Shown: in pieces, positions 1-64,000 of the stretch | Numbering within the stretch: the stretch's first letter is position 1 | Layout: every line of letters starts with the position of its first letter | IMG/VR virus record: IMGVR_UViG_3300025030_000051 | Span: 1-64,000 of that record | DNA: 64,000 nt | From: a virus | Strand: one strand, 5' to 3' | Program-made: the position numbers and the translations under genes | The notes under the pieces: model-generated | The model's input: the letters and a program-made list of their open reading frames with translations, nothing else | Told to the model about the DNA's origin: nothing | The model's database searches: none

Positions 1-79
1 GTTCAGCTCGGCTCTCTTCGTGGGTCAGTAGATATAATATTGAATAACCAGACTTAATATAAGATGATAAATTTACCAT
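1..79 (-). CDS. AAA family ATPase, N-terminus only (runs off window)
   Basis: The first 26 codons of a minus-strand gene leave the window at base 1. The start ATG has a good AAGG ribosome site 8 bases upstream. The peptide begins MVNLSSYIKSGYSILYLLTH and continues EESRAE. This resembles the N-terminus of phage AAA ATPases, which read like 'IKARYPIIYVVTHEEERA'. The Walker motifs would lie outside the window, so the family call rests on this segment only. Confidence 0.5.
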   Translation of the reverse strand, partial: MVNLSSYIKSGYSILYLLTHEESRAE

Positions 80-112
80 ATTGTAACCTTTATTTCAAAT
101 TATTTTTATTAG

Positions 113-147
113 TCTAATATAAATAATATATAAGTAAAAGTAAATTA
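113..147 (-). promoter_or_regulatory. candidate phage promoter
   Basis: On the minus strand AATTTACTTTTAC is followed about 13 bases later by TATATTAGACTA, some 35 bases before the ATPase start. The same arrangement occurs at 3474-3510 and, more loosely, at 5972-6005 and 18795-18850. The promoter function is inferred from this recurrence upstream of genes. Confidence 0.45.
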
Positions 148-268
148 TATAAAAAAATTAAAAAGAGAAAAAGAAAGCCAAAAACGAAAGAAATTTATTT
201 TTATTACTTATTATCGGTTCTGATCATTCTTACATCTTCTGTTATCAATGTTCTGTAATCTTCACAAA

Positions 269-568
269 TCAATATTTTAATAATACCTCTATTTCTTCAA
301 TTTCTTTTTCAATACTTTTATAAGTAGCTGGGGTTTCATTTCTATCACATTGCAGTAAAAATTTCTTTTTATAGTCACGTAAGAATATTAGTCCCTGGAT
401 TATATACCTATTTCCGCCAGTTACCATTCCGTTAGGGATAACTTTTGTCTGCACCTGATTGCTAATTTTGTCAATCAGTTCAAAAGGGCTATCTAAGTTT
501 TTTATTGGTAAATCTACTTCATAGCTATCAATAAAAATTTGCTTTAGTTGTTCTAATTCTTCTGTCAT
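269..568 (-). CDS. hypothetical protein, 99 aa
   Basis: I do not recognise this soluble, partly helical protein. The ATG at 568 is preceded at proper distance by GGAG, so it is preferred over an in-frame TTG four codons upstream. The C-terminal third is Glu/Lys-rich. Just past its stop, a different frame reads EDYRTLITEDVRMIRTDNK and looks protein-like, so a further small or frameshifted coding piece may follow at about 205-270. Confidence 0.7.
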   Translation of the reverse strand: MTEELEQLKQIFIDSYEVDLPIKNLDSPFELIDKISNQVQTKVIPNGMVTGGNRYIIQGLIFLRDYKKKFLLQCDRNETPATYKSIEKEIEEIEVLLKY

Positions 569-659
569 TATTTTCTCCAAATAAATTTTTTAAATATCTT
601 CCACAACAGGTAAAGCGTTGTGCAATAGTTTTCCAATCACTTATTAGGAAAAATTGCTC

Positions 660-965
660 TCAGATTTTAAGTTTTGATATCGACAATCGGCTTGCATTGT
701 TTATAAACCAATTCCACAATGTTTCAGTAGCTTTGTCTCCATCCATCATCCATTCGTGGTTATCTACCCAACCAAATTCATCAGAAAATATTATCTTTCT
801 AAGTTCTTCTTTCAAGTTGCCGCTTGCTGGTATAACTGACGGTTCAATTTGACCGTTAATATCTTCGTTTCTAATCAAAGAATAATCGAATTGATTATTT
901 AAAATCCATTCTATGGCTTGGTCTCCACTCATATTTGTTAAATCTGTTAAAGGTTTTGATTCCAT
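660..965 (-). CDS. hypothetical protein, 101 aa
   Basis: This is an acidic, Trp-rich small protein without a family I recognise. The ATG start has AAGG 8 bases upstream. The segment following its stop (AAATCTGAGAGCAATTTTTC on minus) recurs almost identically near 16870, suggesting shared short sequence between these accessory regions. Confidence 0.7.
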   Translation of the reverse strand: MESKPLTDLTNMSGDQAIEWILNNQFDYSLIRNEDINGQIEPSVIPASGNLKEELRKIIFSDEFGWVDNHEWMMDGDKATETLWNWFINNASRLSISKLKI

Positions 966-1055
966 TTGTTTACCTTATTAATTCTTTTTGTAATCTGGTT
1001 CAGCTATTTCATATAAAATTATTAAATTGACGGTGGCAAGTTAAGCTGTATCACG

Positions 1056-1364
1056 TTATGCAGAAAAATTGCTTTTAATGTTTTGCATAGCTTCGTTGGC
1101 TTTTTTAATATCGTTTTCTATAAACATAAATTTTTTATCTATTATGTTATTTATTTCTTCTTTTAATTTATCTTTGCCAATAACCATAAATGTAGTAACC
1201 GTTCTAAGGTAGTCATCTGTTTCCGCAATTTTCTGCATAACTTGGGCTTCAACGGGCAAGTTTATAATTTTACTTAGGATAGCTTGTTGGATAGTAAGTC
1301 CGCCGTTTGCAATCCCAACTTGCGGTTCAAGCTGACTGCTGATATGTTTGGCATAATCACTCAT
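1056..1364 (-). CDS. hypothetical helical protein, about 102 aa
   Basis: The likely start is the ATG at 1364, which overlaps the end of the upstream gene by 8 bases. An ORF extension to 1493 would overlap that gene by more than 130 bases and is not preferred. The product is predicted helical and ends KSNFSA. A decayed second copy of the distal part lies at 4441-4600. Confidence 0.6.
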   Translation of the reverse strand: MSDYAKHISSQLEPQVGIANGGLTIQQAILSKIINLPVEAQVMQKIAETDDYLRTVTTFMVIGKDKLKEEINNIIDKKFMFIENDIKKANEAMQNIKSNFSA

Positions 1365-1659
1365 AAGAGATAAACATTCTTCTGTAAGAACTTGTGGTCT
1401 TGTTTCTATATTCCATAACATACTTTTTTGCTTCTTCTTTAGTGACATTCTTCTCATCCCAATCAAGATAAATTGTCTCCACATTACATTCATCTATCAT
1501 TTGACAAATAATTTCTTTTTGTTCCAGCGTATCGTGTTTTGTCATAGCAGATTTGTATTTTTTAAGCAACTCTACCACTTTGGGTGTGTGCAAGTCCCAT
1601 GCTTTTAACGTCCCCCATTTTAGGATAATAGTATCGTGTTGTTTTGTATTTTCTTCCAT
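1357..1659 (-). CDS. hypothetical protein, 100 aa
   Basis: The ATG has an excellent GGAG at 8-base spacing. The sequence contains ILKWGTLKAWDLHTPKVVEL and QKEIICQMIDECNVETIYLD, which resemble a small protein seen in phages and prophages where a 'KWGTLKAW' start is typical. The function is unknown to me. The last 12 residues run into the start of the next gene and may be an altered C-terminus. Confidence 0.7.
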   Translation of the reverse strand: MEENTKQHDTIILKWGTLKAWDLHTPKVVELLKKYKSAMTKHDTLEQKEIICQMIDECNVETIYLDWDEKNVTKEEAKKYVMEYRNKTTSSYRRMFISYE

Positions 1660-1735
1660 TTACAAATTCTCCTTTCTAAGTATCGCTTAATTATACATAA
1701 TTTTTAACTTTAATTAATATTTCATTTATCTGACA

Positions 1736-2035
1736 CTATCCGTTAATTCTTCTTTGTCTGGTATAATAATTATTCATTATTCTTTTTTTATTTTTATAAT
1801 TTATAAAATTTTGGTTTACTCTTATATACGATTCTTCATCTGTAATGATTTCATTAATTATTTCTGACCTGATATTTATATATATTCCAAAATACAATGA
1901 TTCTAAGCCTTCAATCATTTCATTAATTTCTTTACCCTCTTCTTTCCAAGGATAGGTTTTATTGTTTCTGACCGTAGCAAACAAGATTTTTTTAAGAAAC
2001 AACTTATAATAATTCTCGTTATTAAGCGATTTCAT
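1736..2035 (-). CDS. hypothetical protein, 99 aa
   Basis: This basic, Tyr/Asn-rich small protein starts with ATG but has no clear ribosome site, which lowers confidence. It ends with TAG. No domain is recognised. Confidence 0.5.
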   Translation of the reverse strand: MKSLNNENYYKLFLKKILFATVRNNKTYPWKEEGKEINEMIEGLESLYFGIYINIRSEIINEIITDEESYIRVNQNFINYKNKKRIMNNYYTRQRRING

Positions 2036-2493
2036 AATTATAAAATAAATATTTATTAATAAACAAACAATTTAGTTTTTGGTATAATAATATCATGACA
2101 ATACAACATTTTATACATAACTTTTTAATAACTCTAAGATTTAAATAATAATATTCTAATTTTTTAACTTTATTTAACTGTTTTAATATATATAATTTTT
2201 GCATAAAATGAAAATTTTGCAGAAATATATATAGGAACCGAGTCCCTCTTCATCAAAATTTTCTTTTTTATATTAACAAAGTATTAATTTCTGTTCACTT
2301 TCATTTAACAAGTTTTAGTTATTAAATTAATCCAGAGTCCCTTTTCATAAAAAAACATTTTTTCAAATTACATTTTTTAGTTATTAGAGTTTAAAAAATA
2401 TAAAAACATAAAAAATTGTATATCTTAACCCATATTACATTGACAGTGAAATAAAAATCCCTCAGTTCTTTTAAGATGTCATTTTGTGCCACG
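2036..2493. other. gene-poor spacer with a short direct repeat
   Basis: I see no convincing gene here. A weak ORF at 2022-2204 is low-complexity. Two copies of GAGTCCCTYTTCAT followed by A-rich sequence lie about 95 bases apart, near 2243 and 2335. Their role is unknown. Confidence 0.4.
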
Positions 2494-2700
2494 TTATATA
2501 TCAAATGATTCATCTAATAGATGACTCGGCTCTTCATCATTAAGACCGAGTTCGGTTAGCAGAATAGAAAAAGGCTTAAATATTAAATCATTATATTCTC
2601 TTACAAGAACAACAACATTTTCAAACTGACAGTTCACGGGAAAACTACGAATATATTTATCGTAATTTTCAAGATTCTCTTTTAGTTCTTCAAGTTTCAT
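2494..2700 (-). CDS. hypothetical protein, 68 aa
   Basis: A small acidic protein with an ATG start and GGGA at about 8-base spacing. No family is recognised. It stands alone between two gene-poor spacers. Confidence 0.65.
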   Translation of the reverse strand: MKLEELKENLENYDKYIRSFPVNCQFENVVVLVREYNDLIFKPFSILLTELGLNDEEPSHLLDESFDI

Positions 2701-3243
2701 ATTTTTTCCCAGTATAATTAAAATTTAAGTATAAAATTAATAATATTTTCCAGCATAAAGACACTTAACTTGAGATATTTCTATTCATTAGATGACTTCA
2801 GATGCATTTTATAATACAGATGTAGGAATTTAATATATTTCAAAACTAATGTCACCAGTATCATCCAAATAAGCAACTGATGTTCAGTACAAGGCATTCC
2901 TTGATTAAGAATTCTGTATCGTCCATCTATCCTGTAAAATTATTTCTGTTATACTTTGTATTTAAGTAAGTTAACAGTTTAATAAATTTTCCTTCATTAT
3001 TTAAAAAGAGGCCCAAAAACTTATTAACAGAAATAGCCGTTTCTATTAATCTAATCGAGCCCCTTTGAGGTTACTCTTCCAAGGAATTTTTTTAATGGAC
3101 ACAGTGATTTCATAGTTATTTTCCAATCTTTTGTTTTTGACTTAACAAACACGTACTTTTTACTTCTTCAAGTAATTTATCAGTAATTATTTAAGTAAAA
3201 GATGGAATAAGAGTACTGTAAAAAGTAGAATAATAATGAATCT
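2701..3243. other. gene-poor spacer containing an inverted gene remnant
   Basis: No intact gene is seen. The plus strand at about 3190-3222 (TTTAAGTAAAAGATGGAAT then AGAGTACTGT) matches, in opposite orientation, part of the broken gene at 19124-19337, where it encodes LSKRWN. This is a fragment of a dispersed gene family. Confidence 0.45.
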
Positions 3244-3447
3244 TCAAGGTTCTGTTATTTTAACTATTTCTGGAGAAGAATTGTGATACCAACAATCAAT
3301 CTTCTCAGTTAAAATATAATCAGCTATTAAACTATCATTATCTTCGTATTTAAACTTATTATCTTCTTCCCATTTTTTAGCTGATTCTATAAGTTCTGAA
3401 TAACTTTTTGTTAATATTAAATTTAATTTCAATATTAATTTTGTCAT
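3244..3447 (-). CDS. hypothetical protein, 67 aa
   Basis: The ATG is preceded by AAGGGTGA, a strong ribosome site, and by a promoter-like sequence 27-63 bases upstream. The product is acidic with a WYHNSSPE segment. No family is recognised. Confidence 0.7.
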   Translation of the reverse strand: MTKLILKLNLILTKSYSELIESAKKWEEDNKFKYEDNDSLIADYILTEKIDCWYHNSSPEIVKITEP

Positions 3448-3473
3448 TTCTTCACCCTTTCTATTTTTATGAT

Positions 3474-3510
3474 AGTCTAAATATATATAATTTAAGTGTT
3501 AAAGTAAATT
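3474..3510 (-). promoter_or_regulatory. candidate phage promoter
   Basis: The minus strand reads AATTTACTTTAAC followed by TATATATTTAGACTATC. It aligns base for base with much of the element at 113-147, including the shared ATT(T)AGACTA end. It lies 27 bases upstream of the gene starting at 3447. Confidence 0.5.
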
Positions 3511-3784
3511 GTTATACATCTTCAAAATAATCACGAAAATTTGATAATGATTTAAGTTGCATTAATATTTGATCACTGAATGTCTCATATAATAATAAAT
3601 ACATTTTGTAAAAAAGTAAATAGTTTTTAAAAATATTGTTTTTGTGTATAACAATATCATTGTTTTCACAATCTTGCTCTAGAACATATCTAGTTATTCA
3701 CCAGATGACACTAGTAACATTATTAATGAAAATATGTATAAAATTATATTCCTTTAACACTTGAAGTTCTGGGATGTTTTAACT

Positions 3785-3856
3785 TTAAAAAAAGAGCATC
3801 TAAGAATAAAGTTCTTTTTTTTAGGGGTATCAAAAAAAATATTCAAAAATGCTCTT
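3785..3856 (-). terminator. probable transcription terminator
   Basis: On the minus strand AAGAGCAT (3849-3856) pairs with ATGCTCTT (3792-3799), which runs into a T-tract. A small internal hairpin sits in the loop. It follows the gene ending at 3894. The stem core is shared with the element at 11026-11068. Confidence 0.5.
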
Positions 3857-3893
3857 ACGACAGTTCTGCTGTAACATTAAACTTCTTATCCCT

Positions 3894-4274
3894 TTAGTCA
3901 ATGACCTTCTGCCAGACCTTAGAAAATGGTTTCTTTCTCCTTTGGATGCCTATATAGTATAGGCCCTTAGTAAAAGTTGTCGGTTTGTGATCAATGTAAG
4001 GAAACACTGTATTCTTATCCCAGTATTCAGGAGTCAATTCTTGTAAACCAGTGTGGTTTAAAGTTGCTCCATCTGTACCAACTTCTACAACAAATGAATT
4101 TGTTTCAGGAACCTCATACATTTCATAATCACCGCACAATGCATGTACGTTTCCTGTTTTTTCACTCTTGGCAATAAAACCCTTCTTTATCTTCTTTGCT
4201 CCCTTTGGAAGCTCATCAATTGAAAAGATTTGAACGTCTCCTTGATGTCCTTGCCATTTACCGGTAAATTTCAT
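3894..4274 (-). CDS. conserved hypothetical protein, 126 aa
   Basis: A GGAG at 7-base spacing supports the start. The order of segments (GDVQIFSIDELP, GNVHALCGDYEMYE, DHKPTTFTKGLYYIGIQ, KPFSKVWQKVID) matches a small family seen in phages and bacteria, often near DUF6745 genes. One such gene follows here at 4988-5923. The function is unknown. The pairing with DUF6745 is recalled context, not a computed result. Confidence 0.75.
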   Translation of the reverse strand: MKFTGKWQGHQGDVQIFSIDELPKGAKKIKKGFIAKSEKTGNVHALCGDYEMYEVPETNSFVVEVGTDGATLNHTGLQELTPEYWDKNTVFPYIDHKPTTFTKGLYYIGIQRRKKPFSKVWQKVID

Positions 4275-4440
4275 TACTTACTCCTTTTTTTAATAACTCA
4301 TGAAATTTTGTTAATTAACTAAAAAGATCTTATTAATAAATATATATATAATTTCTAATAATAAAAAATATTTTTATAAATTTGTTTCTATTTTTAAAAT
4401 TTTCTTTTACGAAGAAATTTGGATTCCTTTTCGGAATAAA

Positions 4441-4600
4441 CAGTAGTTATGCAGAAAAATTGCTTTTAATGTTTTGCATAGCTTCGATTATGTTATTTAT
4501 TTCTTCTTTTAATTTGTCTATGTAGTAACAGTTCTAAGATAGTCATCTATTTCCACAATTTTCTGCATAACTTGGGCTTCAACGGGCAAGTTTATAATTT
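4441..4600 (-). pseudogene. decayed partial copy of the gene at 1056-1364
   Basis: The stretch repeats sequence of the earlier gene with internal deletions: ATGCAGAAAAATTGCTTTTA near 4450 and AACTTGGGCTTCAACGGGCA near 4570 are both found near 1060 and 1240-1260. No open frame spans it. Confidence 0.6.
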
Positions 4601-4603
4601 CTA

Positions 4604-4963
4604 CTATTGCTTTGGTAAAATTAGATTTACTTGATTCCATACTTGATTTCTTACTTGATTTCTTACTTGATTACTTACTTGATTCACTACTTGATTACTT
4701 ACTTGATTCCTTACTTGATTCCATACTTGATTTCTTACTTGATTACTTACTTGATTCACTACTTGATTACTTACTTGATTACTTACTTGATTCACTACTT
4801 GATTACTTACTTGATTCCATACTTGATTTCTTACTTGATTTCTTACTTGATTACTTACTTGATTACTTACTTGATTCCATACTTGATTTCTTACTTGATT
4901 CACTACTTGATTCACTACTTGATTCACTGCTTGATTCCTTGCTTGATTCCATACTTGATTCAT
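4604..4963 (-). CDS. tandem-repeat ORF of NQVx tetrapeptides
   Basis: The ORF is almost wholly NQV plus one variable residue (W, R, S, V or A), repeated about 28 times and ending LILPKQ. The ATG at 4963 is used rather than a TTG four codons upstream, and no good ribosome site is visible. Comparable 'xQVW/xQLR' repeats occur inside DUF6745 proteins as I know them. Here the repeat lies as a separate ORF just after the DUF6745 gene. It may be expressed, or it may be a displaced piece of that gene. Confidence 0.5.
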   Translation of the reverse strand: MNQVWNQARNQAVNQVVNQVVNQVRNQVWNQVSNQVSNQVRNQVRNQVWNQVSNQVVNQVSNQVSNQVVNQVSNQVRNQVWNQVRNQVSNQVVNQVSNQVRNQVRNQVWNQVNLILPKQ

Positions 4964-4965
4964 TA
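4618..4965 (-). repeat. 12-bp tandem repeat tract
   Basis: The plus strand shows about 28 copies of a 12-base unit, (A)CTTGATTNNNTA, with variation mainly at three positions. On minus, the variable triplet encodes the fourth residue of each NQVx unit. All three plus-strand frames stay open, giving spurious hydrophobic ORFs. Confidence 0.9.
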
Positions 4966-4987
4966 CTTGGCTCAAATTTTCTTTACT

Positions 4988-5923
4988 TTAATTTCTTGAA
5001 TGCCACACGTATTTTAATGATTCAGGAACTCCTTCTGGTCTATGATATTTCAGTGCATCCAATACATTAGTAAACGAACTATCACTTGGAATAAGATATC
5101 TAGTCCCAGAAGTTGGACATGTCAGTTTAACCCATGCAAGCGGAACGTTTGATTTTCCAGTAAGATCTGTTTCACCAGGAAAGCTATTTTCTGATTTATA
5201 TAATATACATTCTTCAGTTGAACCATTCTTATGAACAATAGTTTGTTTATCGACTTCCTTGGCGTCCAAGAATTTCATCATAGAACCCTCACCACTGCCT
5301 TCTACGACTTCGTAAATTCCAGCTCGAACATCTTCATTTGTCTCATTTAAAAAATCTTCCTTTGTAAGAGTTTTATTATTAAATTTCTTGAATATCCATT
5401 CTGGCATCGGTCTGCCGTGAATGTAGTATTGTCCATAACCATCTTTCCACTTGATTGCAGGTCCGGTAACACAATGCATTACAGTACCATCACGGTGAAT
5501 CTCAACTGGTCTTTCAATTAAAATGATATCTGTATCGAATTCAATGTCTAAGAAAATGTTAGTGTCTACAGTTTCCCTTAGTTTAAAGTACTTCGGAAAC
5601 TCTTTTTCGGTCAATATACCAAATTCTACAAAAGTATCATAAAACGCATAAAATGATGCCCATCCTACGGTGAGGAATGTTCCGAAATCATAGAATACGT
5701 TTTTCGTCTTAGAAAGCTTGTTGGCCAGTATCTGACCAGATCTTGGACTAATAGTATAGTGAATCTTCGGCATCGGCTTTTTGATTAAGTTGTAGACAAA
5801 TCTTACAACTTTTCTTGCAGCAACTTTGTTTATGGGTTTATATGTGAGATACTTGATGATGTATTCATCCTTTATCACGTCAAGTCGAGCTTTTTGCTCT
5901 TCAGTTAGAGATTGTAGTTTCAT
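4988..5923 (-). CDS. DUF6745 family protein, 311 aa
   Basis: The N-terminus (LTEEQKARLDVIKDEYIIK, then AARKVVRFVYNLIKKPMPKI) and the central GTVMHCVTGPAIKWKDGYGQ with YYIHGRPMPEWI match the DUF6745 pattern, in which a 'HCETGPA...DG...HG' core is followed by an 'ET..EVR' segment, here NETNEDVRAGIYEV. The ATG at 5923 has GGAAT upstream and is preferred over a TTG at 5950. Family members often carry QV/QL repeats between the N-terminal helices and the core. That tract is missing here and is found downstream at 4604-4963. The biochemical role is unknown. Confidence 0.8.
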   Translation of the reverse strand: MKLQSLTEEQKARLDVIKDEYIIKYLTYKPINKVAARKVVRFVYNLIKKPMPKIHYTISPRSGQILANKLSKTKNVFYDFGTFLTVGWASFYAFYDTFVEFGILTEKEFPKYFKLRETVDTNIFLDIEFDTDIILIERPVEIHRDGTVMHCVTGPAIKWKDGYGQYYIHGRPMPEWIFKKFNNKTLTKEDFLNETNEDVRAGIYEVVEGSGEGSMMKFLDAKEVDKQTIVHKNGSTEECILYKSENSFPGETDLTGKSNVPLAWVKLTCPTSGTRYLIPSDSSFTNVLDALKYHRPEGVPESLKYVWHSRN

Positions 5924-5971
5924 GTTTTTATTCCTTTTTTTATCATCCAAAAATAAAATAAAAAAATAGAT

Positions 5972-6005
5972 AAAAAAATATATACAATATATTTGTAAAA
6001 GTAAA
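5972..6005 (-). promoter_or_regulatory. candidate phage promoter
   Basis: The minus strand has TATTTACTTTTAC, then TATATTGTATATATTT about 5 bases later, roughly 50 bases upstream of the DUF6745 start. The first half is identical to the element at 113-147. The promoter role is inferred. Confidence 0.4.
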
Positions 6006-6558
6006 TAAAATAAAATAAAATATTTGAATCAGTATAACTTTTTAAACTAAAAAATCACTTATATATAGATAAAAATTCTTGTTTAACCTTTTTAATTACT
6101 ACCTAAATTTTTTGTTAAAAATTTCTTGAATAAAAAACAACTTTAGGTACATATAAATAATTATATGTATACAACGGGTACATATCATTAGCAGAACAAA
6201 ATTATTTAATTTTTAACTAAAAAGATATTTTATTTCTATTATAAATCAAATATGATTCATTATAGAAATGAAATGTAGTTTTTAAAGTTTGGGTGACGAA
6301 AAACTTTGTTTCAAATATTTAAATTTTTCTTTTAGTTTTAAATAATATTTTTGTTTCACATAATTTTGTTGAAAAATTATATGGGGGCGCTAATTATCGT
6401 TTTTTAGTCTAATTTATTAAACTTTAATTACTACTTTTAATATATGCCGTCCATTTTTATTAAATTTAGAAAAATATTTAAATGAAATAATAAAAGTCTA
6501 CCACCGTACTACAACTACGACAACAACATTTTTCCTTCTTTGAAGTGGAAAGCAAGAG
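6006..6558. other. gene-poor AT-rich spacer
   Basis: No ORF with a plausible start and ribosome site is seen in about 550 bases. The region likely carries upstream regulatory sequence of the DUF6745 gene, but I cannot point to specific sites beyond the promoter-like element at its left edge. Confidence 0.4.
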
Positions 6559-6747
6559 TTAAAAAACTGATGAATTGGAATCAGGTACTTTTAATAATAC
6601 TCCTTCAGATAATTTATCAGCAATATCATCTAAGTTTTCAGATGATGCTATTACTTTTTTACTATCCTCTAATAGAATAACCCACTTATTATCAAAACCT
6701 TCTAACAATTTAGAAAAGTCAGAGTTCACACTTTTTTCTTCTTTCAT
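6559..6747 (-). CDS. DUF5678-like small protein, 62 aa
   Basis: The core FDNKWVILLEDSKKVIASSE followed by a helix and LLKVPDS matches the short DUF5678 pattern ('GKWVALSED..KVIASGKTL...VLLTKVP'). The function of that family is unknown. The ATG is preceded by GGGAG. Confidence 0.65.
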   Translation of the reverse strand: MKEEKSVNSDFSKLLEGFDNKWVILLEDSKKVIASSENLDDIADKLSEGVLLKVPDSNSSVF

Positions 6748-6794
6748 TTTAAGTTAGCTCCCTGTCTCGTTATTATTAAAATACAACTTTATGA

Positions 6795-6888
6795 CTATTA
6801 ATAAAAGAAAACTAAATAAACAAATATTGATATTTTTTCTCAAGTTATGATATATCTTTAACTTTATTTAGTTCTCTTTTATTAATAG
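6795..6888. repeat. 26-bp inverted repeat with 42-bp centre
   Basis: Bases 6795-6820 and 6863-6888 are reverse complements over 26 bases with a single mismatch. It lies between the small gene at 6933-7070 and the DUF5678-like gene. It has no T-tract terminator form, so it may be a miniature element, a protein-binding palindrome or an RNA hairpin. Confidence 0.75.
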
Positions 6889-6932
6889 TACAGTATAAAG
6901 ACCGATATATAAATTCTGCTATGATATTTACT

Positions 6933-7070
6933 TCAATATGACCCTTTAATTATTTCAACTGTATTATCATAGTTATGTTCTGGTTGTTGTATTCCCCCTG
7001 ACAATATAGTCATAACTTTATTTAATTTCTTTCTTAAAAGTTTACCATTTTCTGGATTCATTATTAACAT
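6933..7070 (-). CDS. hypothetical protein, 45 aa
   Basis: The ORF starts with ATG just after AAGG and encodes MLIMNPENGKLLRKKLNKVM and a Gly/Gln-rich middle. It lies directly after the HNH-like gene. Codon use resembles its neighbours. No family is recognised. Confidence 0.5.
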   Translation of the reverse strand: MLIMNPENGKLLRKKLNKVMTILSGGIQQPEHNYDNTVEIIKGSY

Positions 7071-7090
7071 TTTTACCTTATTTTATTATT

Positions 7091-7987
7091 TTATATAACT
7101 TTTTGATTTATATGAAACGAACAATAGTCTTCAGGACCTTTAATAAAGCTACCACATAAGAATCCGTGTCTGTTGATCCCTTTGCATCTCTTTCCCTTTA
7201 TCTTCTTAATGGTCCACTTAAGCTCTAGACCGCTACTTTCAACGTCACCACCAGCATTTAAAAAGTAACAATTGTAACACAGTAACCTTAGATTGTTCAA
7301 TTGTCTATTTTTGTTATTGCCATCTATGAAGTCTAACAATAGCGGAACCTTATAATCCAGCACTCTTCTTTCTTCAAAACCACAGCGTTCACATCTTTCA
7401 TCAATGTAACCATTTTTAATCAACCTACATTTTAATTTCTTATTAGGATAGTCTAAAGGACCTTCATTATTGAGAATTTTACTTAGAAAGATGTTTTCAT
7501 ATTTTTTATTTTTAGTTGGAACACCTTTCCTACCCCTATTCTTATGTTTTTCAAAGAATGTTACGCCTCTTTCATCTTTGTATAATAAAGCATATTTCTT
7601 AAATGTCTGATAGCCTATATTTAGATACCTCGCGGCTTCTGCGTTTGATTTGGAGTTGTTTAATGCTTCCTTGAGCCTTTGGAGAGTAACTACTTTATAG
7701 CCAGATTTTAAACCAACACTTTTAATCATCTTTTTTTGATGATAGGCATCAATTGGTTCCTTTATTAACTGAAGGACCAAATCAATGTAGTCAACCCTAT
7801 CTTTTAAAAATTCGAATTCTTTTTCAAATAGTGTAGGGTTGAATTCATTGATTTTGATGCCATCACAATAGATATTGACTCTTGTATCAGATATGACACC
7901 GATTGAAATGTTGTACTGTGGAAATATATCCCTTAATTTTTCGAGAATTTTATTTATGTTCTCAGATAAAATTAGATTCTTTCTCAA
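7091..7987 (-). CDS. HNH-like protein with HTH and extra zinc motif, 298 aa
   Basis: Residues about 100-140 form a helix-turn-helix (SNAEAARYLNIGYQTFKKY). Residues about 195-245 form a treble-clef HNH-like unit: CERCGF, then VPLLLDFIDGNNKNRQLNNL and LLCYNCYF. The usual catalytic His of the DH and CxxCH positions is replaced by Phe and Tyr, so nuclease activity is doubtful. A third Cys/His cluster (KRCKGINRHGFLCG and CSFH) closes the protein. The TTG start overlaps the upstream stop (TTGA), and no ATG is available near the N-terminus. It could be a DNA-binding regulator derived from a homing nuclease. Confidence 0.7.
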   Translation of the reverse strand: MRKNLILSENINKILEKLRDIFPQYNISIGVISDTRVNIYCDGIKINEFNPTLFEKEFEFLKDRVDYIDLVLQLIKEPIDAYHQKKMIKSVGLKSGYKVVTLQRLKEALNNSKSNAEAARYLNIGYQTFKKYALLYKDERGVTFFEKHKNRGRKGVPTKNKKYENIFLSKILNNEGPLDYPNKKLKCRLIKNGYIDERCERCGFEERRVLDYKVPLLLDFIDGNNKNRQLNNLRLLCYNCYFLNAGGDVESSGLELKWTIKKIKGKRCKGINRHGFLCGSFIKGPEDYCSFHINQKVI

Positions 7988-8211
7988 GATAATGCTTCGT
8001 TATTTAATAAATAATCTTTAATGGAAGTAACTATGTTAATAATTGATTCAAAATTTAATTTATTAAACTCAATTAATTCTTTAGGAATTATAAATTCTAA
8101 TACCTTTATTTGCTTTTGTCTATAAACTAAGGAATAATACCTCCAATCAAGTTCGACGTCTAAATAATCTTTAATTGAATTCTGAATAGAAATATTCGTT
8201 TTTATACACAT
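7984..8211 (-). CDS. hypothetical protein, about 75 aa
   Basis: A small protein overlapping the next gene by 4 bases. The start is uncertain between ATG at 8211 and TTG at 8217. The GGAG lies too close to the ATG to be decisive. No domain is recognised. Confidence 0.6.
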   Translation of the reverse strand: MCIKTNISIQNSIKDYLDVELDWRYYSLVYRQKQIKVLEFIIPKELIEFNKLNFESIINIVTSIKDYLLNNEALS

Positions 8212-8283
8212 CTCCAAAATCTATTTTTTTGAAATTTTAATTGAAATGTTATTTGCAATATTTTCTTTTATATATTTCTTATT

Positions 8284-8700
8284 TCAACCATACTTCTTAT
8301 CTTTTTCATCTTTTTCATAATCTTTCTTAATTATATCTGCTGTCTCATCAAGCCACTTTGCAAAATCTTTTGTTGTTTTATATCCAAATACACCTTCAAT
8401 TGGATCTGAATTTATATCAATAGAACTCCTACAAGGTATGAAAAAACCCTCTGTTTTTATAATTCCAGTGAATAAAATTTTGAATGCGTGTTTGATTCTC
8501 CAAGCCACCCTCTTAAAGAATTTGCTTCTCAAATCATAATCATAATCTGCTAAATATGTTTCAAAGATTATTATTAGCTCTCTATAAATAAACTCATCTT
8601 TTCGATAGTCACTTATAGAATATTCTGCTCTAATGAGGTCGTCTTTTGAATAACAATCGCAGTCAAAAAATTCTTTATGTCTATAATCACTCTCATTCAT
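8284..8700 (-). CDS. conserved phage hypothetical protein, about 138 aa
   Basis: The sequence EFFDCDCYSKDDLIRAEYS with later FFKRVAWRIKHAF and IEGVFGYKTTKDFAKWLDET follows the layout of small phage proteins that begin 'CDCHS' and end in a 'RFKRIWxAIKYIFG' helix. The function is unknown. A GTG at 8736 would add 12 residues. The ATG at 8700 is used because neither start has a strong ribosome site. Confidence 0.6.
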   Translation of the reverse strand: MNESDYRHKEFFDCDCYSKDDLIRAEYSISDYRKDEFIYRELIIIFETYLADYDYDLRSKFFKRVAWRIKHAFKILFTGIIKTEGFFIPCRSSIDINSDPIEGVFGYKTTKDFAKWLDETADIIKKDYEKDEKDKKYG

Positions 8701-8728
8701 TGTTTTATTTTCCAAAAACTTAAATTTT

Positions 8729-8884
8729 TTATTCACTAAAAATATGAATTACTGGGAATAGATATTGGGTTTGCAATGCTTGCAAAGAAACGGTTCCTCC
8801 TCTTGTAATGTGTTTAGACATAAAATTGATAATAAAGATATTAAGATTCAACCACATGAATATATATTTACAATTGGGAAACAT
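8729..8884 (-). CDS. possible small ORF, 51 aa, or decayed gene
   Basis: An ATG lies immediately after the TAA of the sugar kinase. A second frame over the same DNA reads LQEEEPFLCKHCKPN, which looks like a zinc-binding tail. The true product may therefore be frameshifted. Little else can be said. Confidence 0.3.
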   Translation of the reverse strand: MFPNCKYIFMWLNLNIFIINFMSKHITRGGTVSLQALQTQYLFPVIHIFSE

Positions 8885-9880
8885 TTATTTTATAGTTTGA
8901 ATAGGTATGTTAAAAATTATTCTGCTTCCCCTTTCTTCAATTCTGAATGGAAACTCAAAATAGCCGTTCAGTGATTTTCTTAACTGATCCTGTAGTTTCT
9001 TGCGGCAGTAAAGAATACAAAAACCACCACCACCTGCACCACTGATCTTACCTCCAGACGCTCCATTTTCAATTGCCAATTTATACAATTTATCAATTTC
9101 ATTATTAGTAATAGTAGAAGCAAATTGCTTTTTAATATACCAGTTTTTATCTAACGTTTTACCAATATTATCAATATTTTTATTCATTTCTAAATCGTCA
9201 TACAAGTTCAGCGTCAATTCTCTCAAATCATTTAATATTTTAACGTTCTTATTTATGTTTTCTCTTTGTTCAGTTAGAATGAAACCAGCCTTCCTTGAAA
9301 CATTAGTAAAGTATAAAAGTAAATTTTCCTCCAGTTGTCTTATTTCATTCGATTTAAGATTTATTTTTTTAACTTCAACTGAGCCATCTGAATTAAATCT
9401 TATAAAATTAACGTTGCCATAAGCACATTGAAACTGATCTTGTTTTCCAATAGGCTTTTTAAGTATGTCAATTTCTATTTTGCAAGCATATTCTGCAAGT
9501 TGTTGAGTAGATATCGAATTTCCAAGATAAGTATAAAAAGCATTCAATAATCCTACTGTCATTGAAGAACTAGTTCCCAATCCTACTCCCTCGTGCGGTG
9601 CATCAGATAAAATACTTACATCAAATCCATTTTTTAATCCTGAAAATATAGCAGTTTCTCTAATCAAATCGTGTCTAATTTCATTTATATTATTAACAAT
9701 TTCTGAATTATGATAATAACATCCTATTTTATTATCAAATCTTTCTTTGATAATTACATAAACATATTTGTTTATAGTTGTAGATATTACACAACCAAAA
9801 TCATTATATTTATAATAATTGAAGAAATCTGTCCCTCCTCCACAAACACTTATTCTCATTGGTGTTTGACTGATAATCAA
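8885..9880 (-). CDS. GHMP kinase, D-glycero-D-manno-heptose-7-phosphate kinase type
   Basis: This is a full-length GHMP kinase (331 aa). It has the N-terminal TPMRISVCGGGTDF, the ATP-binding GVGLGTSSSMTVGLLNAF near residue 100 and the C-terminal KISGAGGGGFCIL. The order and the 'GGGTDF' start are typical of HddA-like kinases, which phosphorylate heptose-7-phosphate at C1 on the way to GDP-heptose for surface glycans. The start is a TTG that overlaps the stop of the upstream nuclease gene, whose last codons supply GGAG at 8-base spacing. The protein would be cytosolic. The exact sugar substrate is inferred from family resemblance. Confidence 0.85.
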   Translation of the reverse strand: MIISQTPMRISVCGGGTDFFNYYKYNDFGCVISTTINKYVYVIIKERFDNKIGCYYHNSEIVNNINEIRHDLIRETAIFSGLKNGFDVSILSDAPHEGVGLGTSSSMTVGLLNAFYTYLGNSISTQQLAEYACKIEIDILKKPIGKQDQFQCAYGNVNFIRFNSDGSVEVKKINLKSNEIRQLEENLLLYFTNVSRKAGFILTEQRENINKNVKILNDLRELTLNLYDDLEMNKNIDNIGKTLDKNWYIKKQFASTITNNEIDKLYKLAIENGASGGKISGAGGGGFCILYCRKKLQDQLRKSLNGYFEFPFRIEERGSRIIFNIPIQTIK

Positions 9881-10833
9881 GCTATCTTCTCCAATATCAA
9901 ATTATTTTTATCAAATGCATTTATTCTTATAAATTCACAATTTAGATATTTGATAATTTCTTGTTCTCTATTTAATTCTTTTTGTTTTAAATTACCAAAT
10001 TTATCATAATGATGTTTTTCATAAAATTCAATAACTGTGTTCTGTTTTTCATCATAAGCGTCTAAAAAATAACCCAATTTTGTAATTGCAAATTTACCAT
10101 TATATAAAGCGTGCTGAAAATTAAAATTATAATACATATTAATCCAATTAAAAATTTCACAAGCAGATTCATTATAACTTTGCCAAAACCAAGTTCCATT
10201 TCTTTTACGTTTATTAATTAAGTCTATTCTTTTTTGTTTACAAAATTCTTGATATTTTTTATCAGCAATTTCTTTTCCATATTTTTCTAACCATTTGTCA
10301 TAAACAGATATTCCATACATTGGATTATTTGTTCCTGAATTACTTTTTGAGTTTTTTTCATTCATTTCTTTTTGTAAATCATTAGCTTTTTCTAATCCAT
10401 GTTTATTTATCCATACATCTTTAACAGATTTTCTATACATACCATTTTTATCACCTTTTAATAAATAACCTTTTCCATACATTGGATTATTTTTGCCAGA
10501 TGTTGCTTTTCTTAATTTATTTTTAATATTTTTTCCTTTTTCTTCGCCATATAATTCCTCGACAGTTTTTCCTTTACGTAGCTTACTAAAATATTTTTTT
10601 AAAATCATCCCTTCTTTAGATTGATAAAAAATTTTTAAACTTTTAGAACCTTTTTCTCCAATTTGTTTATATAATTCTTTAGATCTATTTTTATTATTTT
10701 GACTTGTTACGCAACTTTTACATAATGCATTTTTATTTATTCCATTTTTATAAGTATATTCATTCTTATAAACTATTTCCTTTTTACATTTAAGATTATT
10801 ATTTGGATTTGAGCACATTCTTTTGTAAATCAT
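9877..10833 (-). CDS. homing-type nuclease: zinc ribbon, NUMOD3-like repeats, Vsr-like domain
   Basis: The 318-aa protein starts with a Cys4 zinc unit (CSNPNNNLKC ... LCKSC). Two NUMOD3-like DNA-contact motifs follow (NNPMYGKGY, NNPMYGIS), with YDKWLEKYG helices. The end is a Vsr/PD-(D/E)XK-like domain with FLDAYDEKQNTVIEFYEKHH as its likely active site. Three paralogues occur at 34157, 35763 and 46910. ATG with GGAG at 7 bases is the start. The gene lies between an overlapping ribbon-helix-helix gene and the sugar kinase. Mobility is inferred from the domain types. Confidence 0.8.
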   Translation of the reverse strand: MIYKRMCSNPNNNLKCKKEIVYKNEYTYKNGINKNALCKSCVTSQNNKNRSKELYKQIGEKGSKSLKIFYQSKEGMILKKYFSKLRKGKTVEELYGEEKGKNIKNKLRKATSGKNNPMYGKGYLLKGDKNGMYRKSVKDVWINKHGLEKANDLQKEMNEKNSKSNSGTNNPMYGISVYDKWLEKYGKEIADKKYQEFCKQKRIDLINKRKRNGTWFWQSYNESACEIFNWINMYYNFNFQHALYNGKFAITKLGYFLDAYDEKQNTVIEFYEKHHYDKFGNLKQKELNREQEIIKYLNCEFIRINAFDKNNLILEKIA

Positions 10834-10963
10834 TTAATTTCTCCATTAAAATTATACTCACCCATTTAGAAATTTTTAATGAATTTTCATTACAATATTT
10901 CTTTACTTTTAAATAGATTTCTTCATCTATTCTTGTGGGTCTTGATTTATATTTAGCTTTCAT
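10799..10963 (-). CDS. ribbon-helix-helix DNA-binding protein, 54 aa
   Basis: A short basic strand (SRPTRIDEEIYLKVKKY) is followed by two helices (SLKISKWVSIILMEKLND), the pattern of CopG/Arc-type ribbon-helix-helix proteins. Its 3' end overlaps the nuclease gene by 35 bases, and its ATG-GAG-AAA codons form the nuclease's ribosome site. A similar small gene precedes the nuclease at 46910. A role as repressor or partner of the nuclease is inference. Confidence 0.65.
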   Translation of the reverse strand: MKAKYKSRPTRIDEEIYLKVKKYCNENSLKISKWVSIILMEKLNDLQKNVLKSK

Positions 10964-11025
10964 ACATATAAATATAAAATTTTATAAAATGTAATCAAAA
11001 AATTACTTTATGATTTAAAAAATAA

Positions 11026-11068
11026 ATGCTCTCAAAATTATAAACCAAAATTATAAAATTAAGAGCAT
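11026..11068 (-). terminator. probable transcription terminator
   Basis: On minus, ATGCTCT and AGAGCAT bracket an AT-rich stem with a TTTTGG loop, and a TTTATTTTTT run follows. It lies 20 bases after the gene ending at 11089. The stem core matches that at 3792-3856. Confidence 0.5.
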
Positions 11069-11088
11069 CTTTGATAACTGGACTTGAA

Positions 11089-11283
11089 TTATTGGTTAAT
11101 CCACTGTTTTCCAAGCTTCGTAATCATGTAGTCTCCAGGATTGACTCTTTCTAAAAGACCTTGGTTTTCTAATCTTCTTGCTGTTCTCATAACAGTTCCA
11201 TGAAGATCATTAACTGATTTGTTGAAAACAACATCATTTTTAGCTAAGTAATTAAGGATTCTCTCAGAATAGGTGAGTTTCAT
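11089..11283 (-). CDS. small winged-helix DNA-binding protein, 64 aa
   Basis: SERILNYLAKNDVVFNKSVN, then TVMRTARRLENQGLLERVNP and GDYMITKLGKQWI, give helix-helix-recognition helix-wing, as in marR/arsR-type small regulators. ATG with AAAGGT at 7 bases. It is probably a phage transcription regulator, and its targets are not evident. Confidence 0.6.
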   Translation of the reverse strand: MKLTYSERILNYLAKNDVVFNKSVNDLHGTVMRTARRLENQGLLERVNPGDYMITKLGKQWINQ

Positions 11284-11335
11284 ATATGACCTTTATTATT
11301 TATTTATAATTATGTTAGTTATTAATAAATATTAT

Positions 11336-11542
11336 TTAAAATTCATTAAATTCATTTTTTATTTTACCTACTACTTGAATTTTCATATTATTACACAGTT
11401 CTTCAATATAATTAAACGTTTTAAAAATAATATGTTTGTAACTATAATCTAAAAACGGAGCTCCAAATGCAACTCCATATGGAACAAAAAACTGATCAAT
11501 AGAATAAATAAATTTTTCAGTATTAATTTCTAATAATTTCAA
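11336..11542 (-). CDS. hypothetical protein, about 68 aa
   Basis: The only available start is TTG, with a weak GAG upstream. The sequence has an aromatic middle (FFVPYGVAFGAPFLDYSYKH). No family is recognised. Upstream, at about 11560-11640, an unassigned frame reads LGNVFRMDTSGFKSQSEF without a start codon. Confidence 0.4.
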   Translation of the reverse strand: MKLLEINTEKFIYSIDQFFVPYGVAFGAPFLDYSYKHIIFKTFNYIEELCNNMKIQVVGKIKNEFNEF

Positions 11543-11688
11543 GTTTACTCATTTTTAAATTATTACAAAAGTGCAAATTCAAACTCTGATTGACTTTTAA
11601 ACCCACTAGTATCCATTCTGAATACATTTCCCAAATAAAATGTTACTAAAATAAGTAGCTTTTATAAATCACTTAAAGTCCTATTATT

Positions 11689-12444
11689 TTAGTTTATTAA
11701 AAATTTTACTTTATGTTTTTCTGATAAATTATTAAACGTTCCATATTGAGTAATGTCACTAACATTTTCGCCCGTTATAATTGTATTTATTGGCAAATCA
11801 AAATCCCAAATTATGCCCATCATATTAAACAAAAAGTTATTAGTACTAGTTAGTCTAAATCTTCCAACTTTTTTAACAACTGTGGTAATAGTTTCACTTA
11901 GTGCTGATGCTGTTGCAAATGTAAGTTCTCCATTAGTAACACCTATCCCAGCAGCCGGAACATTAATAAGTTCACTTGAATTAGCAATATAAATAAATGA
12001 TAATGTACCAGTAATTCCAGTACCTGTATTGAAAATACACTGATAAGCTGTCATCATAAAAGATCCAGAATTGGCTGATATATTAACATCAAATTCAAAA
12101 TTTTTTGAATCTATAAACTCACTATTTACTATTTTCATTGTATAAGCAACACTTGTTGTGTAATCAAAAGAAAATGTACGAGGCATAGTTACTATATGAA
12201 TTCTTGGATTATCTGTACCACTAAAATCACCAGCCCATTTATCAAAAACATATGGTGAATTTATGATAGCTCTAAACGTAACAGTATCTCCTAACTGAAA
12301 TGTAGCAGTTACTGGAACGTCATATATATTTTCGATTCCTGAATTTATTTTTATTCCAATTTTTCTTTGAACCTGCGGTTCTGACGAACATTGGAATAGT
12401 ATAAAAATAAATAAAAAAATAAATATGTTAAATATCTTTTTCAT
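11689..12444 (-). CDS. secreted lipoprotein with InlB-like repeat and cohesin-like part
   Basis: A classic signal peptide (MKKIFNIFIFLFIFILFQC) ends in a lipobox with Cys at residue 19 followed by SSE, so the protein should be exported and lipidated. Residues about 30-95 resemble a divergent InlB B-repeat (VTFRAIINSPYVFDKWAGDF...). The rest is an all-beta segment with 'FEFDVNISANSGSF' and 'TGTLSFIYIANSSEL', reminiscent of cohesin-like domains of secreted proteins. ATG with GGAG is the start. A phage-borne lipoprotein could alter the host surface, for example in superinfection exclusion, but that is inference. Confidence 0.7.
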   Translation of the reverse strand: MKKIFNIFIFLFIFILFQCSSEPQVQRKIGIKINSGIENIYDVPVTATFQLGDTVTFRAIINSPYVFDKWAGDFSGTDNPRIHIVTMPRTFSFDYTTSVAYTMKIVNSEFIDSKNFEFDVNISANSGSFMMTAYQCIFNTGTGITGTLSFIYIANSSELINVPAAGIGVTNGELTFATASALSETITTVVKKVGRFRLTSTNNFLFNMMGIIWDFDLPINTIITGENVSDITQYGTFNNLSEKHKVKFLIN

Positions 12445-12468
12445 TATTTCAACTCCTATTATTTATTA

Positions 12469-12966
12469 TTAAATTCCATAAAATCCTCTATAATACTGCT
12501 TAAACATTGGTTCTGCATATATTTTTTCTAAAGAAAGCACATTATAAATTATATCTTTAAATTTTTCTTCATCTATTCCATAATATTCTATTTTTTTAAT
12601 TAAAATTTCTATTATATCTTTTGGCGTCATTTTATTTTTATTTTCTAAAAGAATTTGTTTTATAGAATTTCTTAAAATATCTCTACTTTTACCTTTTCTA
12701 TATATGAGTTTTTCACTATTCTTAATCATTTTTTTTGCGTAAAGTTTTTCAAGCATTAAAACTTGACCAAAAATAATAAAATTAATAAATGGTTTTAAAT
12801 TAGAAATATCTCCATTAGAAAGAATAGAATATATATCTTTAATATCTATATTGCATCCAAATGTAGTAACAAAACTAAGAAGCTTTTTAACATCGTTAGA
12901 AATAATATCGCTGTTTTCTTTTTCAATATTATTAAGAGAAATATTTAATTCAAATATATTTTTCAT
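12469..12966 (-). CDS. hypothetical helical protein, 165 aa
   Basis: The ATG at 12966 (AAGG upstream) is preferred over a TTG at 13005. The product looks all-helical and Lys/Ile-rich, without Cys motifs or membrane segments of clear length. No family is recognised. Confidence 0.65.
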   Translation of the reverse strand: MKNIFELNISLNNIEKENSDIISNDVKKLLSFVTTFGCNIDIKDIYSILSNGDISNLKPFINFIIFGQVLMLEKLYAKKMIKNSEKLIYRKGKSRDILRNSIKQILLENKNKMTPKDIIEILIKKIEYYGIDEEKFKDIIYNVLSLEKIYAEPMFKQYYRGFYGI

Positions 12967-12997
12967 ATAAAATAACCTTAAAAGAAGAGTATGAAAA

Positions 12998-13333
12998 TTA
13001 ACCAACTAGTTCTTTTGTAGCCTTAGATTGATTATTCTGAACAGATTGTTTCAATTGTTTAAGTGCCTCATTAACAAAAACACTTAGTAATCCTAATCCA
13101 AAAAGTAACCAAAAACTTAATCCCGAATTTAATAATAATCCTGTCAACCATGCAACCGAAGCAGATAGTAGAGGTACAATTACTCCTACTATAATGAATC
13201 CACTGATACCAGAAGCCTTTAATTTATTTACTGCCCATGTAGCTAACCAAACAACTACAGGTGTTAATATAACGACTAATTCTTGTGGTAAAATAATTAT
13301 TGCTGCTAAAATTAACAAAAATAATGTAATCAC
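12998..13333 (-). CDS. small membrane protein, possible holin
   Basis: GTG start with a strong GGAG at 8 bases. There are three hydrophobic segments (about residues 3-35, 42-66 and 70-88) and a charged, Gln-rich C-terminus. Size and topology fit a phage holin, the protein that permeabilises the inner membrane at lysis. No endolysin is seen nearby, so the call is tentative. Confidence 0.55.
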   Translation of the reverse strand: MITLFLLILAAIIILPQELVVILTPVVVWLATWAVNKLKASGISGFIIVGVIVPLLSASVAWLTGLLLNSGLSFWLLFGLGLLSVFVNEALKQLKQSVQNNQSKATKELVG

Positions 13334-13466
13334 TTTATTTTCTCCTTTTTTATTTATAGTTATTTATTGTTTTTATAGTCATAAAAAGTAAAATTTATTT
13401 TTTATAAAATGTTTTTATTTTTTTTAATACATTTGCAAAAATACTGTTATAAATTGTATTTTATTG

Positions 13467-13739
13467 CTAATCATATAATTTTATTCCTAAAAATGTTCCA
13501 AGCCAAAAGCCTAAAATAGCTGCTAACAATAAGATGTTGTTTATTTCTATTATTCCTAAAATTGTTATTGAACTACATAAAAATATCATAACTGAATAGT
13601 TTGCAGCTTTAATTGCGTTTCGATCTACTGTCTTTCTTACCCAAAAAACATAAAAAATATCTACAAAAAAAGATATAATAAATATAACAAAAAATTGAAC
13701 AACAAATGGTAAACTATATAAAAAATTTCTTAAAAACAT
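13467..13739 (-). CDS. small membrane protein, 90 aa
   Basis: Three predicted transmembrane helices with a conserved-looking DIFYVFWVRKTVDRNA loop and a C-terminal AAILGFWLGTFLGIK. Similar three-helix proteins are common in phages. No function is known to me. ATG without a clear ribosome site. Confidence 0.6.
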   Translation of the reverse strand: MFLRNFLYSLPFVVQFFVIFIISFFVDIFYVFWVRKTVDRNAIKAANYSVMIFLCSSITILGIIEINNILLLAAILGFWLGTFLGIKLYD

Positions 13740-13824
13740 TTTAATATTTATGATTTGAAAAATTATTTTTTTAATGTAAAGCTGTTAATCAAATAATTCT
13801 AATAGTAAATAAAAATCATCATTT

Positions 13825-14073
13825 TTACTTTTTTAATTTCAGATGTTGTATTAATAATTCTTCAAAATATTTTTTAGTTACTTCAATTTTAAGATCTTTG
13901 ATATCACATTTACTACACTTTCTATCCTCTACAATATAGTCATCATTAATTTTATATTTAGAATTACCCAATATATTACTGTATTTCTTAATCAAAAATA
14001 TTAAATTAGATGCTTTTATAGACTTAATTCTCCTCCAGTGATGAATTCCTACAAGACAAAATATACTTTTCAT
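13825..14073 (-). CDS. zinc-binding DUF1660-like protein, 82 aa
   Basis: The pattern MKSIFCLVGIHHW ... CSKCD (CxxGxHxW plus CxxC) is that of short phage/prophage zinc proteins of DUF1660 type. The ATG at 14073 has GAAG upstream and is preferred over a TTG at 14085. Confidence 0.55.
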   Translation of the reverse strand: MKSIFCLVGIHHWRRIKSIKASNLIFLIKKYSNILGNSKYKINDDYIVEDRKCSKCDIKDLKIEVTKKYFEELLIQHLKLKK

Positions 14074-14147
14074 TAGGTTCTTCAATATTCGTTTTATTGA
14101 TTATTGTATAACCATAAGTACTCCAAATGATGTTCTCATTAAAACTA

Positions 14148-14651
14148 CTACATTTCATTTAATCTATTTTTATAATCTTTTGCGCATGCCTGTAAATGCT
14201 TACATAAAAATGTTTTCATTTTTGGATTCATAACAACAGGTTCTGCACCATTTGAATTAATAATTCTACTTGCATCTTCTTTATTTAATGAGACTTCAAG
14301 AGTATACAAAAAGTTTTTACAGTCACACCACACTAAAACTGAACTATTAATATTTGGATTCAAATTAAAAATCTTTCCACTTTTATCAGTAAGTGGATTT
14401 AACGGAATTATATATGGTCTATGAATATTTCCATTGCTATTGGTAAAAGTACTATACTGGTATTTTCCCTTGTTGCTGATTGTTTCTAATTTTACAGTAA
14501 TATCATTATTGGCTCTTTTTTTAATTTTTCTTGGAGTAAAGTTATATAACTGAATTATAGACTTTCTCTCATTTAAAATCTTGCGTATTTCCTCATAAAT
14601 AATTTTTCTAATGTCTATCATAATTGAGAAATTATTTTTTATCATAATCAT
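14148..14651 (-). CDS. SWIM-like zinc protein, 167 aa
   Basis: The motif VLVWCDCKNFLYTLEVSLN with later FLCKHLQACA gives CxC...CxH, a SWIM-type zinc site. Similar proteins ('CsCpdFkY...CKH') occur in large phages with unknown role. DNA or protein binding is likely. Three in-frame ATGs exist near the N-terminus, and the most upstream is used. Two consecutive TAG codons end the gene. Confidence 0.65.
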   Translation of the reverse strand: MIMIKNNFSIMIDIRKIIYEEIRKILNERKSIIQLYNFTPRKIKKRANNDITVKLETISNKGKYQYSTFTNSNGNIHRPYIIPLNPLTDKSGKIFNLNPNINSSVLVWCDCKNFLYTLEVSLNKEDASRIINSNGAEPVVMNPKMKTFLCKHLQACAKDYKNRLNEM

Positions 14652-14796
14652 TTTTCATATAATTTTTAATTAATAACTGAATATTAAAATATAAATTATT
14701 ATATAATAGATATGGAGACATTATTCTTGTTTTTTCTAATAATTTTAAATAAACTTCATCTTTAATTTTAATACGAATTGTTTCAGATATTTTCAT
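14632..14796 (-). CDS. possible ribbon-helix-helix protein, 54 aa
   Basis: The short strand MKISETIRIKIKDEVYLKLL is followed by helical sequence, resembling the small DNA-binding genes at 10799 and 47754 in size and layout. It overlaps the start of the SWIM-like gene by 20 bases. ATG start. Confidence 0.45.
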   Translation of the reverse strand: MKISETIRIKIKDEVYLKLLEKTRIMSPYLLYNNLYFNIQLLIKNYMKNDYDKK

Positions 14797-14827
14797 TAAA
14801 CATTCTTATTAAATATACTGTATGCCA

Positions 14828-15007
14828 TCATCTATTATTGTCATTATAATATAAACTCTTAATATTTTTTTGTTTCATATATGTTAAAGAATTAACATAA
14901 ATATTTCTATATAAATCATTTTTTAATCTATTCCAAATATTCATACATTCGCTATATAAAATTTTTTCATAAAAAGTTTCACTTAATTTTTTATGAAATT
15001 TTTTCAA
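14828..15007 (-). CDS. possible small protein, 59 aa
   Basis: A TTG-started ORF with charged helical sequence (FHKKLSETFYEKILYSECMN). No ribosome site is seen. Composition resembles neighbouring genes, but this is weak evidence. Confidence 0.3.
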   Translation of the reverse strand: MKKFHKKLSETFYEKILYSECMNIWNRLKNDLYRNIYVNSLTYMKQKNIKSLYYNDNNR

Positions 15008-15110
15008 ATTTTTATATAATATTTTTATTTTTTATCATATATATTCTTAGTAAGAATCTAGCTTATATTCTAAAATCTTAGTTTTATTCATTACACAATA
15101 AGAATAAAAT

Positions 15111-15211
15111 TGCCCAGTCATTTTATTGCTATAACCGATAGAACTATCTAATTGACTGGGCATGAACTTGAATCTAAGTTCCATTTATTTTTAGCTTTGC
15201 CTATCGGGAAC
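15111..15211 (-). ncRNA. candidate structured RNA (pseudoknot) or 3' UTR element
   Basis: TGCCCAGTCA (15111-15120) pairs perfectly with TGACTGGGCA (15153-15162). In its 32-base loop CCGATAG (15135-15141) pairs with CTATCGG (15201-15207) outside the stem. Between them GAACTT/AAGTTC (15164-15169, 15176-15181) forms a further hairpin. This is an H-type pseudoknot arrangement. On minus the main stem is followed by ATTTTATTCTTATT, so it could also terminate the phosphoesterase transcript. Confidence 0.5.
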
Positions 15212-15317
15212 GACTATTATATATAAATATAAGGAAATTTTCTAATTATTTAAATCATTTTTCACAAATAAAACAGAAAGAGAAATTCATTTGTTTCTTG
15301 TTTTCTATATTTTATCA

Positions 15318-16058
15318 TCATTTTATTCTTAAAATATTGTTATACAAAATTATCATATTTTCATCTAATTTTTCATCAATGTGAAAATGTCCACATAGCC
15401 ATTTTTTATAACTACCTCTTATTCTTTCAAAGATAGTATCTAAATATTTAGACACTGGACAGTTTGCCTTTTCAACGAATCTTGTAAAACGATCTATCAT
15501 CAGTTTTGGCATTGTATGAGTAATGATATAATCAACTTCATAATTATATTTCTCTAACTCATCTAATCCAAATTGCATTTCTTTGTAAGAAGGAACCTCT
15601 TCTGACCACCAAGATATACCAATTCTTCTTTGTAGTTTATCAATAGACTCAGCGCCACCAAACATCCAAAATTTAAGATGATCAAAATCATAAACATAAC
15701 CATTCTTCAGATAAAAGACTTTATTAGAAATTTGAGCGGCTTTTCCATTACAAAAATCTATTAATGGATATTGTTCTAATCTATTATAATTTTCATGATT
15801 TCCAGCTATGAATAAAGTATAAAATGGTTTTTTGTCTAACCATTCTAACCAATATCTTTCAGTTTTATTTTTTTCATTATTGTCCCATATTAAACCAAAG
15901 TCTCCAACTTGAATTAAAATATTATTTCCTTTTAAATCTTTTTGATCTGGAAAATTATTTCCATTTAATTTAGAAATTTCCATTTCTCCATGCAGATCTC
16001 CACAAACAAAAATTTTATTTATATTTTTTATTATTATTTGATTTTTTTGCAATAGCAC
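15318..16058 (-). CDS. calcineurin-type metallophosphoesterase, 246 aa
   Basis: The metal-binding motifs occur in order: VCGDLHGE near residue 20, QVGDFG near 50, AGNHEN near 85, IITHTMPK near 180 and CGHFH near 225. They define a two-metal phosphoesterase acting on phosphoester or nucleotide substrates. The substrate is not predictable. The start is GTG. No ATG is available before the first motif. Confidence 0.85.
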   Translation of the reverse strand: MLLQKNQIIIKNINKIFVCGDLHGEMEISKLNGNNFPDQKDLKGNNILIQVGDFGLIWDNNEKNKTERYWLEWLDKKPFYTLFIAGNHENYNRLEQYPLIDFCNGKAAQISNKVFYLKNGYVYDFDHLKFWMFGGAESIDKLQRRIGISWWSEEVPSYKEMQFGLDELEKYNYEVDYIITHTMPKLMIDRFTRFVEKANCPVSKYLDTIFERIRGSYKKWLCGHFHIDEKLDENMIILYNNILRIK

Positions 16059-16079
16059 GCTTTACAATTAATAAAAATT

Positions 16080-16346
16080 TTATAATAACTTATTTTGAAT
16101 TAACATTTTCTTTGGAGCTTCTTTCCAGCCACCATTATTATTTTCTCTATTAATAACAGATTTTTTAACTAAAATACATTGTGGCATGTCAAAATAAAAT
16201 ATTTCACTTGGTTTTCCTTCTAAAAGTTTATCACTTTGAATGCCAATTCTGTTACAGCCATTTAAATATTCTGTATTAGAAGTAACTATTCCAGAAAATC
16301 CAGTAACTGAATCTTTAACTTTATCGCCAAGATTTATTTTTTCCAT
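16080..16346 (-). CDS. conserved phage hypothetical protein, 88 aa
   Basis: LGDKVKDSVTGFSGIVTSNT then EYLNGCNRIGIQ matches a small beta-rich protein family common in phages ('lGdkVkD.vTGF.G...EYLNGC'). The function is unknown. ATG with AGAGG at 8 bases. Confidence 0.75.
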   Translation of the reverse strand: MEKINLGDKVKDSVTGFSGIVTSNTEYLNGCNRIGIQSDKLLEGKPSEIFYFDMPQCILVKKSVINRENNNGGWKEAPKKMLIQNKLL

Positions 16347-16364
16347 ATTATATCCTCTTTATTT

Positions 16365-16535
16365 TTAAATTTTATATGAAAGATGAATATTTTTAGTAAT
16401 AGTATTGTCTACAATAACTCTATTCATATACTTTCTAGCTAAAAATTCACCTAAAAAGAAATTTTGAATCTTTATAAACATTTTTTCTTCAACTTCAGAC
16501 AGTTCTTTTCTTATATCACTTGTTTTTGATTTCAT
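16365..16535 (-). CDS. hypothetical protein, 56 aa
   Basis: MKSKTSDIRKELSEVEEKMF begins a helical, charged small protein. The ATG frame is open and the composition matches neighbours. No family is recognised. Confidence 0.5.
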   Translation of the reverse strand: MKSKTSDIRKELSEVEEKMFIKIQNFFLGEFLARKYMNRVIVDNTITKNIHLSYKI

Positions 16536-16613
16536 AAATAATGAACATCGGTTATATGATGATGAAAAATAATAACGACGAACTTTATAAAGCCAATCTT
16601 TCGTAAATCATTA

Positions 16614-16751
16614 TTAACACAGCCCGTAATCTTCTTCTGATCTATATAAGTCATCTATTTTTTTTAATGAGTGTGTAAATTTATAATATAAAAAAGCTAT
16701 TGAAACTGATGCTATTATAAATCCAGACAATAGAATAAATTTATGTTTCAT
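16614..16751 (-). CDS. single-pass membrane protein, 45 aa
   Basis: MKHKF is followed by one hydrophobic helix (ILLSGFIIASVSIAFLYY) and a charged tail. Its ATG overlaps the stop of the broken gene upstream as ATGA, suggesting coupled translation. Confidence 0.5.
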   Translation of the reverse strand: MKHKFILLSGFIIASVSIAFLYYKFTHSLKKIDDLYRSEEDYGLC

Positions 16752-16838
16752 TGACTATACCATATTGTAAATATAGTAAATATAGCCCATCCGGCTATCC
16801 CAGGAAATTACTTTTCCCATTCTTTTTTCTTCTTTCAT
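16748..16838 (-). pseudogene. frameshifted small membrane protein gene
   Basis: A very good ribosome site (AAAGGAG) and ATG open MKEEKRMGKVIS, but this frame then loses coding character. The next frame reads GIAGWAIFTIFTIWYSQ, a membrane helix ending in an ATGA overlap with the next gene. A single-base indel near 16795 would join them. Confidence 0.45.
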
Positions 16839-16929
16839 TATTTTTCTCCTTTCAAGTTAAGTATTAGTTCTTAAGAAAAATTGCTTTCAGATTTTGGCTC
16901 GAATCCCAAGTTATCAGTTTGACTTTTGG

Positions 16930-17340
16930 TTATCGTCTTATTAACATATAAGTAATGTTGTTTGCTGTTCCAACTTTCTCTATCCTGTTCGGCACAAGTC
17001 CACTATTCGCAAAATATTGGTTGTCGTTTTCTTCTCTATAAACGATTAACATATATTTGCTGCTCATTTCCATACTAAAATAATTTATATGGTCTGTTAT
17101 TTTTTCATCAACCATTTTAGCGTTAATGTATGCCTGCACCTCTGCTCTACTATCCCAATCTTTACTATCTGTTAAATATTGATCATAGCCCGCCAAAAGC
17201 AAACTAACTTGCGCATCAAGCGGAATACTTTCTTGAGCGGCTAATTCTTTTAGTTTAACAAATGATTCATTGTTAATCAATAATCCAGCTTCACATTCAT
17301 AATTACAAAGTTCAAGTTGTTTAACTATTTCTCGTAACAT
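16930..17340 (-). CDS. hypothetical protein, 136 aa
   Basis: An acidic globular-looking protein with a C-terminal beta segment (NNITYMLIRR). ATG with AGAG upstream. Short sequence downstream of its stop is shared with the region near 650. No family is recognised. Confidence 0.65.
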   Translation of the reverse strand: MLREIVKQLELCNYECEAGLLINNESFVKLKELAAQESIPLDAQVSLLLAGYDQYLTDSKDWDSRAEVQAYINAKMVDEKITDHINYFSMEMSSKYMLIVYREENDNQYFANSGLVPNRIEKVGTANNITYMLIRR

Positions 17341-17357
17341 TATTTTACTCTTTTAGT

Positions 17358-17504
17358 TTATTTAATAAATTTCCGCATCTCAATTTTAGAGTTATCCTTT
17401 GTTCTCCACTTAATCTTTCTTCTTCCTATTTTAATTTTCATATGAAATAATAACAGCGGATTTAAAGTCACATATATTTTATAAACTTCATTCATTCTAT
17501 TCAT
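17358..17504 (-). CDS. small basic protein, 48 aa
   Basis: The ATG overlaps the end of the upstream gene. The product has a basic middle (MKIKIGRRKIKWRTKDNSK). No family is recognised. Confidence 0.45.
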   Translation of the reverse strand: MNRMNEVYKIYVTLNPLLLFHMKIKIGRRKIKWRTKDNSKIEMRKFIK

Positions 17505-17703
17505 TCTTTAATTTTTCTAAATAAAACTGAATTCTAACTATTTCGTCGTTTGTTGTTTCAAGATATTTTTTTCCGTTTTGGTTAAAACATTCAAGATCGT
17601 TCATCAAGTAATCGTATAAGTCTTTTATCCTATTTATTTGGTTTATCTTACAGTCAATAAATGATTCTCTTGTTTCTCCAAAAGGAATTTTGATAATTTT
17701 CAT
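17497..17703 (-). CDS. hypothetical protein, 68 aa
   Basis: Start ATG with AAGGA at 9 bases and an ATGA overlap with the upstream gene. Helical, no recognised family. Confidence 0.65.
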   Translation of the reverse strand: MKIIKIPFGETRESFIDCKINQINRIKDLYDYLMNDLECFNQNGKKYLETTNDEIVRIQFYLEKLKNE

Positions 17704-17864
17704 TTTATAATTCCTTTTTTCTTAGCCCACTCTACTGTATCAGTATACAAATAGAATGGTGTTTTTCCAGAAAATTTTGGATTTAGCATCTGAACATCTC
17801 TGATATCAAATTTTTTATTTTTAATGATGCTTGGTTTTTCAAATTCTCTGTATTTTTTATTCAT
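17700..17864 (-). CDS. hypothetical protein, 54 aa
   Basis: MNKKYREFEKPSIIKNKKFD ... WAKKKGIIK. The stop overlaps the next start (ATGA), and the stop region supplies that gene's AAGGA. No family is recognised. Confidence 0.55.
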   Translation of the reverse strand: MNKKYREFEKPSIIKNKKFDIRDVQMLNPKFSGKTPFYLYTDTVEWAKKKGIIK

Positions 17865-17890
17865 CTCTTTTTATTCTTTCTGGATTATAG

Positions 17891-18180
17891 TTATATGACT
17901 TCTGTTTTTAATGGACGTTTACATTCAAGAATTATTTTTTTTATTTCTTCTGTTTTCCACCAATCAGCTTTGTTCATCTCAACTGTAGTCTCTATACATC
18001 TTAGTGCCGTATATAATTGCGATTGATCATTTGGGAACGACATATAATCAGCATTTCCAGCCGACAGTCCTTGTTGTTCAGCTTTTTAAGTTCCTCCTTT
18101 CTTTCCTTTTCTTCCTGCTTTTCTTGTAAAGTTGAAACTAATCCGTTAAATCCCATTCCATCTTCTATTTCAGTTCTCAT
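17891..18180 (-). pseudogene. frameshifted hypothetical gene, about 95 codons
   Basis: The ATG frame gives MRTEIEDGMGFNGLVSTLQE and a Glu/Lys helix. After a run of five A near 18087 the coding sense continues in another frame as AEQQGLSAGNADYMSFPNDQ through WWKTEEIKKIILECKRPL. One missing base would restore a single gene. Confidence 0.55.
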
Positions 18181-18221
18181 TTAAGTTTTACTCCTATGTC
18201 AAATTTCTAAATTTCTTCCTG

Positions 18222-18243
18222 ACTGCGGCTGAAACGCCGCAGT
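18222..18243. other. GC-rich hairpin between genes
   Basis: ACTGCGGC and GCCGCAGT form a perfect 8-bp stem with a 6-base loop, striking in such AT-rich DNA. No T-tract follows on either side, so an RNA-processing or regulatory structure is as likely as a terminator. Confidence 0.5.
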
Positions 18244-18288
18244 GTCTCTATTCACAATATCGTGTTTTACATATAGCATTTAACATTA

Positions 18289-18558
18289 TTAATCATATGT
18301 CTTAAACATTTTACCGTAGACAAAAACATTATCGATAACCATTTCACTTCCTTGATGGAATGAAAACTTTTTAGCATCATTACTGAGATTATATTTTACA
18401 TCATCAATTGTTCTTCCATCAAGTCTTCTTGCAACATATTCTTTATTTTGAATTCTTTCAATTATAAAAAATACTGTATCTCCATTATTAAATTTAAAAA
18501 CGTCTCCCTCGCTTAACTGATCGGGTTCGTTTACGTGTTTTACTTCAATTCTTATCAT
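18289..18558 (-). CDS. hypothetical protein, 89 aa
   Basis: Beta-rich with LSEGDVFKFNNGDTVFFIIE. ATG with AAGGA at 7 bases. No family is recognised. Confidence 0.7.
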   Translation of the reverse strand: MIRIEVKHVNEPDQLSEGDVFKFNNGDTVFFIIERIQNKEYVARRLDGRTIDDVKYNLSNDAKKFSFHQGSEMVIDNVFVYGKMFKTYD

Positions 18559-18583
18559 AATTGTTCCTTTTTTTATTTGTTTT

Positions 18584-18775
18584 TTATAATGATACTTTAA
18601 TTTCTTCTAGTTCAATTTTTGATATATCAACTTCATACCGACAAAATCTTAGAGATTCATTATAAGTATCAATAGAAATTAATCCTTTGTCATAAAGTTC
18701 TTTTAATAAATCAATTCGACTCACATTCTTAGAAACTTTTTCCTGCCACAGTTCTAATTTTTTAAATTTATTCAT
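18584..18775 (-). CDS. hypothetical protein, 63 aa
   Basis: Helical and charged. It is the first gene downstream of a promoter-like sequence at 18795-18850. No family is recognised. Confidence 0.6.
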   Translation of the reverse strand: MNKFKKLELWQEKVSKNVSRIDLLKELYDKGLISIDTYNESLRFCRYEVDISKIELEEIKVSL

Positions 18776-18794
18776 TTTTAATCATTTTGTATTA

Positions 18795-18850
18795 TATTAT
18801 TATTAATTTTGTAAAAATAAACAAAAAAAACATAAAAGTAAATAAGTTTT
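18795..18850 (-). promoter_or_regulatory. candidate phage promoter region
   Basis: The minus strand has AATATTTTTAAAACTTATTTACTTTTATG upstream of an AT-rich TAATAATATAATAC. The same AATATTTTTAAAA..TATTTACTTTT block occurs near 3610-3640. It is more divergent than the elements at 113 and 3474. Confidence 0.3.
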
Positions 18851-18896
18851 AAAAATATTTTTTAAACATAGAAGCATAAAAAACCTGTAATTTTAG

Positions 18897-18970
18897 TTCT
18901 CTCAGAAAGAATCCGAACTTTCACTTTAAATTTTAGGAAATTTAGATGCAATCTATTATACCATGAGAGA
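18897..18970 (-). tRNA. tRNA-like gene with enlarged anticodon loop
   Basis: Perfect 7-bp acceptor arms TCTCTCA/TGAGAGA enclose a D-arm-like GGTATAATAGATTGCAT, an anticodon stem TAAAT/ATTTA and a T-arm GAAAG/CTTTC. The anticodon loop TTCCTAAA and the T-loop TTCGGATT each have 8 rather than 7 bases. With normal spacing the anticodon would be CCT (Arg). It may be a decayed tRNA, a tRNA with indel errors, or an unusual decoder. Confidence 0.45.
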
Positions 18971-18978
18971 AAAGAAAC

Positions 18979-19127
18979 CTATTTTAAGAACTTGTTAACA
19001 AAAATTCTTAATTCAGATGAAATGCTTATAGTTAGAAAATTTTTAATTTTCTTAACTATTTTTTTAGCCTTGTTTTTAATCCAACATTTTTCACCTAAAT
19101 ATCTTTGAGCAGAGAGTTATCTTTCAT
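18979..19127 (-). pseudogene. frameshifted small gene
   Basis: An ATG overlapping the previous stop as ATGA opens MKDNSLLKDI and stops. The neighbouring frame continues LSAQRYLGEKCWIKNKAKKI to VNKFLK before a TAG. One indel near 19108 would join the parts. Confidence 0.4.
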
Positions 19128-19337
19128 TCGACCGTGTTTACGGTCTTTCTTACTGCTTTACTCTGTTCTTCCATTTCCTTTTTTAACAGTACTCTATTCC
19201 ATCTTTTACTTAAATGTTTTAGAAATTCTTTTAATTCATTACCATTTTTACTTATTCTATTATTCCAAAAAATAAATTTTATATAATCCTTCCTTTCCTT
19301 CAACTAGTTCTTTTGTTATTTTACTTTCCTTATCCAT
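19124..19337 (-). pseudogene. frameshifted small gene with LSKRWN motif
   Basis: A very strong AAGGAGG and ATG start MDKESKITKELVEGKEGLYK, which stops after 25 codons. Past a T6 run near 19268 the next frame reads WNNRISKNGNELKEFLKHLS and KRWNRVLLKKEMEEQSKA. A fragment of a related sequence lies inverted at about 3190-3222. A GACCGT/ACGGTC hairpin sits at its 3' end. Confidence 0.5.
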
Positions 19338-19338
19338 T

Positions 19339-19498
19339 TTAAACCTCCTTAATTCTTTTACTTCCACAAATAAGAGTTTCTGTTAGTACTTTATTGTCAT
19401 TTAATTTAAACTACATAATTTATTTTCTAAGTCTCTTCTTCAGATAAAGAAATTTTTATCAAGAATGTAGTTTTCAATCTAATATTATTAGCACACAC
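19339..19498 (-). pseudogene. multiply frameshifted small gene
   Basis: Three frame segments line up: VCANNIRLKTTFLIKISLSE, LENKLCSLN and NDNKVLTETLICGSKRIKEV. No single open frame covers them. Confidence 0.35.
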
Positions 19499-19538
19499 GA
19501 ACTCTTATTTTCCTATCTGCCACGCGTACATTATATTG

Positions 19539-19592
19539 TAGTCCGTAATGGAGTTGAACCATTCTCTACTTCTCGCTGGGTAGCTGGCGGAT
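19539..19592 (-). tRNA. tRNA 3' fragment (class II type)
   Basis: On minus, a long variable arm CTAC-loop-GTAG is followed by a T-arm AATGG TTCAACT CCATT and a 3' acceptor strand ACGGACT. The matching 5' acceptor (AGTCCGT), D-arm and 5' anticodon strand are absent upstream. It is a remnant of a Ser/Leu/Tyr-type tRNA, possibly a recombination scar. Confidence 0.4.
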
Positions 19593-19614
19593 TGAAAAGA
19601 ATTTAATTTTATTC

Positions 19615-19773
19615 TTAATTTGAAAGTACATTCTCCAAAAAAAATACAGAACTTATAAAATGTCTTATACGATGAATATTCATATATTCTTTTAAATTAT
19701 ATGGTCTATAATTTTCTAATATAGCAAATTCATCATTTAATTTATCTAATATATTTTTTCTTATTTTTATCAT
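19615..19773 (-). CDS. hypothetical protein, 52 aa
   Basis: MIKIRKNILDKLNDEFAILE ... HFISSVFFLENVLSN. An intact ATG ORF with neighbour-like composition in an otherwise broken region. Confidence 0.45.
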   Translation of the reverse strand: MIKIRKNILDKLNDEFAILENYRPYNLKEYMNIHRIRHFISSVFFLENVLSN

Positions 19774-19852
19774 TTTGTACTTCTGTAAGGTAACGATCCT
19801 TCTTCTCTATCTTAAGAAAATAGTGCTCATCCACTAAAGCTTTCGGAAGCAT
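19742..19852 (-). CDS. possible gene fragment, 36 aa or longer
   Basis: The frame reads NGLNPIRVSKKMLPKALVDE and HYFLKIEKKDRYLTEVQND, which is clearly protein-like. The open frame extends upstream of the ATG into the preceding gene without a start, suggesting truncation or a frameshift. Confidence 0.35.
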   Translation of the reverse strand: MLPKALVDEHYFLKIEKKDRYLTEVQNDKNKKKYIR

Positions 19853-19875
19853 TTTTTTAGAGACCCGAATCGGAT

Positions 19876-20063
19876 TCAAACCATTATTTTTCCAATTAAC
19901 AACTGACTTAATTCGTCGTATCTCTTTCTATCTTCAACAGATAAATTTTCTATTTTTTTGAATAAAAATTTTCCAAGTTCTATTTTATATTCAAATAGAT
20001 AATCTTTTTTTTTAATTTTTTGATATATTCTTTAAATCTTTTTTCATCAATTTCTTCAATCAT
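19876..20063 (-). pseudogene. gene broken by a 1-base deletion in an A-run
   Basis: MIEEIDEKRFKEYIKKLKK runs into nine A residues. One more A would allow DYLFEYKIELGKFLFKKIEN and SVEDRKRYDELSQLLIGK to follow in frame to a TGA. Either the gene is decayed or the A-run is miscounted. Confidence 0.5.
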
Positions 20064-20131
20064 TTTTATCCCTTAAATTAAAAATTATAAGTCACAGAAT
20101 TTTAAAAAAACTTTGATGTTCAAAATCTCAG

Positions 20132-20203
20132 TTGAGGGTGCGGGATTTGAACCCAGCCTCAAATAGGCTTATGAGACCCATTGGATCACCAGATCTACCC
20201 TCA
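20132..20203 (-). tRNA. tRNA-Met (CAT anticodon)
   Basis: Acceptor TGAGGGT/ACCCTCA is perfect. The D-arm GATC-TGGT-GATC is short. The anticodon arm TGGGT-CTCATAA-GCCTA carries CAT, and the T-arm has GGGTTCAAATCCC. CCA is not encoded. CAT could be initiator or elongator Met, or Ile after modification. The small D-loop is unusual. Confidence 0.75.
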
Positions 20204-20280
20204 TATAAATTTAATAAATTTATCAAATTCATTTTTAACAAATTCTTTTATTTTTCCATATCTTTTATAATATGTGGAAT

Positions 20281-20415
20281 TTACCATCTTCTTTTACTTT
20301 TAATTATTATAGAATACTTACCATCGCTTCCTTTCTTGTGATGGTTTCCACTTTCGTGGTTTTTGCTCCTTATTCTAAAGCCACAATCTTTACATTTTTC
20401 TTTTTTATCTCTCAT
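20281..20415 (-). CDS. small zinc-finger protein, 44 aa
   Basis: KCKDCGFRIRSKNHESGNHH places CxxC and a His cluster at typical zinc-finger spacing in a very basic protein. ATG with GAAAG upstream. Binding to nucleic acid is likely. The partner is unknown. Confidence 0.5.
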   Translation of the reverse strand: MRDKKEKCKDCGFRIRSKNHESGNHHKKGSDGKYSIIIKSKRRW

Positions 20416-20446
20416 TTTTCTTTCTATTATTTTTTCGCTTATTTCA

Positions 20447-20635
20447 TCAAAAAAAATTATATCTATCCACGTTCTTTACTTCATTATAAATATTATTTGT
20501 AAAAATAATTTCTATCTCACGAGCAATTCTTACAATGTAACGTTCATAATATAAATACCATGGATATCCTAATAAATCTAATTTTTTGAATTCTAAAATA
20601 TCTTCAAAAATATAAGGATTAATTATTTCCAACAT
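20447..20635 (-). CDS. hypothetical protein, 62 aa
   Basis: Intact ATG ORF, aromatic-rich (LLGYPWYLYYERYI). No family is recognised. Confidence 0.5.
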   Translation of the reverse strand: MLEIINPYIFEDILEFKKLDLLGYPWYLYYERYIVRIAREIEIIFTNNIYNEVKNVDRYNFF

Positions 20636-20659
20636 ATATGCTCACTTGAGTGAATCTTT

Positions 20660-20977
20660 CTAATAGATTTCATAATGTTTTCTGATCCTATTTATCATAT
20701 CCTCTTTTGATGTCGTCCCGACAATTCTATCTACCAAATTGCCATTCTTAAAAAACAATATCGTTGGTATTGCTTTGACATCTAATTTTCTTGATGCATC
20801 TGGACACTCATCAACGTTTACTTTTGCAAATGAAATACTAGTATTCTCTTCAGCGACCTCTTTAAATATAGGATCAAATGCTTTACAAGGACCACACCAT
20901 TCCGCCCAGCAGTCTATTATTAAGTTGTTATTTTGTTGAAGAATTTGAATTAATGTATAATCGGATATTTCTATCAT
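20660..20977 (-). CDS. thioredoxin
   Basis: A full-length 105-aa thioredoxin with the active site WAEWCGPCKAFDPIF near residue 30, the conserved cis-Pro in VKAIPTILFFKNG and the final GTTSKEDMINRI helix. It reduces disulphides in the cytosol and, in some phages, acts as a polymerase or reductase partner. ATG with AAGGA upstream. It borders the sugar island on one side and the broken tRNA region on the other. Confidence 0.9.
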   Translation of the reverse strand: MIEISDYTLIQILQQNNNLIIDCWAEWCGPCKAFDPIFKEVAEENTSISFAKVNVDECPDASRKLDVKAIPTILFFKNGNLVDRIVGTTSKEDMINRIRKHYEIY

Positions 20978-21017
20978 TTTAATTTTTCCTTATTAATTTG
21001 TTCTAATTATAGCTTAT

Positions 21018-21215
21018 TTATATTATTATTTTATGTGACCTATTTTTAACAAACTTTGATTCTAATCTTGTTCCTACTTCTACTATCTACCAACCTTTTA
21101 TCCATTTTTCATCTTTTTTTAATCCTACAAAGTTTCCCTTAATAGCAAGTTTTGATGGAATCCAGCTTACAGTAGATATGTCTTTTCTTTTTAAAATACG
21201 CTGATTATGATACAT
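21018..21215 (-). pseudogene. conserved phage small protein interrupted by an in-frame TAG
   Basis: ATG at 21215 opens MYHNQRILKRKDISTVSWIP ... KWIKGW, then TAG (21087-21089), then the same frame continues IVEVGTRLESKFVKNRSHK to a TAA. Phage homologues I recall read 'TWIPxxFAVVGKxLxL...NGWxVxxVGSRLxxxYVxERxxDY', so the amber codon sits inside the conserved body where a single residue is expected. A nonsense mutation or readthrough are both possible. Confidence 0.55.
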
Positions 21216-21648
21216 TAATTCTCTTTTCTTTAAAATAACCAGCTATTATATTATACTCATCTAAAATTTCATCTGATAATTTAAGATAATTAATGTCTTT
21301 ATTTCTAATTTCTATAACTTTTGGTTTATCTATATACTTTTTATACTTTTTTTTATATCTAAATTCAGTAAAATCTTTTTTAATAATTATTGGAACCTTA
21401 TTTTCAAAATAAATATCAGATATTTTATGAGCCTCATTATTATTAAATACTACTCCATTATTTAAGATATGAAACACTGATTGTGTAATATTAATTTTAT
21501 ATATTTTAAAATAATTTTCAATACGATCTGAAAGATATAAATCTTTTTTTATTACATTTGATTCACCAATTGTTTTATAAAAAAACTGATAACGATAACC
21601 AATTGAAATAACTCTGATTTTTATTTCAAACTTTTTAAATAGTTTCAT
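21205..21648 (-). CDS. hypothetical protein, 147 aa
   Basis: ATG at 21648 has GGAAG at 7 bases and is preferred to a TTG two codons upstream. Lys/Ile-rich mixed protein, no recognised family. Confidence 0.65.
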   Translation of the reverse strand: MKLFKKFEIKIRVISIGYRYQFFYKTIGESNVIKKDLYLSDRIENYFKIYKINITQSVFHILNNGVVFNNNEAHKISDIYFENKVPIIIKKDFTEFRYKKKYKKYIDKPKVIEIRNKDINYLKLSDEILDEYNIIAGYFKEKRINVS

Positions 21649-21671
21649 AATCAACTTCCATTTTTCTTTTT

Positions 21672-21893
21672 TTAATATTCTCCAGTTATCTCTTGGTTAA
21701 TCAGTGTTTCTTTATTATTTAATTTCTGTTCTTTCATAACTGAATTGTTTAATAGTCTATACAAATTCCAACAAAAAAAATCCTTATAAGTACCCGGAAA
21801 ATTGTCCTCTATTGGATAAACAATTTTGAAACAAATTTTATTAAAAATTTCTTTCATTGTTATGTGTGGTATTGAACTATGTAAATTTTCCAT
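21672..21893 (-). CDS. hypothetical protein, 73 aa
   Basis: Intact ATG ORF with an aromatic stretch (KDFFCWNLYRLL). No family is recognised. Confidence 0.55.
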   Translation of the reverse strand: MENLHSSIPHITMKEIFNKICFKIVYPIEDNFPGTYKDFFCWNLYRLLNNSVMKEQKLNNKETLINQEITGEY

Positions 21894-21914
21894 TGTTTAA
21901 TAATATAAAACTTT

Positions 21915-22712
21915 CTATTTAAACAAGTTTAAAATATCATTTATACTTGGATTTACTCCAAATACTAAATACTTGACGTAGCTATCATTTACTTGATAGT
22001 ATCTATATCCCAACATAAATGGTTGATAATATATTCCAATATCAGAAGATTTTGCTATTGGAATGGTCGTATTTGTGTATATTCCAAACTTATCCCAAAA
22101 TGATAAACTTTTATCATATACATAATCAGAATTTATTACTACAGAGTCTGATGTTATATTTATTCCAGGTGTAAAATTTTCAATAATGTGACTAAAATTT
22201 CCATCAACATCTTGGTATAGAATAAACTTAAATTTAATATCTGGATTCCAAATATCTATTTTATGTCTTCCCAATCTTTTTAATGGATCTACCCAAACAG
22301 AAGCTCTATATTTATTAAACTTAGAAGAATCGCCAAAGACATATAAAAACATAGATGAATCTATTTGAGTTAATCCACCAGATCCGGTATCTTTTACAGC
22401 ATCTATTTTTGCTGAAATTTCAGTGACTGATTGGATAGTCTTAGCCTGAATTTTTAACATCTTATTTAATGAGTTTTTTACTTCATCAAAATCATCAGTC
22501 ATGTAAGAGTATCTTTGATAGATTTGCTTCAAAGAATCTTCATATATTTTTTTTAACTTATCTTTACTAGCTAATTCATTTTGATATTTTACTTTTAATT
22601 CTTTGTATACTTTATCTGAATTACAGGATTTAAAAAATAAAATAAAAATAACAAATAATACTATAATTACACCAGTAATAGTTAATGATTTAACTAATAT
22701 TTCTTTTATCAT
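21915..22712 (-). CDS. membrane-anchored coiled-coil protein, 265 aa
   Basis: One N-terminal transmembrane helix (about residues 10-30) is followed by a Lys/Glu coiled coil (about 35-110) and a beta-rich C-terminal domain with 'YVYDKSLSFWDKFGIYTNTT'. The form suggests an inner-membrane protein with a periplasmic domain. Spanin-like or envelope roles are possible, but no family is recognised. Confidence 0.65.
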   Translation of the reverse strand: MIKEILVKSLTITGVIIVLFVIFILFFKSCNSDKVYKELKVKYQNELASKDKLKKIYEDSLKQIYQRYSYMTDDFDEVKNSLNKMLKIQAKTIQSVTEISAKIDAVKDTGSGGLTQIDSSMFLYVFGDSSKFNKYRASVWVDPLKRLGRHKIDIWNPDIKFKFILYQDVDGNFSHIIENFTPGINITSDSVVINSDYVYDKSLSFWDKFGIYTNTTIPIAKSSDIGIYYQPFMLGYRYYQVNDSYVKYLVFGVNPSINDILNLFK

Positions 22713-22765
22713 AAAATACTCTTTTTTTAATTTAATTTAAGAAGACATCTGTATATTGTATACAT

Positions 22766-23020
22766 TTAAAGGGAATATCTTTCTTTTCCATATTTTTTTA
22801 TCCATTTTCCAAAACATCCATTTGACGATTTACAAATTGGTTTTATGTCTAGTTTTGGATAAAAGATGGTATACCAGGAAGATTTGTTTTTGATTCTGTA
22901 TCCATGTTCTTTACAAAATCCAGCATCTATTATTTGTTTGTTATTGTGTAGATGTCCGGTAAAAGTATATGCATCATTATTACAATTATTAATAATGCAC
23001 TTTTTTACTTGTAAGTTCAT
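22766..23020 (-). CDS. Cys/His-rich zinc protein, 84 aa
   Basis: CIINNCNNDAYTFTGHLHNN then GFCKEHGYRI and CKSSNGCFGKW form clustered Cys/His pairs. The TGHLH..AGFC..HG pattern is seen in small phage zinc proteins. ATG with AAGGA. Confidence 0.65.
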   Translation of the reverse strand: MNLQVKKCIINNCNNDAYTFTGHLHNNKQIIDAGFCKEHGYRIKNKSSWYTIFYPKLDIKPICKSSNGCFGKWIKKYGKERYSL

Positions 23021-23070
23021 TTTTTATTCCTTTCATATAAATTATTGTCCAAATAACTTTTTTTAATTCT

Positions 23071-24345
23071 TCATTTTATTATTTTTAAATTAAGATTTTT
23101 TGAAATTTCATATTTTGAATTATCACAATAAATTAAATTTTGCTCGTAAGTTTTCATTGATTTAATATTAAATTTAAATATATCATATTCCATTTTACCA
23201 ACTTGTCCAGAATCAGTTAATATTTCAGATAGTTTAAACAAAAATTGGATATTATTATTATTTAATTTTTGAGCGTCAAACTGAATCGTTATATCGTTGT
23301 CTAATCCTATAATTTCATCTTCAAAATACATAGAAGCTATTTTAGTACTTAAATCAAAAAAAGTATTATTTTGTTCTTGTTTAATATAATCATTTTTTAA
23401 TTCATTTGTTTCAATTAATATATTACTACACCATGGTTCTAAGATGTTCAATATATCTATATTGCAATTGAATATAATAAAGCCAATATCATATTTATGT
23501 TTTACAACTGGACATAACCATTCATCTGTAGAAATGAATTGTTGCCATTCGCGAATAAACTCTCTCTCAGCTTTTTTATTTTGTTTTATCCACTCACTGG
23601 AGTCTTGCATAATACCAGTTAAATTTGGATTTCTTCTCGACCCCCTCATTGTTAGATGATACACAAAAGCATCTCTAGACTGGATAAGATTAAAATTATC
23701 TAAAATAAAGCGATTTCCTATTTGTGAATCTTCTCTACTTTGTGGAAAGTATAGCCTGGAATGTCCTCCAATTCTTAAAAATTCTTTTTTATTACAAAGC
23801 CATGGAGCAAAAAAAGATTTTGTAGTTTTATTTTTCCAAACTGTTTTTTGTTCTTTACAAAAATTGTTAAATTTTTCTTCATTAAATTCTTCTGGTTCTA
23901 ATCCAAAATCAGCTTGTATTTTTTCGTTTCCTTGAATATGTATTGGAGGTTCTATTCTTGTAGCAGTTATAACGTCTTTTTCTGAATTAATATGTTTTAA
24001 TAAATTATTTATACAATCTTTTTCTAAAAACATATCACTGTGATATATAAAGAACCAGTCTGTAGTAACTAATTGTTTTATGATTTCATCATAAAGTATA
24101 CAGTGACCGTATCTATTACTGCTATTATTTATAAGCAATTTTATTTTATCATCGCGCTTTTTTAAATCAACTATATATTCTTTAGTTCCATCATTCGAAG
24201 CATCATCAGCAATGCATATATAATGCTCGTTTGGATGAACTTTCCTTATTGATTCAATAGCCCATTTTAAGTATTTTATATTTTTCCTTGCAGGAATTAC
24301 AAAACTTATTTCTGAATTTTTCACACTAATATTTTTCAAAACCAA
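23071..24345 (-). CDS. family 2 glycosyltransferase, 424 aa
   Basis: The N-terminal half is a GT-A domain: ISFVIPARKNIKYLKWAIES, IADDASNDGTKEYI and the DxD-like FFIYHSDMFLEKD near residue 105. REDSQIGNRF is a plausible acceptor-loop acid. The C-terminal 150 residues are not recognised. The start is TTG at 24345 with AAGGT at 9 bases. It probably transfers a nucleotide-activated sugar within the glycan pathway encoded around it. Confidence 0.75.
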   Translation of the reverse strand: MVLKNISVKNSEISFVIPARKNIKYLKWAIESIRKVHPNEHYICIADDASNDGTKEYIVDLKKRDDKIKLLINNSSNRYGHCILYDEIIKQLVTTDWFFIYHSDMFLEKDCINNLLKHINSEKDVITATRIEPPIHIQGNEKIQADFGLEPEEFNEEKFNNFCKEQKTVWKNKTTKSFFAPWLCNKKEFLRIGGHSRLYFPQSREDSQIGNRFILDNFNLIQSRDAFVYHLTMRGSRRNPNLTGIMQDSSEWIKQNKKAEREFIREWQQFISTDEWLCPVVKHKYDIGFIIFNCNIDILNILEPWCSNILIETNELKNDYIKQEQNNTFFDLSTKIASMYFEDEIIGLDNDITIQFDAQKLNNNNIQFLFKLSEILTDSGQVGKMEYDIFKFNIKSMKTYEQNLIYCDNSKYEISKNLNLKIIK

Positions 24346-24451
24346 ATTTATTGTACCTTGTTATTATATTCTTAATTTCATAAATTGATATGTTAAAAAT
24401 ATTTGCTATATCTTTTATAGTATATTTGTTTTCATTATTTATAAAAAAGTA
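24346..24451 (-). other. HTH-like fragment without a start codon
   Basis: After the TGA of the methyltransferase the same frame continues YTIKDIANIFNISIYEIKNI and ITRYNKFGFEKY to a TAG. This reads like a helix-turn-helix of the kind found at the ends of homing endonucleases. No start codon is present, so it is a remnant or a readthrough tail. Confidence 0.3.
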
Positions 24452-25099
24452 TCACAATTTTCCGTGTATTAAAGTAATAAAATGAAAATAATCACCATTA
24501 TCTCCAATATTTGACATATCTATTTTATCAAGTCTTGCTTTCCATAATACATTGTAATTATTTTTTTCAAATGTATCCCAGTTGTAGTGAGAAATATGCT
24601 CTCCAAAACACGAATCTTTAGTCGTTGGAACTGAAATAATTAAATATTCACAGTGATCTAACATATTATCTAAAATTTTAAAATTTTGTCCTTCTTCTAT
24701 ATGTTCTAAAACTTCAAAAACACAAATTATTCCATAATCTTTTTGAATTGGATTTTCTAAAATATCTACACATTGAAAATTAACACAATCTAAACCAGCC
24801 CTATTGTTTGCAGCCTCTATTGCTGAATGTGAAAAATCTTCACCAATACATTCAAATTCTGGGGCAATTAACGTTTTTACATAAAATAGAAAATTTCCTC
24901 CTGCGCAGCCAATTTCCAATATTTTCTTAATTTTAATTTCATCTTTATTTTCTCTTATAATTTCTCCAGCAACAAAGTGATAACTATTCTTGCTATTTAA
25001 AATAGCATTATTATCATATGGTTTATCTAAATCATATTCTCTTTTATGTTTTTCGTTCCAATAACTTTGGATGTTTGTCCCTTTATTTATTACATTCAC
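24452..25099 (-). CDS. class I SAM-dependent methyltransferase, 215 aa
   Basis: Motif I KILEIGCAGGNFLFY near residue 65, an acidic motif II (CIGEDFSHSAIEAA) and post-motif ICVFEVLEHIEEG are those of small-molecule methyltransferases. The GTG at 25099 follows GGAGGG closely. A GTG 12 bases further upstream is the alternative. It probably methylates a sugar or glycan. Confidence 0.75.
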   Translation of the reverse strand: MNVINKGTNIQSYWNEKHKREYDLDKPYDNNAILNSKNSYHFVAGEIIRENKDEIKIKKILEIGCAGGNFLFYVKTLIAPEFECIGEDFSHSAIEAANNRAGLDCVNFQCVDILENPIQKDYGIICVFEVLEHIEEGQNFKILDNMLDHCEYLIISVPTTKDSCFGEHISHYNWDTFEKNNYNVLWKARLDKIDMSNIGDNGDYFHFITLIHGKL

Positions 25100-25373
25100 A
25101 CTCCCTCCCACAGTTACAATGATTGTCTATAATTCTATTATTAACATCTAATTTTTCGTATTGATTTTCTTTAATAAGTGGATTATTAGAAAATCTCTCA
25201 TAAACATTCCACTTTTCTTCTTGACTACTGTGATTTTCTTTAATAACTAAATTAACATCTCTTTTACATTGTTCCCAAAGATTTTTAGCCTTCAACCAAA
25301 CAATTATTTCAGACAATAATCTTTCTTTTTTGTTTAAAAACAATAAAGTGTTCAATCTATTATCTTCGTTCAT
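25083..25373 (-). CDS. hypothetical protein, 96 aa
   Basis: Helical with a Cys-rich end (CNCGRECECNK) that could bind zinc. It overlaps the next gene by 17 bases. No family is recognised. Confidence 0.6.
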   Translation of the reverse strand: MNEDNRLNTLLFLNKKERLLSEIIVWLKAKNLWEQCKRDVNLVIKENHSSQEEKWNVYERFSNNPLIKENQYEKLDVNNRIIDNHCNCGRECECNK

Positions 25374-25375
25374 TC

Positions 25376-25549
25376 TTATTTATTCCTTTCATTTATTAAA
25401 TATTTTTTAATAAACTCATTTTTTAACCTTTGTTCAAACATATACTGATTAATAAAAAATATATCATCCTTAAATGAAATTACTTTTTTTAATTTTTTAA
25501 CTTCACCATAAAGAAAATATGTTAAAATTTTATAATTTATTTCTTTCAT
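25376..25549 (-). CDS. hypothetical protein, 57 aa
   Basis: MKEINYKILTYFLYGEVKKL ... EFIKKYLINERNK. The ATG overlaps the 3' end of the dehydratase gene by 20 bases. Basic, helical, no recognised family. Confidence 0.5.
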   Translation of the reverse strand: MKEINYKILTYFLYGEVKKLKKVISFKDDIFFINQYMFEQRLKNEFIKKYLINERNK

Positions 25550-26513
25550 AATATTTCATCCACATGTCAATCATTTCTTGAATCATTTGATCAAATGATA
25601 TTTTTGGTTCCCATCTTAAAATTTTTCTTATCTTAGAACTATCTCCCTTTAAATATTTTAATTCTTCTGGTCTGAAAAATTTTTCATTTTGAATAACATA
25701 ATCTTTATAATTTAAATTTAATTTATTGAATATTATTTCACATAATTCTCTTATTGAATGATTAAAACCAGTAGCAATTACAAAATCATCTGGTTCTGAA
25801 TGATTAATTATTTTATACATAGCATCACAATAGTCTCTACTGTCACCAAAGTCGCGGTATGAATCTAAATTTCCAAGTTCTAATTTATTTTGTAATCCTA
25901 ATTTTATTCTTACTGCTGTTTTTACTATTTTATTTTCAACGAAATTAGAACCTCTTCTTGGTCCAGAATGATTGAAGCAAATAGAATTACAAGCAAATAA
26001 TTTATATGCTCTTCTATAGTGTTGCACTAAATTAAATGCTGCTAATTTTGCAATTCCATAAGGAGAAACTGGATGCATTACTGTTGTTTCTCTTTCAAAT
26101 CCATCTGGATCAATTGAGTTACCAAACTGTTCAGAGCTTGATGTTTGTAAAAATCTTGAATTTGGAACTATCATTTTAAAAGCATTTAACATATTTAATA
26201 CACCAAGCAAATTAGTTTTTATAGTAAATTCAGGAATGTCAAATGATATTCGCACGTGAGATTGAGCTGCTGTATTAAAAATATAATCAGGCTTTACTAA
26301 AGAAAATATTTTTTGTATTGATGTCGAATCTAATAAGTCTCCATAAAATGTAGTTATTTTATCTTCTAAGTGAGATATTCTTGACTCCTGATGCTCCGGC
26401 ACGCTATTCCTACGTATTATACCATAGACTTCATAATCTTTAAATAATAAAAGTTCTGCTAAATTTGAGCCATCCATTCCAGAAATTCCAGATAGAAGAC
26501 AGCGTTTACCCAT
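25530..26513 (-). CDS. gmd: GDP-mannose 4,6-dehydratase
   Basis: This 327-aa short-chain dehydrogenase has the NAD(P) loop GISGMDGSNLAELL at the N-terminus, LQTSSSEQFGN with the catalytic Ser/Glu near residue 125, SPYGIAKLAAF with the Tyr-Lys pair near 150, and NHSGPRRGSNFVENKI. These are hallmarks of GMD, which converts GDP-mannose to GDP-4-keto-6-deoxymannose, the precursor of fucose, perosamine and rhamnose-type sugars. ATG directly follows the upstream TAA. Companion aminotransferases at 27344 and 42488 could act on its product. Confidence 0.85.
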   Translation of the reverse strand: MGKRCLLSGISGMDGSNLAELLLFKDYEVYGIIRRNSVPEHQESRISHLEDKITTFYGDLLDSTSIQKIFSLVKPDYIFNTAAQSHVRISFDIPEFTIKTNLLGVLNMLNAFKMIVPNSRFLQTSSSEQFGNSIDPDGFERETTVMHPVSPYGIAKLAAFNLVQHYRRAYKLFACNSICFNHSGPRRGSNFVENKIVKTAVRIKLGLQNKLELGNLDSYRDFGDSRDYCDAMYKIINHSEPDDFVIATGFNHSIRELCEIIFNKLNLNYKDYVIQNEKFFRPEELKYLKGDSSKIRKILRWEPKISFDQMIQEMIDMWMKYYERNKL

Positions 26514-26696
26514 TTATTTCACTTTCATAATATATTCTTTTAATTCTTTTTTAGCAGTTAAATAATGTCTTTTTAATAAGTGAAATTTCTTATCTTTAAT
26601 TTCATCCCAAGTAGAATAATGCTCAAAACAATAATCAAATCCCTCAGAATTTATCTTTGATAATAAAAATTCTATTTCTTTTTTATAATTCTTCAT
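26514..26696 (-). CDS. hypothetical protein, 60 aa
   Basis: A small helical protein containing WDEIKDKKFHLLKRHYLTAK. Similar small proteins occur in phages, but no function is known to me. The stop abuts the GMD start. Confidence 0.6.
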   Translation of the reverse strand: MKNYKKEIEFLLSKINSEGFDYCFEHYSTWDEIKDKKFHLLKRHYLTAKKELKEYIMKVK

Positions 26697-26748
26697 TTAA
26701 AATTAAAATTGACTTTTTCTTAATATTCTACTAAAATCAAATATACCA

Positions 26749-27354
26749 TTATAATATACTATCAGAAATTCCTTGTTCTATTGCTTCTTCTGCACTAAAC
26801 CATAAGTCGTGTTTTAATATTTCTTCTATTTTTTTCATTGGAATTTTAGTGTGTTTTTTATAAACTTCTTTTAGAGTTTTCATAAACTTATCAAAATTAG
26901 AAACGTCATCTTTAATTTGCATGTAATTTCCCCATGCCATTCCCGATAGTTGATGTATTAAAATAAAAGAATTTGGTTTTATGTACCTTTTAGTTCCGAC
27001 TATCGACATCAGCGATGCTCCAGAGGCAACATAACCATCAACAACTGTGTATACTGGGATGTTTTCTTTTACTTTTATTATGGTGTCCATTGCTGAAAAT
27101 GATGATAAAATATCACCACCAGGACTTTGAATATATAAATATATTGGTGTTACAGTATGGTTAGTAACTATTGACCTATAAAGTAAATCATTTCTTAAAT
27201 TTAAAATATCTTTATTAAATTTTAATATATTTTCAGTATTAATTTCTGCATAGAAATATAAATTATTATTTATGACTTCTGTTACAGAAGTTGTTTCTTT
27301 TTCAATATTTTTATTTTGATTAATATCTTCAATGTTTCTCATTTTATAAAGCAT
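26749..27354 (-). CDS. ClpP-like serine protease, 201 aa
   Basis: The crotonase-fold protease motifs are present: IQSPGGDILSS near residue 75, DGYVASGASLMSIVG with the nucleophilic Ser near 112, ILIHQLSG with the catalytic His, and DLWFSAEEAIEQGISD near the end with the catalytic Asp. The size fits ClpP. In phages such proteins serve in capsid maturation or protein turnover. No capsid genes are near, so the role is open. It overlaps the upstream gene by 11 bases. Confidence 0.85.
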   Translation of the reverse strand: MLYKMRNIEDINQNKNIEKETTSVTEVINNNLYFYAEINTENILKFNKDILNLRNDLLYRSIVTNHTVTPIYLYIQSPGGDILSSFSAMDTIIKVKENIPVYTVVDGYVASGASLMSIVGTKRYIKPNSFILIHQLSGMAWGNYMQIKDDVSNFDKFMKTLKEVYKKHTKIPMKKIEEILKHDLWFSAEEAIEQGISDSIL

Positions 27355-28450
27355 TAGTACTTTCCGTATTTTTTATTATAGAACATATTCGTTTAACATC
27401 TTTCTTCCTCAATGTTAAAGAACTTGGTAAATATATTAAAGTATCATAAATTTTTTCAGCGACGGGAAAATTATTTTTTGTTTTATAAGGTATATTGTGA
27501 TTAATTGGTCTATAATATCTTACAGTCTCTATATCATTTTCTTCTAAGGTTTTTATAATCTCATTAGCAATAGTTTTATTTTTAGCTCTATATGTAAACA
27601 TCCAAGAATAAGCATCTCCAGATAAATTTAATCCATTATTTTTATAATATAAATAAATATAGATTTTATTTCTAATAATATTACCAATGTTGTTTAATTG
27701 AGCAAGACCTAAAGAAGCTAAAATATCATTAAACTTAAAATTAACTCCAAGATAGTTGTGAATCTTATCTTTTTTCCAATTATACCCATGATCTCTTATT
27801 TGTAATAGTCTAAAATATAAATTAGGATTTAAAAGATTATCAGCTTTTATTATTGAATCTTTTTCATGAATAACAACGGCTCCACCTTGACCAGTAGTAA
27901 TCAATTTAGGAACAGAAAATGATAAAGTCATCAAATCTCCAAAAAATGGTGGCATGCATCCAATACACTGAGCAGCATCTTGTATTAATTTTATCTTATT
28001 TTCATTACAAATTTTTGCTATTTTACTGCAATTTTCTTCATCTTTTACATTATATCCATTGTGATGAACATAAATTATAGCACTAATATTCTTATGCAAC
28101 TTTATTTTTTTATAGTTCATCGTTAAAGTATTTTCATTAATATCAATTAATTCTACTTTATATCCTAAAAATCTTGCAGCATTTGCGCCTGCTAAGAATG
28201 TATATGCAGGAAATAATATAGTAGAATCTTTTTGCAAATTTAAGGCTTTGATTGCCATCATTAAAGCAACTGTTCCACTTGTTGTAGAAATTACTTCTAC
28301 ATCTGTAAAAATTATGTTACTAAAAAGTGTTTTTAATTTAGATTCAAAATTAATAATAGCATTACCATTACCTATAAACCCAGATAACAATTGTTTTACA
28401 ACAGAATATATATATTTTAATTTTATTTTGGGTTCAAATTGTTTTATCAT
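27344..28450 (-). CDS. DegT/DnrJ/EryC1/StrS aminotransferase, 368 aa
   Basis: A PLP-dependent sugar aminotransferase fold: STTSGTVALMMAIKALNL binds phosphate, LIQDAAQCIGC holds the PLP Asp, and SFSVPKLITTGQGGAV carries the Schiff-base Lys. Such enzymes aminate keto-sugars bound to nucleotides. With GMD two genes away, a GDP-4-amino-sugar product is plausible. The start overlaps the preceding stop by one base (TAATG). Confidence 0.85.
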   Translation of the reverse strand: MIKQFEPKIKLKYIYSVVKQLLSGFIGNGNAIINFESKLKTLFSNIIFTDVEVISTTSGTVALMMAIKALNLQKDSTILFPAYTFLAGANAARFLGYKVELIDINENTLTMNYKKIKLHKNISAIIYVHHNGYNVKDEENCSKIAKICNENKIKLIQDAAQCIGCMPPFFGDLMTLSFSVPKLITTGQGGAVVIHEKDSIIKADNLLNPNLYFRLLQIRDHGYNWKKDKIHNYLGVNFKFNDILASLGLAQLNNIGNIIRNKIYIYLYYKNNGLNLSGDAYSWMFTYRAKNKTIANEIIKTLEENDIETVRYYRPINHNIPYKTKNNFPVAEKIYDTLIYLPSSLTLRKKDVKRICSIIKNTESTNAL

Positions 28451-29652
28451 TAAAATCCGGCTTTCTTTAAAGTTGTACTAAAATTAGCCTTTATTAAATC
28501 AACAGACTTTTTAAAGACGTCTTTAATATCCCTATTTTGTTTCAAAGATAAAATTGTAGCTGTTCTTTTTATTTCTTTAATGTGAGACCCTGTAAATTTA
28601 TTATTATAACATATACTTGAAAATTCATTCTTTATATTTTTATCAAAATATAATTCCAATAAACCATCAATTTCTTCATTATTTGGATATTTAAATTCAA
28701 ATTTTCTGTTAAACCTCATTGGTCGTTCTTTTATTGCATTATCTAAATGATCTAAAAAGTTTGTTGTGGCCACAAAAACTATTTGATCCTTACTTTCTGA
28801 CAATCCATTGATAAACTGTAAAAATGAAGAAAGTCCTATATTAATAACATCCTGTCTATTCTGTCCAAGTGAATCAATGTCTTCAAAAATTATTATACAA
28901 GGAAGCAAGAATTCTTTTACAAAATTATCTAATTCTTCAAAATTTACTCTTTCACATAAGTAACAAGTATTAAAACCCTTATTTATAGCATCATTTATAA
29001 TTGCCATTGAAATTAGACTCTTACCCGTTCCGGGTGGACCGAATAAAATAATTCCATTATTCTCTTTGATATTTTGAAGATGGAATATTGTATTATCTTT
29101 AATATCTTGTTTTAATTCATCATTTAAAATAACTTTATCAAATGTTATTTCAGGAAATTTCTTAATACTTCCATTAATAGATTCTCCGTGCGGAAATAAA
29201 TGTAAGTGTTTTTTTCTTAAAGGATTTTTATTTTTTATGTGATCTTTAATATTAATAATAATTTTACTTACATCATTGTTGGAAATAATTCTATTAATGT
29301 ATTCTCTATAATCAACATAGTATACAAATAACTGTTTATTAAAATAAAAAAATATAGATCCTTTAGTAATCAGTTGTTTGTATTTATTATAATCATAATT
29401 ATACTCTGCACGCATTTCATCAGATAAAATCATATATTTACATCTATTAGAAAATATAAAATCTTGAATTATATATGATATAGTAGTAAAAGTAAAATAA
29501 GATTTTGAAGTAAACGAATATGAATTCTTATCATCTATGTCTATATTATTTTTTTCTTCTGAAGAATCTTTTATTGCATGATCTGGAGATAAATTTATAC
29601 CGTGTATTTTTTTTAATTCTCTAACAATATCTTTATTATATTTACTTTTCAT
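28450..29652 (-). CDS. AAA+ ATPase, 400 aa
   Basis: Walker A GPPGTGKSLISMAI, Walker B CIIIFEDIDSLG, sensor 1 FVATTN and an arginine-finger region ERPMRFNRKFEF mark a classic AAA ATPase in the second half. The N-terminal 180 residues are not recognised and may bind a partner. The ATG at 29652 with AAGGG at 5 bases is chosen over an ATG five codons upstream. BCS1/FtsH-like remodelling is likely. The client is unknown. Confidence 0.8.
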   Translation of the reverse strand: MKSKYNKDIVRELKKIHGINLSPDHAIKDSSEEKNNIDIDDKNSYSFTSKSYFTFTTISYIIQDFIFSNRCKYMILSDEMRAEYNYDYNKYKQLITKGSIFFYFNKQLFVYYVDYREYINRIISNNDVSKIIINIKDHIKNKNPLRKKHLHLFPHGESINGSIKKFPEITFDKVILNDELKQDIKDNTIFHLQNIKENNGIILFGPPGTGKSLISMAIINDAINKGFNTCYLCERVNFEELDNFVKEFLLPCIIIFEDIDSLGQNRQDVINIGLSSFLQFINGLSESKDQIVFVATTNFLDHLDNAIKERPMRFNRKFEFKYPNNEEIDGLLELYFDKNIKNEFSSICYNNKFTGSHIKEIKRTATILSLKQNRDIKDVFKKSVDLIKANFSTTLKKAGF

Positions 29653-29845
29653 TTTTCCCTTGCACATTTAACGAAATTAAAGTTTTTCCCTCAAAATTTT
29701 GTGTCTTTATGCTTTCTTCAGAATGGGGAAAATAAGCCTTTGAATGATCGTCAAGTCTTCCATGCTCTACTTTATCAAAAGTCCATTTTTCCACATTCTA
29801 TATTTAATGAAATTGATATTCTGATACTATTAAAGCGTCATTTTT
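29642..29845 (-). pseudogene. 3' remnant of a second methyltransferase gene
   Basis: The frame reads VSEYQFH, then TAA and TAG, then VEKWTFDKVEHGRLDDHSKA and LISLNVQG. This parallels the C-terminus of the neighbouring methyltransferase (YNWRRTEHSQFDDCSQAY, LISLNVQC). It overlaps the ATPase start by 11 bases. Confidence 0.6.
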
Positions 29846-29895
29846 ATATTTTTAAATTCAATTTAATAATAATTTTGTCAACTTTCTTAAATATT

Positions 29896-30909
29896 TTATT
29901 TTTTAAAAAGTTCACCTAAATAATAGTCATTAATGATTTCATTTTTTGTTTTAGGTTTAATGCATTTTTCCAATTCTAATATTAAGCATTTATTATATCT
30001 TTTTTGTAAAATAGTATAAGGAATATTCAAATATTTTGACCATTGTTTTAAAGATTTTTTTATCCCATTATATTCTATTAAAATAGTATTTCTTCTATTA
30101 TTTGATTGTTCTTCTATATTTTCCCAACGACAATTATTAGAGTTATATCCCAAATTATTATTAATTCTGCCCAAAGATCCCCATTGTGGACATTCACTCA
30201 TATCATTATAAAATTTATAAAATTCTAGCCAATTTTCATTTACTTTTATTCCTCTCCCGCCCCAATCTTTATATCTAAAATAATTAGTATTATTACATCT
30301 TTGAATCATTTCCCACCAAGCCTTGTATGTTCGTCTATCAGCTAGATGTTTTATTAAACCAAATTTTTCTTTAGTACACTGAACGTTTAAACTAATTAAT
30401 ATGCCTTTATTTTTATTCATTTTTGGTAATAAATATGCTTGAGAACAATCATCAAATTGTGAATGTTCTGTTCTTCGCCAATTATATCTATGAATATCAT
30501 AAAAATCACATGATTCTAATATTTTTTTTAAAGTATCAAAATCATAAGTTATTTTGTGATAGATATATTTGTTATTAACCAACATTCGTCCATATAATGG
30601 ACCAACAATAGAGTTTAAATCAATTTTTTTATCTATAACTAATCTAGACATTATTTTAAAATCAGGAACTGCTAATCTTAAATATCCTTTTGGTTTTAAA
30701 ACTCTTCTCCATTCTTGTAAAATTGGTATTATTTCATATTGGTCAAAATAAGAAATTCCATGACTACAATATATTAAATCAATAGAATTATTTTTAAATT
30801 GACTAAGATTTGTTACATCATTATAATTTACATGAGGATAATTTTGACCATCTATATTGATCCAATCATTACCAAAATTTCTATTACCACAACACATGTG
30901 AATTTTCAT
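29896..30909 (-). CDS. SAM methyltransferase fused to an HNH homing-type module, 337 aa
   Basis: Residues 1-170 are a complete small methyltransferase: IHMCCGNRNFGNDWINIDG, LIYCSHGISYFD and an ending ISLNVQ. From about residue 190 an HNH-like homing module follows in frame: YKAWWEMIQRCNN, YKDWGGRGIKVNENWLEFY, GRINNNLGYNSNNCRWEN and the Asn/Arg-rich EQSNNRRNT, then a small HTH (KSLKQWSKYLNIPYTILQ). The junction has no stop or frame break. Both halves look intact. A methyltransferase remnant lies just downstream. Confidence 0.75.
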   Translation of the reverse strand: MKIHMCCGNRNFGNDWINIDGQNYPHVNYNDVTNLSQFKNNSIDLIYCSHGISYFDQYEIIPILQEWRRVLKPKGYLRLAVPDFKIMSRLVIDKKIDLNSIVGPLYGRMLVNNKYIYHKITYDFDTLKKILESCDFYDIHRYNWRRTEHSQFDDCSQAYLLPKMNKNKGILISLNVQCTKEKFGLIKHLADRRTYKAWWEMIQRCNNTNYFRYKDWGGRGIKVNENWLEFYKFYNDMSECPQWGSLGRINNNLGYNSNNCRWENIEEQSNNRRNTILIEYNGIKKSLKQWSKYLNIPYTILQKRYNKCLILELEKCIKPKTKNEIINDYYLGELFKK

Positions 30910-31520
30910 TATTTTCTCTTAAGAATTCTTATTAGTTTATTATTTAAGATAACATTAAATCCCAATTTTTCTATTTCATTTTTAGCTTTATACATAGAAT
31001 CATCAAAAATATATTTTAAATTATTAAATTTTGAAAAATCAAGTTCATTCCATATTCCTGAAGAGCTAGTAGAAAACCATATATTCGATTTTTCATAAAC
31101 TTCATCAATACTTACTAATTTATTTTCTAAATTATTATAATTTTTTAAAAAATTTATAGAATCATCTTTATTTAAGAAAAAACTCCAATTATCATATCCA
31201 TAACAGTCAATTCCTAAACTATTTAAATAAACCATTAACATTCCCAATCCACAGCCAAAATCTAACCAAGTTTTGCTTCTAAATTTATCAATATTTTTTA
31301 ATACATAATCTAAAATTATAACATTAGTTGGATATAAATCTAAAAAATTAACAAACTGTGCATCTTCAGTTCTACCTGCATAGTTCGATAAATTATAGTA
31401 AAATCTTTTATTTATTTCTTTATTTTCAGATAATTCTATAGCTTTAACTTTATTGTTGTGTACATTATCTAAAAATTCTTTAGAAAAATTTTGATAAAAT
31501 ATATTTTTGTCTATATCCAA
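30909..31520 (-). CDS. SAM-dependent methyltransferase, 203 aa
   Basis: Motif I TWLDFGCGLGMLMVYL near residue 85 with CYGYDNW afterwards. The remainder is not close to a family I know. The start is TTG, 3 bases from the upstream TAG. It overlaps the fusion gene by 1 base. A sugar or lipid target is likely from context. Confidence 0.65.
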   Translation of the reverse strand: MDIDKNIFYQNFSKEFLDNVHNNKVKAIELSENKEINKRFYYNLSNYAGRTEDAQFVNFLDLYPTNVIILDYVLKNIDKFRSKTWLDFGCGLGMLMVYLNSLGIDCYGYDNWSFFLNKDDSINFLKNYNNLENKLVSIDEVYEKSNIWFSTSSSGIWNELDFSKFNNLKYIFDDSMYKAKNEIEKLGFNVILNNKLIRILKRK

Positions 31521-31522
31521 TA

Positions 31523-33430
31523 CTATTTTCTATTAGCTTCGTTTTCTGTAAATATAATAGAATTGTTTTTATCAACACCAGAGAATGAAGAGGAAAATAT
31601 CATACCATTGTTTATAATAAAATCTCTAAATTTATCAACGTAACGTTTTTTCCTGTTATAGAAATATTCTTTTATTGTATATGTTTTCAATATTTCTTCT
31701 ATAAGTTCTATATTATCTTTTTTGCTTATTAAAAATTTATCTAAAACAAGATAGTCTATTTTTGAAAAAACAAAACACAAAAAAGATTCAATTTCACTGT
31801 TAACTATACTCTCACCAGCAATATTGAACGAAGTATTTAATAAAATAGGTAGTCCAGATAGTTTTTTATATTCTTTTAATAAATTGTACATATTAATATT
31901 TTGTTCTTTATTAACAGTTTGTATTCTTGAAGTACCGTCTATATGTGAAATAGCCTTGATTTTATCTATTTTATCTTTTAAAATATTGTATACCTTTAAC
32001 ATATATGGAGATTCATTTTCATTTAATTTAAAATATAATTTAGCATATTCTTCCATAACTATAGGAGCATATGGTCTGAACCACTCTCTATTCTTTATTT
32101 CTTTATTTAAATAATCAACTGTTTCTTTCTTTATAGGAGAAGCTAAAATACTTCTATTTCCTAATGCTCTTGGTCCAATTTCTGCTTTACCTTTTGACCA
32201 GCCAACTATAGCGCCATTATTTAATAATTTTGCAACTTCTTTGAATATATTTTCTGGAATTGTATAATTTATTTTGTATAGATCGAATATTTTATTTGAA
32301 ATATTTACATTTATGTCGTAACCATGATAGGCATTTTTAAATATTGTTTTTTTAGATGATTTTAATATATTATGTTTTGTATATAATGCTGCTCCTAAAG
32401 CATTTCCACCATCGTGAGATGCTGGATTTATGTATATATTTTTAAATTTAGTATTCTCAATAATTTTATTATTCACCACACTATTTAAAAAAGATCCGCC
32501 TCCAACACAAATATTTTCTAATTTAGTCTCATTATATAAATCATTAGTTAATGAAATTATAACTTCCTCAAAGAAATATTGTAAACTTGCTGCTATATCA
32601 TAATGTATTTCATTTATTTTTTCATCTTTATTTCTAAACTTAGTATTAAATAATTCAGAATATGTTTTTTCATTTTTAAAAGATGGTGGACCTCCGTTTA
32701 CATTAAATATTAAATAATTTTCATTGAAGCTAAAACTAAACGGTGATGATTTTTTATATATCTTTTTAAAAGAATTTAAAAACTTAGGCTTGCCAAATGA
32801 TGCTAATGCCATTACTTTACCCTCTGGGTTTGGACCGAAAAATCCCAAAGAATTACAGAATAAAGTATACATGAATCCTAAGCTATCAGGATATGTTATG
32901 AAATTAATTCTGGTTATTTTATTTGACGAACCCTTGCTAAAAGTCATAGATTCAAATTCACCCAATCCATCAGATGTAAATATCGCAGCTTCATTAAAAT
33001 TAGAACAATAAAATGCTAATGCAGAATGAGTATCATGATGGTTTACATTAAAAACATACGCATTTGGAAATATTTGTTTTATAAGTTTTTTTATTATAGA
33101 CAAATTATAAGAGACATTAAAACAAGATTCTTTTACTGATAAGAATGTATGTTTTCCTTGTTTTTCATAATAATTAAAAAAGTCCCAATATTCAGATAAT
33201 ACAAGACTGTCATCATTTCCTATAGAAACATATTCTATATCACTTAAGTTAACATTAAGATTATTTTTAATGTAATCAATAGATGCTATTGGAAAACAAT
33301 CAGTGTGTTTCTCACCGTTGAATCTTTCTTCTTCTCCGACAAAAATTATTCCATCTTTGTTTGAATCAATTAGTGCAACAGAAGAATTGTGCAGACCTTT
33401 GCCACCCTTAATTCCTAAGATTAGTGCCAC
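31523..33430 (-). CDS. carbamoyltransferase, NodU/CmcH/TobZ family
   Basis: The 635-aa protein has the N-terminal ATPase-like domain (GGKGLHNSSVALI, NVNHHDTHSALAFY, SDGLGEFESM, ICVGGGSFLNSVVNNK, NPASHDGGNALGAAL) and the C-terminal domain (EIGPRALGNRSILASP, EWFRPYAPIV). Such enzymes move a carbamoyl group from carbamoyl phosphate to a hydroxyl of a sugar or antibiotic via carbamoyl-AMP. GTG start. It could decorate a phage-made sugar. Confidence 0.85.
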   Translation of the reverse strand: MALILGIKGGKGLHNSSVALIDSNKDGIIFVGEEERFNGEKHTDCFPIASIDYIKNNLNVNLSDIEYVSIGNDDSLVLSEYWDFFNYYEKQGKHTFLSVKESCFNVSYNLSIIKKLIKQIFPNAYVFNVNHHDTHSALAFYCSNFNEAAIFTSDGLGEFESMTFSKGSSNKITRINFITYPDSLGFMYTLFCNSLGFFGPNPEGKVMALASFGKPKFLNSFKKIYKKSSPFSFSFNENYLIFNVNGGPPSFKNEKTYSELFNTKFRNKDEKINEIHYDIAASLQYFFEEVIISLTNDLYNETKLENICVGGGSFLNSVVNNKIIENTKFKNIYINPASHDGGNALGAALYTKHNILKSSKKTIFKNAYHGYDINVNISNKIFDLYKINYTIPENIFKEVAKLLNNGAIVGWSKGKAEIGPRALGNRSILASPIKKETVDYLNKEIKNREWFRPYAPIVMEEYAKLYFKLNENESPYMLKVYNILKDKIDKIKAISHIDGTSRIQTVNKEQNINMYNLLKEYKKLSGLPILLNTSFNIAGESIVNSEIESFLCFVFSKIDYLVLDKFLISKKDNIELIEEILKTYTIKEYFYNRKKRYVDKFRDFIINNGMIFSSSFSGVDKNNSIIFTENEANRK

Positions 33431-33431
33431 T

Positions 33432-33695
33432 TTATAGTTTTTCTCTATTATTATAATCTAGAAATTTTCTTTTATATATTGTTTTACCACCATCTGGTGA
33501 TTCAAATATATTTTCTTTTCCAATTACTATAGGATTTTGCTTATTAAGAATTATTACACAAAGATTTTCTAATTTATATTGTTTCACAAATTCATTATAA
33601 ACTTCAAAGAAATTTTCACTTCTTGTTATCAATGAAAATGGCATTGGTTCATCTGATTCTGTTAATTGTTTTATATCCCAAAGTTCATATATCAT
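33432..33695 (-). CDS. hypothetical protein, 87 aa
   Basis: MIYELWDIKQLTESDEPMPF suggests the small phage proteins that begin 'YELWD'. The C-terminus is basic. Intact ATG ORF. Confidence 0.6.
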   Translation of the reverse strand: MIYELWDIKQLTESDEPMPFSLITRSENFFEVYNEFVKQYKLENLCVIILNKQNPIVIGKENIFESPDGGKTIYKRKFLDYNNREKL

Positions 33696-33696
33696 G

Positions 33697-34152
33697 CTAA
33701 TCCCACCATCCTTTTAAATCACTTTTTAATATATCAAATAACTCGTTCCATTCTTTTTCTTCTAATTTATAAGAATTTTTAAATATTTTATTTTCATCAT
33801 AATCTTTAAATCCAAGTTGTTTTTTTCTCACCATCTCATATAATTCTTTATTTGGTAACTTTACAAAATTTATTTTATAAGCCTTGCAGTTATAGCCGCA
33901 TCTTTCGGAATAATCATCTTTTAAAAAATTATCTAATAATTCTATTACTTTCTCCATTCTTTCTACTTTTTGAAGTCTTGTTTTATCGATTTCTATCCCA
34001 TATTTTTCTATATATTCTTTCAATAACTTTAATTGAAATTGAAACATTTCTAATAAATAATTAAAGTCCCAAGGTCGCATTCTTGAAACTATTCTAAAAT
34101 ATTTGAAAAAATTTTCTATTGACCATTTTAATTTATAGTATAAATCTGACAT
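33697..34152 (-). CDS. conserved phage hypothetical protein, 151 aa
   Basis: RMRPWDFNYLLEMFQFQLKL and the end WNELFDILKSDLKGWWD follow a conserved phage family ('PWDYSYxLxMxxxxLxxM ... LFxxLxxxMxxWWD'). All-helical, function unknown. The TAG stop falls exactly where the family ends. Confidence 0.7.
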   Translation of the reverse strand: MSDLYYKLKWSIENFFKYFRIVSRMRPWDFNYLLEMFQFQLKLLKEYIEKYGIEIDKTRLQKVERMEKVIELLDNFLKDDYSERCGYNCKAYKINFVKLPNKELYEMVRKKQLGFKDYDENKIFKNSYKLEEKEWNELFDILKSDLKGWWD

Positions 34153-34156
34153 TGTA

Positions 34157-34900
34157 TTAATTTATTTTTTCTAAAATTAAATCATTTTTATAGAATGCAT
34201 TTATTCTTACAAATTCACAATTTAAATATTCTATAATTTCTTGTTCTCTTTCAATATCTCTTTCTTTTAATTCACCATTTAACTTATAATGCCTTCTTTC
34301 ATAAAATTCTATCACTATGTTTTTCTTTTTATCATAACCGTCTACCCAATAACCAAGCTCTTTAATACGAAATTCTCCGCCATTCATTGCGTGTTGAAAA
34401 TTATAATTATAAAACTTATTAATCCAATAAATTACGTCACACGCAATAATATTAAAACCTGGATGTATTTGTCCGCCATTAAATTTAATTTCTTCAATTC
34501 TTTTTATCATAGTTAATCTATGCTTTCTTTTAGTTTCTCTAGTTCTTTTAGTTCCAGAAGATGGGCTTCCATTTTTTAAATATAAATCAGATATGTGTTT
34601 TCTATATTTTAATGTGTGCTTGTGACCCTTAAATCTACCACGTCTATTTAATTCTTTAAATCTATCACCATATAATTTATCTTTATAAGATTTTAATTTT
34701 TTATCAGCCTCTTCTTTTCCGTATTTTTCTAACCATATATTGTAATGATTTTTTCCATACATACCATTATTTTCTTTTGAAGTATTACAAAATCTACACA
34801 ATGTATTATTTTTTATACCTCTTTTCAAATTATATTCATTTTTATAAAAAATTTCTTTATTACATTTTGGACAATTTCTTTTAAACTGACTTTTTTTCAT
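34157..34900 (-). CDS. homing-type nuclease, zinc ribbon plus Vsr-like domain, 247 aa
   Basis: One N-terminal zinc unit (CPKCNKEIFYKNEY ... LCRFC), one NUMOD3-like stretch (ENNGMYGKNHYNIWLEKYG) and the Vsr-like core YWVDGYDKKKNIVIEFYERR with a C-terminal ILEKIN. It is a paralogue of the gene at 9877. ATG overlaps the upstream glycosyltransferase stop as ATGA. There is no ribbon-helix-helix partner here. Confidence 0.75.
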   Translation of the reverse strand: MKKSQFKRNCPKCNKEIFYKNEYNLKRGIKNNTLCRFCNTSKENNGMYGKNHYNIWLEKYGKEEADKKLKSYKDKLYGDRFKELNRRGRFKGHKHTLKYRKHISDLYLKNGSPSSGTKRTRETKRKHRLTMIKRIEEIKFNGGQIHPGFNIIACDVIYWINKFYNYNFQHAMNGGEFRIKELGYWVDGYDKKKNIVIEFYERRHYKLNGELKERDIEREQEIIEYLNCEFVRINAFYKNDLILEKIN

Positions 34901-35769
34901 TCAATTATATTTTTTTCATTTAAAATTTTTGAATATATATTATCAGCTATAAAATCCTCATATCTTTTATATTTCTGACATCTATTAAAGTTCTCTTTTA
35001 TAAATGGCATCATAATCTCATAATTATTTGGTTCAGATATAGTTTCAAATATTCCTGCTAAATCTTCCAATTTTTCAAATTGCAAGATTCCTTTTTCGTC
35101 AAAATAATTTCCAATATTTTTACACCCCCAATAAATCGGTACTGTTCCTGTCGCAAAACAATCTAGTAATTTTTCCGTATAATAGTATTTAGCTCTTGAA
35201 TTTTCTATAGTTATAGAATACTGATAATCCTTAAGCCCTTCTTCTTTAAATTTAATGGGATTTACTGAACCATCACCATATAAATCTAAATTTTCTATGT
35301 TCATATCAGCAACCCGATGTCTTAGTATATGGCCTTCTGTCCAATTCTTAAAAGAATATATCATTGAGATTAATTTTGTCTTATCGTGTATTTTTATTTC
35401 ATCATCACTAACCCATATACCATTATCTGGAGTAAAAATACATTTTTCTGGATAAGTGTCTAAAAGTTTTTCATCATACGTCATTATATAATCAAATTTA
35501 CTTATATGCTTTTTTTCTAAATTATTTAATCTTTGATTTTGTAAATCACTTATAGCCCTTGGGTCATGAATCCAAGCTAATTTTATTTTACTGTGAACTT
35601 GATCTATGATTTCTTCTTGGTCTAGATCAAAGCAGCGATCTATGAATACTGAAATTCCGTAATATACAAAATGGCCTGTGGTATATTTTATTTTAGTAGG
35701 TATTTTATTTGGTTCAAAACTTAAAACTCTACTCATATTTTTATCTGTTATTATATTTATTTCTAACAT
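34897..35769 (-). CDS. family 10 glycosyltransferase (fucosyltransferase-like), 290 aa
   Basis: The donor-binding motif of GT10 is clear near residue 190: YQYSITIENSRAKYYYTEKL followed by LDCFATGTVPIYWGCKNIGN. These enzymes are alpha-1,3/4-fucosyltransferases or close relatives using GDP-sugars, which fits the GMD in the same island. The start overlaps the upstream nuclease stop by 7 bases. Confidence 0.8.
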   Translation of the reverse strand: MLEINIITDKNMSRVLSFEPNKIPTKIKYTTGHFVYYGISVFIDRCFDLDQEEIIDQVHSKIKLAWIHDPRAISDLQNQRLNNLEKKHISKFDYIMTYDEKLLDTYPEKCIFTPDNGIWVSDDEIKIHDKTKLISMIYSFKNWTEGHILRHRVADMNIENLDLYGDGSVNPIKFKEEGLKDYQYSITIENSRAKYYYTEKLLDCFATGTVPIYWGCKNIGNYFDEKGILQFEKLEDLAGIFETISEPNNYEIMMPFIKENFNRCQKYKRYEDFIADNIYSKILNEKNIIE

Positions 35770-36755
35770 AATTTTACTCTAATAAATTCATATCCTAAAT
35801 TTTCTAAATTTTTTTGTCTCTTAATGTCATTTTGTTTTAAATTTCCGTTATTATCAAAATGATGTCTTTCATCTACTTCTATAATTAATTTTCTTTCTTC
35901 ATCTATACCATCTGGAAAATATCTACCAACTCTAATTTCTCCACCATTTAATGCATGTCGAAAATTTAAATCATAATACATATTAAACCAATCTATTATT
36001 TCACAAGCAATTATACTATAAGATGGCCAAGAAAAATTATTGTTTTTTATTTTCTTTTCAATAATACTAATTCTTTGTTTTTCAATAGATTCTTCATTTC
36101 TAACCTTTCCTATTTGTTTAAATTTAATTTTATTTCTAGTTTCTATAGGAGTAACATACCCAAATTTTACACAACTTTGACATATTGAATCATTTTTTAT
36201 TGCATTTACATAACTTCCTTTATTTTTATAATAAATTATGTGATGACATTTAGGATTATTTAATGGATTAGAACATATTCTTTCATATTTTTCTTTACGT
36301 ATGATTTTTATTGAAGCACAACTTAAACATAAACGATTATTTTTTATAGAATTTTTATAAGCTTTATAACTCCTATATTTCATTACTTTTAAGCAATCAG
36401 AATTATTTAATGGATTTATACAAATTTTTTCATAAATTTTTTTAGAAGTTGTATATAAACCAGATTTATAATTTGAATTATTTTCACCAGATTTAGAACA
36501 ACTTTTACATTTTCTATTATTCTTTAAAGCAGTCAAATATGAAAATTTAGATTTATATTTAATTTCTTTTTTACATTTAGGGCAAATTCTTTTATTAGAT
36601 TCAATAAAATATTTTATATGATTGCACTTTAAACAAGTAGCATTATTCTTTATAGCTCTACAATAAGACTTTTTATTTTTATAATAAATAATCTTATTAC
36701 ATTTAGAATTATTTTTTGGATTTGGACATTTTCTTTGATACAATTTTTCTTTCAA
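35763..36755 (-). CDS. homing-type nuclease with four zinc ribbons, 330 aa
   Basis: Four tandem zinc units of the type C-x-C-x-Y-x-I-K-N-N-x-x-C-x-x-C span residues about 8-200 (for example CPKCKKEIKYKSKFSY and CSNPLNNPKCHHIIYY ... ICQSC). The Vsr-like core is FPDGIDEERKLIIEVDERHH. It lacks the NUMOD3 motifs of its paralogues. TTG start; an open frame without a start extends upstream. It sits between two phage genes and overlaps the GT10 start. Confidence 0.7.
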   Translation of the reverse strand: MKEKLYQRKCPNPKNNSKCNKIIYYKNKKSYCRAIKNNATCLKCNHIKYFIESNKRICPKCKKEIKYKSKFSYLTALKNNRKCKSCSKSGENNSNYKSGLYTTSKKIYEKICINPLNNSDCLKVMKYRSYKAYKNSIKNNRLCLSCASIKIIRKEKYERICSNPLNNPKCHHIIYYKNKGSYVNAIKNDSICQSCVKFGYVTPIETRNKIKFKQIGKVRNEESIEKQRISIIEKKIKNNNFSWPSYSIIACEIIDWFNMYYDLNFRHALNGGEIRVGRYFPDGIDEERKLIIEVDERHHFDNNGNLKQNDIKRQKNLENLGYEFIRVKLC

Positions 36756-36793
36756 TGCTCTTTTTAATGTTTTGTCTAAGAAAATTTCTTTTA

Positions 36794-37012
36794 CTATTTC
36801 AACATATTTAAATTTAAGTCATAGTCTGACAGCTTATCTTGAATAATCTCTAAAAATTTTTTTGATGTTAGATTATTTTCATATTTTAAATCTTGTCTTA
36901 CTTCTTGTTCTATATCACACAAACAAAAATACAAATCAATTGCTTTAACATACACTTTATATTTTTCTTCTTCATCTGACTCATTTAAATCAAATTCTAA
37001 TATTGCTTTCAT
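36794..37012 (-). CDS. conserved phage hypothetical protein, 72 aa
   Basis: MKAILEFDLNESDEEEKYKV followed by LYFCLCDIEQEVRQDLKYEN matches a frequent small phage protein ('MKAxLxFNLPEDxxE...L.dLd...R...K'). The function is unknown. The C-terminus may be shortened where the nuclease gene was inserted. Confidence 0.7.
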   Translation of the reverse strand: MKAILEFDLNESDEEEKYKVYVKAIDLYFCLCDIEQEVRQDLKYENNLTSKKFLEIIQDKLSDYDLNLNMLK

Positions 37013-37069
37013 ATAAACACTCTTTTATTTTTATTAAAATTTTTTCAGAATTAATTTACAATATTCATA

Positions 37070-37789
37070 TCACATTTCAATCCTTTCTCCATGCCCCCAA
37101 AATTTTGAATAACCAAATTTCATATTTTTATCTCTTGAAAACTTATGAAGAAAACAAATTCCATCATAAAAATGTATTGAAAATAAATCTTTTTCAAATT
37201 CGTCAAATATTGTCTTATTTTTATCAGTATAACAGTGTAGTTTATCTGCCATAGATTTCAAATATTCCATTGCTGAAAATGAATTATCACCATGAATTAT
37301 ATTTGTATTATTTCCATATGTATCTTTGTCTCTGTCAGAATCCCAATTTTTATCATAACAGCAAAATGTATCTTCTACAATGTATACTCCATTGTTTGAA
37401 AGAAGTGGAAACAAAGTTTTTAATGACGTAATTATTTGATGATTCTCATGTCCAGAATCATCTATACATATATCTATAGGTCCATATTTTTCATTTATCT
37501 TTATAAGAAAATTTATGTCACATTGGTCTCCAATTTCTACAAAAACATTTTTTGATTTATCTTCAAATTGTTTACAATATGGATCGATATCCACTGACAC
37601 TATATTTTTTGCATTTTTAAAATATTCTCTTAAAGTATATGTAAAACCAGCATTGTAACAACCTAATTCCAATATATTTATATTTTCATTTTTTAAAAAT
37701 GAAAGTTCACTATCATATATCTGCCAAAAGTGTGTTTCTTTTATTGCTGCACCCTGAATTCTATTATTAAATGCTTCTATAAAATTCAT
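37070..37789 (-). CDS. class I methyltransferase, macrocin/mycinamicin O-methyltransferase type, 239 aa
   Basis: INILELGCYNAGFTYTLREY is motif I, and SVDIDPYCKQFEDKS holds the SAM ribose acid. VEIGDQCDINFL, IDICIDDSGHENHQIITSLK and GVYIVEDTFCCY follow the pattern of MycE/TylE-like sugar O-methyltransferases that use a metal-bound His/Asp site. It likely O-methylates a sugar. Confidence 0.75.
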   Translation of the reverse strand: MNFIEAFNNRIQGAAIKETHFWQIYDSELSFLKNENINILELGCYNAGFTYTLREYFKNAKNIVSVDIDPYCKQFEDKSKNVFVEIGDQCDINFLIKINEKYGPIDICIDDSGHENHQIITSLKTLFPLLSNNGVYIVEDTFCCYDKNWDSDRDKDTYGNNTNIIHGDNSFSAMEYLKSMADKLHCYTDKNKTIFDEFEKDLFSIHFYDGICFLHKFSRDKNMKFGYSKFWGHGERIEM

Positions 37790-37803
37790 TTTAAATTCTA
37801 AAA

Positions 37804-37968
37804 TTAACCATTTTTATATTCATAAAATTCTATAGAATGAAATATTATATAAAAAATGTTTTGATAAAAATTAAAGTCAAAATCGTTATCTCTATATTGT
37901 TTAAAAATTTCAATAATACAACCGTGTATCTTAATACTAGTATCCATTTTTGCTACAGATAAGTACAT
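37804..37968 (-). CDS. hypothetical protein, 54 aa
   Basis: MYLSVAKMDTSIKIHGCIIE continuing FKQYRDNDFDFNFYQN. An internal ATG at codon 8 is the alternative start. No family is recognised. Confidence 0.45.
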   Translation of the reverse strand: MYLSVAKMDTSIKIHGCIIEIFKQYRDNDFDFNFYQNIFYIIFHSIEFYEYKNG

Positions 37969-37971
37969 ACT

Positions 37972-38148
37972 TTATTCAGGAAAAAATTGAGATGATACTA
38001 CCCATCTAAGTGATGTAACTTCATCAATTTTAGTTTTATTTTCAATAATTCTTATTGTTTTATAAAAAAAATTATTTTTTATTTTATTTTTTACAGATTC
38101 CATTTCATGATTCATGCAAAACATTATTTGATTAATTATTTGGTTCAT
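37972..38148 (-). CDS. hypothetical protein, 58 aa
   Basis: MNQIINQIMFCMNHEMESVK ... SLRWVVSSQFFPE. The start overlaps the upstream stop by one base (TAATG). No family is recognised. Confidence 0.5.
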   Translation of the reverse strand: MNQIINQIMFCMNHEMESVKNKIKNNFFYKTIRIIENKTKIDEVTSLRWVVSSQFFPE

Positions 38149-38303
38149 TATTTTCTTTTATACTTTTTTCTATTTTCAAATTTCTTTTTAATCTTCTTTT
38201 TTCTATTCTCCCAATATTGTGTCTCAAAAACAGGAGTTCTATTGATTATTTCAGTTTGAGTTCTCATTCTTCTTGCTAATCTTTGTTTTTGTCTATGATT
38301 CAT
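38148..38303 (-). CDS. small basic phage protein, 51 aa
   Basis: LARRMRTQTEIINRTPVFET with a Lys/Arg-rich tail matches short basic phage proteins ('RRMMTxxE...G.pPFxSExW..R'). Nucleic-acid binding is likely. Function unknown. Confidence 0.55.
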   Translation of the reverse strand: MNHRQKQRLARRMRTQTEIINRTPVFETQYWENRKKKIKKKFENRKKYKRK

Positions 38304-38328
38304 AATCTTTCATTCTCAATTTATTACA

Positions 38329-38913
38329 TTATTTTTTGTTTGAGACTTCTACTTTCTGTCTGTTAGATATTTGCTTAGCGGTAATATTAGATTTATGACC
38401 TTCTATTTTAGAAGATACTATTACAGTTCTTAATATTTTTTGAGAAGTAGATTTTGTTTTTTGCATAAATGGTATAGACTTTTCTTCTATTAACTCCTTA
38501 TCTCTTAACTGTCCCAGATAAGGACCTTGTTTGCATTCATAAACTACACTATTATCTTCTTCTACAGTATAATTGTGTCCACCAAAATACGTAATTGAAA
38601 CATCACCTTCGTTCAATATTATATCTTCTAAAAAAGATTTGTCTAAGTCGTAAAATGATACCTTAATTCTGCCTTTAATAACAGCCCAACATTCCTGCGT
38701 AGTAGTTATCTTCCTTATCTGTCTGTTATGTTGATGTGCTTTAAACTTATGTCCCTTCTTAGGCAAATAAAGATAAGCAACTTGTAAAAATTCTGATTCT
38801 GGACTAAGATCAAATCTCTTAATTTCTCCATTAAAATCAAACGGGTTAAAAAATACTGAATGAAGTAATTTATCTTTTTCTATTTTTGAATATACTTTAT
38901 GTAAATTTTTCAT
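38329..38913 (-). CDS. cupin-fold protein, 194 aa
   Basis: HKFKAHQHNRQIRKITTTQE, then WAVIKGRIKVSFYDLDKSFL and EGDVSITYFGGHNYTVEEDN, VVYECKQGPY give the two cupin motifs with His/Gln metal ligands. Similar cupins accompany phage and bacterial sugar clusters as isomerases or epimerases of nucleotide sugars. The exact reaction is not predictable. Confidence 0.7.
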   Translation of the reverse strand: MKNLHKVYSKIEKDKLLHSVFFNPFDFNGEIKRFDLSPESEFLQVAYLYLPKKGHKFKAHQHNRQIRKITTTQECWAVIKGRIKVSFYDLDKSFLEDIILNEGDVSITYFGGHNYTVEEDNSVVYECKQGPYLGQLRDKELIEEKSIPFMQKTKSTSQKILRTVIVSSKIEGHKSNITAKQISNRQKVEVSNKK

Positions 38914-38950
38914 TTTGAATCTTTTCTTTTATGTTTAATTGTTTCATAAT

Positions 38951-39160
38951 TTAATCTTTTTCTAGTTTCTTAATAAGTTTCCTTAAGGCTTTATATTGTC
39001 CCCATGTTAATTGAAAATTAAAATTACCAAAAGAATTTATTGTAACATCAAACCCTTCTCCATTATACCATTCTGTTATTTCAATAAAATCATCTTCTTT
39101 AGATAAATAGTCAAATTCTTTTAATTCAGTAAAAATTGCATTTCTAGTATATTTTTTCAT
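38951..39160 (-). CDS. conserved phage hypothetical protein, 69 aa
   Basis: KEFDYLSKEDDFIEITEWYN GEGFDV and LTWGQYKALRKLIKKL match a recurring phage protein ('YLxKxDDFIEVTEWxNGEGFDV...LxxGExxALxxL'). Function unknown. Confidence 0.7.
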   Translation of the reverse strand: MKKYTRNAIFTELKEFDYLSKEDDFIEITEWYNGEGFDVTINSFGNFNFQLTWGQYKALRKLIKKLEKD

Positions 39161-39161
39161 T

Positions 39162-39506
39162 TTAATTTCTATAATCTAATTTTACTATTTTTCCATTATA
39201 TTTGTCATAGTTATCAAATTTATCGTCACCACCAAATTCTTCAAACAATTATAAATTAATTTTTTTATATTGCTCTTCAGTCAGCGCTTCTGCTTTTTTC
39301 ATTATCAAAATTAAACCACTTCTAATACTAAATATTACTGGACATAAAAGTTCTTTTCTTTGATAAGTTTTCCAAATTTCTCTTTCATTTATATTTGCAA
39401 TTAATTCTTGTAAAAAATATTTCCATTCATATTTAAAAGTTGGTATTTTTATTACGAAATTTTGGAATATAAAAACTCTTCTTAAAATGCCAGAATCAGT
39501 TTTCAT
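39162..39506 (-). pseudogene. phage kinase-like protein gene with internal TAA
   Basis: The ORF gives RRVFIFQNFVIKIPTFKYEW, LLCPVIFSIRSGLILIMKKA and EALTEEQYKKINL, then TAA at 39249-39251. The same frame continues FEEFGGDDKFDNYDKYNGKI VKLDY to a second TAA. Phage homologues with protein-kinase-like fold end in a comparable 'NGKIVxIDYG', so the conserved C-terminus is cut off by the stop. Confidence 0.6.
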
Positions 39507-39685
39507 TTATTTTTTAGAAATGAATTCAAAAAAGTAAAAAATCTCTTAATTTTAATTTGAAACTTTAATAATAAAATTAAAAAATTTATATATTGTTTTA
39601 TAAACCAAAATATAGTACTATTTAAATATAGTAAGTCAAATAATAATATTTTTTCTTTAATTTTTTTCAATTGACATAGAATCAT
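39503..39685 (-). CDS. hypothetical hydrophobic protein, 60 aa
   Basis: Ile/Leu/Phe-rich with Lys clusters and one possible membrane segment (FIKQYINFLILLLKF). It overlaps both neighbours. AT-richness makes chance ORFs likely, so confidence is low. Confidence 0.35.
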   Translation of the reverse strand: MILCQLKKIKEKILLFDLLYLNSTIFWFIKQYINFLILLLKFQIKIKRFFTFLNSFLKNK

Positions 39686-39926
39686 TTTTTAAAAAATATT
39701 TTATAGTAAATTCATTTTTATCAACATTTTGTCTAACAAAATTAAATACATTATTCATTATTTTATAAACGTTAATCACTTTGAAAAAATAGAAAAAATT
39801 CCAAATAAGACCAAACATTTCACCATTATCTATATAAATAATATTTCTTTTTTTACCAATTTTTTCTATTCTAACATAAAATAGAATAAATTCTACTTTT
39901 TTAAAAAATTTCATTTTTAATCTCAT
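39657..39926 (-). CDS. hypothetical protein, 89 aa
   Basis: Aromatic, Lys-rich protein whose start lies inside the end of the CgeB-like gene. ATG at codon 1 or 5. No family is recognised. Confidence 0.45.
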   Translation of the reverse strand: MRLKMKFFKKVEFILFYVRIEKIGKKRNIIYIDNGEMFGLIWNFFYFFKVINVYKIMNNVFNFVRQNVDKNEFTIKYFLKNDSMSIEKN

Positions 39927-40854
39927 AATTTTCTTTTAATAATTTATTTACATCAATTTGTTTATAATCTTCATCAATTTCTGACATTATTCTATTCCAC
40001 TGATGAAAGCACGTATTTTGATTCCATAACTTTCTTTTACCATTTTCTTTAATTTTGTTGTATTCCTTTTGATTATTGTCTAAATACTTCATTTTTTCTA
40101 TTGCTTCATCTATTGAATTAAATACAACAATATCATTTTCTATGTCGTAATATTGTTCCATATCTGGAAATGGTTCTGTAACTAAAACACACCAGTTTGG
40201 AATTTCAACAACCCTTCCTTTTAATTCTTTCCCAGTATTTAATGAATTGTTTGTAAAACATAAAGAATATTTTGAGTTAGCCCAAATATTTTTAGTTTCA
40301 TCATATGTATTAGTTCTCTTATTATATACATCAATTCCTTTGTTATTAAATTCACTTATTAACTGTTGTCTATTTCCATGCATTCCACCAGTGTGAGAAA
40401 TATTGTAATAAAACTTTGTTGGATTTTCTATTTTCGACATCATTGTTGGATTAAATGCCCATCTCATTTTGTGAAAATTTTTGGCTTGCAATCCATCTGA
40501 AATGTAGTTACTTAATTCACCTTCAAATGTTATTACTCCATCAACGAAGCTAATCCAAAATTTTGAAAAATTAGCATATCGCCATCGATCATCCGACTGA
40601 AGAACGTAAATCTTTGAAAATTCTCTTAATCTAATTAATTCTGTGTGAAGTTTATCATATGCTAAGACGACAACATAATCTGGTTTATTATCTTTAACTA
40701 ATAAATATAAATCTTCAATATTATATTCAGAATAATCGTAATAATAAGTTTCATATCCAAGTTGCTCTGTAATATTATAGAACCAAACTATACCTGGGCT
40801 TATATCTGTTTTAGTTGAATTATACTGATTCATTACCAATAAAATCTTTTTCAA
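39901..40854 (-). CDS. CgeB-like glycosyltransferase, 317 aa
   Basis: KILLVMNQYNSTKTDISPGI opens a GT-B-like fold. The donor site region LKGRVVEIPNWCVLVTEPFP DMEQYYDIEN with VVFNSIDEAIEKMKYL is typical of the CgeB/Glyco_trans_1_2 group. TTG start is used because the family N-terminus begins there. It probably transfers a sugar in the surface or virion glycan pathway. Confidence 0.7.
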   Translation of the reverse strand: MKKILLVMNQYNSTKTDISPGIVWFYNITEQLGYETYYYDYSEYNIEDLYLLVKDNKPDYVVVLAYDKLHTELIRLREFSKIYVLQSDDRWRYANFSKFWISFVDGVITFEGELSNYISDGLQAKNFHKMRWAFNPTMMSKIENPTKFYYNISHTGGMHGNRQQLISEFNNKGIDVYNKRTNTYDETKNIWANSKYSLCFTNNSLNTGKELKGRVVEIPNWCVLVTEPFPDMEQYYDIENDIVVFNSIDEAIEKMKYLDNNQKEYNKIKENGKRKLWNQNTCFHQWNRIMSEIDEDYKQIDVNKLLKENYEIKNEIF

Positions 40855-40868
40855 TTAATTTCTATTGT

Positions 40869-41029
40869 TTAATTTAACATAAAATTAGATTCATATAAAT
40901 GCATTATTTCCCAATAAATAATATTTGTTAATCCCCATCCATTTAAAAGTCCACAAGATTTTTCTTTTTATGAATTTCAACATATAAACTTGTAGATATT
41001 TTATCACTTATATTATATTTTGTAGCCAT
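40869..41029 (-). pseudogene. frameshifted small gene, about 53 codons
   Basis: ATG frame: MATKYNISDKISTSLYVEIH KKK. After AAAAAGAAAAAT the next frame reads SCGLLNGWGLTNIIYWEIMH LYESNF to a TAA. One base in the A-rich tract would fuse the two. Confidence 0.45.
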
Positions 41030-41168
41030 GATGATTTATTAATATAGAAAATTTCACAGAATGACAACTCATCCATTTATAAAAATCTTTTAATTTAAGC
41101 TTCTTTTTACTTTTTATTTTTTCTTTTTTAATCAAAATATGTTGTTTTTTAACTTCTTCTTTTTTCAT
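41013..41168 (-). CDS. small Lys-rich protein, 51 aa
   Basis: MKKEEVKKQHILIKKEKIKS followed by DFYKWMSCHSVKFSILI. It overlaps both neighbours slightly. No family is recognised. Confidence 0.45.
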   Translation of the reverse strand: MKKEEVKKQHILIKKEKIKSKKKLKLKDFYKWMSCHSVKFSILINHHGYKI

Positions 41169-41404
41169 CCTATAAATCTTGAACTTTCTTTTTTGAAATT
41201 GATAAACTTAAATTTTTCATCTACACAGCTTTCACATACTTGTGCTGTCCAAGTCTCTAAATCATATTTACTACCAAAACCCCAACTGTTTGATAAAGTC
41301 ATATATTCAAAATTATTCTTATTCCAGCAACTGTTGTCACAAGAATCACATATAACGTCTTCTACCTGTAATTCTATTTTTTGAATCTGCTTATATTTTA
41401 TCAT
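41165..41404 (-). CDS. zinc-binding conserved protein, 79 aa
   Basis: VICDSCDNSCW ... FEYMTLSNSWGFGSKYDLET WTAQVCESCVDEKFKF has two CxxC pairs and the 'SWGFGSKxDxExxxxxxCExC' signature of a small family found in bacteria and phages. Function unknown. Confidence 0.65.
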   Translation of the reverse strand: MIKYKQIQKIELQVEDVICDSCDNSCWNKNNFEYMTLSNSWGFGSKYDLETWTAQVCESCVDEKFKFINFKKESSRFIG

Positions 41405-41578
41405 TTAATATTGTTTCATAAATAGAAAACCAAATATTATTAAAAATAGGTATGAAATCTTTTACCTTCCAATATATTGTTTTATTTTTAAAAATATTAT
41501 CTTCACATATTACTTTTTTAAAAGATTCCTATCTCATGTATTTCAGAAAATAAATAAAAAATATTAAAGAATATTCGA

Positions 41579-42487
41579 TTATTCATTTGGTTCATATTTC
41601 ATGAATCTATATTTTATATTCCTGCAAAACCACTTATTAAATCTGTCATACTTATAATTTTTTACTACTTCATCATATTTTTCTACATAATCATTTATCA
41701 GTAATTCTTTAAAGAAACTTGCTTGTTCTGGATTAAAATTATAAATGACCTTTATATTTCCCCAAATTTTACTTTCTTTAAATTTTAATTGCATGAACCC
41801 ATTGTTTATTAATAAATTATACAAAGAGCTTTCTGTAAAATAAGTTAGATGTTCTGGAGTAAATACTGACTTTATTCTATATTTTGCATTAAAAAATGAT
41901 GGAACTTCTATATATAATATTCCATCTTTAGAAATTAACTTAGATATTTTATTTAATACTTTTACTGGATTTATAAAATGTTCTAATGTATGTGACATTA
42001 TAATAAAATCAAATTTACTATCTGTTTTTAAATCTTCATTTTCAAAATCTAATTTTTGTATATCTATATTTTCTTTAATAACATTTGATATTTTATTTTC
42101 TAATGTTATACCAATACAACTATTAATTTCTTTTTTATATTTTAATTGAACATTTATTGCCATTAATACACCACCTTTACCTGCTCCAATATCTAAAATA
42201 TTAATATTGTCAAACCATTCTAAATAAGAATTACAAAAATTTAGTATGTATTTAGCCCTTCTGACCGAATGTTCTTTATAGTCCTTTGGATAGCTACACG
42301 GTAAATTGCGATAATGACTTTCATTGTAAATTGGATTTGAGTATACCGTTCCGCAATTATAACAGATAACTACTTCGTACAATATGAAATTTTTTATGAA
42401 CAAACTGAAACTTTTAAAATATAATTTATCACACACAGGACAGTTTCTGTACCTTGCCTGTTTTAAAAAATCAATATTAAATATCAT
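41579..42487 (-). CDS. methyltransferase with N-terminal zinc finger, 302 aa
   Basis: CPVCDKLY ... CYNCGTVYSNP is a zinc finger, and NILDIGAGKGGVLMAI is SAM motif I. SHTLEHFINPVKVLNKI and EVPSFFNAKYRIKSVFTPEH with LTYFTESSLYNLL are typical of Methyltransf_23-type sugar C-methyltransferases. It adjoins an aminotransferase, so a nucleotide-sugar substrate is plausible. Confidence 0.75.
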   Translation of the reverse strand: MIFNIDFLKQARYRNCPVCDKLYFKSFSLFIKNFILYEVVICYNCGTVYSNPIYNESHYRNLPCSYPKDYKEHSVRRAKYILNFCNSYLEWFDNINILDIGAGKGGVLMAINVQLKYKKEINSCIGITLENKISNVIKENIDIQKLDFENEDLKTDSKFDFIIMSHTLEHFINPVKVLNKISKLISKDGILYIEVPSFFNAKYRIKSVFTPEHLTYFTESSLYNLLINNGFMQLKFKESKIWGNIKVIYNFNPEQASFFKELLINDYVEKYDEVVKNYKYDRFNKWFCRNIKYRFMKYEPNE

Positions 42488-43669
42488 TTATATAGTTGAA
42501 TTAAAGACTTTTAAAATTTCTTCAAGTGAATCAATAACATAATCCTGTTCTTCTTTTGTTATTTCAGCGAAAAATGGCAACCATAAACCCGATGAACTAA
42601 ATTTATCTGTATTAGGTAAATTTGAACCATTATATTTTCCACAAAATACAGGTTCGAGATGTGTGCTGCCAATATCCCATTTGCATCCGATACCTTCGTT
42701 TTTTAATAGTCTTAAAACATCATTCCTTAAATACTGCTGTCTATCTAAAAGTATGTGATAGTTTTGCCAATTATATCTCGTACAATAATCAGGGACTTGG
42801 TTTCCTATAAAAATACCACCATATCTCAAGTTTAAATCTTTTATTTTCTCATTATAATATTTAGCAGCTTTTGTTCTTAATTCTATCTCTTCATCAATAT
42901 ATTGTAAGTGAGCTAAACCTACTGCAGCATTAATATCTGACATCTTATAGTTCCCACCCAACTTATCGAATGATTCTATTAACACCTTATTAGAATTATC
43001 TCTAGCATATGGGAGATTATTTGTGCCAAATGCCCTATATGATCTTAACCATTCTTCAGTTTCTTTATCTCTAACAACAATCATACCACCCTCTCCAGTT
43101 GTCAGAACTTTTCTTGCTTGAAAAGAATATGTGACAATGTTATCTGAAATACCAATCTTTTTATTCTTATATTCCGAACCAATTGCACATGCACCATCTT
43201 CGATAATTGGAATATCGTATTTTTTACCCAATTCATTTATCTTATCGATATCACAGGGTATTCCCATTTGGTGAACTATTATTATTGCTTTTGTCTTATT
43301 AGTAATTCTTTCTTCGATATCTTTGGTATAAGGCACACCAAAAGAATTAATATCACACCAAACAAGGGTCGCTCCGACTCTTGGAACTGAGAATGATGAT
43401 GCGACCCAGCTCCAACTTGGAGCTATTATTTCATCATCTTCATTAAAAAATTTTCCCCCATTTATATATAAAAGAGATACTTCAATAGCAACTGTCCCAT
43501 TAGAAACGGCAATATAATACCCTCCTTTATCATTATTATATTCTTTAATGGCATTTTCAAAAATAGAAATGGTTGGTCCATTTGATATCCACTTAGAATC
43601 AAGCACTTTTTCAATTTCTTTTAATATTATTTCTTTTTTTAAAAATGGACGCCCTAAAGTAATTTTCAT
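42488..43669 (-). CDS. DegT/DnrJ-type aminotransferase, 393 aa
   Basis: A complete sugar aminotransferase with AVSNGTVAIEVSLLYIN, APSWSWVASSFSVPRVGATL, IIEDGACAIGSEYKNKK and YSFQARKVLTTGEGGM (Schiff-base Lys). The 'WISNGP' start segment is common to perosamine-synthase-like enzymes. With GMD at 25530 it could make GDP-4-amino-4,6-dideoxy-mannose. The assignment of substrate is inference. Confidence 0.85.
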   Translation of the reverse strand: MKITLGRPFLKKEIILKEIEKVLDSKWISNGPTISIFENAIKEYNNDKGGYYIAVSNGTVAIEVSLLYINGGKFFNEDDEIIAPSWSWVASSFSVPRVGATLVWCDINSFGVPYTKDIEERITNKTKAIIIVHQMGIPCDIDKINELGKKYDIPIIEDGACAIGSEYKNKKIGISDNIVTYSFQARKVLTTGEGGMIVVRDKETEEWLRSYRAFGTNNLPYARDNSNKVLIESFDKLGGNYKMSDINAAVGLAHLQYIDEEIELRTKAAKYYNEKIKDLNLRYGGIFIGNQVPDYCTRYNWQNYHILLDRQQYLRNDVLRLLKNEGIGCKWDIGSTHLEPVFCGKYNGSNLPNTDKFSSSGLWLPFFAEITKEEQDYVIDSLEEILKVFNSTI

Positions 43670-43671
43670 TT

Positions 43672-44094
43672 TTATTCTAACTTTTGTTTATTATTTTTAA
43701 TATCATATTCATCCATACATTTTACACAAAGATTTTTTATCCATCCCTTTGTAGATTTAATATTTTCAAGTGAACCACACTTTTCACATATATCTTCTGA
43801 TAAATGTTCTGCAAAACTTATAAACCCATCTATATATTCATTTCCACCATTGACATAAAATCTCAATCCACCAAACTTCTCTTTTACTTGAACTGCAACA
43901 ACTTGTTGTATTTTAAGATGAGGGTTTGCATCAATGTATCCTTGTATGTAATTACACAATCTGTCTATTAACCAAAACCATCCATCTCCACATTCAAACC
44001 CCCAGCACATTGCTGTTGATTTCATATCAGAATATCTATCTTTAAAAATATTAGGATATTTTTTTACTAATTGTTCATCCAATTCATTATTCAT
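43672..44094 (-). CDS. conserved phage zinc protein, 140 aa
   Basis: YSDMKSTAMCWGFECGDGWF, QVVAVQVKEKFGGLRFYVNG and the C-terminal CEKCGSLENIKSTKGW with LCVKCMDEY match a well-populated phage family of unknown role ('MCWGFxxGDGWxxLI ... QVKEKFGGLRFY ... CExCG...LC..C'). Confidence 0.75.
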   Translation of the reverse strand: MNNELDEQLVKKYPNIFKDRYSDMKSTAMCWGFECGDGWFWLIDRLCNYIQGYIDANPHLKIQQVVAVQVKEKFGGLRFYVNGGNEYIDGFISFAEHLSEDICEKCGSLENIKSTKGWIKNLCVKCMDEYDIKNNKQKLE

Positions 44095-44237
44095 AATATT
44101 TACTTTTTATTTATTAAATTCCAGAATAGGTATCTTATAAACCTATATTGTATATTCATTGGTTTTATTTAAAGTTTCTTCATATCTACTTCTATTAATA
44201 AATATACTATTATTTTCATATAATATTGTGCTTTAAT

Positions 44238-44342
44238 TTATTTAGATAATTTACAATTTTCATTATGAAACCTAATTATATTAGTTTTACTATATTCTTT
44301 TCCGCAATAAATATATTTTTCTGTTGGTTGTTTCTTTGTAAA
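44238..44342 (-). pseudogene. C-terminal zinc-finger remnant of a homing endonuclease
   Basis: Directly after the TAA of the oxidoreductase gene the same frame reads KKQPTEKYIYCGKEYSKTN IIRFHNENCK. This matches the closing 'CxxCGK...RxHxxNC' finger of GIY-YIG-type phage nucleases. No start or nuclease body is present. Confidence 0.5.
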
Positions 44343-45245
44343 TTATTTTTTAATTTTTTTTATCATATTCCAAATATCTTCTATAGAAATATTTATTTTT
44401 TTATTATTAATAAAATTGTCTAATTCTAATTCAAGATTAGTTTTTGATTTATCTATATATATATTATTATTTAAACATTCTATAAGCTCATATCCTATAT
44501 TACCATACTTATCTATCTTATTATTATTTTCATTATAATGAGAGGCATTAAAAAATAATTTATCACCATCCCAAAAAAATGATCCTCTTGATCCAGTTAT
44601 ATTAATAATTCTTGTTTTTTGACAATATATCCATGATGAAAACATTTCAATTATAGCATTTTTATATTTACATAAAACAAAAATACTATCACTTTTTATT
44701 GGAAATTTAAAATTATTTAATATTTTACTGTATAAAATTTCAATATTGTTTCCAAAAATATATAAAAGTATAGAAATATCATGTATAAGATAATCTTCAA
44801 TTATTGAAACATCATCTCTTATACGCGGACCCATGGATGTTCTTTGAATTTTTATAGTTAATATATCTCCTATAATATCAATATTATTTTTTATATATTT
44901 TACAGTAGGATCTATTAACCACACAAATCCATGAAAACAATCTTTCATTTCATAAGCTTCTTCATAACTAATTCCAACTGGCTTTTCTACTAATATATTT
45001 TGATCTTGAATTCCTTGTTCTTTTAATTCATTGTAAATTTGTAAATGAGTTGATGCTGGTGTACATATAATTGCATGAGTATATTCTTTTGGGACATCTT
45101 TTATTTTAGTCCAGAACGGAATATTTTCTTGTTTTTTATTAGGATCTAAATCAACTGTACCATACAAACCGTATTTAGAATCTTTTATAGTTTTAATCCA
45201 ATTTTTTGACCAATATCCACAACCAATAATTATTATTTTAAACAT
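44343..45245 (-). CDS. Gfo/Idh/MocA-family oxidoreductase, 300 aa
   Basis: MFKIIIIGCGYWSKNWIKTI is the NAD-binding Rossmann start and ILVEKPVGISYEEA contains the EKP motif near residue 90. Such enzymes oxidise or reduce sugars. The ATG at 45245 overlaps the methylase stop. A longer ORF to 45272 is less likely. Probably acts on a nucleotide sugar of the island. Confidence 0.8.
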   Translation of the reverse strand: MFKIIIIGCGYWSKNWIKTIKDSKYGLYGTVDLDPNKKQENIPFWTKIKDVPKEYTHAIICTPASTHLQIYNELKEQGIQDQNILVEKPVGISYEEAYEMKDCFHGFVWLIDPTVKYIKNNIDIIGDILTIKIQRTSMGPRIRDDVSIIEDYLIHDISILLYIFGNNIEILYSKILNNFKFPIKSDSIFVLCKYKNAIIEMFSSWIYCQKTRIINITGSRGSFFWDGDKLFFNASHYNENNNKIDKYGNIGYELIECLNNNIYIDKSKTNLELELDNFINNKKINISIEDIWNMIKKIKK

Positions 45246-46047
45246 TATAATATAAGACTTCGTTTCTAACATTATTATTTTTTCTATTAGGTGAAATGTT
45301 AATTATATCTTTTGTTTTTACATTTTTAAAATTATTTTCTAATAACCTGTTTGAAATTTCATTTTCTAAATCTGAATAAAATATTTTATTATGTTTGCTT
45401 AGCTTAATTATTTTATCTATGAGTATTTGTTGATCATTATTTTTAAATTCTTGTTTATAAGACACGTCAGTATTTGAATAAGGAGGATCTAAATACATTA
45501 CGCAATCTTTAAAATTATCTATTATTTCTTTATAATCTACATTTTTTATTTGACTTTTACGTAATTTATTTTTTATGATATTATAATCTAATTCTTTAAG
45601 AAAATATAATCTATTACCAAACGATTGATTCATTCCCATTTCAGAAAATCTTAATAAAGAATTTATACAGGAGTTTGCTAAAAAATACAAGAATAGACCT
45701 TTTTCTTTTTTATTAGTAAAGTGTAAATTATCATTATAGCTATTTCTAAAATTGTAATATGATTCTTTATTAGTTTTTATATCACCAAACTTATCATAAA
45801 TGTAATTCTTAACATCAACGAAGTCTTTATATGAAAAATCTAAAACTGATTTCCAAATATAAATAACATTTTCATCAATATCGTTTATTATATACAAATC
45901 AAAGTTATCAACAACATTTACAAATATCGCTCCTGAACCAATGAATGGTTCAACATAGATTTTTTTATCAGTGTCTTTTATTAATTCATTAAAAATATTA
46001 ACAATATGTAACTTAGAACCCCTATACTTAAAAAATCTAACTTTCAT
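45238..46047 (-). CDS. dam: DNA adenine methyltransferase, D12/Dam class
   Basis: FFKYRGSKLHIVNIFNELI and VEPFIGSGAIFVNV form the SAM site (FxGxG), and CVMYLDPPYSNT near residue 180 is the DPPY catalytic motif. The order FxGxG then DPPY defines alpha/D12-class N6-adenine methylases such as T4 Dam. It probably protects or marks phage DNA. It stands alone without a restriction partner. Confidence 0.85.
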   Translation of the reverse strand: MKVRFFKYRGSKLHIVNIFNELIKDTDKKIYVEPFIGSGAIFVNVVDNFDLYIINDIDENVIYIWKSVLDFSYKDFVDVKNYIYDKFGDIKTNKESYYNFRNSYNDNLHFTNKKEKGLFLYFLANSCINSLLRFSEMGMNQSFGNRLYFLKELDYNIIKNKLRKSQIKNVDYKEIIDNFKDCVMYLDPPYSNTDVSYKQEFKNNDQQILIDKIIKLSKHNKIFYSDLENEISNRLLENNFKNVKTKDIINISPNRKNNNVRNEVLYYNV

Positions 46048-46270
46048 TACTCTTATCGTAATAATCTACACAGTTATCAGTATTATCCGCATATATAACC
46101 TTAAGCTCGTTATTCACAGTTCTTAATATAGTAATCAGTGAACATCCCTCACACAATACGTGATGAGCCCAACCAGGTTCTAATTTATAAAATTCTTCAA
46201 ATACATCAATTTCTGGTTTAGCGTTTCCACCAAAAATTCTTTCTGAACAGTAGTTACAAAAATCAGCCAT
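46037..46270 (-). CDS. small phage zinc protein, 77 aa
   Basis: MADFCNYCSERIFGG ... LCEGCSLITI has two CxxC pairs, like phage proteins starting 'MAxFCxxC...LFG'. ATG with GGGTGA upstream. Function unknown. Confidence 0.7.
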   Translation of the reverse strand: MADFCNYCSERIFGGNAKPEIDVFEEFYKLEPGWAHHVLCEGCSLITILRTVNNELKVIYADNTDNCVDYYDKSNES

Positions 46271-46281
46271 ACTTTCACCCT

Positions 46282-46419
46282 TTAATGGAATTTTAGTTTA
46301 TTAAATTCATCACGAAAACTTTCTAAATAATTAGAAACTTGACCATAAATATTGATTCTAAAAAGCACATACATTATAGTATAGTTATTTGCTTGGTAAT
46401 TTATGTTTTCTACATTCAT
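46282..46419 (-). CDS. hypothetical protein, 45 aa
   Basis: MNVENINYQANNYTIMYVLF ... NYLESFRDEFNKLKFH, an intact ATG ORF filling the gap between two genes. No family is recognised. Confidence 0.45.
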   Translation of the reverse strand: MNVENINYQANNYTIMYVLFRINIYGQVSNYLESFRDEFNKLKFH

Positions 46420-46430
46420 ATATTAGTTTA

Positions 46431-46913
46431 TCAACAACAGGTATTAAAATAATTTTTAACATTTTTTATTTTTGCTGGTATCCCATAGGCAATACAATTA
46501 TTTGGAATATTTTTATTTACAAGTGAAAGAGCACCAATTATTACGTTTGAACCAATTGTGACGCCTGGTAAAACAACTGAGTTTGCACCTATTTGTACAT
46601 TGTTTCCTATAACTACTGGAGCTCTCTTTACATGAGTTCCGTTTATTGGATCTTTTTTTAAATTATATTTTCTATAGTCAGAAGAATCATGGGAATAAAT
46701 ATGACAACCAGAACTAATAGTAACATTATCTCCTATTTCAAGTCCAGATGATGCATCTAAAATACAAAAATAACCAAGCCAAAAATTTTTTCCTATCTTT
46801 AAATTTTGTTTTCCTCTGATAATATTAAATTGATTATACTCTATTCCAACTTCATTTTTTAATTCTCGCCACAGAGGATATTGTGATATTAATTCAATTT
46901 CTTTATCGATCAT
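46431..46913 (-). CDS. hexapeptide-repeat acyltransferase, 160 aa
   Basis: Left-handed beta-helix repeats run from LKIGKNFWLGYFCILDA through VVIGNNVQIGANSVVLPGVT and IGSNVIIGALSLVN, with the closing AYGIPAKI. SSGCHIYSHDSS holds the likely catalytic His. It resembles O-acetyltransferases of polysaccharide clusters. The ATG overlaps the upstream nuclease stop as ATGA. Confidence 0.8.
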   Translation of the reverse strand: MIDKEIELISQYPLWRELKNEVGIEYNQFNIIRGKQNLKIGKNFWLGYFCILDASSGLEIGDNVTISSGCHIYSHDSSDYRKYNLKKDPINGTHVKRAPVVIGNNVQIGANSVVLPGVTIGSNVIIGALSLVNKNIPNNCIAYGIPAKIKNVKNYFNTCC

Positions 46914-47806
46914 ATTATTTTTTCCAGTATAAGATTATTTTTATCAAAAGCATTTATTCTTATAAATTCACATTTCAATAATTTAATAATTTCTTGTTCT
47001 CTTTCTAATTCTTTTTGTTTTAAATTTCCATTTTTGTCATAGTGTCTTTTTTCGTAAAATTCAATTATTATATTTCTTTTAATATCGTATGCATCTAAAA
47101 AATATCCAAGTTTATTTAAATAAACTTCACCGCCATTTAATGCATGCTGAAAATTTAAATCATAATACATATTAATCCAATCTATAATATCACAGACATT
47201 TTTATTATAATTGGGCCAGCCAAAATTTCCATTATTGATTTTTCTATTAATAGTAATTAATTTTTGTTTTTTACAATATTCTTTCCACATTTCTTTTGCT
47301 CTTTCTTTACCATATCTTTTTATCCAAATATCTTTAATAGATTTATTATACATTCCATTATATTTACCTTCTAACAAATATCCTCTCTTATACATTGGAT
47401 TATTTTTGCCAGATGTTCTTTTAGACTGTTTTTGTCTTTCTTCTAAATTTTTCCATCTCTTTATTTGTGATATTTTCATTTTTTCTATAGTTTTTCTAAA
47501 AATTGTTTTACAACGTTGCGAACAACTTCTACATTTTTTATTTTTTCTTAAAGAATTTCTATAACTTTTAATATTATTGTAAATAATTTCTTTACCACAA
47601 GATGGACAAGTTCTTTTAAATATTCTAATTTTTATATATTTATGATTCTTTTCATGATACTCACAACAACTTTTACACAATGTATTTTTCTTTATAGCAT
47701 CATCTAATATTTTTTTATTTTTATAAAAAATTTCTTTTTTACACTTAGGATTATTATTTGAATTTTGACAAATTCTCATCCAATTTTTTTGTTCTTCTTT
47801 TTTCAA
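46910..47806 (-). CDS. homing-type nuclease, two zinc ribbons plus Vsr-like domain, 298 aa
   Basis: Two zinc units (CQNSNNNPKCKKEIFYKNKK ... LCKSC and CPSCGKEIIYNNIKSY ... CRSC), a NUMOD3-like NNPMYKRGYLLEGKYNGMY and the Vsr-like FLDAYDIKRNIIIEFYEKRH. TTG at 47806 has GGGAG at 7 bases inside the overlapping ribbon-helix-helix gene. An ATG lies 9 codons further in. It is closest to the nuclease at 9877 and, like it, ends NLILEK. Confidence 0.75.
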   Translation of the reverse strand: MKKEEQKNWMRICQNSNNNPKCKKEIFYKNKKILDDAIKKNTLCKSCCEYHEKNHKYIKIRIFKRTCPSCGKEIIYNNIKSYRNSLRKNKKCRSCSQRCKTIFRKTIEKMKISQIKRWKNLEERQKQSKRTSGKNNPMYKRGYLLEGKYNGMYNKSIKDIWIKRYGKERAKEMWKEYCKKQKLITINRKINNGNFGWPNYNKNVCDIIDWINMYYDLNFQHALNGGEVYLNKLGYFLDAYDIKRNIIIEFYEKRHYDKNGNLKQKELEREQEIIKLLKCEFIRINAFDKNNLILEKII

Positions 47807-47933
47807 TACTTTTCTCCCAATATTCTTTTAATATTTTATCAATGAAAACATTGAGTTTTAATCCATTTGTTTTACAGTATTCTCTATACTTTGAATGAAT
47901 TCCTTCTGTTATTTTAAGACTTTTTGTTTTCAT
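47754..47933 (-). CDS. ribbon-helix-helix DNA-binding protein, 59 aa
   Basis: MKTKSLKITEGIHSKYREYC then KTNGLKLNVFIDKILKEYWE gives strand-helix-helix. It aligns with the small gene at 10799 in length of strand, central 'YC' and position relative to the nuclease. It overlaps the nuclease by 53 bases. A regulatory partnership is inferred. Confidence 0.6.
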   Translation of the reverse strand: MKTKSLKITEGIHSKYREYCKTNGLKLNVFIDKILKEYWEKSIEKRRTKKLDENLSKFK

Positions 47934-47988
47934 AGTTTTATATAATTAGAAAAAATAAAAAAATATAATTTTTTATAAAATTTTAATT

Positions 47989-48165
47989 TTATTTTTCATT
48001 TTCATCACCAAACTCGTTTTTCATCTCTTTTAAGTCTATGTCCATTTTCAACAAATTATACCAATACCAAAAATGGTTCCACATATTATCATCTTTAATC
48101 AAGTCTTTTAACTCACAGCATATTTCATAAATTTCTGATAGCAATTCTTTTTCTCTAGATTTCAT
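47989..48165 (-). CDS. hypothetical protein, 58 aa
   Basis: MKSREKELLSEIYEICCELK ... WNHFWYWYNLLKMDIDLKE, acidic and helical. It overlaps the upstream stop by 11 bases. No family is recognised. Confidence 0.5.
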   Translation of the reverse strand: MKSREKELLSEIYEICCELKDLIKDDNMWNHFWYWYNLLKMDIDLKEMKNEFGDENEK

Positions 48166-48670
48166 TTGATAACCTATAATTTAACCAAGATTTATTATTA
48201 AAAACTTGCTTACAAGATAAATTTCTTAATATAGACTTATATAATTTTTCACTTGCTTTTTGCTTGTGTAATTTAGGAGCATTTTTAATTATATCAACAT
48301 CATATCCAAGAAATGAATCTGAATATTTAACATAAATTAAACCAACATATTCTGGAATATCTTTTAATAAAATTAAATTTTCCATCGTTACATAATAAAA
48401 ATAATTTGGTTTATCTTTTTTTAAAATCACAGATTTATTTGATAAACTTCTATGTTTATATCTTTTTTTAAAATCATTTTTAAAATCTCTTTTTGATGTT
48501 TTTATTTCATATTCATACATATATTCAGATTTAGTAATACCAAAAACATCTGCTGCTTGTATACCTCTGCCTGAAAATTCATAACATACAACATTATAAT
48601 TTTTTTTAAGTAAATAACGACCTAAAATTTCTCTTATTTCTTTAGAACTACTTATTTCTTTTATCATCAT
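48155..48670 (-). CDS. possible PD-(D/E)XK nuclease-like protein, 171 aa
   Basis: Conserved-looking residues ADVFGIT ... YEYEIKTSKRDFKNDFKK give D...ExK, the catalytic set of the PD-(D/E)XK fold, followed by KPNYFYYVTMENLI and IPEYVGLIYV. The start is taken at ATG 48670 rather than a TTG at 48691. A DNA-processing or repair role is inferred. Confidence 0.55.
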   Translation of the reverse strand: MMIKEISSSKEIREILGRYLLKKNYNVVCYEFSGRGIQAADVFGITKSEYMYEYEIKTSKRDFKNDFKKRYKHRSLSNKSVILKKDKPNYFYYVTMENLILLKDIPEYVGLIYVKYSDSFLGYDVDIIKNAPKLHKQKASEKLYKSILRNLSCKQVFNNKSWLNYRLSNEI

Positions 48671-48793
48671 TAGTTTCTTTTTCAATTTCAAAAAGCAATC
48701 TTAATTTTTCACTTTGAGAATATTCTAATCTTTTCTTTTCAGAATCTAACTTTATATAGTCTTAGAAATTTTAATTTTTCTTTGATTTAACAT
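48648..48793 (-). pseudogene. frameshifted small gene, about 48 codons
   Basis: ATG frame: MLNQRKIKISKT, then a stop. The adjacent frame continues YIKLDSEKKRLEYSQSEKLR LLFEIEKE to a TAG overlapping the next gene. One missing base near 48755 explains it. Confidence 0.45.
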
Positions 48794-48815
48794 TTTTTCT
48801 TTCAGTTTGACTATT

Positions 48816-49766
48816 TTATAAATTTTTGATCCACTGCCAGGTCTTTTCCAATCCCTCTTTTAACGAAATTTTATACTCCCATCCAAGTTTCCTTAATTTA
48901 GAAACATCACCGATTCTTTTTAGTTCAATATCTTTTCTCTCTTCATTCAAAATAATTCTATTTAATTTAGTATCAGTTATTTCTTCCATTAGATCTACTA
49001 AATTAGTAAGAGTAATTCCAGTTTGAGTTGAAACATTAAAAATATCATTTTTAGAATTTTTCATCGTTAACAATACTGCATCGACAACATCATCTACGTA
49101 AACTAAGTCTAATACCTTTTCATCTGGATTACCGTATAAAAATATATCTTTTTTACCCTTTTTTATTTGATTGAAAAAATTCCACAAGATTTCCGTATAT
49201 GGTCCCGATGAATCCATTCTAATACCATAAATTGAGAAAAATCTATTTATAACATATTCTAAACCAAATAGTTCATGATAGCTTCTCAGAATATTTTCGC
49301 AATACAGTTTTCCCGACCCATAAATTGTGTGAGGTAAACAATTTATCGACTCCTTAATAGGAAGCTCTTTAGGCTTTTGATAGACACTTGCACTGCTTGC
49401 AAAGAAAAATTTAATATTATACTTACTAACCCAGTCAATCAGTTTTACACCACCATCAGCAATATATTTGTGTCCCTCAAGAGGCTTGTCATTGCATCTA
49501 TTAATACGAGTAGCAGCAAGGTGGAAAACCCACAATACTGTAAATGGATCTACAAAATCTTCAAAATTACATGTTGAAATATCAGTGTGGTGGAATTTCA
49601 ATTTTGGATTAGACAATAAATGTTCTATATTTTTAAGTGAATTAGTTCTAACTAAATTGTCTAATATTATTACATTATAATTTTTATATTCTTCATTATT
49701 TATAATTCTTTCAGCAAGATGAGAGCCTAGAAAGCCTGCGCCACCTGTTATCAAAACACTATTCAT
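48816..49766 (-). CDS. NAD-dependent sugar epimerase/dehydratase, 316 aa
   Basis: Extended short-chain dehydrogenase with VLITGGAGFLGSHLAERI, VFHLAATR, FFASSASVYQ and the catalytic pair in IYGSGKLYCEN, followed by VINRFFSIYGIRM and VLDLVYVDDVVDAV. It resembles UDP-glucose 4-epimerase-type and related nucleotide-sugar enzymes. The exact substrate is unknown. The ATG overlaps the upstream stop as ATGA. Confidence 0.85.
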   Translation of the reverse strand: MNSVLITGGAGFLGSHLAERIINNEEYKNYNVIILDNLVRTNSLKNIEHLLSNPKLKFHHTDISTCNFEDFVDPFTVLWVFHLAATRINRCNDKPLEGHKYIADGGVKLIDWVSKYNIKFFFASSASVYQKPKELPIKESINCLPHTIYGSGKLYCENILRSYHELFGLEYVINRFFSIYGIRMDSSGPYTEILWNFFNQIKKGKKDIFLYGNPDEKVLDLVYVDDVVDAVLLTMKNSKNDIFNVSTQTGITLTNLVDLMEEITDTKLNRIILNEERKDIELKRIGDVSKLRKLGWEYKISLKEGLEKTWQWIKNL

Positions 49767-49939
49767 TTAAAAAAACTCCATTTTAAAATAAAATTATTTT
49801 TAATTGGAACATAAATTGTTCTTTGTAATTCATAAAAATCATAATATAAATCTTCATTATATTGTAAAAAATCTTTAGTATTTTTCCAATCAATAAATTG
49901 ATAAATTTTAGAAATTATTTGTACACTTATTGCATTCAT
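49763..49939 (-). CDS. hypothetical protein, 58 aa
   Basis: MNAISVQIISKIYQFIDWKN ... RTIYVPIKNNFILKW. Overlaps both neighbours by 4 bases, which supports real translation. No family is recognised. Confidence 0.5.
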   Translation of the reverse strand: MNAISVQIISKIYQFIDWKNTKDFLQYNEDLYYDFYELQRTIYVPIKNNFILKWSFFK

Positions 49940-50427
49940 TTTAACTCAAATGGAGTATAATTATGAATCTCAACACAAGCATTTATAATATTTCCAATAA
50001 AATTGAAAGCATTCCAATATTTATTATGAGTGTGCCCATGGAGAATCTTTGTAGATCTATAATATAGATGTTTATACTTTGTTAGAAATTCTTTTGGATT
50101 ATGAACACACAACATTCCATTTTCAGACCAATAATCAACTACTTCAGCAAACTTCATTTTTTTCATTCGCGATTTTGACATATCGTTGTCCCCTTTGACC
50201 AAGATAACCTGTCCATTTAACCTTTCAGCAAAAGAAGGAATAAGTTTTTTTGGCCCCATTGCAAAATCACCAAGATGAATCACTATATCATTTTTATCAA
50301 CTACACTGTTCCAATTATTTATCATAGTTTCATTCATTTCTTCAACAGATTGAAAGGGACGATTGCAATATTTAATAATATTTTCGTGATTAAAATGAGT
50401 ATCAGATATAAAAAAAGTTTTTACCAT
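49936..50427 (-). CDS. metallophosphoesterase, 163 aa
   Basis: FFISDTHFNHENIIKYCNRP, IVIHLGDFAMGPKKL, LVKGDNDMS, CVHNPKEFL and ILHGHTHNKYWN give all calcineurin-type metal motifs in a compact protein. Small phosphoesterases of this form are common in phages. ATG at 50427 is used. A longer ORF to 50454 starts at a less likely ATG. Confidence 0.85.
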   Translation of the reverse strand: MVKTFFISDTHFNHENIIKYCNRPFQSVEEMNETMINNWNSVVDKNDIVIHLGDFAMGPKKLIPSFAERLNGQVILVKGDNDMSKSRMKKMKFAEVVDYWSENGMLCVHNPKEFLTKYKHLYYRSTKILHGHTHNKYWNAFNFIGNIINACVEIHNYTPFELK

Positions 50428-50517
50428 TGTTTTAATTTGAAACTTTATTTTCATTCAAAATTTATTTTTAAACTAGTAAAGTCATTTGTTTCAACATCAC
50501 AAATAAAATGTAACATT

Positions 50518-50811
50518 TTATATTTTTACCAATTTAAATGCACTGAATTCTTTAAAATCTTCTATTCTTGTCATTATACAGCTTCCACACAATAAATTCT
50601 GACTTTGTCTTATTTTATCCCAAATATCATCTGTAACTGTGATATCTACTTTATATTTTAAACCACAGGACTGACAAGTCCAGCCATAATTTTCGTTTTT
50701 AAAAAAAGTACCACACTCATTGCATAGAATTACTTTTGCTTCTAAAACTTTTTTACTCCAATCATAGTTATAATGAAAGTTATCTATATTATTACAACTT
50801 GGACATTTCAT
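50518..50811 (-). CDS. zinc-ribbon protein, 97 aa
   Basis: MKCPSCNNIDNFHYN, LCNECGTFFK, WTCQSCGLKYKVDI and LLCGSCIMTRIEDF are four CxxC knuckles forming two ribbons. The final 'KYxVDIxVxDxxWxxI...LLCGxCI..RIE' recurs in phage proteins. Nucleic-acid or protein binding is likely. Confidence 0.65.
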   Translation of the reverse strand: MKCPSCNNIDNFHYNYDWSKKVLEAKVILCNECGTFFKNENYGWTCQSCGLKYKVDITVTDDIWDKIRQSQNLLCGSCIMTRIEDFKEFSAFKLVKI

Positions 50812-51618
50812 TTATTTAAACCTTTCATCATTTTTTACTAGTTGTGTATATTTATCTTTAATGCGTTGAATTGCGAATTGTTGGTAACCTGGATTTTGTT
50901 TGGTTCCTCTATTTATTAAACCATTAATTATTTCACTCCCAGCAGAATATTTAGATTGGCGATAGTACCAACAGGGATTTTGTATATATGTTCCCTTATA
51001 TTCATTAAAAAGTATTCTTGACCAAAATTCCATATCTGCAGCGCCTTCATATTCTAAATCAGGTTCTCCTATTAAACTGTGTAATTCTCTTTTATACACG
51101 GTTCCACTTGCCAACATGTTATTGTTTGCTCTTGTAACCTTATTATTAGTTACTCCAAACCATTGTTTAAACTGTTTTAACGATTCTCTATATTCAATAT
51201 AATATTCTGGATGTATTAATATAGATTGCAGGGATAAATCTTCTGAAACTTTAAAACCATTTGCTGTAACAAAATATAAATCTTTTTCTTTTTCAAACCA
51301 ATATTTAACTTGTTCATAAAACATAGAAGTCATTACATCATCTTGACCAGAAATTTGAACATATTCTCCTTCTAAATATGGAATTACACCGACATATGAA
51401 CCAGCACACATTTTATTACCATAATTAATTTTTGAATAAATATATTTAACATCATTTGAAACTTCTTTAATATCATCTTTTATTATCTCATCACCACAAT
51501 CATTAAAAATAATGTACGTAAAATCTATTCCAGATTTTATTAAAGACATTAAATTTAATTTAATGGTTTCTAAAATAAATTCATTTCTTTTATATACACT
51601 TTGTACTATACTTATCAT
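50812..51618 (-). CDS. family 2 glycosyltransferase, 268 aa
   Basis: MISIVQSVYKRNEFILETIK starts a GT-A fold, with IIFNDCGD and the metal motif QISGQDDVMTSMF near residue 95. EYEGAADMEFWSRILFNEYK is a typical acceptor-site segment. The start overlaps the upstream stop by 4 bases (ATGA). It transfers an unidentified sugar. Confidence 0.75.
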   Translation of the reverse strand: MISIVQSVYKRNEFILETIKLNLMSLIKSGIDFTYIIFNDCGDEIIKDDIKEVSNDVKYIYSKINYGNKMCAGSYVGVIPYLEGEYVQISGQDDVMTSMFYEQVKYWFEKEKDLYFVTANGFKVSEDLSLQSILIHPEYYIEYRESLKQFKQWFGVTNNKVTRANNNMLASGTVYKRELHSLIGEPDLEYEGAADMEFWSRILFNEYKGTYIQNPCWYYRQSKYSAGSEIINGLINRGTKQNPGYQQFAIQRIKDKYTQLVKNDERFK

Positions 51619-51984
51619 GTATTATTGTTGTCATAATTCTTTTTTATTAATTCTATGAGCTTTGGATTTCTATACTCAAAATTATCTGGAATATTTAAAC
51701 AAATTATTTTTTTATTAGTCATTTCAAAAAGAATATTTTTTTGATTTTTATCCATGCATACAACTTCATCTGCCCATTCTAAAACAACATCGTCTATTGG
51801 TATTAAAGCAAACTCTTTAGAAAGTCCAACTGATCTTGTATTATAATTGTATGGTTCTTGTGATAATACAAGTGCTGTTGTTGGTGATCTAAGTAAACCG
51901 GCAGAACAAACACATAATACTTTTTTATATTTTCCTTGATTTATTATTAATATTTGCCATTCTATTCATTTTGAATTCTGTCAT
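51615..51984 (-). pseudogene. low-molecular-weight tyrosine phosphatase gene with a 5' frameshift
   Basis: The long frame reads QILIINQGKYKKVLCVCSAG LLRSPTTALVLSQEPY and WADEVVCMDKNQKNIL. VCVCSAGLLRS is the CX5R phosphate loop of this family, and the rest fits phage members. No start codon exists in that frame. An ATG in another frame (MTEFKMNRMANI) lies where the N-terminus should be, so one indel near 51960 hides the gene. If the indel is an error, the gene is functional. Confidence 0.6.
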
Positions 51985-52196
51985 AATTCTATAACTCTTT
52001 TACCAATTTGTGCAAAATTACTTTCTGCTTTTTTATTATCTTTTTCTTTTAAAAATTCAATTATTTCAATATTTTTTAACTCCTTCAATTCAGCCTTATC
52101 AAATTCATGTTGTATTTCATTTAATATTTTATTAATATAAAGTGATTGTGAATATAAAAGTTCTTCAGTAATAAAAAAAAGTAAAGATTTTATCAT
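51981..52196 (-). CDS. hypothetical protein, 71 aa
   Basis: MIKSLLFFITEELLYSQSLY ... ESNFAQIGKRVIEL. ATG at 52196 is preferred to a longer ORF reaching back into the upstream gene. It overlaps the phosphatase start by 4 bases. No family is recognised. Confidence 0.5.
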   Translation of the reverse strand: MIKSLLFFITEELLYSQSLYINKILNEIQHEFDKAELKELKNIEIIEFLKEKDNKKAESNFAQIGKRVIEL

Positions 52197-52299
52197 TTTT
52201 TTTAATATAAAATCTATGAACACCATTATCATAGTAACTTTTGACTTTACATTCAAATTTTGTTTCTATTAAATTCTTTAATTCATATAAAATCTGCAT
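52165..52299 (-). CDS. small protein, 44 aa
   Basis: MQILYELKNLIETKFECKVK SYYDNGVHRFYIKKNDKIF. The ATG lies in the last codons of the acyltransferase gene. The strand pattern 'SYYDNGVHRFYI' looks conserved, but I do not know the family. Confidence 0.5.
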   Translation of the reverse strand: MQILYELKNLIETKFECKVKSYYDNGVHRFYIKKNDKIFTFFYY

Positions 52300-52777
52300 T
52301 TTTAATATATTCATCAAAATCTTCTTGACTGTAAGTTTCTTTAATATCTTTTTTATATATAATTTTAGCAGGATTACCATAAGCAATTGCATTATTAGGG
52401 ACATCTTTAGTAACAACTGAACCGGCGCCTATTATTGCACTATTACCAATGTTTACAGGCAATAAAGTTACTCCACTTCCAATTCTTACATTATTACCAA
52501 CTTTTGTTTTTCTCAATATCCAATTTTCTTTATTTTCTTTAAATAAATCATTAGTAAATGCACACAAATGTGAAATAAAACAGTCATCACCAATTTCTAC
52601 ACCCTCACAAATGAAAGTATGAGAACTTATTCTTGTTCTGTTTCCTATTTTTACATTTTTCTGAATTTCAACAAAGGGACCTATTAAGCAATTTTCTCCT
52701 ATTTCACAGTCATATAAATTAACTTGATCTAAATTTATTATTTTAGTATTTTTGCCTATTTTACAATTAGTTATCAT
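52283..52777 (-). CDS. hexapeptide-repeat sugar N-acyltransferase, 164 aa
   Basis: Beta-helix repeats run from IGKNTKIINLDQVNLYDCEI to VGNNVRIGSGVTLLPVNIGN and IIGAGSVVTKDVPNNAIAYG, with AFTNDLFK as the active-site loop. This is the pattern of WbpD/FdtC-type N-acetyltransferases acting on amino sugars, which would fit the two aminotransferases in the island. Confidence 0.8.
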   Translation of the reverse strand: MITNCKIGKNTKIINLDQVNLYDCEIGENCLIGPFVEIQKNVKIGNRTRISSHTFICEGVEIGDDCFISHLCAFTNDLFKENKENWILRKTKVGNNVRIGSGVTLLPVNIGNSAIIGAGSVVTKDVPNNAIAYGNPAKIIYKKDIKETYSQEDFDEYIKNADFI

Positions 52778-52780
52778 TTT

Positions 52781-53224
52781 TTATTTTCTCTTTAGAGTTA
52801 AACTTTCTGAATCGTATTCAAATTCTTGTGACAATGAAATTGTAGATGATTCTTTTTTCTCTATTTTTTCTATTTGTTTTATATTTTCTTTTCTAATCAT
52901 TTGAAAGTTAGCTTCATAACGTCTTTCGCTTGCAAAATCGAATGTTGATTTAAGATATCTATATGCATCTCTACTTATTTTTCCTTTTAATGGAATGCAA
53001 TAGCCTACACAAGTCTGATAGTGTAATTCACCATCTATGTCTCTTGTCAAATAATACAAATCGTCATCACCAATATTAAATCCCTCTAATATTTCAAGCT
53101 TATCATACAGTGTGTAAACAATAGTATTAAGATATTTCTTAACGAATCTTCTACAAAGCTTAGTGTTTGTTTGACGAAAAACTTTATAGATTAAAAAGTG
53201 TCTTACTATATAATATAGTTTCAT
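52781..53224 (-). CDS. hypothetical protein, 147 aa
   Basis: Mixed protein with a basic N-terminus and QTCVGYCIPLKGKISRDAYR YLKSTFDFASERR. The ATG overlaps the upstream gene by 4 bases. No family is recognised. Confidence 0.6.
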   Translation of the reverse strand: MKLYYIVRHFLIYKVFRQTNTKLCRRFVKKYLNTIVYTLYDKLEILEGFNIGDDDLYYLTRDIDGELHYQTCVGYCIPLKGKISRDAYRYLKSTFDFASERRYEANFQMIRKENIKQIEKIEKKESSTISLSQEFEYDSESLTLKRK

Positions 53225-53469
53225 TTCAATATTTTTTTCACTAATTTAACTATTTTAGGATCTTCAAAGTTTTTAATACCATACAATTTTATATTAGATA
53301 ACTTAAGCTTAATATTAGTTTTATCTTTTATTTTTTTTGCTAAATCTATAATATTTTTATTATCTTTTTCCTTCCAGTCAGTTGTAATATCAACACAACT
53401 AGAAAATATTAAAGATTCTAAAATATACTGTAGATCTTCTTCATTTATGTCTATCTTATATGTTTTCAT
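53221..53469 (-). CDS. hypothetical protein, 82 aa
   Basis: DLQYILESLIFSSCVDITTD WKEKDNKNIIDLAKKIKDK resembles small phage proteins with an 'L..AL.fa...D...DW.eed.e....LakKL' pattern. The function is unknown. Confidence 0.6.
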   Translation of the reverse strand: MKTYKIDINEEDLQYILESLIFSSCVDITTDWKEKDNKNIIDLAKKIKDKTNIKLKLSNIKLYGIKNFEDPKIVKLVKKILK

Positions 53470-54436
53470 ATTCTAATATCTCATTAAATTTTTCAATAAA
53501 TTTTTCTTCTGTATATAATTTTTCATAATTATAACGAGTCAATACAGAACACTCGTCATAAAAATCTTTATCATTTACTAATTCATAAGCAACACATCTA
53601 GCTGAATCTAAATCACCCTCTTTTAATGATAAAGAACTGTGGTGTAGTTTTCTTTGAGTATCACAATTTTCATAACCAATACAAGGTAATGATAGAAATG
53701 AACAGTTAAGAGCAAATGTGCCTGCTGCATATACTCTCATCAAATGAATTCCATAAGACATTTTTCTTAAACTCATCATCCAATCATACCAAGGCACGTA
53801 TTGAAGATATTTGATGTCCATAATATTATCTTCACCTAATTTCTTCCTTCCCATTGATGGAGCAAAAATTTGAATGTTCATTTCTTTAGCAATTACATAA
53901 CTGTCTATTCCTGAATACCACTGACAAATCGTACCACCGAGCATCACAGCTTCTTGTCTTGTAAAAATATCATCTGAATTTATTAAATCAGTTATCATTA
54001 AGCTTTGTAGAACATAAACATTTTTTCCAGTTAAACCATAAAAATATGAAACATCACAATCATTATGACAAAATAAGAAATCAGCATCCATTAAAATTTT
54101 TATATATTCAAATTGATGTTGTATTGATGAATCTTGAAAATATTCTTGATTAGCTTCTTGCATAATAGCTATTTTTTTACAGTATTTTCTAATATTTTCA
54201 TTTATGTGTTTTCTTAATATAGGTATTGCATTAAAATTTAATACAAACCATTTTTTTGGAATTATAATTATTCCTAAATCAAAGTTTTCTTGTATTTTTT
54301 CTTCATATAATGGAATGTGTACAGCATTTAAAGCACATATCCATGCACAGTCCGTCCTCATATTGGAAAAATTTCTTGGTATTTTACTATAATAATTACC
54401 TTCGGTAAAAAATGCTATTTTTTTATTTTGTAACAA
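53456..54436 (-). CDS. putative GT-B-type glycosyltransferase, 326 aa
   Basis: An N-terminal Rossmann-like strand (KIAFFTEGNYYSKIPRNFSN), IAIMQEANQEYFQDSSIQHQ FEYIKILMDADFLFCHN and a late acidic loop (YAAGTFALNCSFLSLPCIGY) resemble phage glycosyltransferase-like proteins with GT-B fold. TTG start with AGGA upstream. The sugar and acceptor are unknown. Confidence 0.6.
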   Translation of the reverse strand: MLQNKKIAFFTEGNYYSKIPRNFSNMRTDCAWICALNAVHIPLYEEKIQENFDLGIIIIPKKWFVLNFNAIPILRKHINENIRKYCKKIAIMQEANQEYFQDSSIQHQFEYIKILMDADFLFCHNDCDVSYFYGLTGKNVYVLQSLMITDLINSDDIFTRQEAVMLGGTICQWYSGIDSYVIAKEMNIQIFAPSMGRKKLGEDNIMDIKYLQYVPWYDWMMSLRKMSYGIHLMRVYAAGTFALNCSFLSLPCIGYENCDTQRKLHHSSLSLKEGDLDSARCVAYELVNDKDFYDECSVLTRYNYEKLYTEEKFIEKFNEILEYENI

Positions 54437-54587
54437 AATTTATAATCCTATTTGTGATGAATATTTTTTTAACATCGTACAAATCTATTTTTATTTTTTC
54501 TAAAGAAGATTTGATTAAGTCAAAATTCCATTCGTGACTATAATTATTTTTTATTATAACTTCTATTATTTCTTCTTTATTTTTCAT
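54423..54587 (-). CDS. hypothetical protein, 54 aa
   Basis: MKNKEEIIEVIIKNNYSHEW NFDLIKSSLEKIKID. Overlaps neighbours on both sides. No family is recognised. Confidence 0.5.
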   Translation of the reverse strand: MKNKEEIIEVIIKNNYSHEWNFDLIKSSLEKIKIDLYDVKKIFITNRIINFVTK

Positions 54588-55068
54588 TCAATTTTTTTTC
54601 TAAATATTCAAAGGATTTCATAAAAGCTTCTTGTTCTGCCTCGAATCTAGACTTAATATTTTCTCTTTCTATTCCCAAATAACCGCTTTCATTTTGTAAT
54701 TTATAATTCCAAGTATTTAAATATTTTCTTTCTTCGACATCACGAATTAATTCGTAATCTTTATCAATTATTATAAAAATATTATTATCATCAAAGAAAC
54801 TGTAGTTAAAAGCCGAATAAGAAAATTCACACATAGTTTCTTTAGATATATTTACTCCTGTTCTTTTCCACCAATTTAAACAACGTTCAAATGATTTTGG
54901 ATATTTTTGTTTTATTATATCAAAATTTAACTTAATTGTTTTATTTTTCTTTATCTCATTTAATTTTTCTAATGTTGACATTTCAACGTCACTAAGTTCA
55001 CAATCATAATTTTCAAGCAAATCGGCTTTTAACTTATAAAAATCAATGTAATATTGTTTTTCTTTCAT
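54577..55068 (-). CDS. hypothetical protein, 163 aa
   Basis: Helical protein with CLNWWKRTGVNISKETMCEF and a C-terminal Glu-rich helix. ATG overlaps the upstream stop as ATGA. No family is recognised. Confidence 0.65.
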   Translation of the reverse strand: MKEKQYYIDFYKLKADLLENYDCELSDVEMSTLEKLNEIKKNKTIKLNFDIIKQKYPKSFERCLNWWKRTGVNISKETMCEFSYSAFNYSFFDDNNIFIIIDKDYELIRDVEERKYLNTWNYKLQNESGYLGIERENIKSRFEAEQEAFMKSFEYLEKKLNEK

Positions 55069-55241
55069 ATCATTTTAATATTTAAAATTAAAGAACTAAC
55101 TTTTACATAATTGTTTATTTCTGGTAAAAATATTTCTATACTAGCACCATCAAGAGGCTTTTTAGAAATATAGCAAATATTTTTTTCCTTACAATATTTA
55201 GCTCTTTCAATTATTTCTTTAGCTGTTAATGCTTTTTTCAA
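55065..55241 (-). CDS. hypothetical protein, 58 aa
   Basis: TTG-started ORF: KKALTAKEIIERAKYCKEKN ICYISKKPLDGASIEIFLPE. Compact and protein-like with an ATGA overlap at its end. No family is recognised. Confidence 0.5.
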   Translation of the reverse strand: MKKALTAKEIIERAKYCKEKNICYISKKPLDGASIEIFLPEINNYVKVSSLILNIKMI

Positions 55242-55242
55242 G

Positions 55243-55893
55243 TTATCTCACTATTTTTGAATACATTTCATTCTGTTTTATCTGTTTCTCAAGACTTTTT
55301 TCATGATATAAAGCAAATTCTAATTTGAATGGTAAATTAGTTTCAGTTTCATGACCTAATATTATTTCATGTACTGAGCCGTACCAACATATTCTTTTAG
55401 TATTTTTAAAAATTCTGCCTTGTTTGTCTGGCCAATTATTTACTAAATCATTATAACCATCTAATTTTGTCATTCTCCACCCCCATTTTTTAATCCATTC
55501 ACTTGTAATTCCCTTGACAATATTTGTTCTTGGAATCCAGAATAGTTCTATATCTTTATTTGCTTCTAATATTGTCTTTAAATTTTCTAATAAGTAAGAT
55601 GATGGAATTTCGTCACAATCTATTTGAAAAATCCAATCTTTTGTACATTTATTCTTGCCAAAATTTTTAAATGAAGCAAAATCATTATTAAGAGAATAGT
55701 TATAATATAACAATTTTTTTGTATTAAGTAAACCATATTTATATACTTCATCATCTTTTATTTTATCAGACTCTATATCTTGAAGCACAATTATTTCATC
55801 TTCTTCATCTTTTTTAGACAATAGATAAGAAATTAATTTCTTAATTTCTTGTAGTTCATCATGCACTGTAACTAAAAAACTAACTGTCACCAT
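55243..55893 (-). CDS. family 2 glycosyltransferase, 216 aa
   Basis: VSFLVTVHDELQEIKKLISY and IVLQDIES open a GT-A domain, and IFQIDCDEIPSSYL near residue 95 is the DxD motif. GRIFKNTKRICWYGSVHEII is typical of the compact WaaE/SunS-like branch of GT2. The ATG overlaps the upstream gene. Sugar transfer in the glycan pathway. Confidence 0.8.
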   Translation of the reverse strand: MVTVSFLVTVHDELQEIKKLISYLLSKKDEEDEIIVLQDIESDKIKDDEVYKYGLLNTKKLLYYNYSLNNDFASFKNFGKNKCTKDWIFQIDCDEIPSSYLLENLKTILEANKDIELFWIPRTNIVKGITSEWIKKWGWRMTKLDGYNDLVNNWPDKQGRIFKNTKRICWYGSVHEIILGHETETNLPFKLEFALYHEKSLEKQIKQNEMYSKIVR

Positions 55894-56075
55894 CTATATC
55901 TATTAAATTCGTCATTTATTAAATAATTTTTTATTGATATGTTAAAAGTAAAATTAAAATTTCTAAGTGAACCATCACTAAATCCATCAATTTTATTATT
56001 TAAATCGTAAAATATTTTAACCCAAATCTTACTACAGATATTAAAAAAAGTTAAATCAATGTTGTTTTTTTTCAT
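55887..56075 (-). CDS. hypothetical protein, 62 aa
   Basis: Aromatic/Asn-rich small protein overlapping the glycosyltransferase start by 7 bases. It contains FSDGSLRNFNFTFNISIKNY. No family is recognised. Confidence 0.5.
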   Translation of the reverse strand: MKKNNIDLTFFNICSKIWVKIFYDLNNKIDGFSDGSLRNFNFTFNISIKNYLINDEFNRYRW

Positions 56076-56515
56076 TTCACAAAGAAATTATAAGCAACCA
56101 ATCTCAAGCTATGGATGTCTTCATATTTATATGTTCTGTAATGTATGTTTTTATGAGTATCTAAATAATGACGCATTCTTATTCTGTAAAACGACTCTGG
56201 CGTCTGGGATTCAGTAGACAGCTTTCTTAACGCAGGAACAAATTTATCTGGTTCGTCTGTTTCCACTTCTTTTACTTCTTGTATGACAAATTTCCTGAAA
56301 GTATTTACATCTTCTAACGTCATATAGTCTAATACTATTGAATGTAGTAGATTATTAAATCTTGGATTTAATACTATTAATGTTGGATGTTTATTGTTCT
56401 CTGATTTTGGATAGTAAAAAGTTATAATCTGGCCTATTTTTATTGATGCCCTTCTAATAGGAATGTAGCCCGTTATTCTTTTTTCTATGTGTGTTAAAAT
56501 ATAATTACGAGGCAT
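56072..56515 (-). CDS. conserved phage-like protein, 147 aa
   Basis: IKIGQIITFYYPKSENNKHP TLIVLNPRFNNLLHSIVLDY MTLEDVNTFRKF resembles a small-barrel protein common in large phages ('Gxlv.F.Y........LVL.....l.a..L..L'). Function unknown. ATG start. Confidence 0.6.
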   Translation of the reverse strand: MPRNYILTHIEKRITGYIPIRRASIKIGQIITFYYPKSENNKHPTLIVLNPRFNNLLHSIVLDYMTLEDVNTFRKFVIQEVKEVETDEPDKFVPALRKLSTESQTPESFYRIRMRHYLDTHKNIHYRTYKYEDIHSLRLVAYNFFVK

Positions 56516-56532
56516 AAATAATTTTTCAAAAG

Positions 56533-56727
56533 TTATATTTTTTTAATAAATTTAGACTCAATTAATTTTTTAAATAATTTTTTAGCATCTTTAAGTGCTA
56601 ATTTTACATTCCTATGTGGTTGTTTACAAGATATATTTCCTTGAATAATTCCTATCCACTTTTGTTGTTTTGAATAGTCAAAAGTATTTAAGTTAATTGC
56701 TGCATAACCCTTTATAATATTTATCAT
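56533..56727 (-). CDS. hypothetical protein, 64 aa
   Basis: Small basic protein with KWIGIIQGNISCKQPHRNVK LALKDAKKLFKKL. ATGA overlap with the upstream gene. No family is recognised. Confidence 0.55.
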   Translation of the reverse strand: MINIIKGYAAINLNTFDYSKQQKWIGIIQGNISCKQPHRNVKLALKDAKKLFKKLIESKFIKKI

Positions 56728-56876
56728 ATCTTCACTTTAAGACTTTTAAATTTGATTTCAAATAATTGTATTGCTCTCCACATTACTATTTCCAAATTTG
56801 TAATTTTTATAGAAGAAAAATCTGTTATTTCTATGTTGAGTAGTTTTTGATAAAGAGTCCACTTAATTTCTTTCAT
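56724..56876 (-). CDS. hypothetical protein, 50 aa
   Basis: MKEIKWTLYQKLLNIEITDF ... MWRAIQLFEIKFKSL. ATG ORF ending in an ATGA overlap. No family is recognised. Confidence 0.5.
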   Translation of the reverse strand: MKEIKWTLYQKLLNIEITDFSSIKITNLEIVMWRAIQLFEIKFKSLKVKI

Positions 56877-56891
56877 AATGTAAGTTATTAA

Positions 56892-57152
56892 TCAGTCTTT
56901 CATAATCTTTCTGTCTATATAAATAATTAAATCATCTAACTCTTCTTTTCTTTTTACAATCTTATTCTTATAAATTTTTAGTTGTTTTTTATTCATTCTA
57001 TCTATAAACATAAAATTTAATGAATTTTTCTTAAATCTTTTTTGTTTTTTTAATTCTGATTGTTCAAATTCATTCCAAGTATTTTTTAAATTAGAAAAAT
57101 CAAAAATTTTATTTTCAATATTTATATTAGGATCAATAATGCCTTTTTTCAT
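56892..57152 (-). CDS. hypothetical protein, 86 aa
   Basis: The C-terminal helix MNKKQLKIYKNKIVKRKEEL DDLIIYIDRKI is closely matched by the short gene at 63745-63840, so the two are paralogues. Function unknown. Confidence 0.6.
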   Translation of the reverse strand: MKKGIIDPNINIENKIFDFSNLKNTWNEFEQSELKKQKRFKKNSLNFMFIDRMNKKQLKIYKNKIVKRKEELDDLIIYIDRKIMKD

Positions 57153-57156
57153 GTAA

Positions 57157-57612
57157 TTACTCTATTTCCAAATCTTGAGATACATTTCCCATTTTTTTAC
57201 ATGCATCTATAAACCTATACTTATCAAATTTTTCACTTAAGTCAACTGCAAACCTTTGAGTGTATTCATCTCCATAATTGTTTTTTTCACTTTCATTTAT
57301 TTCAATAATAGGGGTGTATACCCATTTCCAGTCTTCCTTTATCCCTTCTGGATAGATAGATCCCCTTGTGCTTATTAACACAATTGGAAACCAGTGCAAC
57401 CCCCTGTCTTCATCATATAAACTCAAATCTAAAATCAACTGTGAAACGTTGTTCATTGATTTAATCAACTCACCAGTCTTAAAATTACTGTTTGTAGTAA
57501 AGCCACATTTTAAGCACAAATATGAATATATGTTATCACCAAGATCTTTTGAAAGTTCTGTTTTAATTACGTTTTTAGTATTACAATTTATACAAATTTC
57601 TTTTTGTTCCAC
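57157..57612 (-). CDS. zinc-finger conserved phage protein, 151 aa
   Basis: ICINCNTKNVIKTEL ... LCLKCGFTTNSNFKTGE is a four-Cys zinc finger. The rest (LHWFPIVLISTRGSIYPEGI, WKWVYTPIIEI) matches a phage family. GTG start overlapping the upstream TAG, with AGGA at 8 bases. Confidence 0.65.
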   Translation of the reverse strand: MEQKEICINCNTKNVIKTELSKDLGDNIYSYLCLKCGFTTNSNFKTGELIKSMNNVSQLILDLSLYDEDRGLHWFPIVLISTRGSIYPEGIKEDWKWVYTPIIEINESEKNNYGDEYTQRFAVDLSEKFDKYRFIDACKKMGNVSQDLEIE

Positions 57613-57782
57613 TATTCATTCCTATTATAAAATCTTTTTGCTTCATTATAGCCTTCTAAAAGAAAGACAGAAAATGCAGCTATAGATAAACTTGGATAAA
57701 ATAAAAATAAAATGATTATTGATCTATATATTATCAACAAATATTTTTTTATTTTTAAATATATTTTTAATCTTTTATCCAT
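57612..57782 (-). CDS. small membrane protein, 56 aa
   Basis: ATG at 57782 inside the end of the upstream gene. One long hydrophobic stretch (LLIIYRSIIILFLFYPSLSI) with basic flanks. No family is recognised. Confidence 0.5.
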   Translation of the reverse strand: MDKRLKIYLKIKKYLLIIYRSIIILFLFYPSLSIAAFSVFLLEGYNEAKRFYNRNE

Positions 57783-58002
57783 GGAGTATCTCTTTATATC
57801 GTTCAAATTGAGATTTAAACAACTCATCTGTATATAATAATTGTTCTCCGTCTTCATCTATTACTATCCAATCGTTTTTATTTGCTTTTACTTCAGTCAG
57901 AGTTTTACCGCCTTCTGTAAGTAAGATAACCTTTCTATCAGAAATAACTTGATTGGCTATTACTAGATTATTACTTAATTTTTTTTTATATTTTTCGTTC
58001 AT
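57775..58002 (-). CDS. hypothetical protein, 75 aa
   Basis: A beta-strand-rich middle (RKVILLTEGGKTLTEVKANK NDWIVIDEDGE) and a helical end. It overlaps the GT4 gene stop by 4 bases. No family is recognised. Confidence 0.6.
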   Translation of the reverse strand: MNEKYKKKLSNNLVIANQVISDRKVILLTEGGKTLTEVKANKNDWIVIDEDGEQLLYTDELFKSQFERYKEILHG

Positions 58003-59336
58003 TTATCTTCTCCAATCTTTTTCAATTTAGGCAAAACTGGTAAGGCAATATTTTCATTAGTACGTTTTAATTTTGGTAATGGAGGAAGTACTATATCTTT
58101 AGTTTCTGGAAACTTAGGGACGTTTTCTTCCATTATTTTATCTAATTCTTCTATCATTTTATCGAATGAAAACTTTTCTTTGTTTTGTTGAGCTAACAAC
58201 CTTGCGTTTGGTAAAAATGTTTGATATCTTTTCCAAACGTCTACCATAACTTGAGAGGCAAATGAATAGTTTATATTGAACCAACTAGAGTTTGGTTCAA
58301 TTACTCCATTCCAAACAGCAGAAGGATGAACCTGCTTAATTTCACCAGGTAACAATAATACTAATTCTTTCGGCAAAAAATCAACATGTCCAGACCATCC
58401 ACTGACCATAATAGGCTTTTCGCTTAAACTTGCTTCAAGCAGAGGCCTACCAAAGCCCTCTCCTTTTGTAAAGCTAACGTGTATTTTTATCTTAGAATGA
58501 TTATATAGTCCATTCATATCTTCAGAAGACAGATCGCCAAATAATAAATAAATATTTGGCAAATCACCCTTTATATCCTTTTTTATTGCTTCAATTTTTC
58601 TAATAGTATCAAGTCTGTCAATATAAGAAAATGTATTTCCAGTTTTTAATAATAAAGCAGGTTTATTAGGCTTATTTTTAAACGTTTCTAAAAATGTCTT
58701 AATCAACATTCCCACATCTTTTCTATCAGCTCCAAGTCCTCCTTGTAGCCAATGGCCTACAAATAAGAAAACAAAATCTTCTTTTATTTTATTTAATTCG
58801 TGCCTAATTTTAGTCTGAATATTTTCAGTTTTATAAAAAATAGAAGTATCAACACCCTCAAATAAAACATGAATTGGTTTAGTACAACTCAAATTACCAA
58901 TAACCTGCTTTGTAACATTATCTTGCTGAGTATATTTTGTATTAACAAAAACGTTCTTAGCAAAAATAGAAGGAACAATATTGAAGTTCATTCTGTTCAG
59001 TCCTTCAATCCAAGCTGGGGAACATATTGTCGTCTCAATACCGGCTGTAATGCCTATATTAAACATTGCTATTTGTTGAAACTCATTTGGAACTGATAGT
59101 TGTATAGAAATTTCTGGTTTTTTTGGTAAATTAGGAGTTGGAATTATTTTAGATATAATTTCATCATCAATGCCCTTTTTTAAAGCAGACCTGGGGAGTG
59201 TTCCCCAACGAATAGATAAAATTTTAATATCATATTTATCTATTTTTAAAAGAGAATTAACTATTGATTTAGAATGTTCGCCATAACCTGAACGGGAATC
59301 AACAGGACCAATAAACAATAAAGTTGGTTTACTCAT
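57999..59336 (-). CDS. family 4 glycosyltransferase (GT-B), 445 aa
   Basis: LLFIGPVDSRSGYGEHSKSI binds the acceptor side. The donor domain holds FLFVGHWLQGGLGADRKDVG, KTGNTFSYIDRLDT and the EX7E motif in EGFGRPLLEASLSEKPIMVS. The C-terminus carries two PLPKLK-type repeats (PPLPKLKR, PVLPKLKK) that may be a tether. It is encoded directly after a second GT4, suggesting successive sugar additions. Confidence 0.8.
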   Translation of the reverse strand: MSKPTLLFIGPVDSRSGYGEHSKSIVNSLLKIDKYDIKILSIRWGTLPRSALKKGIDDEIISKIIPTPNLPKKPEISIQLSVPNEFQQIAMFNIGITAGIETTICSPAWIEGLNRMNFNIVPSIFAKNVFVNTKYTQQDNVTKQVIGNLSCTKPIHVLFEGVDTSIFYKTENIQTKIRHELNKIKEDFVFLFVGHWLQGGLGADRKDVGMLIKTFLETFKNKPNKPALLLKTGNTFSYIDRLDTIRKIEAIKKDIKGDLPNIYLLFGDLSSEDMNGLYNHSKIKIHVSFTKGEGFGRPLLEASLSEKPIMVSGWSGHVDFLPKELVLLLPGEIKQVHPSAVWNGVIEPNSSWFNINYSFASQVMVDVWKRYQTFLPNARLLAQQNKEKFSFDKMIEELDKIMEENVPKFPETKDIVLPPLPKLKRTNENIALPVLPKLKKIGEDK

Positions 59337-59436
59337 TATTAATTCCAGTCAAGAAAAATTTTTGTCTAATTCGCAAAAAATCACATTTTAAAAATTTTTT
59401 TATTTCATTTTGTCGCCTAACATCTAATATTTTCAT
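59329..59436 (-). CDS. possible very small protein, 35 aa
   Basis: MKILDVRRQNEIKKFLKCDF LRIRQKFFLTGI, basic. It overlaps the GT4 start by 8 bases. Size makes it uncertain. Confidence 0.35.
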   Translation of the reverse strand: MKILDVRRQNEIKKFLKCDFLRIRQKFFLTGINNE

Positions 59437-59437
59437 T

Positions 59438-59509
59438 TTAATCTCTAACTAAAATTGACTGTTTTTCATACAATTTTAATAATGTATTGTCAAAAATATT
59501 TCTATTCAT
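59438..59509 (-). CDS. possible very small protein, 23 aa
   Basis: MNRNIFDNTLLKLYEKQSIL is set between two other tiny ORFs with start/stop contacts. It may be translated, but there is little evidence beyond placement. Confidence 0.25.
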   Translation of the reverse strand: MNRNIFDNTLLKLYEKQSILVRD

Positions 59510-59670
59510 TAGACTCCATTATTTATCATATACTGCATTATAAATGAATATATTCTATTCTTAAAAATAATACTTTTATATTCTTCAAGAAATAATTTAG
59601 CAATAAAATTTAATTTAAAAGAAATGTTTTCATTTATACTATTTAATAATTGTTTTCTTAGTAACATCAT
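59509..59670 (-). CDS. small protein, 53 aa
   Basis: MMLLRKQLLNSINENISFKL ... RIYSFIMQYMINNGV. The ATG overlaps the upstream GT4 stop. Hydrophobic-basic, no recognised family. Confidence 0.45.
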   Translation of the reverse strand: MMLLRKQLLNSINENISFKLNFIAKLFLEEYKSIIFKNRIYSFIMQYMINNGV

Positions 59671-60995
59671 ATATGTATCAACTCATATCTTTCTCTCGGT
59701 TTAAATTCTTCAAAGCACCTTTCCATATCCTGAATAAATCTTCTGCACATTTCAGATGCCTCCATACCTACTTCTTTTTTGAGCATAAATTCCCTTCCCA
59801 ATAAACCGTATTCCTTTCTCTTTTCATATCCTAAATTATACAGATATAATAGTCCTTCAGCTGCATCTTCCCATTTTGCCCTATCGTCAAAAATATATGG
59901 AGTTGGTGGTGAACCAACTAAACCCCTTGCTGCTGGGAATAATGGAAAAGCCCACTTACCACATTTTTTGAATCTACCATCATGATTACTACCCCATTTC
60001 TTGTCAAACTTAATTGGATTCCCTTCATCATCTACAAATCCCATCTGATCTTGAAGTCCACCAGTAACTGTTGCTAAAATAGGAGTTCCACTCATTAATG
60101 ATTCCGCTGTTGCTAGACCAAACCCTTCAGCACTTGCTAAGTTTATCGTAACATCAGAAATGTTATATAAATAGTTCAATTGAAACGATGGTAATCTTGC
60201 ATCATAATAAATAATATCATAATCCTTACACAATTCATTACCGACCTCTGGTAAATCTGTTCCGTTAGGATCAACTAATTGAGTATGCATTATCAACACG
60301 CATTTTTTTGCATTTTCTTTTGATAATTGATCACAAAACAATTTAAATGCCAAAATTACATCACCTGGAGATTTTCTTTTAATATTTCTATTATTATATA
60401 AAATTATAAAATTATAATCTTTATCACCAAAAATATCTTTCCTATATTTAATCATCCCTTCGTAATCATTCTTTAATTCCTTAACTCCATTGTTATCAAA
60501 TTCACGAACAATTCCTTGCTCTAATTCTGTAATTGGAAAATGGTTTTTTGAATTAATACCGTGTGGGATATAAGTAATTATTCTTTTGTCTGAACCTAAA
60601 ACATTATTAACAATATTTTCAGTCTGTTTACTGATACACATTAATAGATCACATCCCTGATAATAGGAACGATTATAAGTTGGATTGGGAACGTTATCCC
60701 AAACTGTATAAAAAAACAATGGTATTTTTTGTCTTATTTCGTGTTCCATATTAAACATCCAAATAAACTGTCGCGGATCTGTATACATCATTACTGCATC
60801 AATATTTAATTCTTCAATTAACGAACGAATTAAATCTGGATCTCCATAACCATCATTTGGTTGAATGACAACCTTTGCATCTGTTATTCCTAATGTAGCA
60901 TTTACATCTTGAGAAACATCTATACGTTTACCTTTATCTGGATGATTTATGGCAGCGCCAATTTGAAAAAAATTAAACCTATGAGCTGTACCCAT
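59667..60995 (-). CDS. family 4 glycosyltransferase (GT-B), 442 aa, N-terminus cut off by TAG
   Basis: The ORF from MGTAHRFNFFQIGAAINHPD contains most of a GT-B enzyme: FYTVWDNVPNPTYN, CDLLMCISKQTENIV, the donor segment FIILYNNRNIKRKSPGDVIL and the EX7E motif in SAEGFGLATAESLMSGTPIL. Homologues I recall begin about 50 residues earlier with 'xxLLxSDDLRxxSGVGxxSKEIV'. That part is present upstream in frame but is separated by a TAG at 61041-61043. The internal ATG has only a weak ribosome site. Confidence 0.75.
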   Translation of the reverse strand: MGTAHRFNFFQIGAAINHPDKGKRIDVSQDVNATLGITDAKVVIQPNDGYGDPDLIRSLIEELNIDAVMMYTDPRQFIWMFNMEHEIRQKIPLFFYTVWDNVPNPTYNRSYYQGCDLLMCISKQTENIVNNVLGSDKRIITYIPHGINSKNHFPITELEQGIVREFDNNGVKELKNDYEGMIKYRKDIFGDKDYNFIILYNNRNIKRKSPGDVILAFKLFCDQLSKENAKKCVLIMHTQLVDPNGTDLPEVGNELCKDYDIIYYDARLPSFQLNYLYNISDVTINLASAEGFGLATAESLMSGTPILATVTGGLQDQMGFVDDEGNPIKFDKKWGSNHDGRFKKCGKWAFPLFPAARGLVGSPPTPYIFDDRAKWEDAAEGLLYLYNLGYEKRKEYGLLGREFMLKKEVGMEASEMCRRFIQDMERCFEEFKPRERYELIHI

Positions 60996-61145
60996 TACAA
61001 TTTCTTTTGATACTACACCTACACCTGATGATAATCTTAGCTATAGGTCATCTGATAATAGAAGAATATTTTTACGATCTTTTTGTTGAACGTATTCATA
61101 TTCATTTATTATCAAACGACCTATAGTACCTCCATTCTCTATCAT
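60996..61145 (-). pseudogene. in-frame N-terminal part of the GT4 gene, interrupted by amber
   Basis: A strong GGAG and ATG at 61145 start MIENGGTIGRLIINEYEYVQ, then KNILLLSDDL, TAG CTA, RLSSGVGVVSKEIV and on into MGTAHRF. The expected SDDLR is split by a 6-base insertion (TAGCTA). Without it the gene would be one open frame of about 490 codons. Confidence 0.65.
61041..61126 (-). repeat. 18-bp inverted repeat ending at the amber codon
   Basis: Bases 61041-61058 and 61109-61126 pair over 18 bases in the minus-strand RNA (16 Watson-Crick, 2 G-U). The TAG occupies the last three bases of the 3' arm. The loop is 50 bases of coding sequence. Confidence 0.75.
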
Positions 61146-61293
61146 TTTTTACTCCAATATAAATTGTTATAAACACTTTTTTGATTATCAAAAATCATCG
61201 AATAGTTATAACCATTATTTATTACACCTTATTTTTTAAGTAATAAATTTTTTTCATTTTTATTAAAAGTCCACATTGATTTGACTTCTACAA

Positions 61294-61494
61294 TTAAATC
61301 ATATTATTTAATGCATCATCTATCAGTTTTTCCAACATATCATCATAAGTAAAAAAAATATCATGTGGTCCAGTTCCATGTAAGTTAGATATTAATTGAC
61401 AAAGTCTGATATCATATTGTTTTTCATATAATTTTAAAAGTTTTTCAATTAAACGTTTTTTATCTTCTGGATCTCTATAATTTATATATTTCAT
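61294..61494 (-). CDS. DUF1040/YihD-like small protein, 66 aa
   Basis: YRDPEDKKRLIEKLLKLYEK, DIRLCQLISNLHG and DIFFTYDDMLEKLIDDAL match the small helical family 'DPxRI..iL..L...W...PDLRLGQLI.N....DiFY.eDdeLl'. Function unknown. ATG start. Confidence 0.65.
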   Translation of the reverse strand: MKYINYRDPEDKKRLIEKLLKLYEKQYDIRLCQLISNLHGTGPHDIFFTYDDMLEKLIDDALNNMI

Positions 61495-61676
61495 AATAAA
61501 CTTCCGCTTATTTGTAAATAATTTATTTTATTAACAATTTTATCCCTAAATTGAGATTCACTTAGAAAAAATTTTATACAAGTATCAACAAAATTTGTCA
61601 AATTAATCTTATTATTAAAACAATCAACTTTAAATTCTTTGTATTGACTTTCTTCTAAATTTATAGATGTAAGCAA
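61491..61676 (-). CDS. ribbon-helix-helix protein, 61 aa
   Basis: SINLEESQYKEFKVDCFNNK then INLTNFVDTCIKFFLSESQF give strand-helix-helix as in CopG-type repressors. Start is TTG. Stop overlaps the next start by 4 bases. Possibly a phage regulator. Confidence 0.55.
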   Translation of the reverse strand: MLTSINLEESQYKEFKVDCFNNKINLTNFVDTCIKFFLSESQFRDKIVNKINYLQISGSLL

Positions 61677-61686
61677 AATAGACCCA

Positions 61687-61845
61687 TTATTTCTTTAATG
61701 AATTAAGAAGTTCTTTTTTAACATATATGACTATAGAAGAATAAATATTTCCCCCAAGCCCAAGCGCATAATCAAAACCTTCAATTTCAGAACAAAGATT
61801 GAAAATTTTCTTGTAAATGTACCAGGTAATTTGTTTTTTATTCAC
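61687..61845 (-). CDS. hypothetical protein, 52 aa
   Basis: GTG start; NKKQITWYIYKKIFNLCSEI EGFDYALGLGGNIYSS. Protein-like with a Gly-rich turn. No family is recognised. Confidence 0.45.
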   Translation of the reverse strand: MNKKQITWYIYKKIFNLCSEIEGFDYALGLGGNIYSSIVIYVKKELLNSLKK

Positions 61846-61913
61846 TTATGATATAAATATAATGAAAATTTCATTTAATTTTTTGTTACTCAATTTTTCA
61901 ACTTTGACACTTT

Positions 61914-62303
61914 TTAACATATAATAATTTCTTTATTCAACTTATTAGCCATTTCTATTAAAATATGTTTCTTGTCTTCATTGTTTTCTATAAAGAATAC
62001 TATCTTCTCACAGTACTTTATATAGTTGTTATAAGTAGCGAATATATGTTTTTTACTGAATTTTTTACCAAATTTATATCTTTCTTCGGCACAATAACTG
62101 TTCCAGTGTTTATAATATGGAATAAATTCTTTATAATTTAATTCAAAATTCAAAGAAAATTTTTTGACAAACTTATCTGTTCCGTTTTCATTATCTAAAC
62201 CTACTATTTCAGTTTCTGGATGTTCCTTTTTTATCTTCCACAATAGATCCTGTATCTTTAGCTTTTGAGTGAAAAATTTGCTTCCTGTAATTCCTATTTT
62301 CAT
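61914..62303 (-). CDS. SLOG-like (YpsA/DprA-related) protein, 129 aa
   Basis: KIGITGSKFFTQKLKIQDLL and IVGLDNENGTDKFVKKFSLN, with FIPYYKHWNSYCAEE, follow a phage group of the SLOG/Rossmann fold ('LTGSR...GaD.fVKkfAlelg..Y.Ef.P.h..WN'). Such proteins bind nucleotides. The role is unknown. ATG with GGAAAAGG upstream. Confidence 0.65.
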   Translation of the reverse strand: MKIGITGSKFFTQKLKIQDLLWKIKKEHPETEIVGLDNENGTDKFVKKFSLNFELNYKEFIPYYKHWNSYCAEERYKFGKKFSKKHIFATYNNYIKYCEKIVFFIENNEDKKHILIEMANKLNKEIIIC

Positions 62304-62661
62304 CCTTTTCCAAGCTTGATTTAATTAAATTGTAAAATTGAAATACTGAATTAATAAATGAATTTGAGTCATCATAATATATTTTAAACCTGCACGGATT
62401 ATTATAATTCTTTATCGATATGTCAGCAAAAAAATGGATGTTTAATAATGGCTTATCGTGTAAGGTTATATTTCTTTTTTTACACATGTTTAAAATTTCT
62501 TCAATTTTAACCTTATCTTTTATATCATGCCATAAAAAGAATTCTAATACAATATTCTTATGCAAATTTGAAAAATACTCTATGGAATTAAAAAAAGTGT
62601 CTAAATCAGGCAGTGTATATTCTGACAACTGTATTCTAACATTAAAATGGTTTTTTTTCAA
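62209..62661 (-). CDS. hypothetical protein, up to 150 aa
   Basis: TTG start; FNVRIQLSEYTLPDLDTFFN, FFLWHDIKDKVKIEEIL and CRFKIYYDDSNSFINSVF. The last 30 residues run out of frame through the start of the SLOG-like gene (95-base overlap), so the natural C-terminus may be altered. Confidence 0.5.
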   Translation of the reverse strand: MKKNHFNVRIQLSEYTLPDLDTFFNSIEYFSNLHKNIVLEFFLWHDIKDKVKIEEILNMCKKRNITLHDKPLLNIHFFADISIKNYNNPCRFKIYYDDSNSFINSVFQFYNLIKSSLEKDENRNYRKQIFHSKAKDTGSIVEDKKGTSRN

Positions 62662-62663
62662 AA

Positions 62664-62822
62664 TTATTTAAAAAATCTTTTAATTATTAATTCAACTAAT
62701 TCTAATTTTTGTTTTGTTATTAACATAATTGTACTATTTTTAGCACTTTCTTTCACATCAAAGAATTTTTTGTTTAAATGTTCAAGCGCTTTGTTTAATA
62801 TTATTCTATCTTTTTTAATCAT
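62664..62822 (-). CDS. hypothetical protein, 52 aa
   Basis: MIKKDRIILNKALEHLNKKF ... MLITKQKLELVELIIKRF. ATGA overlap with the nuclease gene upstream. Helical, no recognised family. Confidence 0.5.
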   Translation of the reverse strand: MIKKDRIILNKALEHLNKKFFDVKESAKNSTIMLITKQKLELVELIIKRFFK

Positions 62823-63685
62823 ATTTCATTCATACCAACACTACACAAATCTTTTTTATTTTTAAATGGACAATAAAAACAATTACGTTTTGATGGATTA
62901 GCTTTATAATCAAAATTTAAGTTATAGTTTCCATTACTATCAAACACGTTATCAACAAAATCAATTAATTCTTTACCAACTTTATTTATTATTCTATCTC
63001 CAGATGGTGGCACAAATCTTTGAACCCTTTTAACTTCATAATCTTGACTTTTGAAAATTTTCTGCTTGAATATCAAAAATTCAACTTTTATTTTGTCTAA
63101 ATCAATATTATTTTGCTCAGCATAGAATTTCTTATATAGTTGCAATTGGGCTCTTTTCATCAAGTCTTTCTTGGCATTTTCTTTCCAGCCTCTATAAGAT
63201 TTCTTAAAATCGTATAAAACATAAGTATTAGAATCAATATGCTTTACAGCACAATCTATTCTTCCTATAAAATTTATATTTGATTTTATTGGTATAGATA
63301 TTTCTATTTCACAACCCAAGAACTCATAGCCCTTTTTTAAGAAATAATCACTTCTTTTTTTCTTAAACCATTCTAAAATTTTAATTCCATCTTTATAGAA
63401 TTCCATCATCTGATCTTTTGATGTAAAATCACCGTACTCAGAATATTGATTAAATATCTCTGACATTTTGTTTAATAAAATTTCGTTAAGATTTAGCTCG
63501 TTAGCAGTCTTTTCACTTTTTTCATAAAAATCAATTAAATATGTTTGTAGTGTATCATTTAATGCTGAGCCAAACAGTGAATGAATATTTACATCTTTTA
63601 CTTTATGTCTATCTATATATAATAACTTCCACTGTAATTGACAGTTTGTAAATACACTAAACTGTGAAAATGAAACGTGCTTCAT
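62819..63685 (-). CDS. Cas4/RecB-like PD-(D/E)XK nuclease, 288 aa
   Basis: SFSQFSVFTNCQLQWKLLYI holds the first Cys of a possible Fe-S site. NFIGRIDCAV and YVLYDFKKSYRGW are motifs II and III (D...DxK), and AQLQLYKKFY is the QxxxY helix. The end has a Cys cluster (NCFYCPFKNKKDLC) completing a Cas4/AddB-like 4Fe-4S cluster. It is likely a single-strand exonuclease used in recombination. Confidence 0.8.
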   Translation of the reverse strand: MKHVSFSQFSVFTNCQLQWKLLYIDRHKVKDVNIHSLFGSALNDTLQTYLIDFYEKSEKTANELNLNEILLNKMSEIFNQYSEYGDFTSKDQMMEFYKDGIKILEWFKKKRSDYFLKKGYEFLGCEIEISIPIKSNINFIGRIDCAVKHIDSNTYVLYDFKKSYRGWKENAKKDLMKRAQLQLYKKFYAEQNNIDLDKIKVEFLIFKQKIFKSQDYEVKRVQRFVPPSGDRIINKVGKELIDFVDNVFDSNGNYNLNFDYKANPSKRNCFYCPFKNKKDLCSVGMNEI

Positions 63686-63744
63686 TGTATTAATGCCCCA
63701 TTAAAAAATATTCATTTCTAGTTATATATCTGATTTATATATTG

Positions 63745-63840
63745 TCATAATTTACTGTTAACATATAAAATTAAATCTTCTAAATCTTCTTTTCTTTCAA
63801 CTATCTTTTTTCTATATGATTTTAATTCTTTTTTACTCAT
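63745..63840 (-). CDS. small protein paralogous to 56892-57152, 31 aa or truncated
   Basis: MSKKELKSYRKKIVERKEDL EDLILYVNSKL matches the end of the earlier gene (MNKKQLKIYKNKIVKRKEEL). Upstream, the same frame reads NFNFIDN after a TAG, paralleling SLNFMFIDR of the longer paralogue, so this copy may be 5'-truncated. Confidence 0.45.
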   Translation of the reverse strand: MSKKELKSYRKKIVERKEDLEDLILYVNSKL

Positions 63841-63853
63841 ATTGTCTATAAAA

Positions 63854-63957
63854 TTAAAGTTTGTCTAATAGATTTGTTCCATAACAATTCCAATTTTCTT
63901 TAGAACAGTCTTCTTTTAATTTTTCTATTCTTTTTAAACTTATTAGTTTTTTTCCAT
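63854..63957 (-). pseudogene. frameshifted small gene
   Basis: ATG GAA AAA AAC stops at once. Shifting one base in the A7 run gives LISLKRIEKLKEDCSKENWN CYGTNLLDKL. Phage proteins with 'L..L...NWDGYGA' are similar. It ends early at a TAA. Confidence 0.4.
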
Positions 63958-63969
63958 TAAAACTTCAAC

Positions 63970-64000
63970 TTAAATATCTTCTTCTTTATAAATTACAAGT
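63970..64000 (-). CDS. C-terminal end of a gene entering from the right edge
   Basis: The minus strand reads LVIYKEEDI and a TAA. Only nine codons are visible, so identity is unknown. Confidence 0.3.
   Translation of the reverse strand, partial: LVIYKEEDI

Follow-up and report, generated by a model that had tools for sequence, protein, structure and literature searches.

A ribbon–helix–helix gene and its leader as a candidate control unit of homing-type nuclease modules in phages

A short gene for a protein with a predicted ribbon–helix–helix (RHH) fold overlaps the start of a homing-type nuclease gene at two places in the DNA analysed here, and comparable pairs recur in other phage contigs with nucleases of unrelated classes. 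The stretch analysed (the window) comprises the first 64,000 nucleotides of a virus record of 112,828 bases (IMGVR_UViG_3300025030_000051). On balance, the RHH protein and the leader in front of its gene appear to form a self-contained negative control unit of a free-standing homing-endonuclease module. The most likely function, judged from sequence, is repression by the RHH protein of the promoter of its own module, with the nuclease translationally coupled to the RHH gene.

The RHH gene of the first pair (10799–10963, minus strand) is an ORF of 54 amino acids that matches the Arc-like PHROGs 3180 and 582. It overlaps by 35 nt the gene of a 318-residue homing-type nuclease on the same strand (9877–10833). 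At the junction, ATGGAGAAATTAAATG, the nuclease ATG is preceded at 7 nt by the GGAG that serves as its ribosome site (10841–10844, minus strand) and that lies inside the RHH codons ATG-GAG-AAA; contig L012 has this site too. The length of the small ORF, the extent of the overlap and the position of the GGAG had been proposed in a preliminary description and are all confirmed on the sequence. The two genes are probably translationally coupled. On the downstream side, the nuclease stop overlaps by 4 nt the start of a GHMP-kinase gene (8885–9880, minus strand). L012 is the sole close relative of this pair, and there too the module is present with a GHMP-kinase gene downstream. In the window the kinase gene that follows the module has a TTG start (9880), and the best start codons available in L012 (4318–4360) are ACG or ATT; module-free kinase homologues have an ATG or TTG start. 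Insertion of the module may have cost the kinase gene its normal start. The L012 phage excepted, kinase relatives are distant (34–45% identical), and no near empty site for the first pair was found among them.

The second pair, described earlier as a diverged recurrence at 46910–47933, is likewise borne out. Its RHH gene (47754–47933, minus strand; 59 amino acids; PHROG 582, 1e-4) overlaps by 53 nt a nuclease gene (46910–47806, minus strand) that encodes 298 residues from a TTG start with GGGAG 7 nt upstream; translation might instead begin at an internal ATG at 47779. The protein contains two zinc-ribbon-like modules, a NUMOD3-like motif and the same catalytic domain as the first nuclease. 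Between the two pairs, identity is 72% for the catalytic domains and about 35% for the RHH proteins. The gene that follows, for a hexapeptide acetyltransferase (46431–46913, minus strand), overlaps the nuclease gene by 4 nt. A gene for a D12-class adenine-specific DNA methyltransferase (45238–46047) lies near this pair. The record holds four copies of the nuclease, two of which had been overlooked and have no RHH gene upstream. The start of one (34157–34900, minus strand; 247 amino acids) overlaps a glycosyltransferase-like gene, and the other (35763–36755, minus strand; 330 amino acids) has four zinc-ribbon-like modules. The glycosyltransferase-like gene (34897–35769) sits between these two copies and overlaps each by a few bases.

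The small protein is predicted to adopt the RHH (MetJ/Arc/CopG) fold and, as such, would bind DNA as a dimer. A family profile built from 17 relatives finds three RHH proteins at the top of its PDB matches, SvtR (1.9e-5), ParG (0.03) and AvtR (0.04), and PHROG matches of the family are to Arc-like repressors, reaching 1e-7. An AlphaFold monomer model contains helices at residues 14–26 and 31–53, preceded by the strand region, in which the strand itself is unassigned. Its matches in the PDB are for the most part to Arc and CopG, with weak E-values (0.2–0.5). Profile search and predicted structure thus agree with the assignment to the CopG/Arc families made earlier. The RHH proteins of the modules have about 45–63 residues, with a short tail beyond the fold, and resemble Arc, CopG, SvtR, ParG and AvtR in fold, size and sequence profile. 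Purifying selection on the small ORFs, on which the preliminary description had let its proposal stand or fall, is present, although clear only where RHH pairs are close enough to measure. The dN/dS ratio is 0.05–0.13 for the RHH genes of L287, L290 and L291 and 0.08–0.12 for those of the closest TnsA-linked pairs; selection is weaker between the first pair and L321 or L012 (0.4–0.5) and between the second pair and L326 (0.6–0.7). The matches to Arc-like repressor profiles and to SvtR, ParG and AvtR, together with purifying selection in relatives at the same position, argue that the small ORF of the first pair is more than a chance reading frame.

The nuclease of the first pair consists of an N-terminal zinc-ribbon-like module, two NUMOD3 motifs (3e-6) and a C-terminal catalytic domain of the Vsr-like (DUF559/MTES_1575/RAP-like) type, encoded at 9880–10200 (minus strand). 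Its relatives number at least 276 in viral contigs, and the loci that were fetched yielded 243 full-length ORFs in 112 clusters. In alignments the catalytic domain shows the pattern Y-x2-D-x2-D-x7-E-x2-E-x2-H...R, with invariant D, E, H and R residues, and for some members the C-domain alignment matches DUF559 (2e-6), MTES_1575 (7e-5) and RAP (1e-3), which belong to the Vsr-like group. The model is confident for this domain, and its order of strands and helices agrees with a Vsr-like (PD-(D/E)XK) core. The conserved residues and the family matches bear out the nuclease type named in the earlier account, and NUMOD3 motifs and zinc-ribbon arrays are DNA-binding elements of the homing type. I-Bth0305I, of the EDxHD family, is similarly a phage nuclease in which a Vsr-like catalytic domain is tethered to a modular region that binds DNA. 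However, I-Bth0305I (3r3p) and Vsr (1vsr) are weak Foldseek matches of the model (E about 0.6–0.7), profile scores are weak as well, and the phage nuclease has the pattern D-x2-D-x7-E-x2-E-x2-H. The nuclease is accordingly termed Vsr-like, as a prediction that stops short of membership of the EDxHD family. In the open-licence literature searched, no description of a linked RHH gene was found for I-Bth0305I or other EDxHD nucleases.

Some nuclease genes at first appear broken. Those of L047 (2560–3291) and L277 (278–1195) become intact only when TGA is taken to encode Trp; the TGA codons stand at conserved Trp positions, and on this reading neither gene is broken. Other open frames in these contigs also lengthen on TGA readthrough, which suggests that L047 and L277 derive from phages with recoded TGA. 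The nucleases of L013, L326 and L165 retain a frameshifted appearance.

About 24 RHH–nuclease modules were found in contigs of uncultured phages, and their nucleases fall into four unrelated classes (Vsr-like, GIY-YIG, HNH and TnsA-like PD-(D/E)XK). Among the 111 Vsr-like clusters with enough upstream sequence, an RHH ORF overlaps or touches the nuclease start in nine, represented by the two window pairs, L012, L037, L065, L069, L137, L251 and L164. RHH genes also precede frameshifted, truncated or recoded nucleases in L013, L047, L326, L165, L321 and L277. A control with reversed proteins gave a best RHH match of 0.59, against 1e-20 to 3e-8 for the RHH proteins of the modules. As many of the latter had been profile seeds, the weight rests on the non-seed matches and on an independent scan, in which viral contigs were queried with RHH sequence alone. 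In that scan the overlapping downstream gene encodes a Vsr-like nuclease in L287, a GIY-YIG nuclease with NUMOD3 in L290, an HNH/endonuclease-VII-like protein in L291 and L264, and a TnsA-like PD-(D/E)XK nuclease with zinc ribbons in L292 and L302. The pair therefore recurs in many unrelated contigs and so passes the recurrence check that had been set for it, but the module as first described was both too narrow, in naming only a Vsr-like partner, and too broad, given that an RHH gene accompanies only about one in nine Vsr-like clusters. Two related RHH lineages (L265–L286 and L295–L303) have no adjoining nuclease, so the RHH family must have other roles too. A tblastn search of annotated phages with five RHH proteins returned nothing useful; the cassette DNA of L287 gave no match, and no cultured phage carrying the cassette was found.

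The leader and the RHH gene move between sites. A segment of 184 bp is 97.3% identical between L287 and L290; it consists of a 60-bp leader and the RHH gene to a few nucleotides past the nuclease ATG. The DNA on both flanks is unrelated, and the nucleases are Vsr-like and GIY-YIG, respectively. L291 contains the same cassette at 85% identity with an HNH nuclease instead of a Vsr-like one. Its site is orthologous to that of L287, lying between two glycosyltransferase genes 75% identical to those of L287. L291 also has a glycosyltransferase gene split by an insert of HNH and RHH genes (about 800 bp); the counterpart in L287 is uninterrupted, giving an occupied and an empty site. Homology between the first pair and L321 extends over the leader and the RHH gene into the nuclease start, and their sites differ, with a GHMP-kinase gene downstream in the former and a DegT aminotransferase-like gene in the latter. 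Some contigs carry two or three modules. For eight Vsr-type modules, pairwise identities of RHH proteins and catalytic domains are uncorrelated (r = -0.03), as expected if the parts are reassorted. All examples come from metagenome contigs, in which single cases may be chimeric assemblies; L287 is represented by three near-identical contigs and L291 by two. Judged by these comparisons, leader and RHH gene travel as a unit, and the shared sequence can stop at the start codon of the nuclease. The suggestion of a two-gene mobile module holds up well in the light of the unrelated flanks, the multiple copies per contig and the split glycosyltransferase gene. The comparison with empty sites that had been called for succeeds for the related module of L291 and L287; for the first pair it yields only the distant module-free kinase homologues.

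In the leader of the first pair a candidate operator, the inverted repeat GTAAT-N6-ATTAC (10991–11006), is the single match to this dyad in the window. It is conserved exactly upstream of the L012 RHH gene and in a less perfect, diverged form in L321. The -35 hexamer of a promoter-like element, TTGATT-16-TATATT (10971–10998, minus strand), falls within the repeat, and by itself this leader does not rise above the shuffle background in a promoter scan. A -10-like motif near the RHH start is found in 14 of 18 module leaders and 55 of 579 control leaders, with a motif list picked after the leaders had been inspected. Inverted repeats also occur in the leaders of L287 and L290 (GGTATAC-N4-GTATACC), L291 (GGGTATA-N6-TATACCC) and L325 (AAAGTGTA-N6-TACACTTT), in several cases just upstream of the -10-like motif. 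RHH repressors such as Arc, CopG and ParG as a rule bind repeats of this kind and repress the promoters of their own genes. Strong inverted repeats are commoner in module leaders than in control leaders (p = 0.019), and about half of the module leaders have no clear GC-containing repeat. Owing to the AT-rich DNA, most shuffle tests on single leaders fall short of significance. Searching with the L287 operator turned up no further cassette besides the three known ones, and a match in L304 was rejected as a GC-rich chance match. The earlier proposal that the small protein represses the nuclease thus gains indirect support, from promoter-like elements in a conserved leader and from inverted repeats in roughly half of the modules.

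The module would consist of a leader with its own promoter, often with an inverted-repeat operator, followed by the RHH gene and the nuclease gene; the latter begins, together with its ribosome site, within the final codons of the RHH gene. A dimer of the RHH protein would bind the leader and repress the operon, so that the nuclease would be made in a limited pulse after infection, and translational coupling would reduce its output further. The nuclease would then cut its target DNA in neighbouring sequence of module-free phages, and repair would copy the module in. Because such control would be independent of the nuclease fold, the cassette could join any nuclease. Counting against this scheme, two of the four nucleases in the phage have no RHH gene, and in L323 the order is reversed, with the RHH gene 3' of the HNH gene. 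It is also conceivable, though doubtful, that the lasting selfish unit is the cassette of leader, RHH gene and start codon, which would capture unrelated nucleases, and that RHH variants have co-evolved with their own operators, so that related modules in one phage would not cross-repress.

Both elements of the proposed control, autorepression and translational coupling, have been described for T4 homing nucleases (PMC2988022). The free-standing T4 nucleases of the seg and mob groups likewise overlap an upstream ORF, by 11–24 bp, with presumed translational coupling and lower nuclease output; translational control of the remaining ones still awaits experiment according to the same review (PMC2988022). 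It treats the overlapped ORFs as upstream genes, in contrast to a regulator that moves with the nuclease. I-TevI expression is kept low through repression at an operator that covers the promoter of its gene (PMC2988022, PMC3943268). In that case the operator is bound by the nuclease, whereas in the phage module the proposed binder is a separate RHH protein, which would leave the nuclease free to be swapped. In open-licence literature on homing endonucleases with RHH, CopG or Arc proteins, autorepression or operons, no description was found of RHH repressors as dedicated partners of homing nucleases or as a shared control cassette. How free-standing homing nucleases keep their expression tolerably low is largely open, and a swappable repressor cassette shared by four nuclease classes would, if real, be a general answer, with selfish genes exchanging control parts. 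The modules supply small candidate repressor–operator pairs open to direct testing and a means of assigning many short phage ORFs, now labelled 'hypothetical', to mobile nuclease modules.

The RHH gene could instead be an ordinary resident regulator whose 3' end was invaded independently by several nucleases, making it a target and no part of the module. Related RHH genes without nucleases in other phages (L265–L286, L295–L303) would fit, as would the frequent overlap of T4 homing genes with resident upstream genes (PMC2988022). This is nevertheless unlikely given that the cassette with its leader has itself been transplanted between unrelated flanks in L287 and L290, that the first pair and L321 share leader, RHH gene and nuclease start at different sites, that contigs may hold two or three copies, and that an RHH gene lies within an insert of about 800 bp in L291. 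The preliminary description had also allowed that the small protein guides the nuclease, as a targeting or recruitment subunit that binds DNA and delivers or stabilizes the enzyme at the homing site. Co-expression through the overlap suits this, and an apparent fusion in L015 of a GRKKK/GRPK-like stretch to the nuclease N-terminus suggests that small DNA-binding partners can join nucleases. Near-identical RHH proteins, however, accompany Vsr-like, GIY-YIG and HNH nucleases with different catalytic domains, RHH and nuclease identities are uncorrelated, no RHH–nuclease fusion occurs among 247 nuclease ORFs, and the conserved sequence is located at the module's own leader, all of which make guidance quite improbable.

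Guiding or inhibiting the nuclease would in either case need one small protein to recognize unrelated nuclease classes. An antitoxin-like pair, in which binding of the RHH protein would inhibit the nuclease and so protect host or phage DNA, is therefore very unlikely as well, even though gene order and overlap resemble type II toxin–antitoxin operons, many of which have RHH antitoxins. The protein has only about 45–63 residues with a short tail after the fold, its partners have four unrelated folds, and intact RHH genes precede truncated or frameshifted nucleases. The nuclease start codon and ribosome site lie within the RHH ORF in most modules, which might mean that the ORF is mainly a translational leader for coupling and its product has no specific function; dN/dS ratios of 0.05–0.13 and an RHH pattern kept at 30–40% identity make this hardly credible. 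A programmed frameshift fusion of the two proteins was rejected, as the frame relation varies between modules and every nuclease has its own start. Self-contained repression by the RHH protein remains the preferred reading.

Other small genes occur beside these nucleases. In L164 (1398–1559, minus strand) and L031 (900–1052, minus strand) a second RHH gene lies on the opposite strand, divergent from the RHH–nuclease operon. Small basic ORFs of a second type (MGRKKKY...) overlap the starts of nucleases of the same Vsr-like family in L070 (2469–2615), L072 (2424–2564) and L097 (867–1043), and take the same position in L100 (2184–2348) and L154 (1933–2088); in L015 (3488–4273) a comparable stretch appears to make up the N-terminus of the nuclease. 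A different RHH gene, without a nuclease, is found in the window at 61491–61676 (minus strand) and in L256 at 2886–3095. It is probably a resident regulator, and in L256–L258 it lies 5' of a glycosyltransferase gene.
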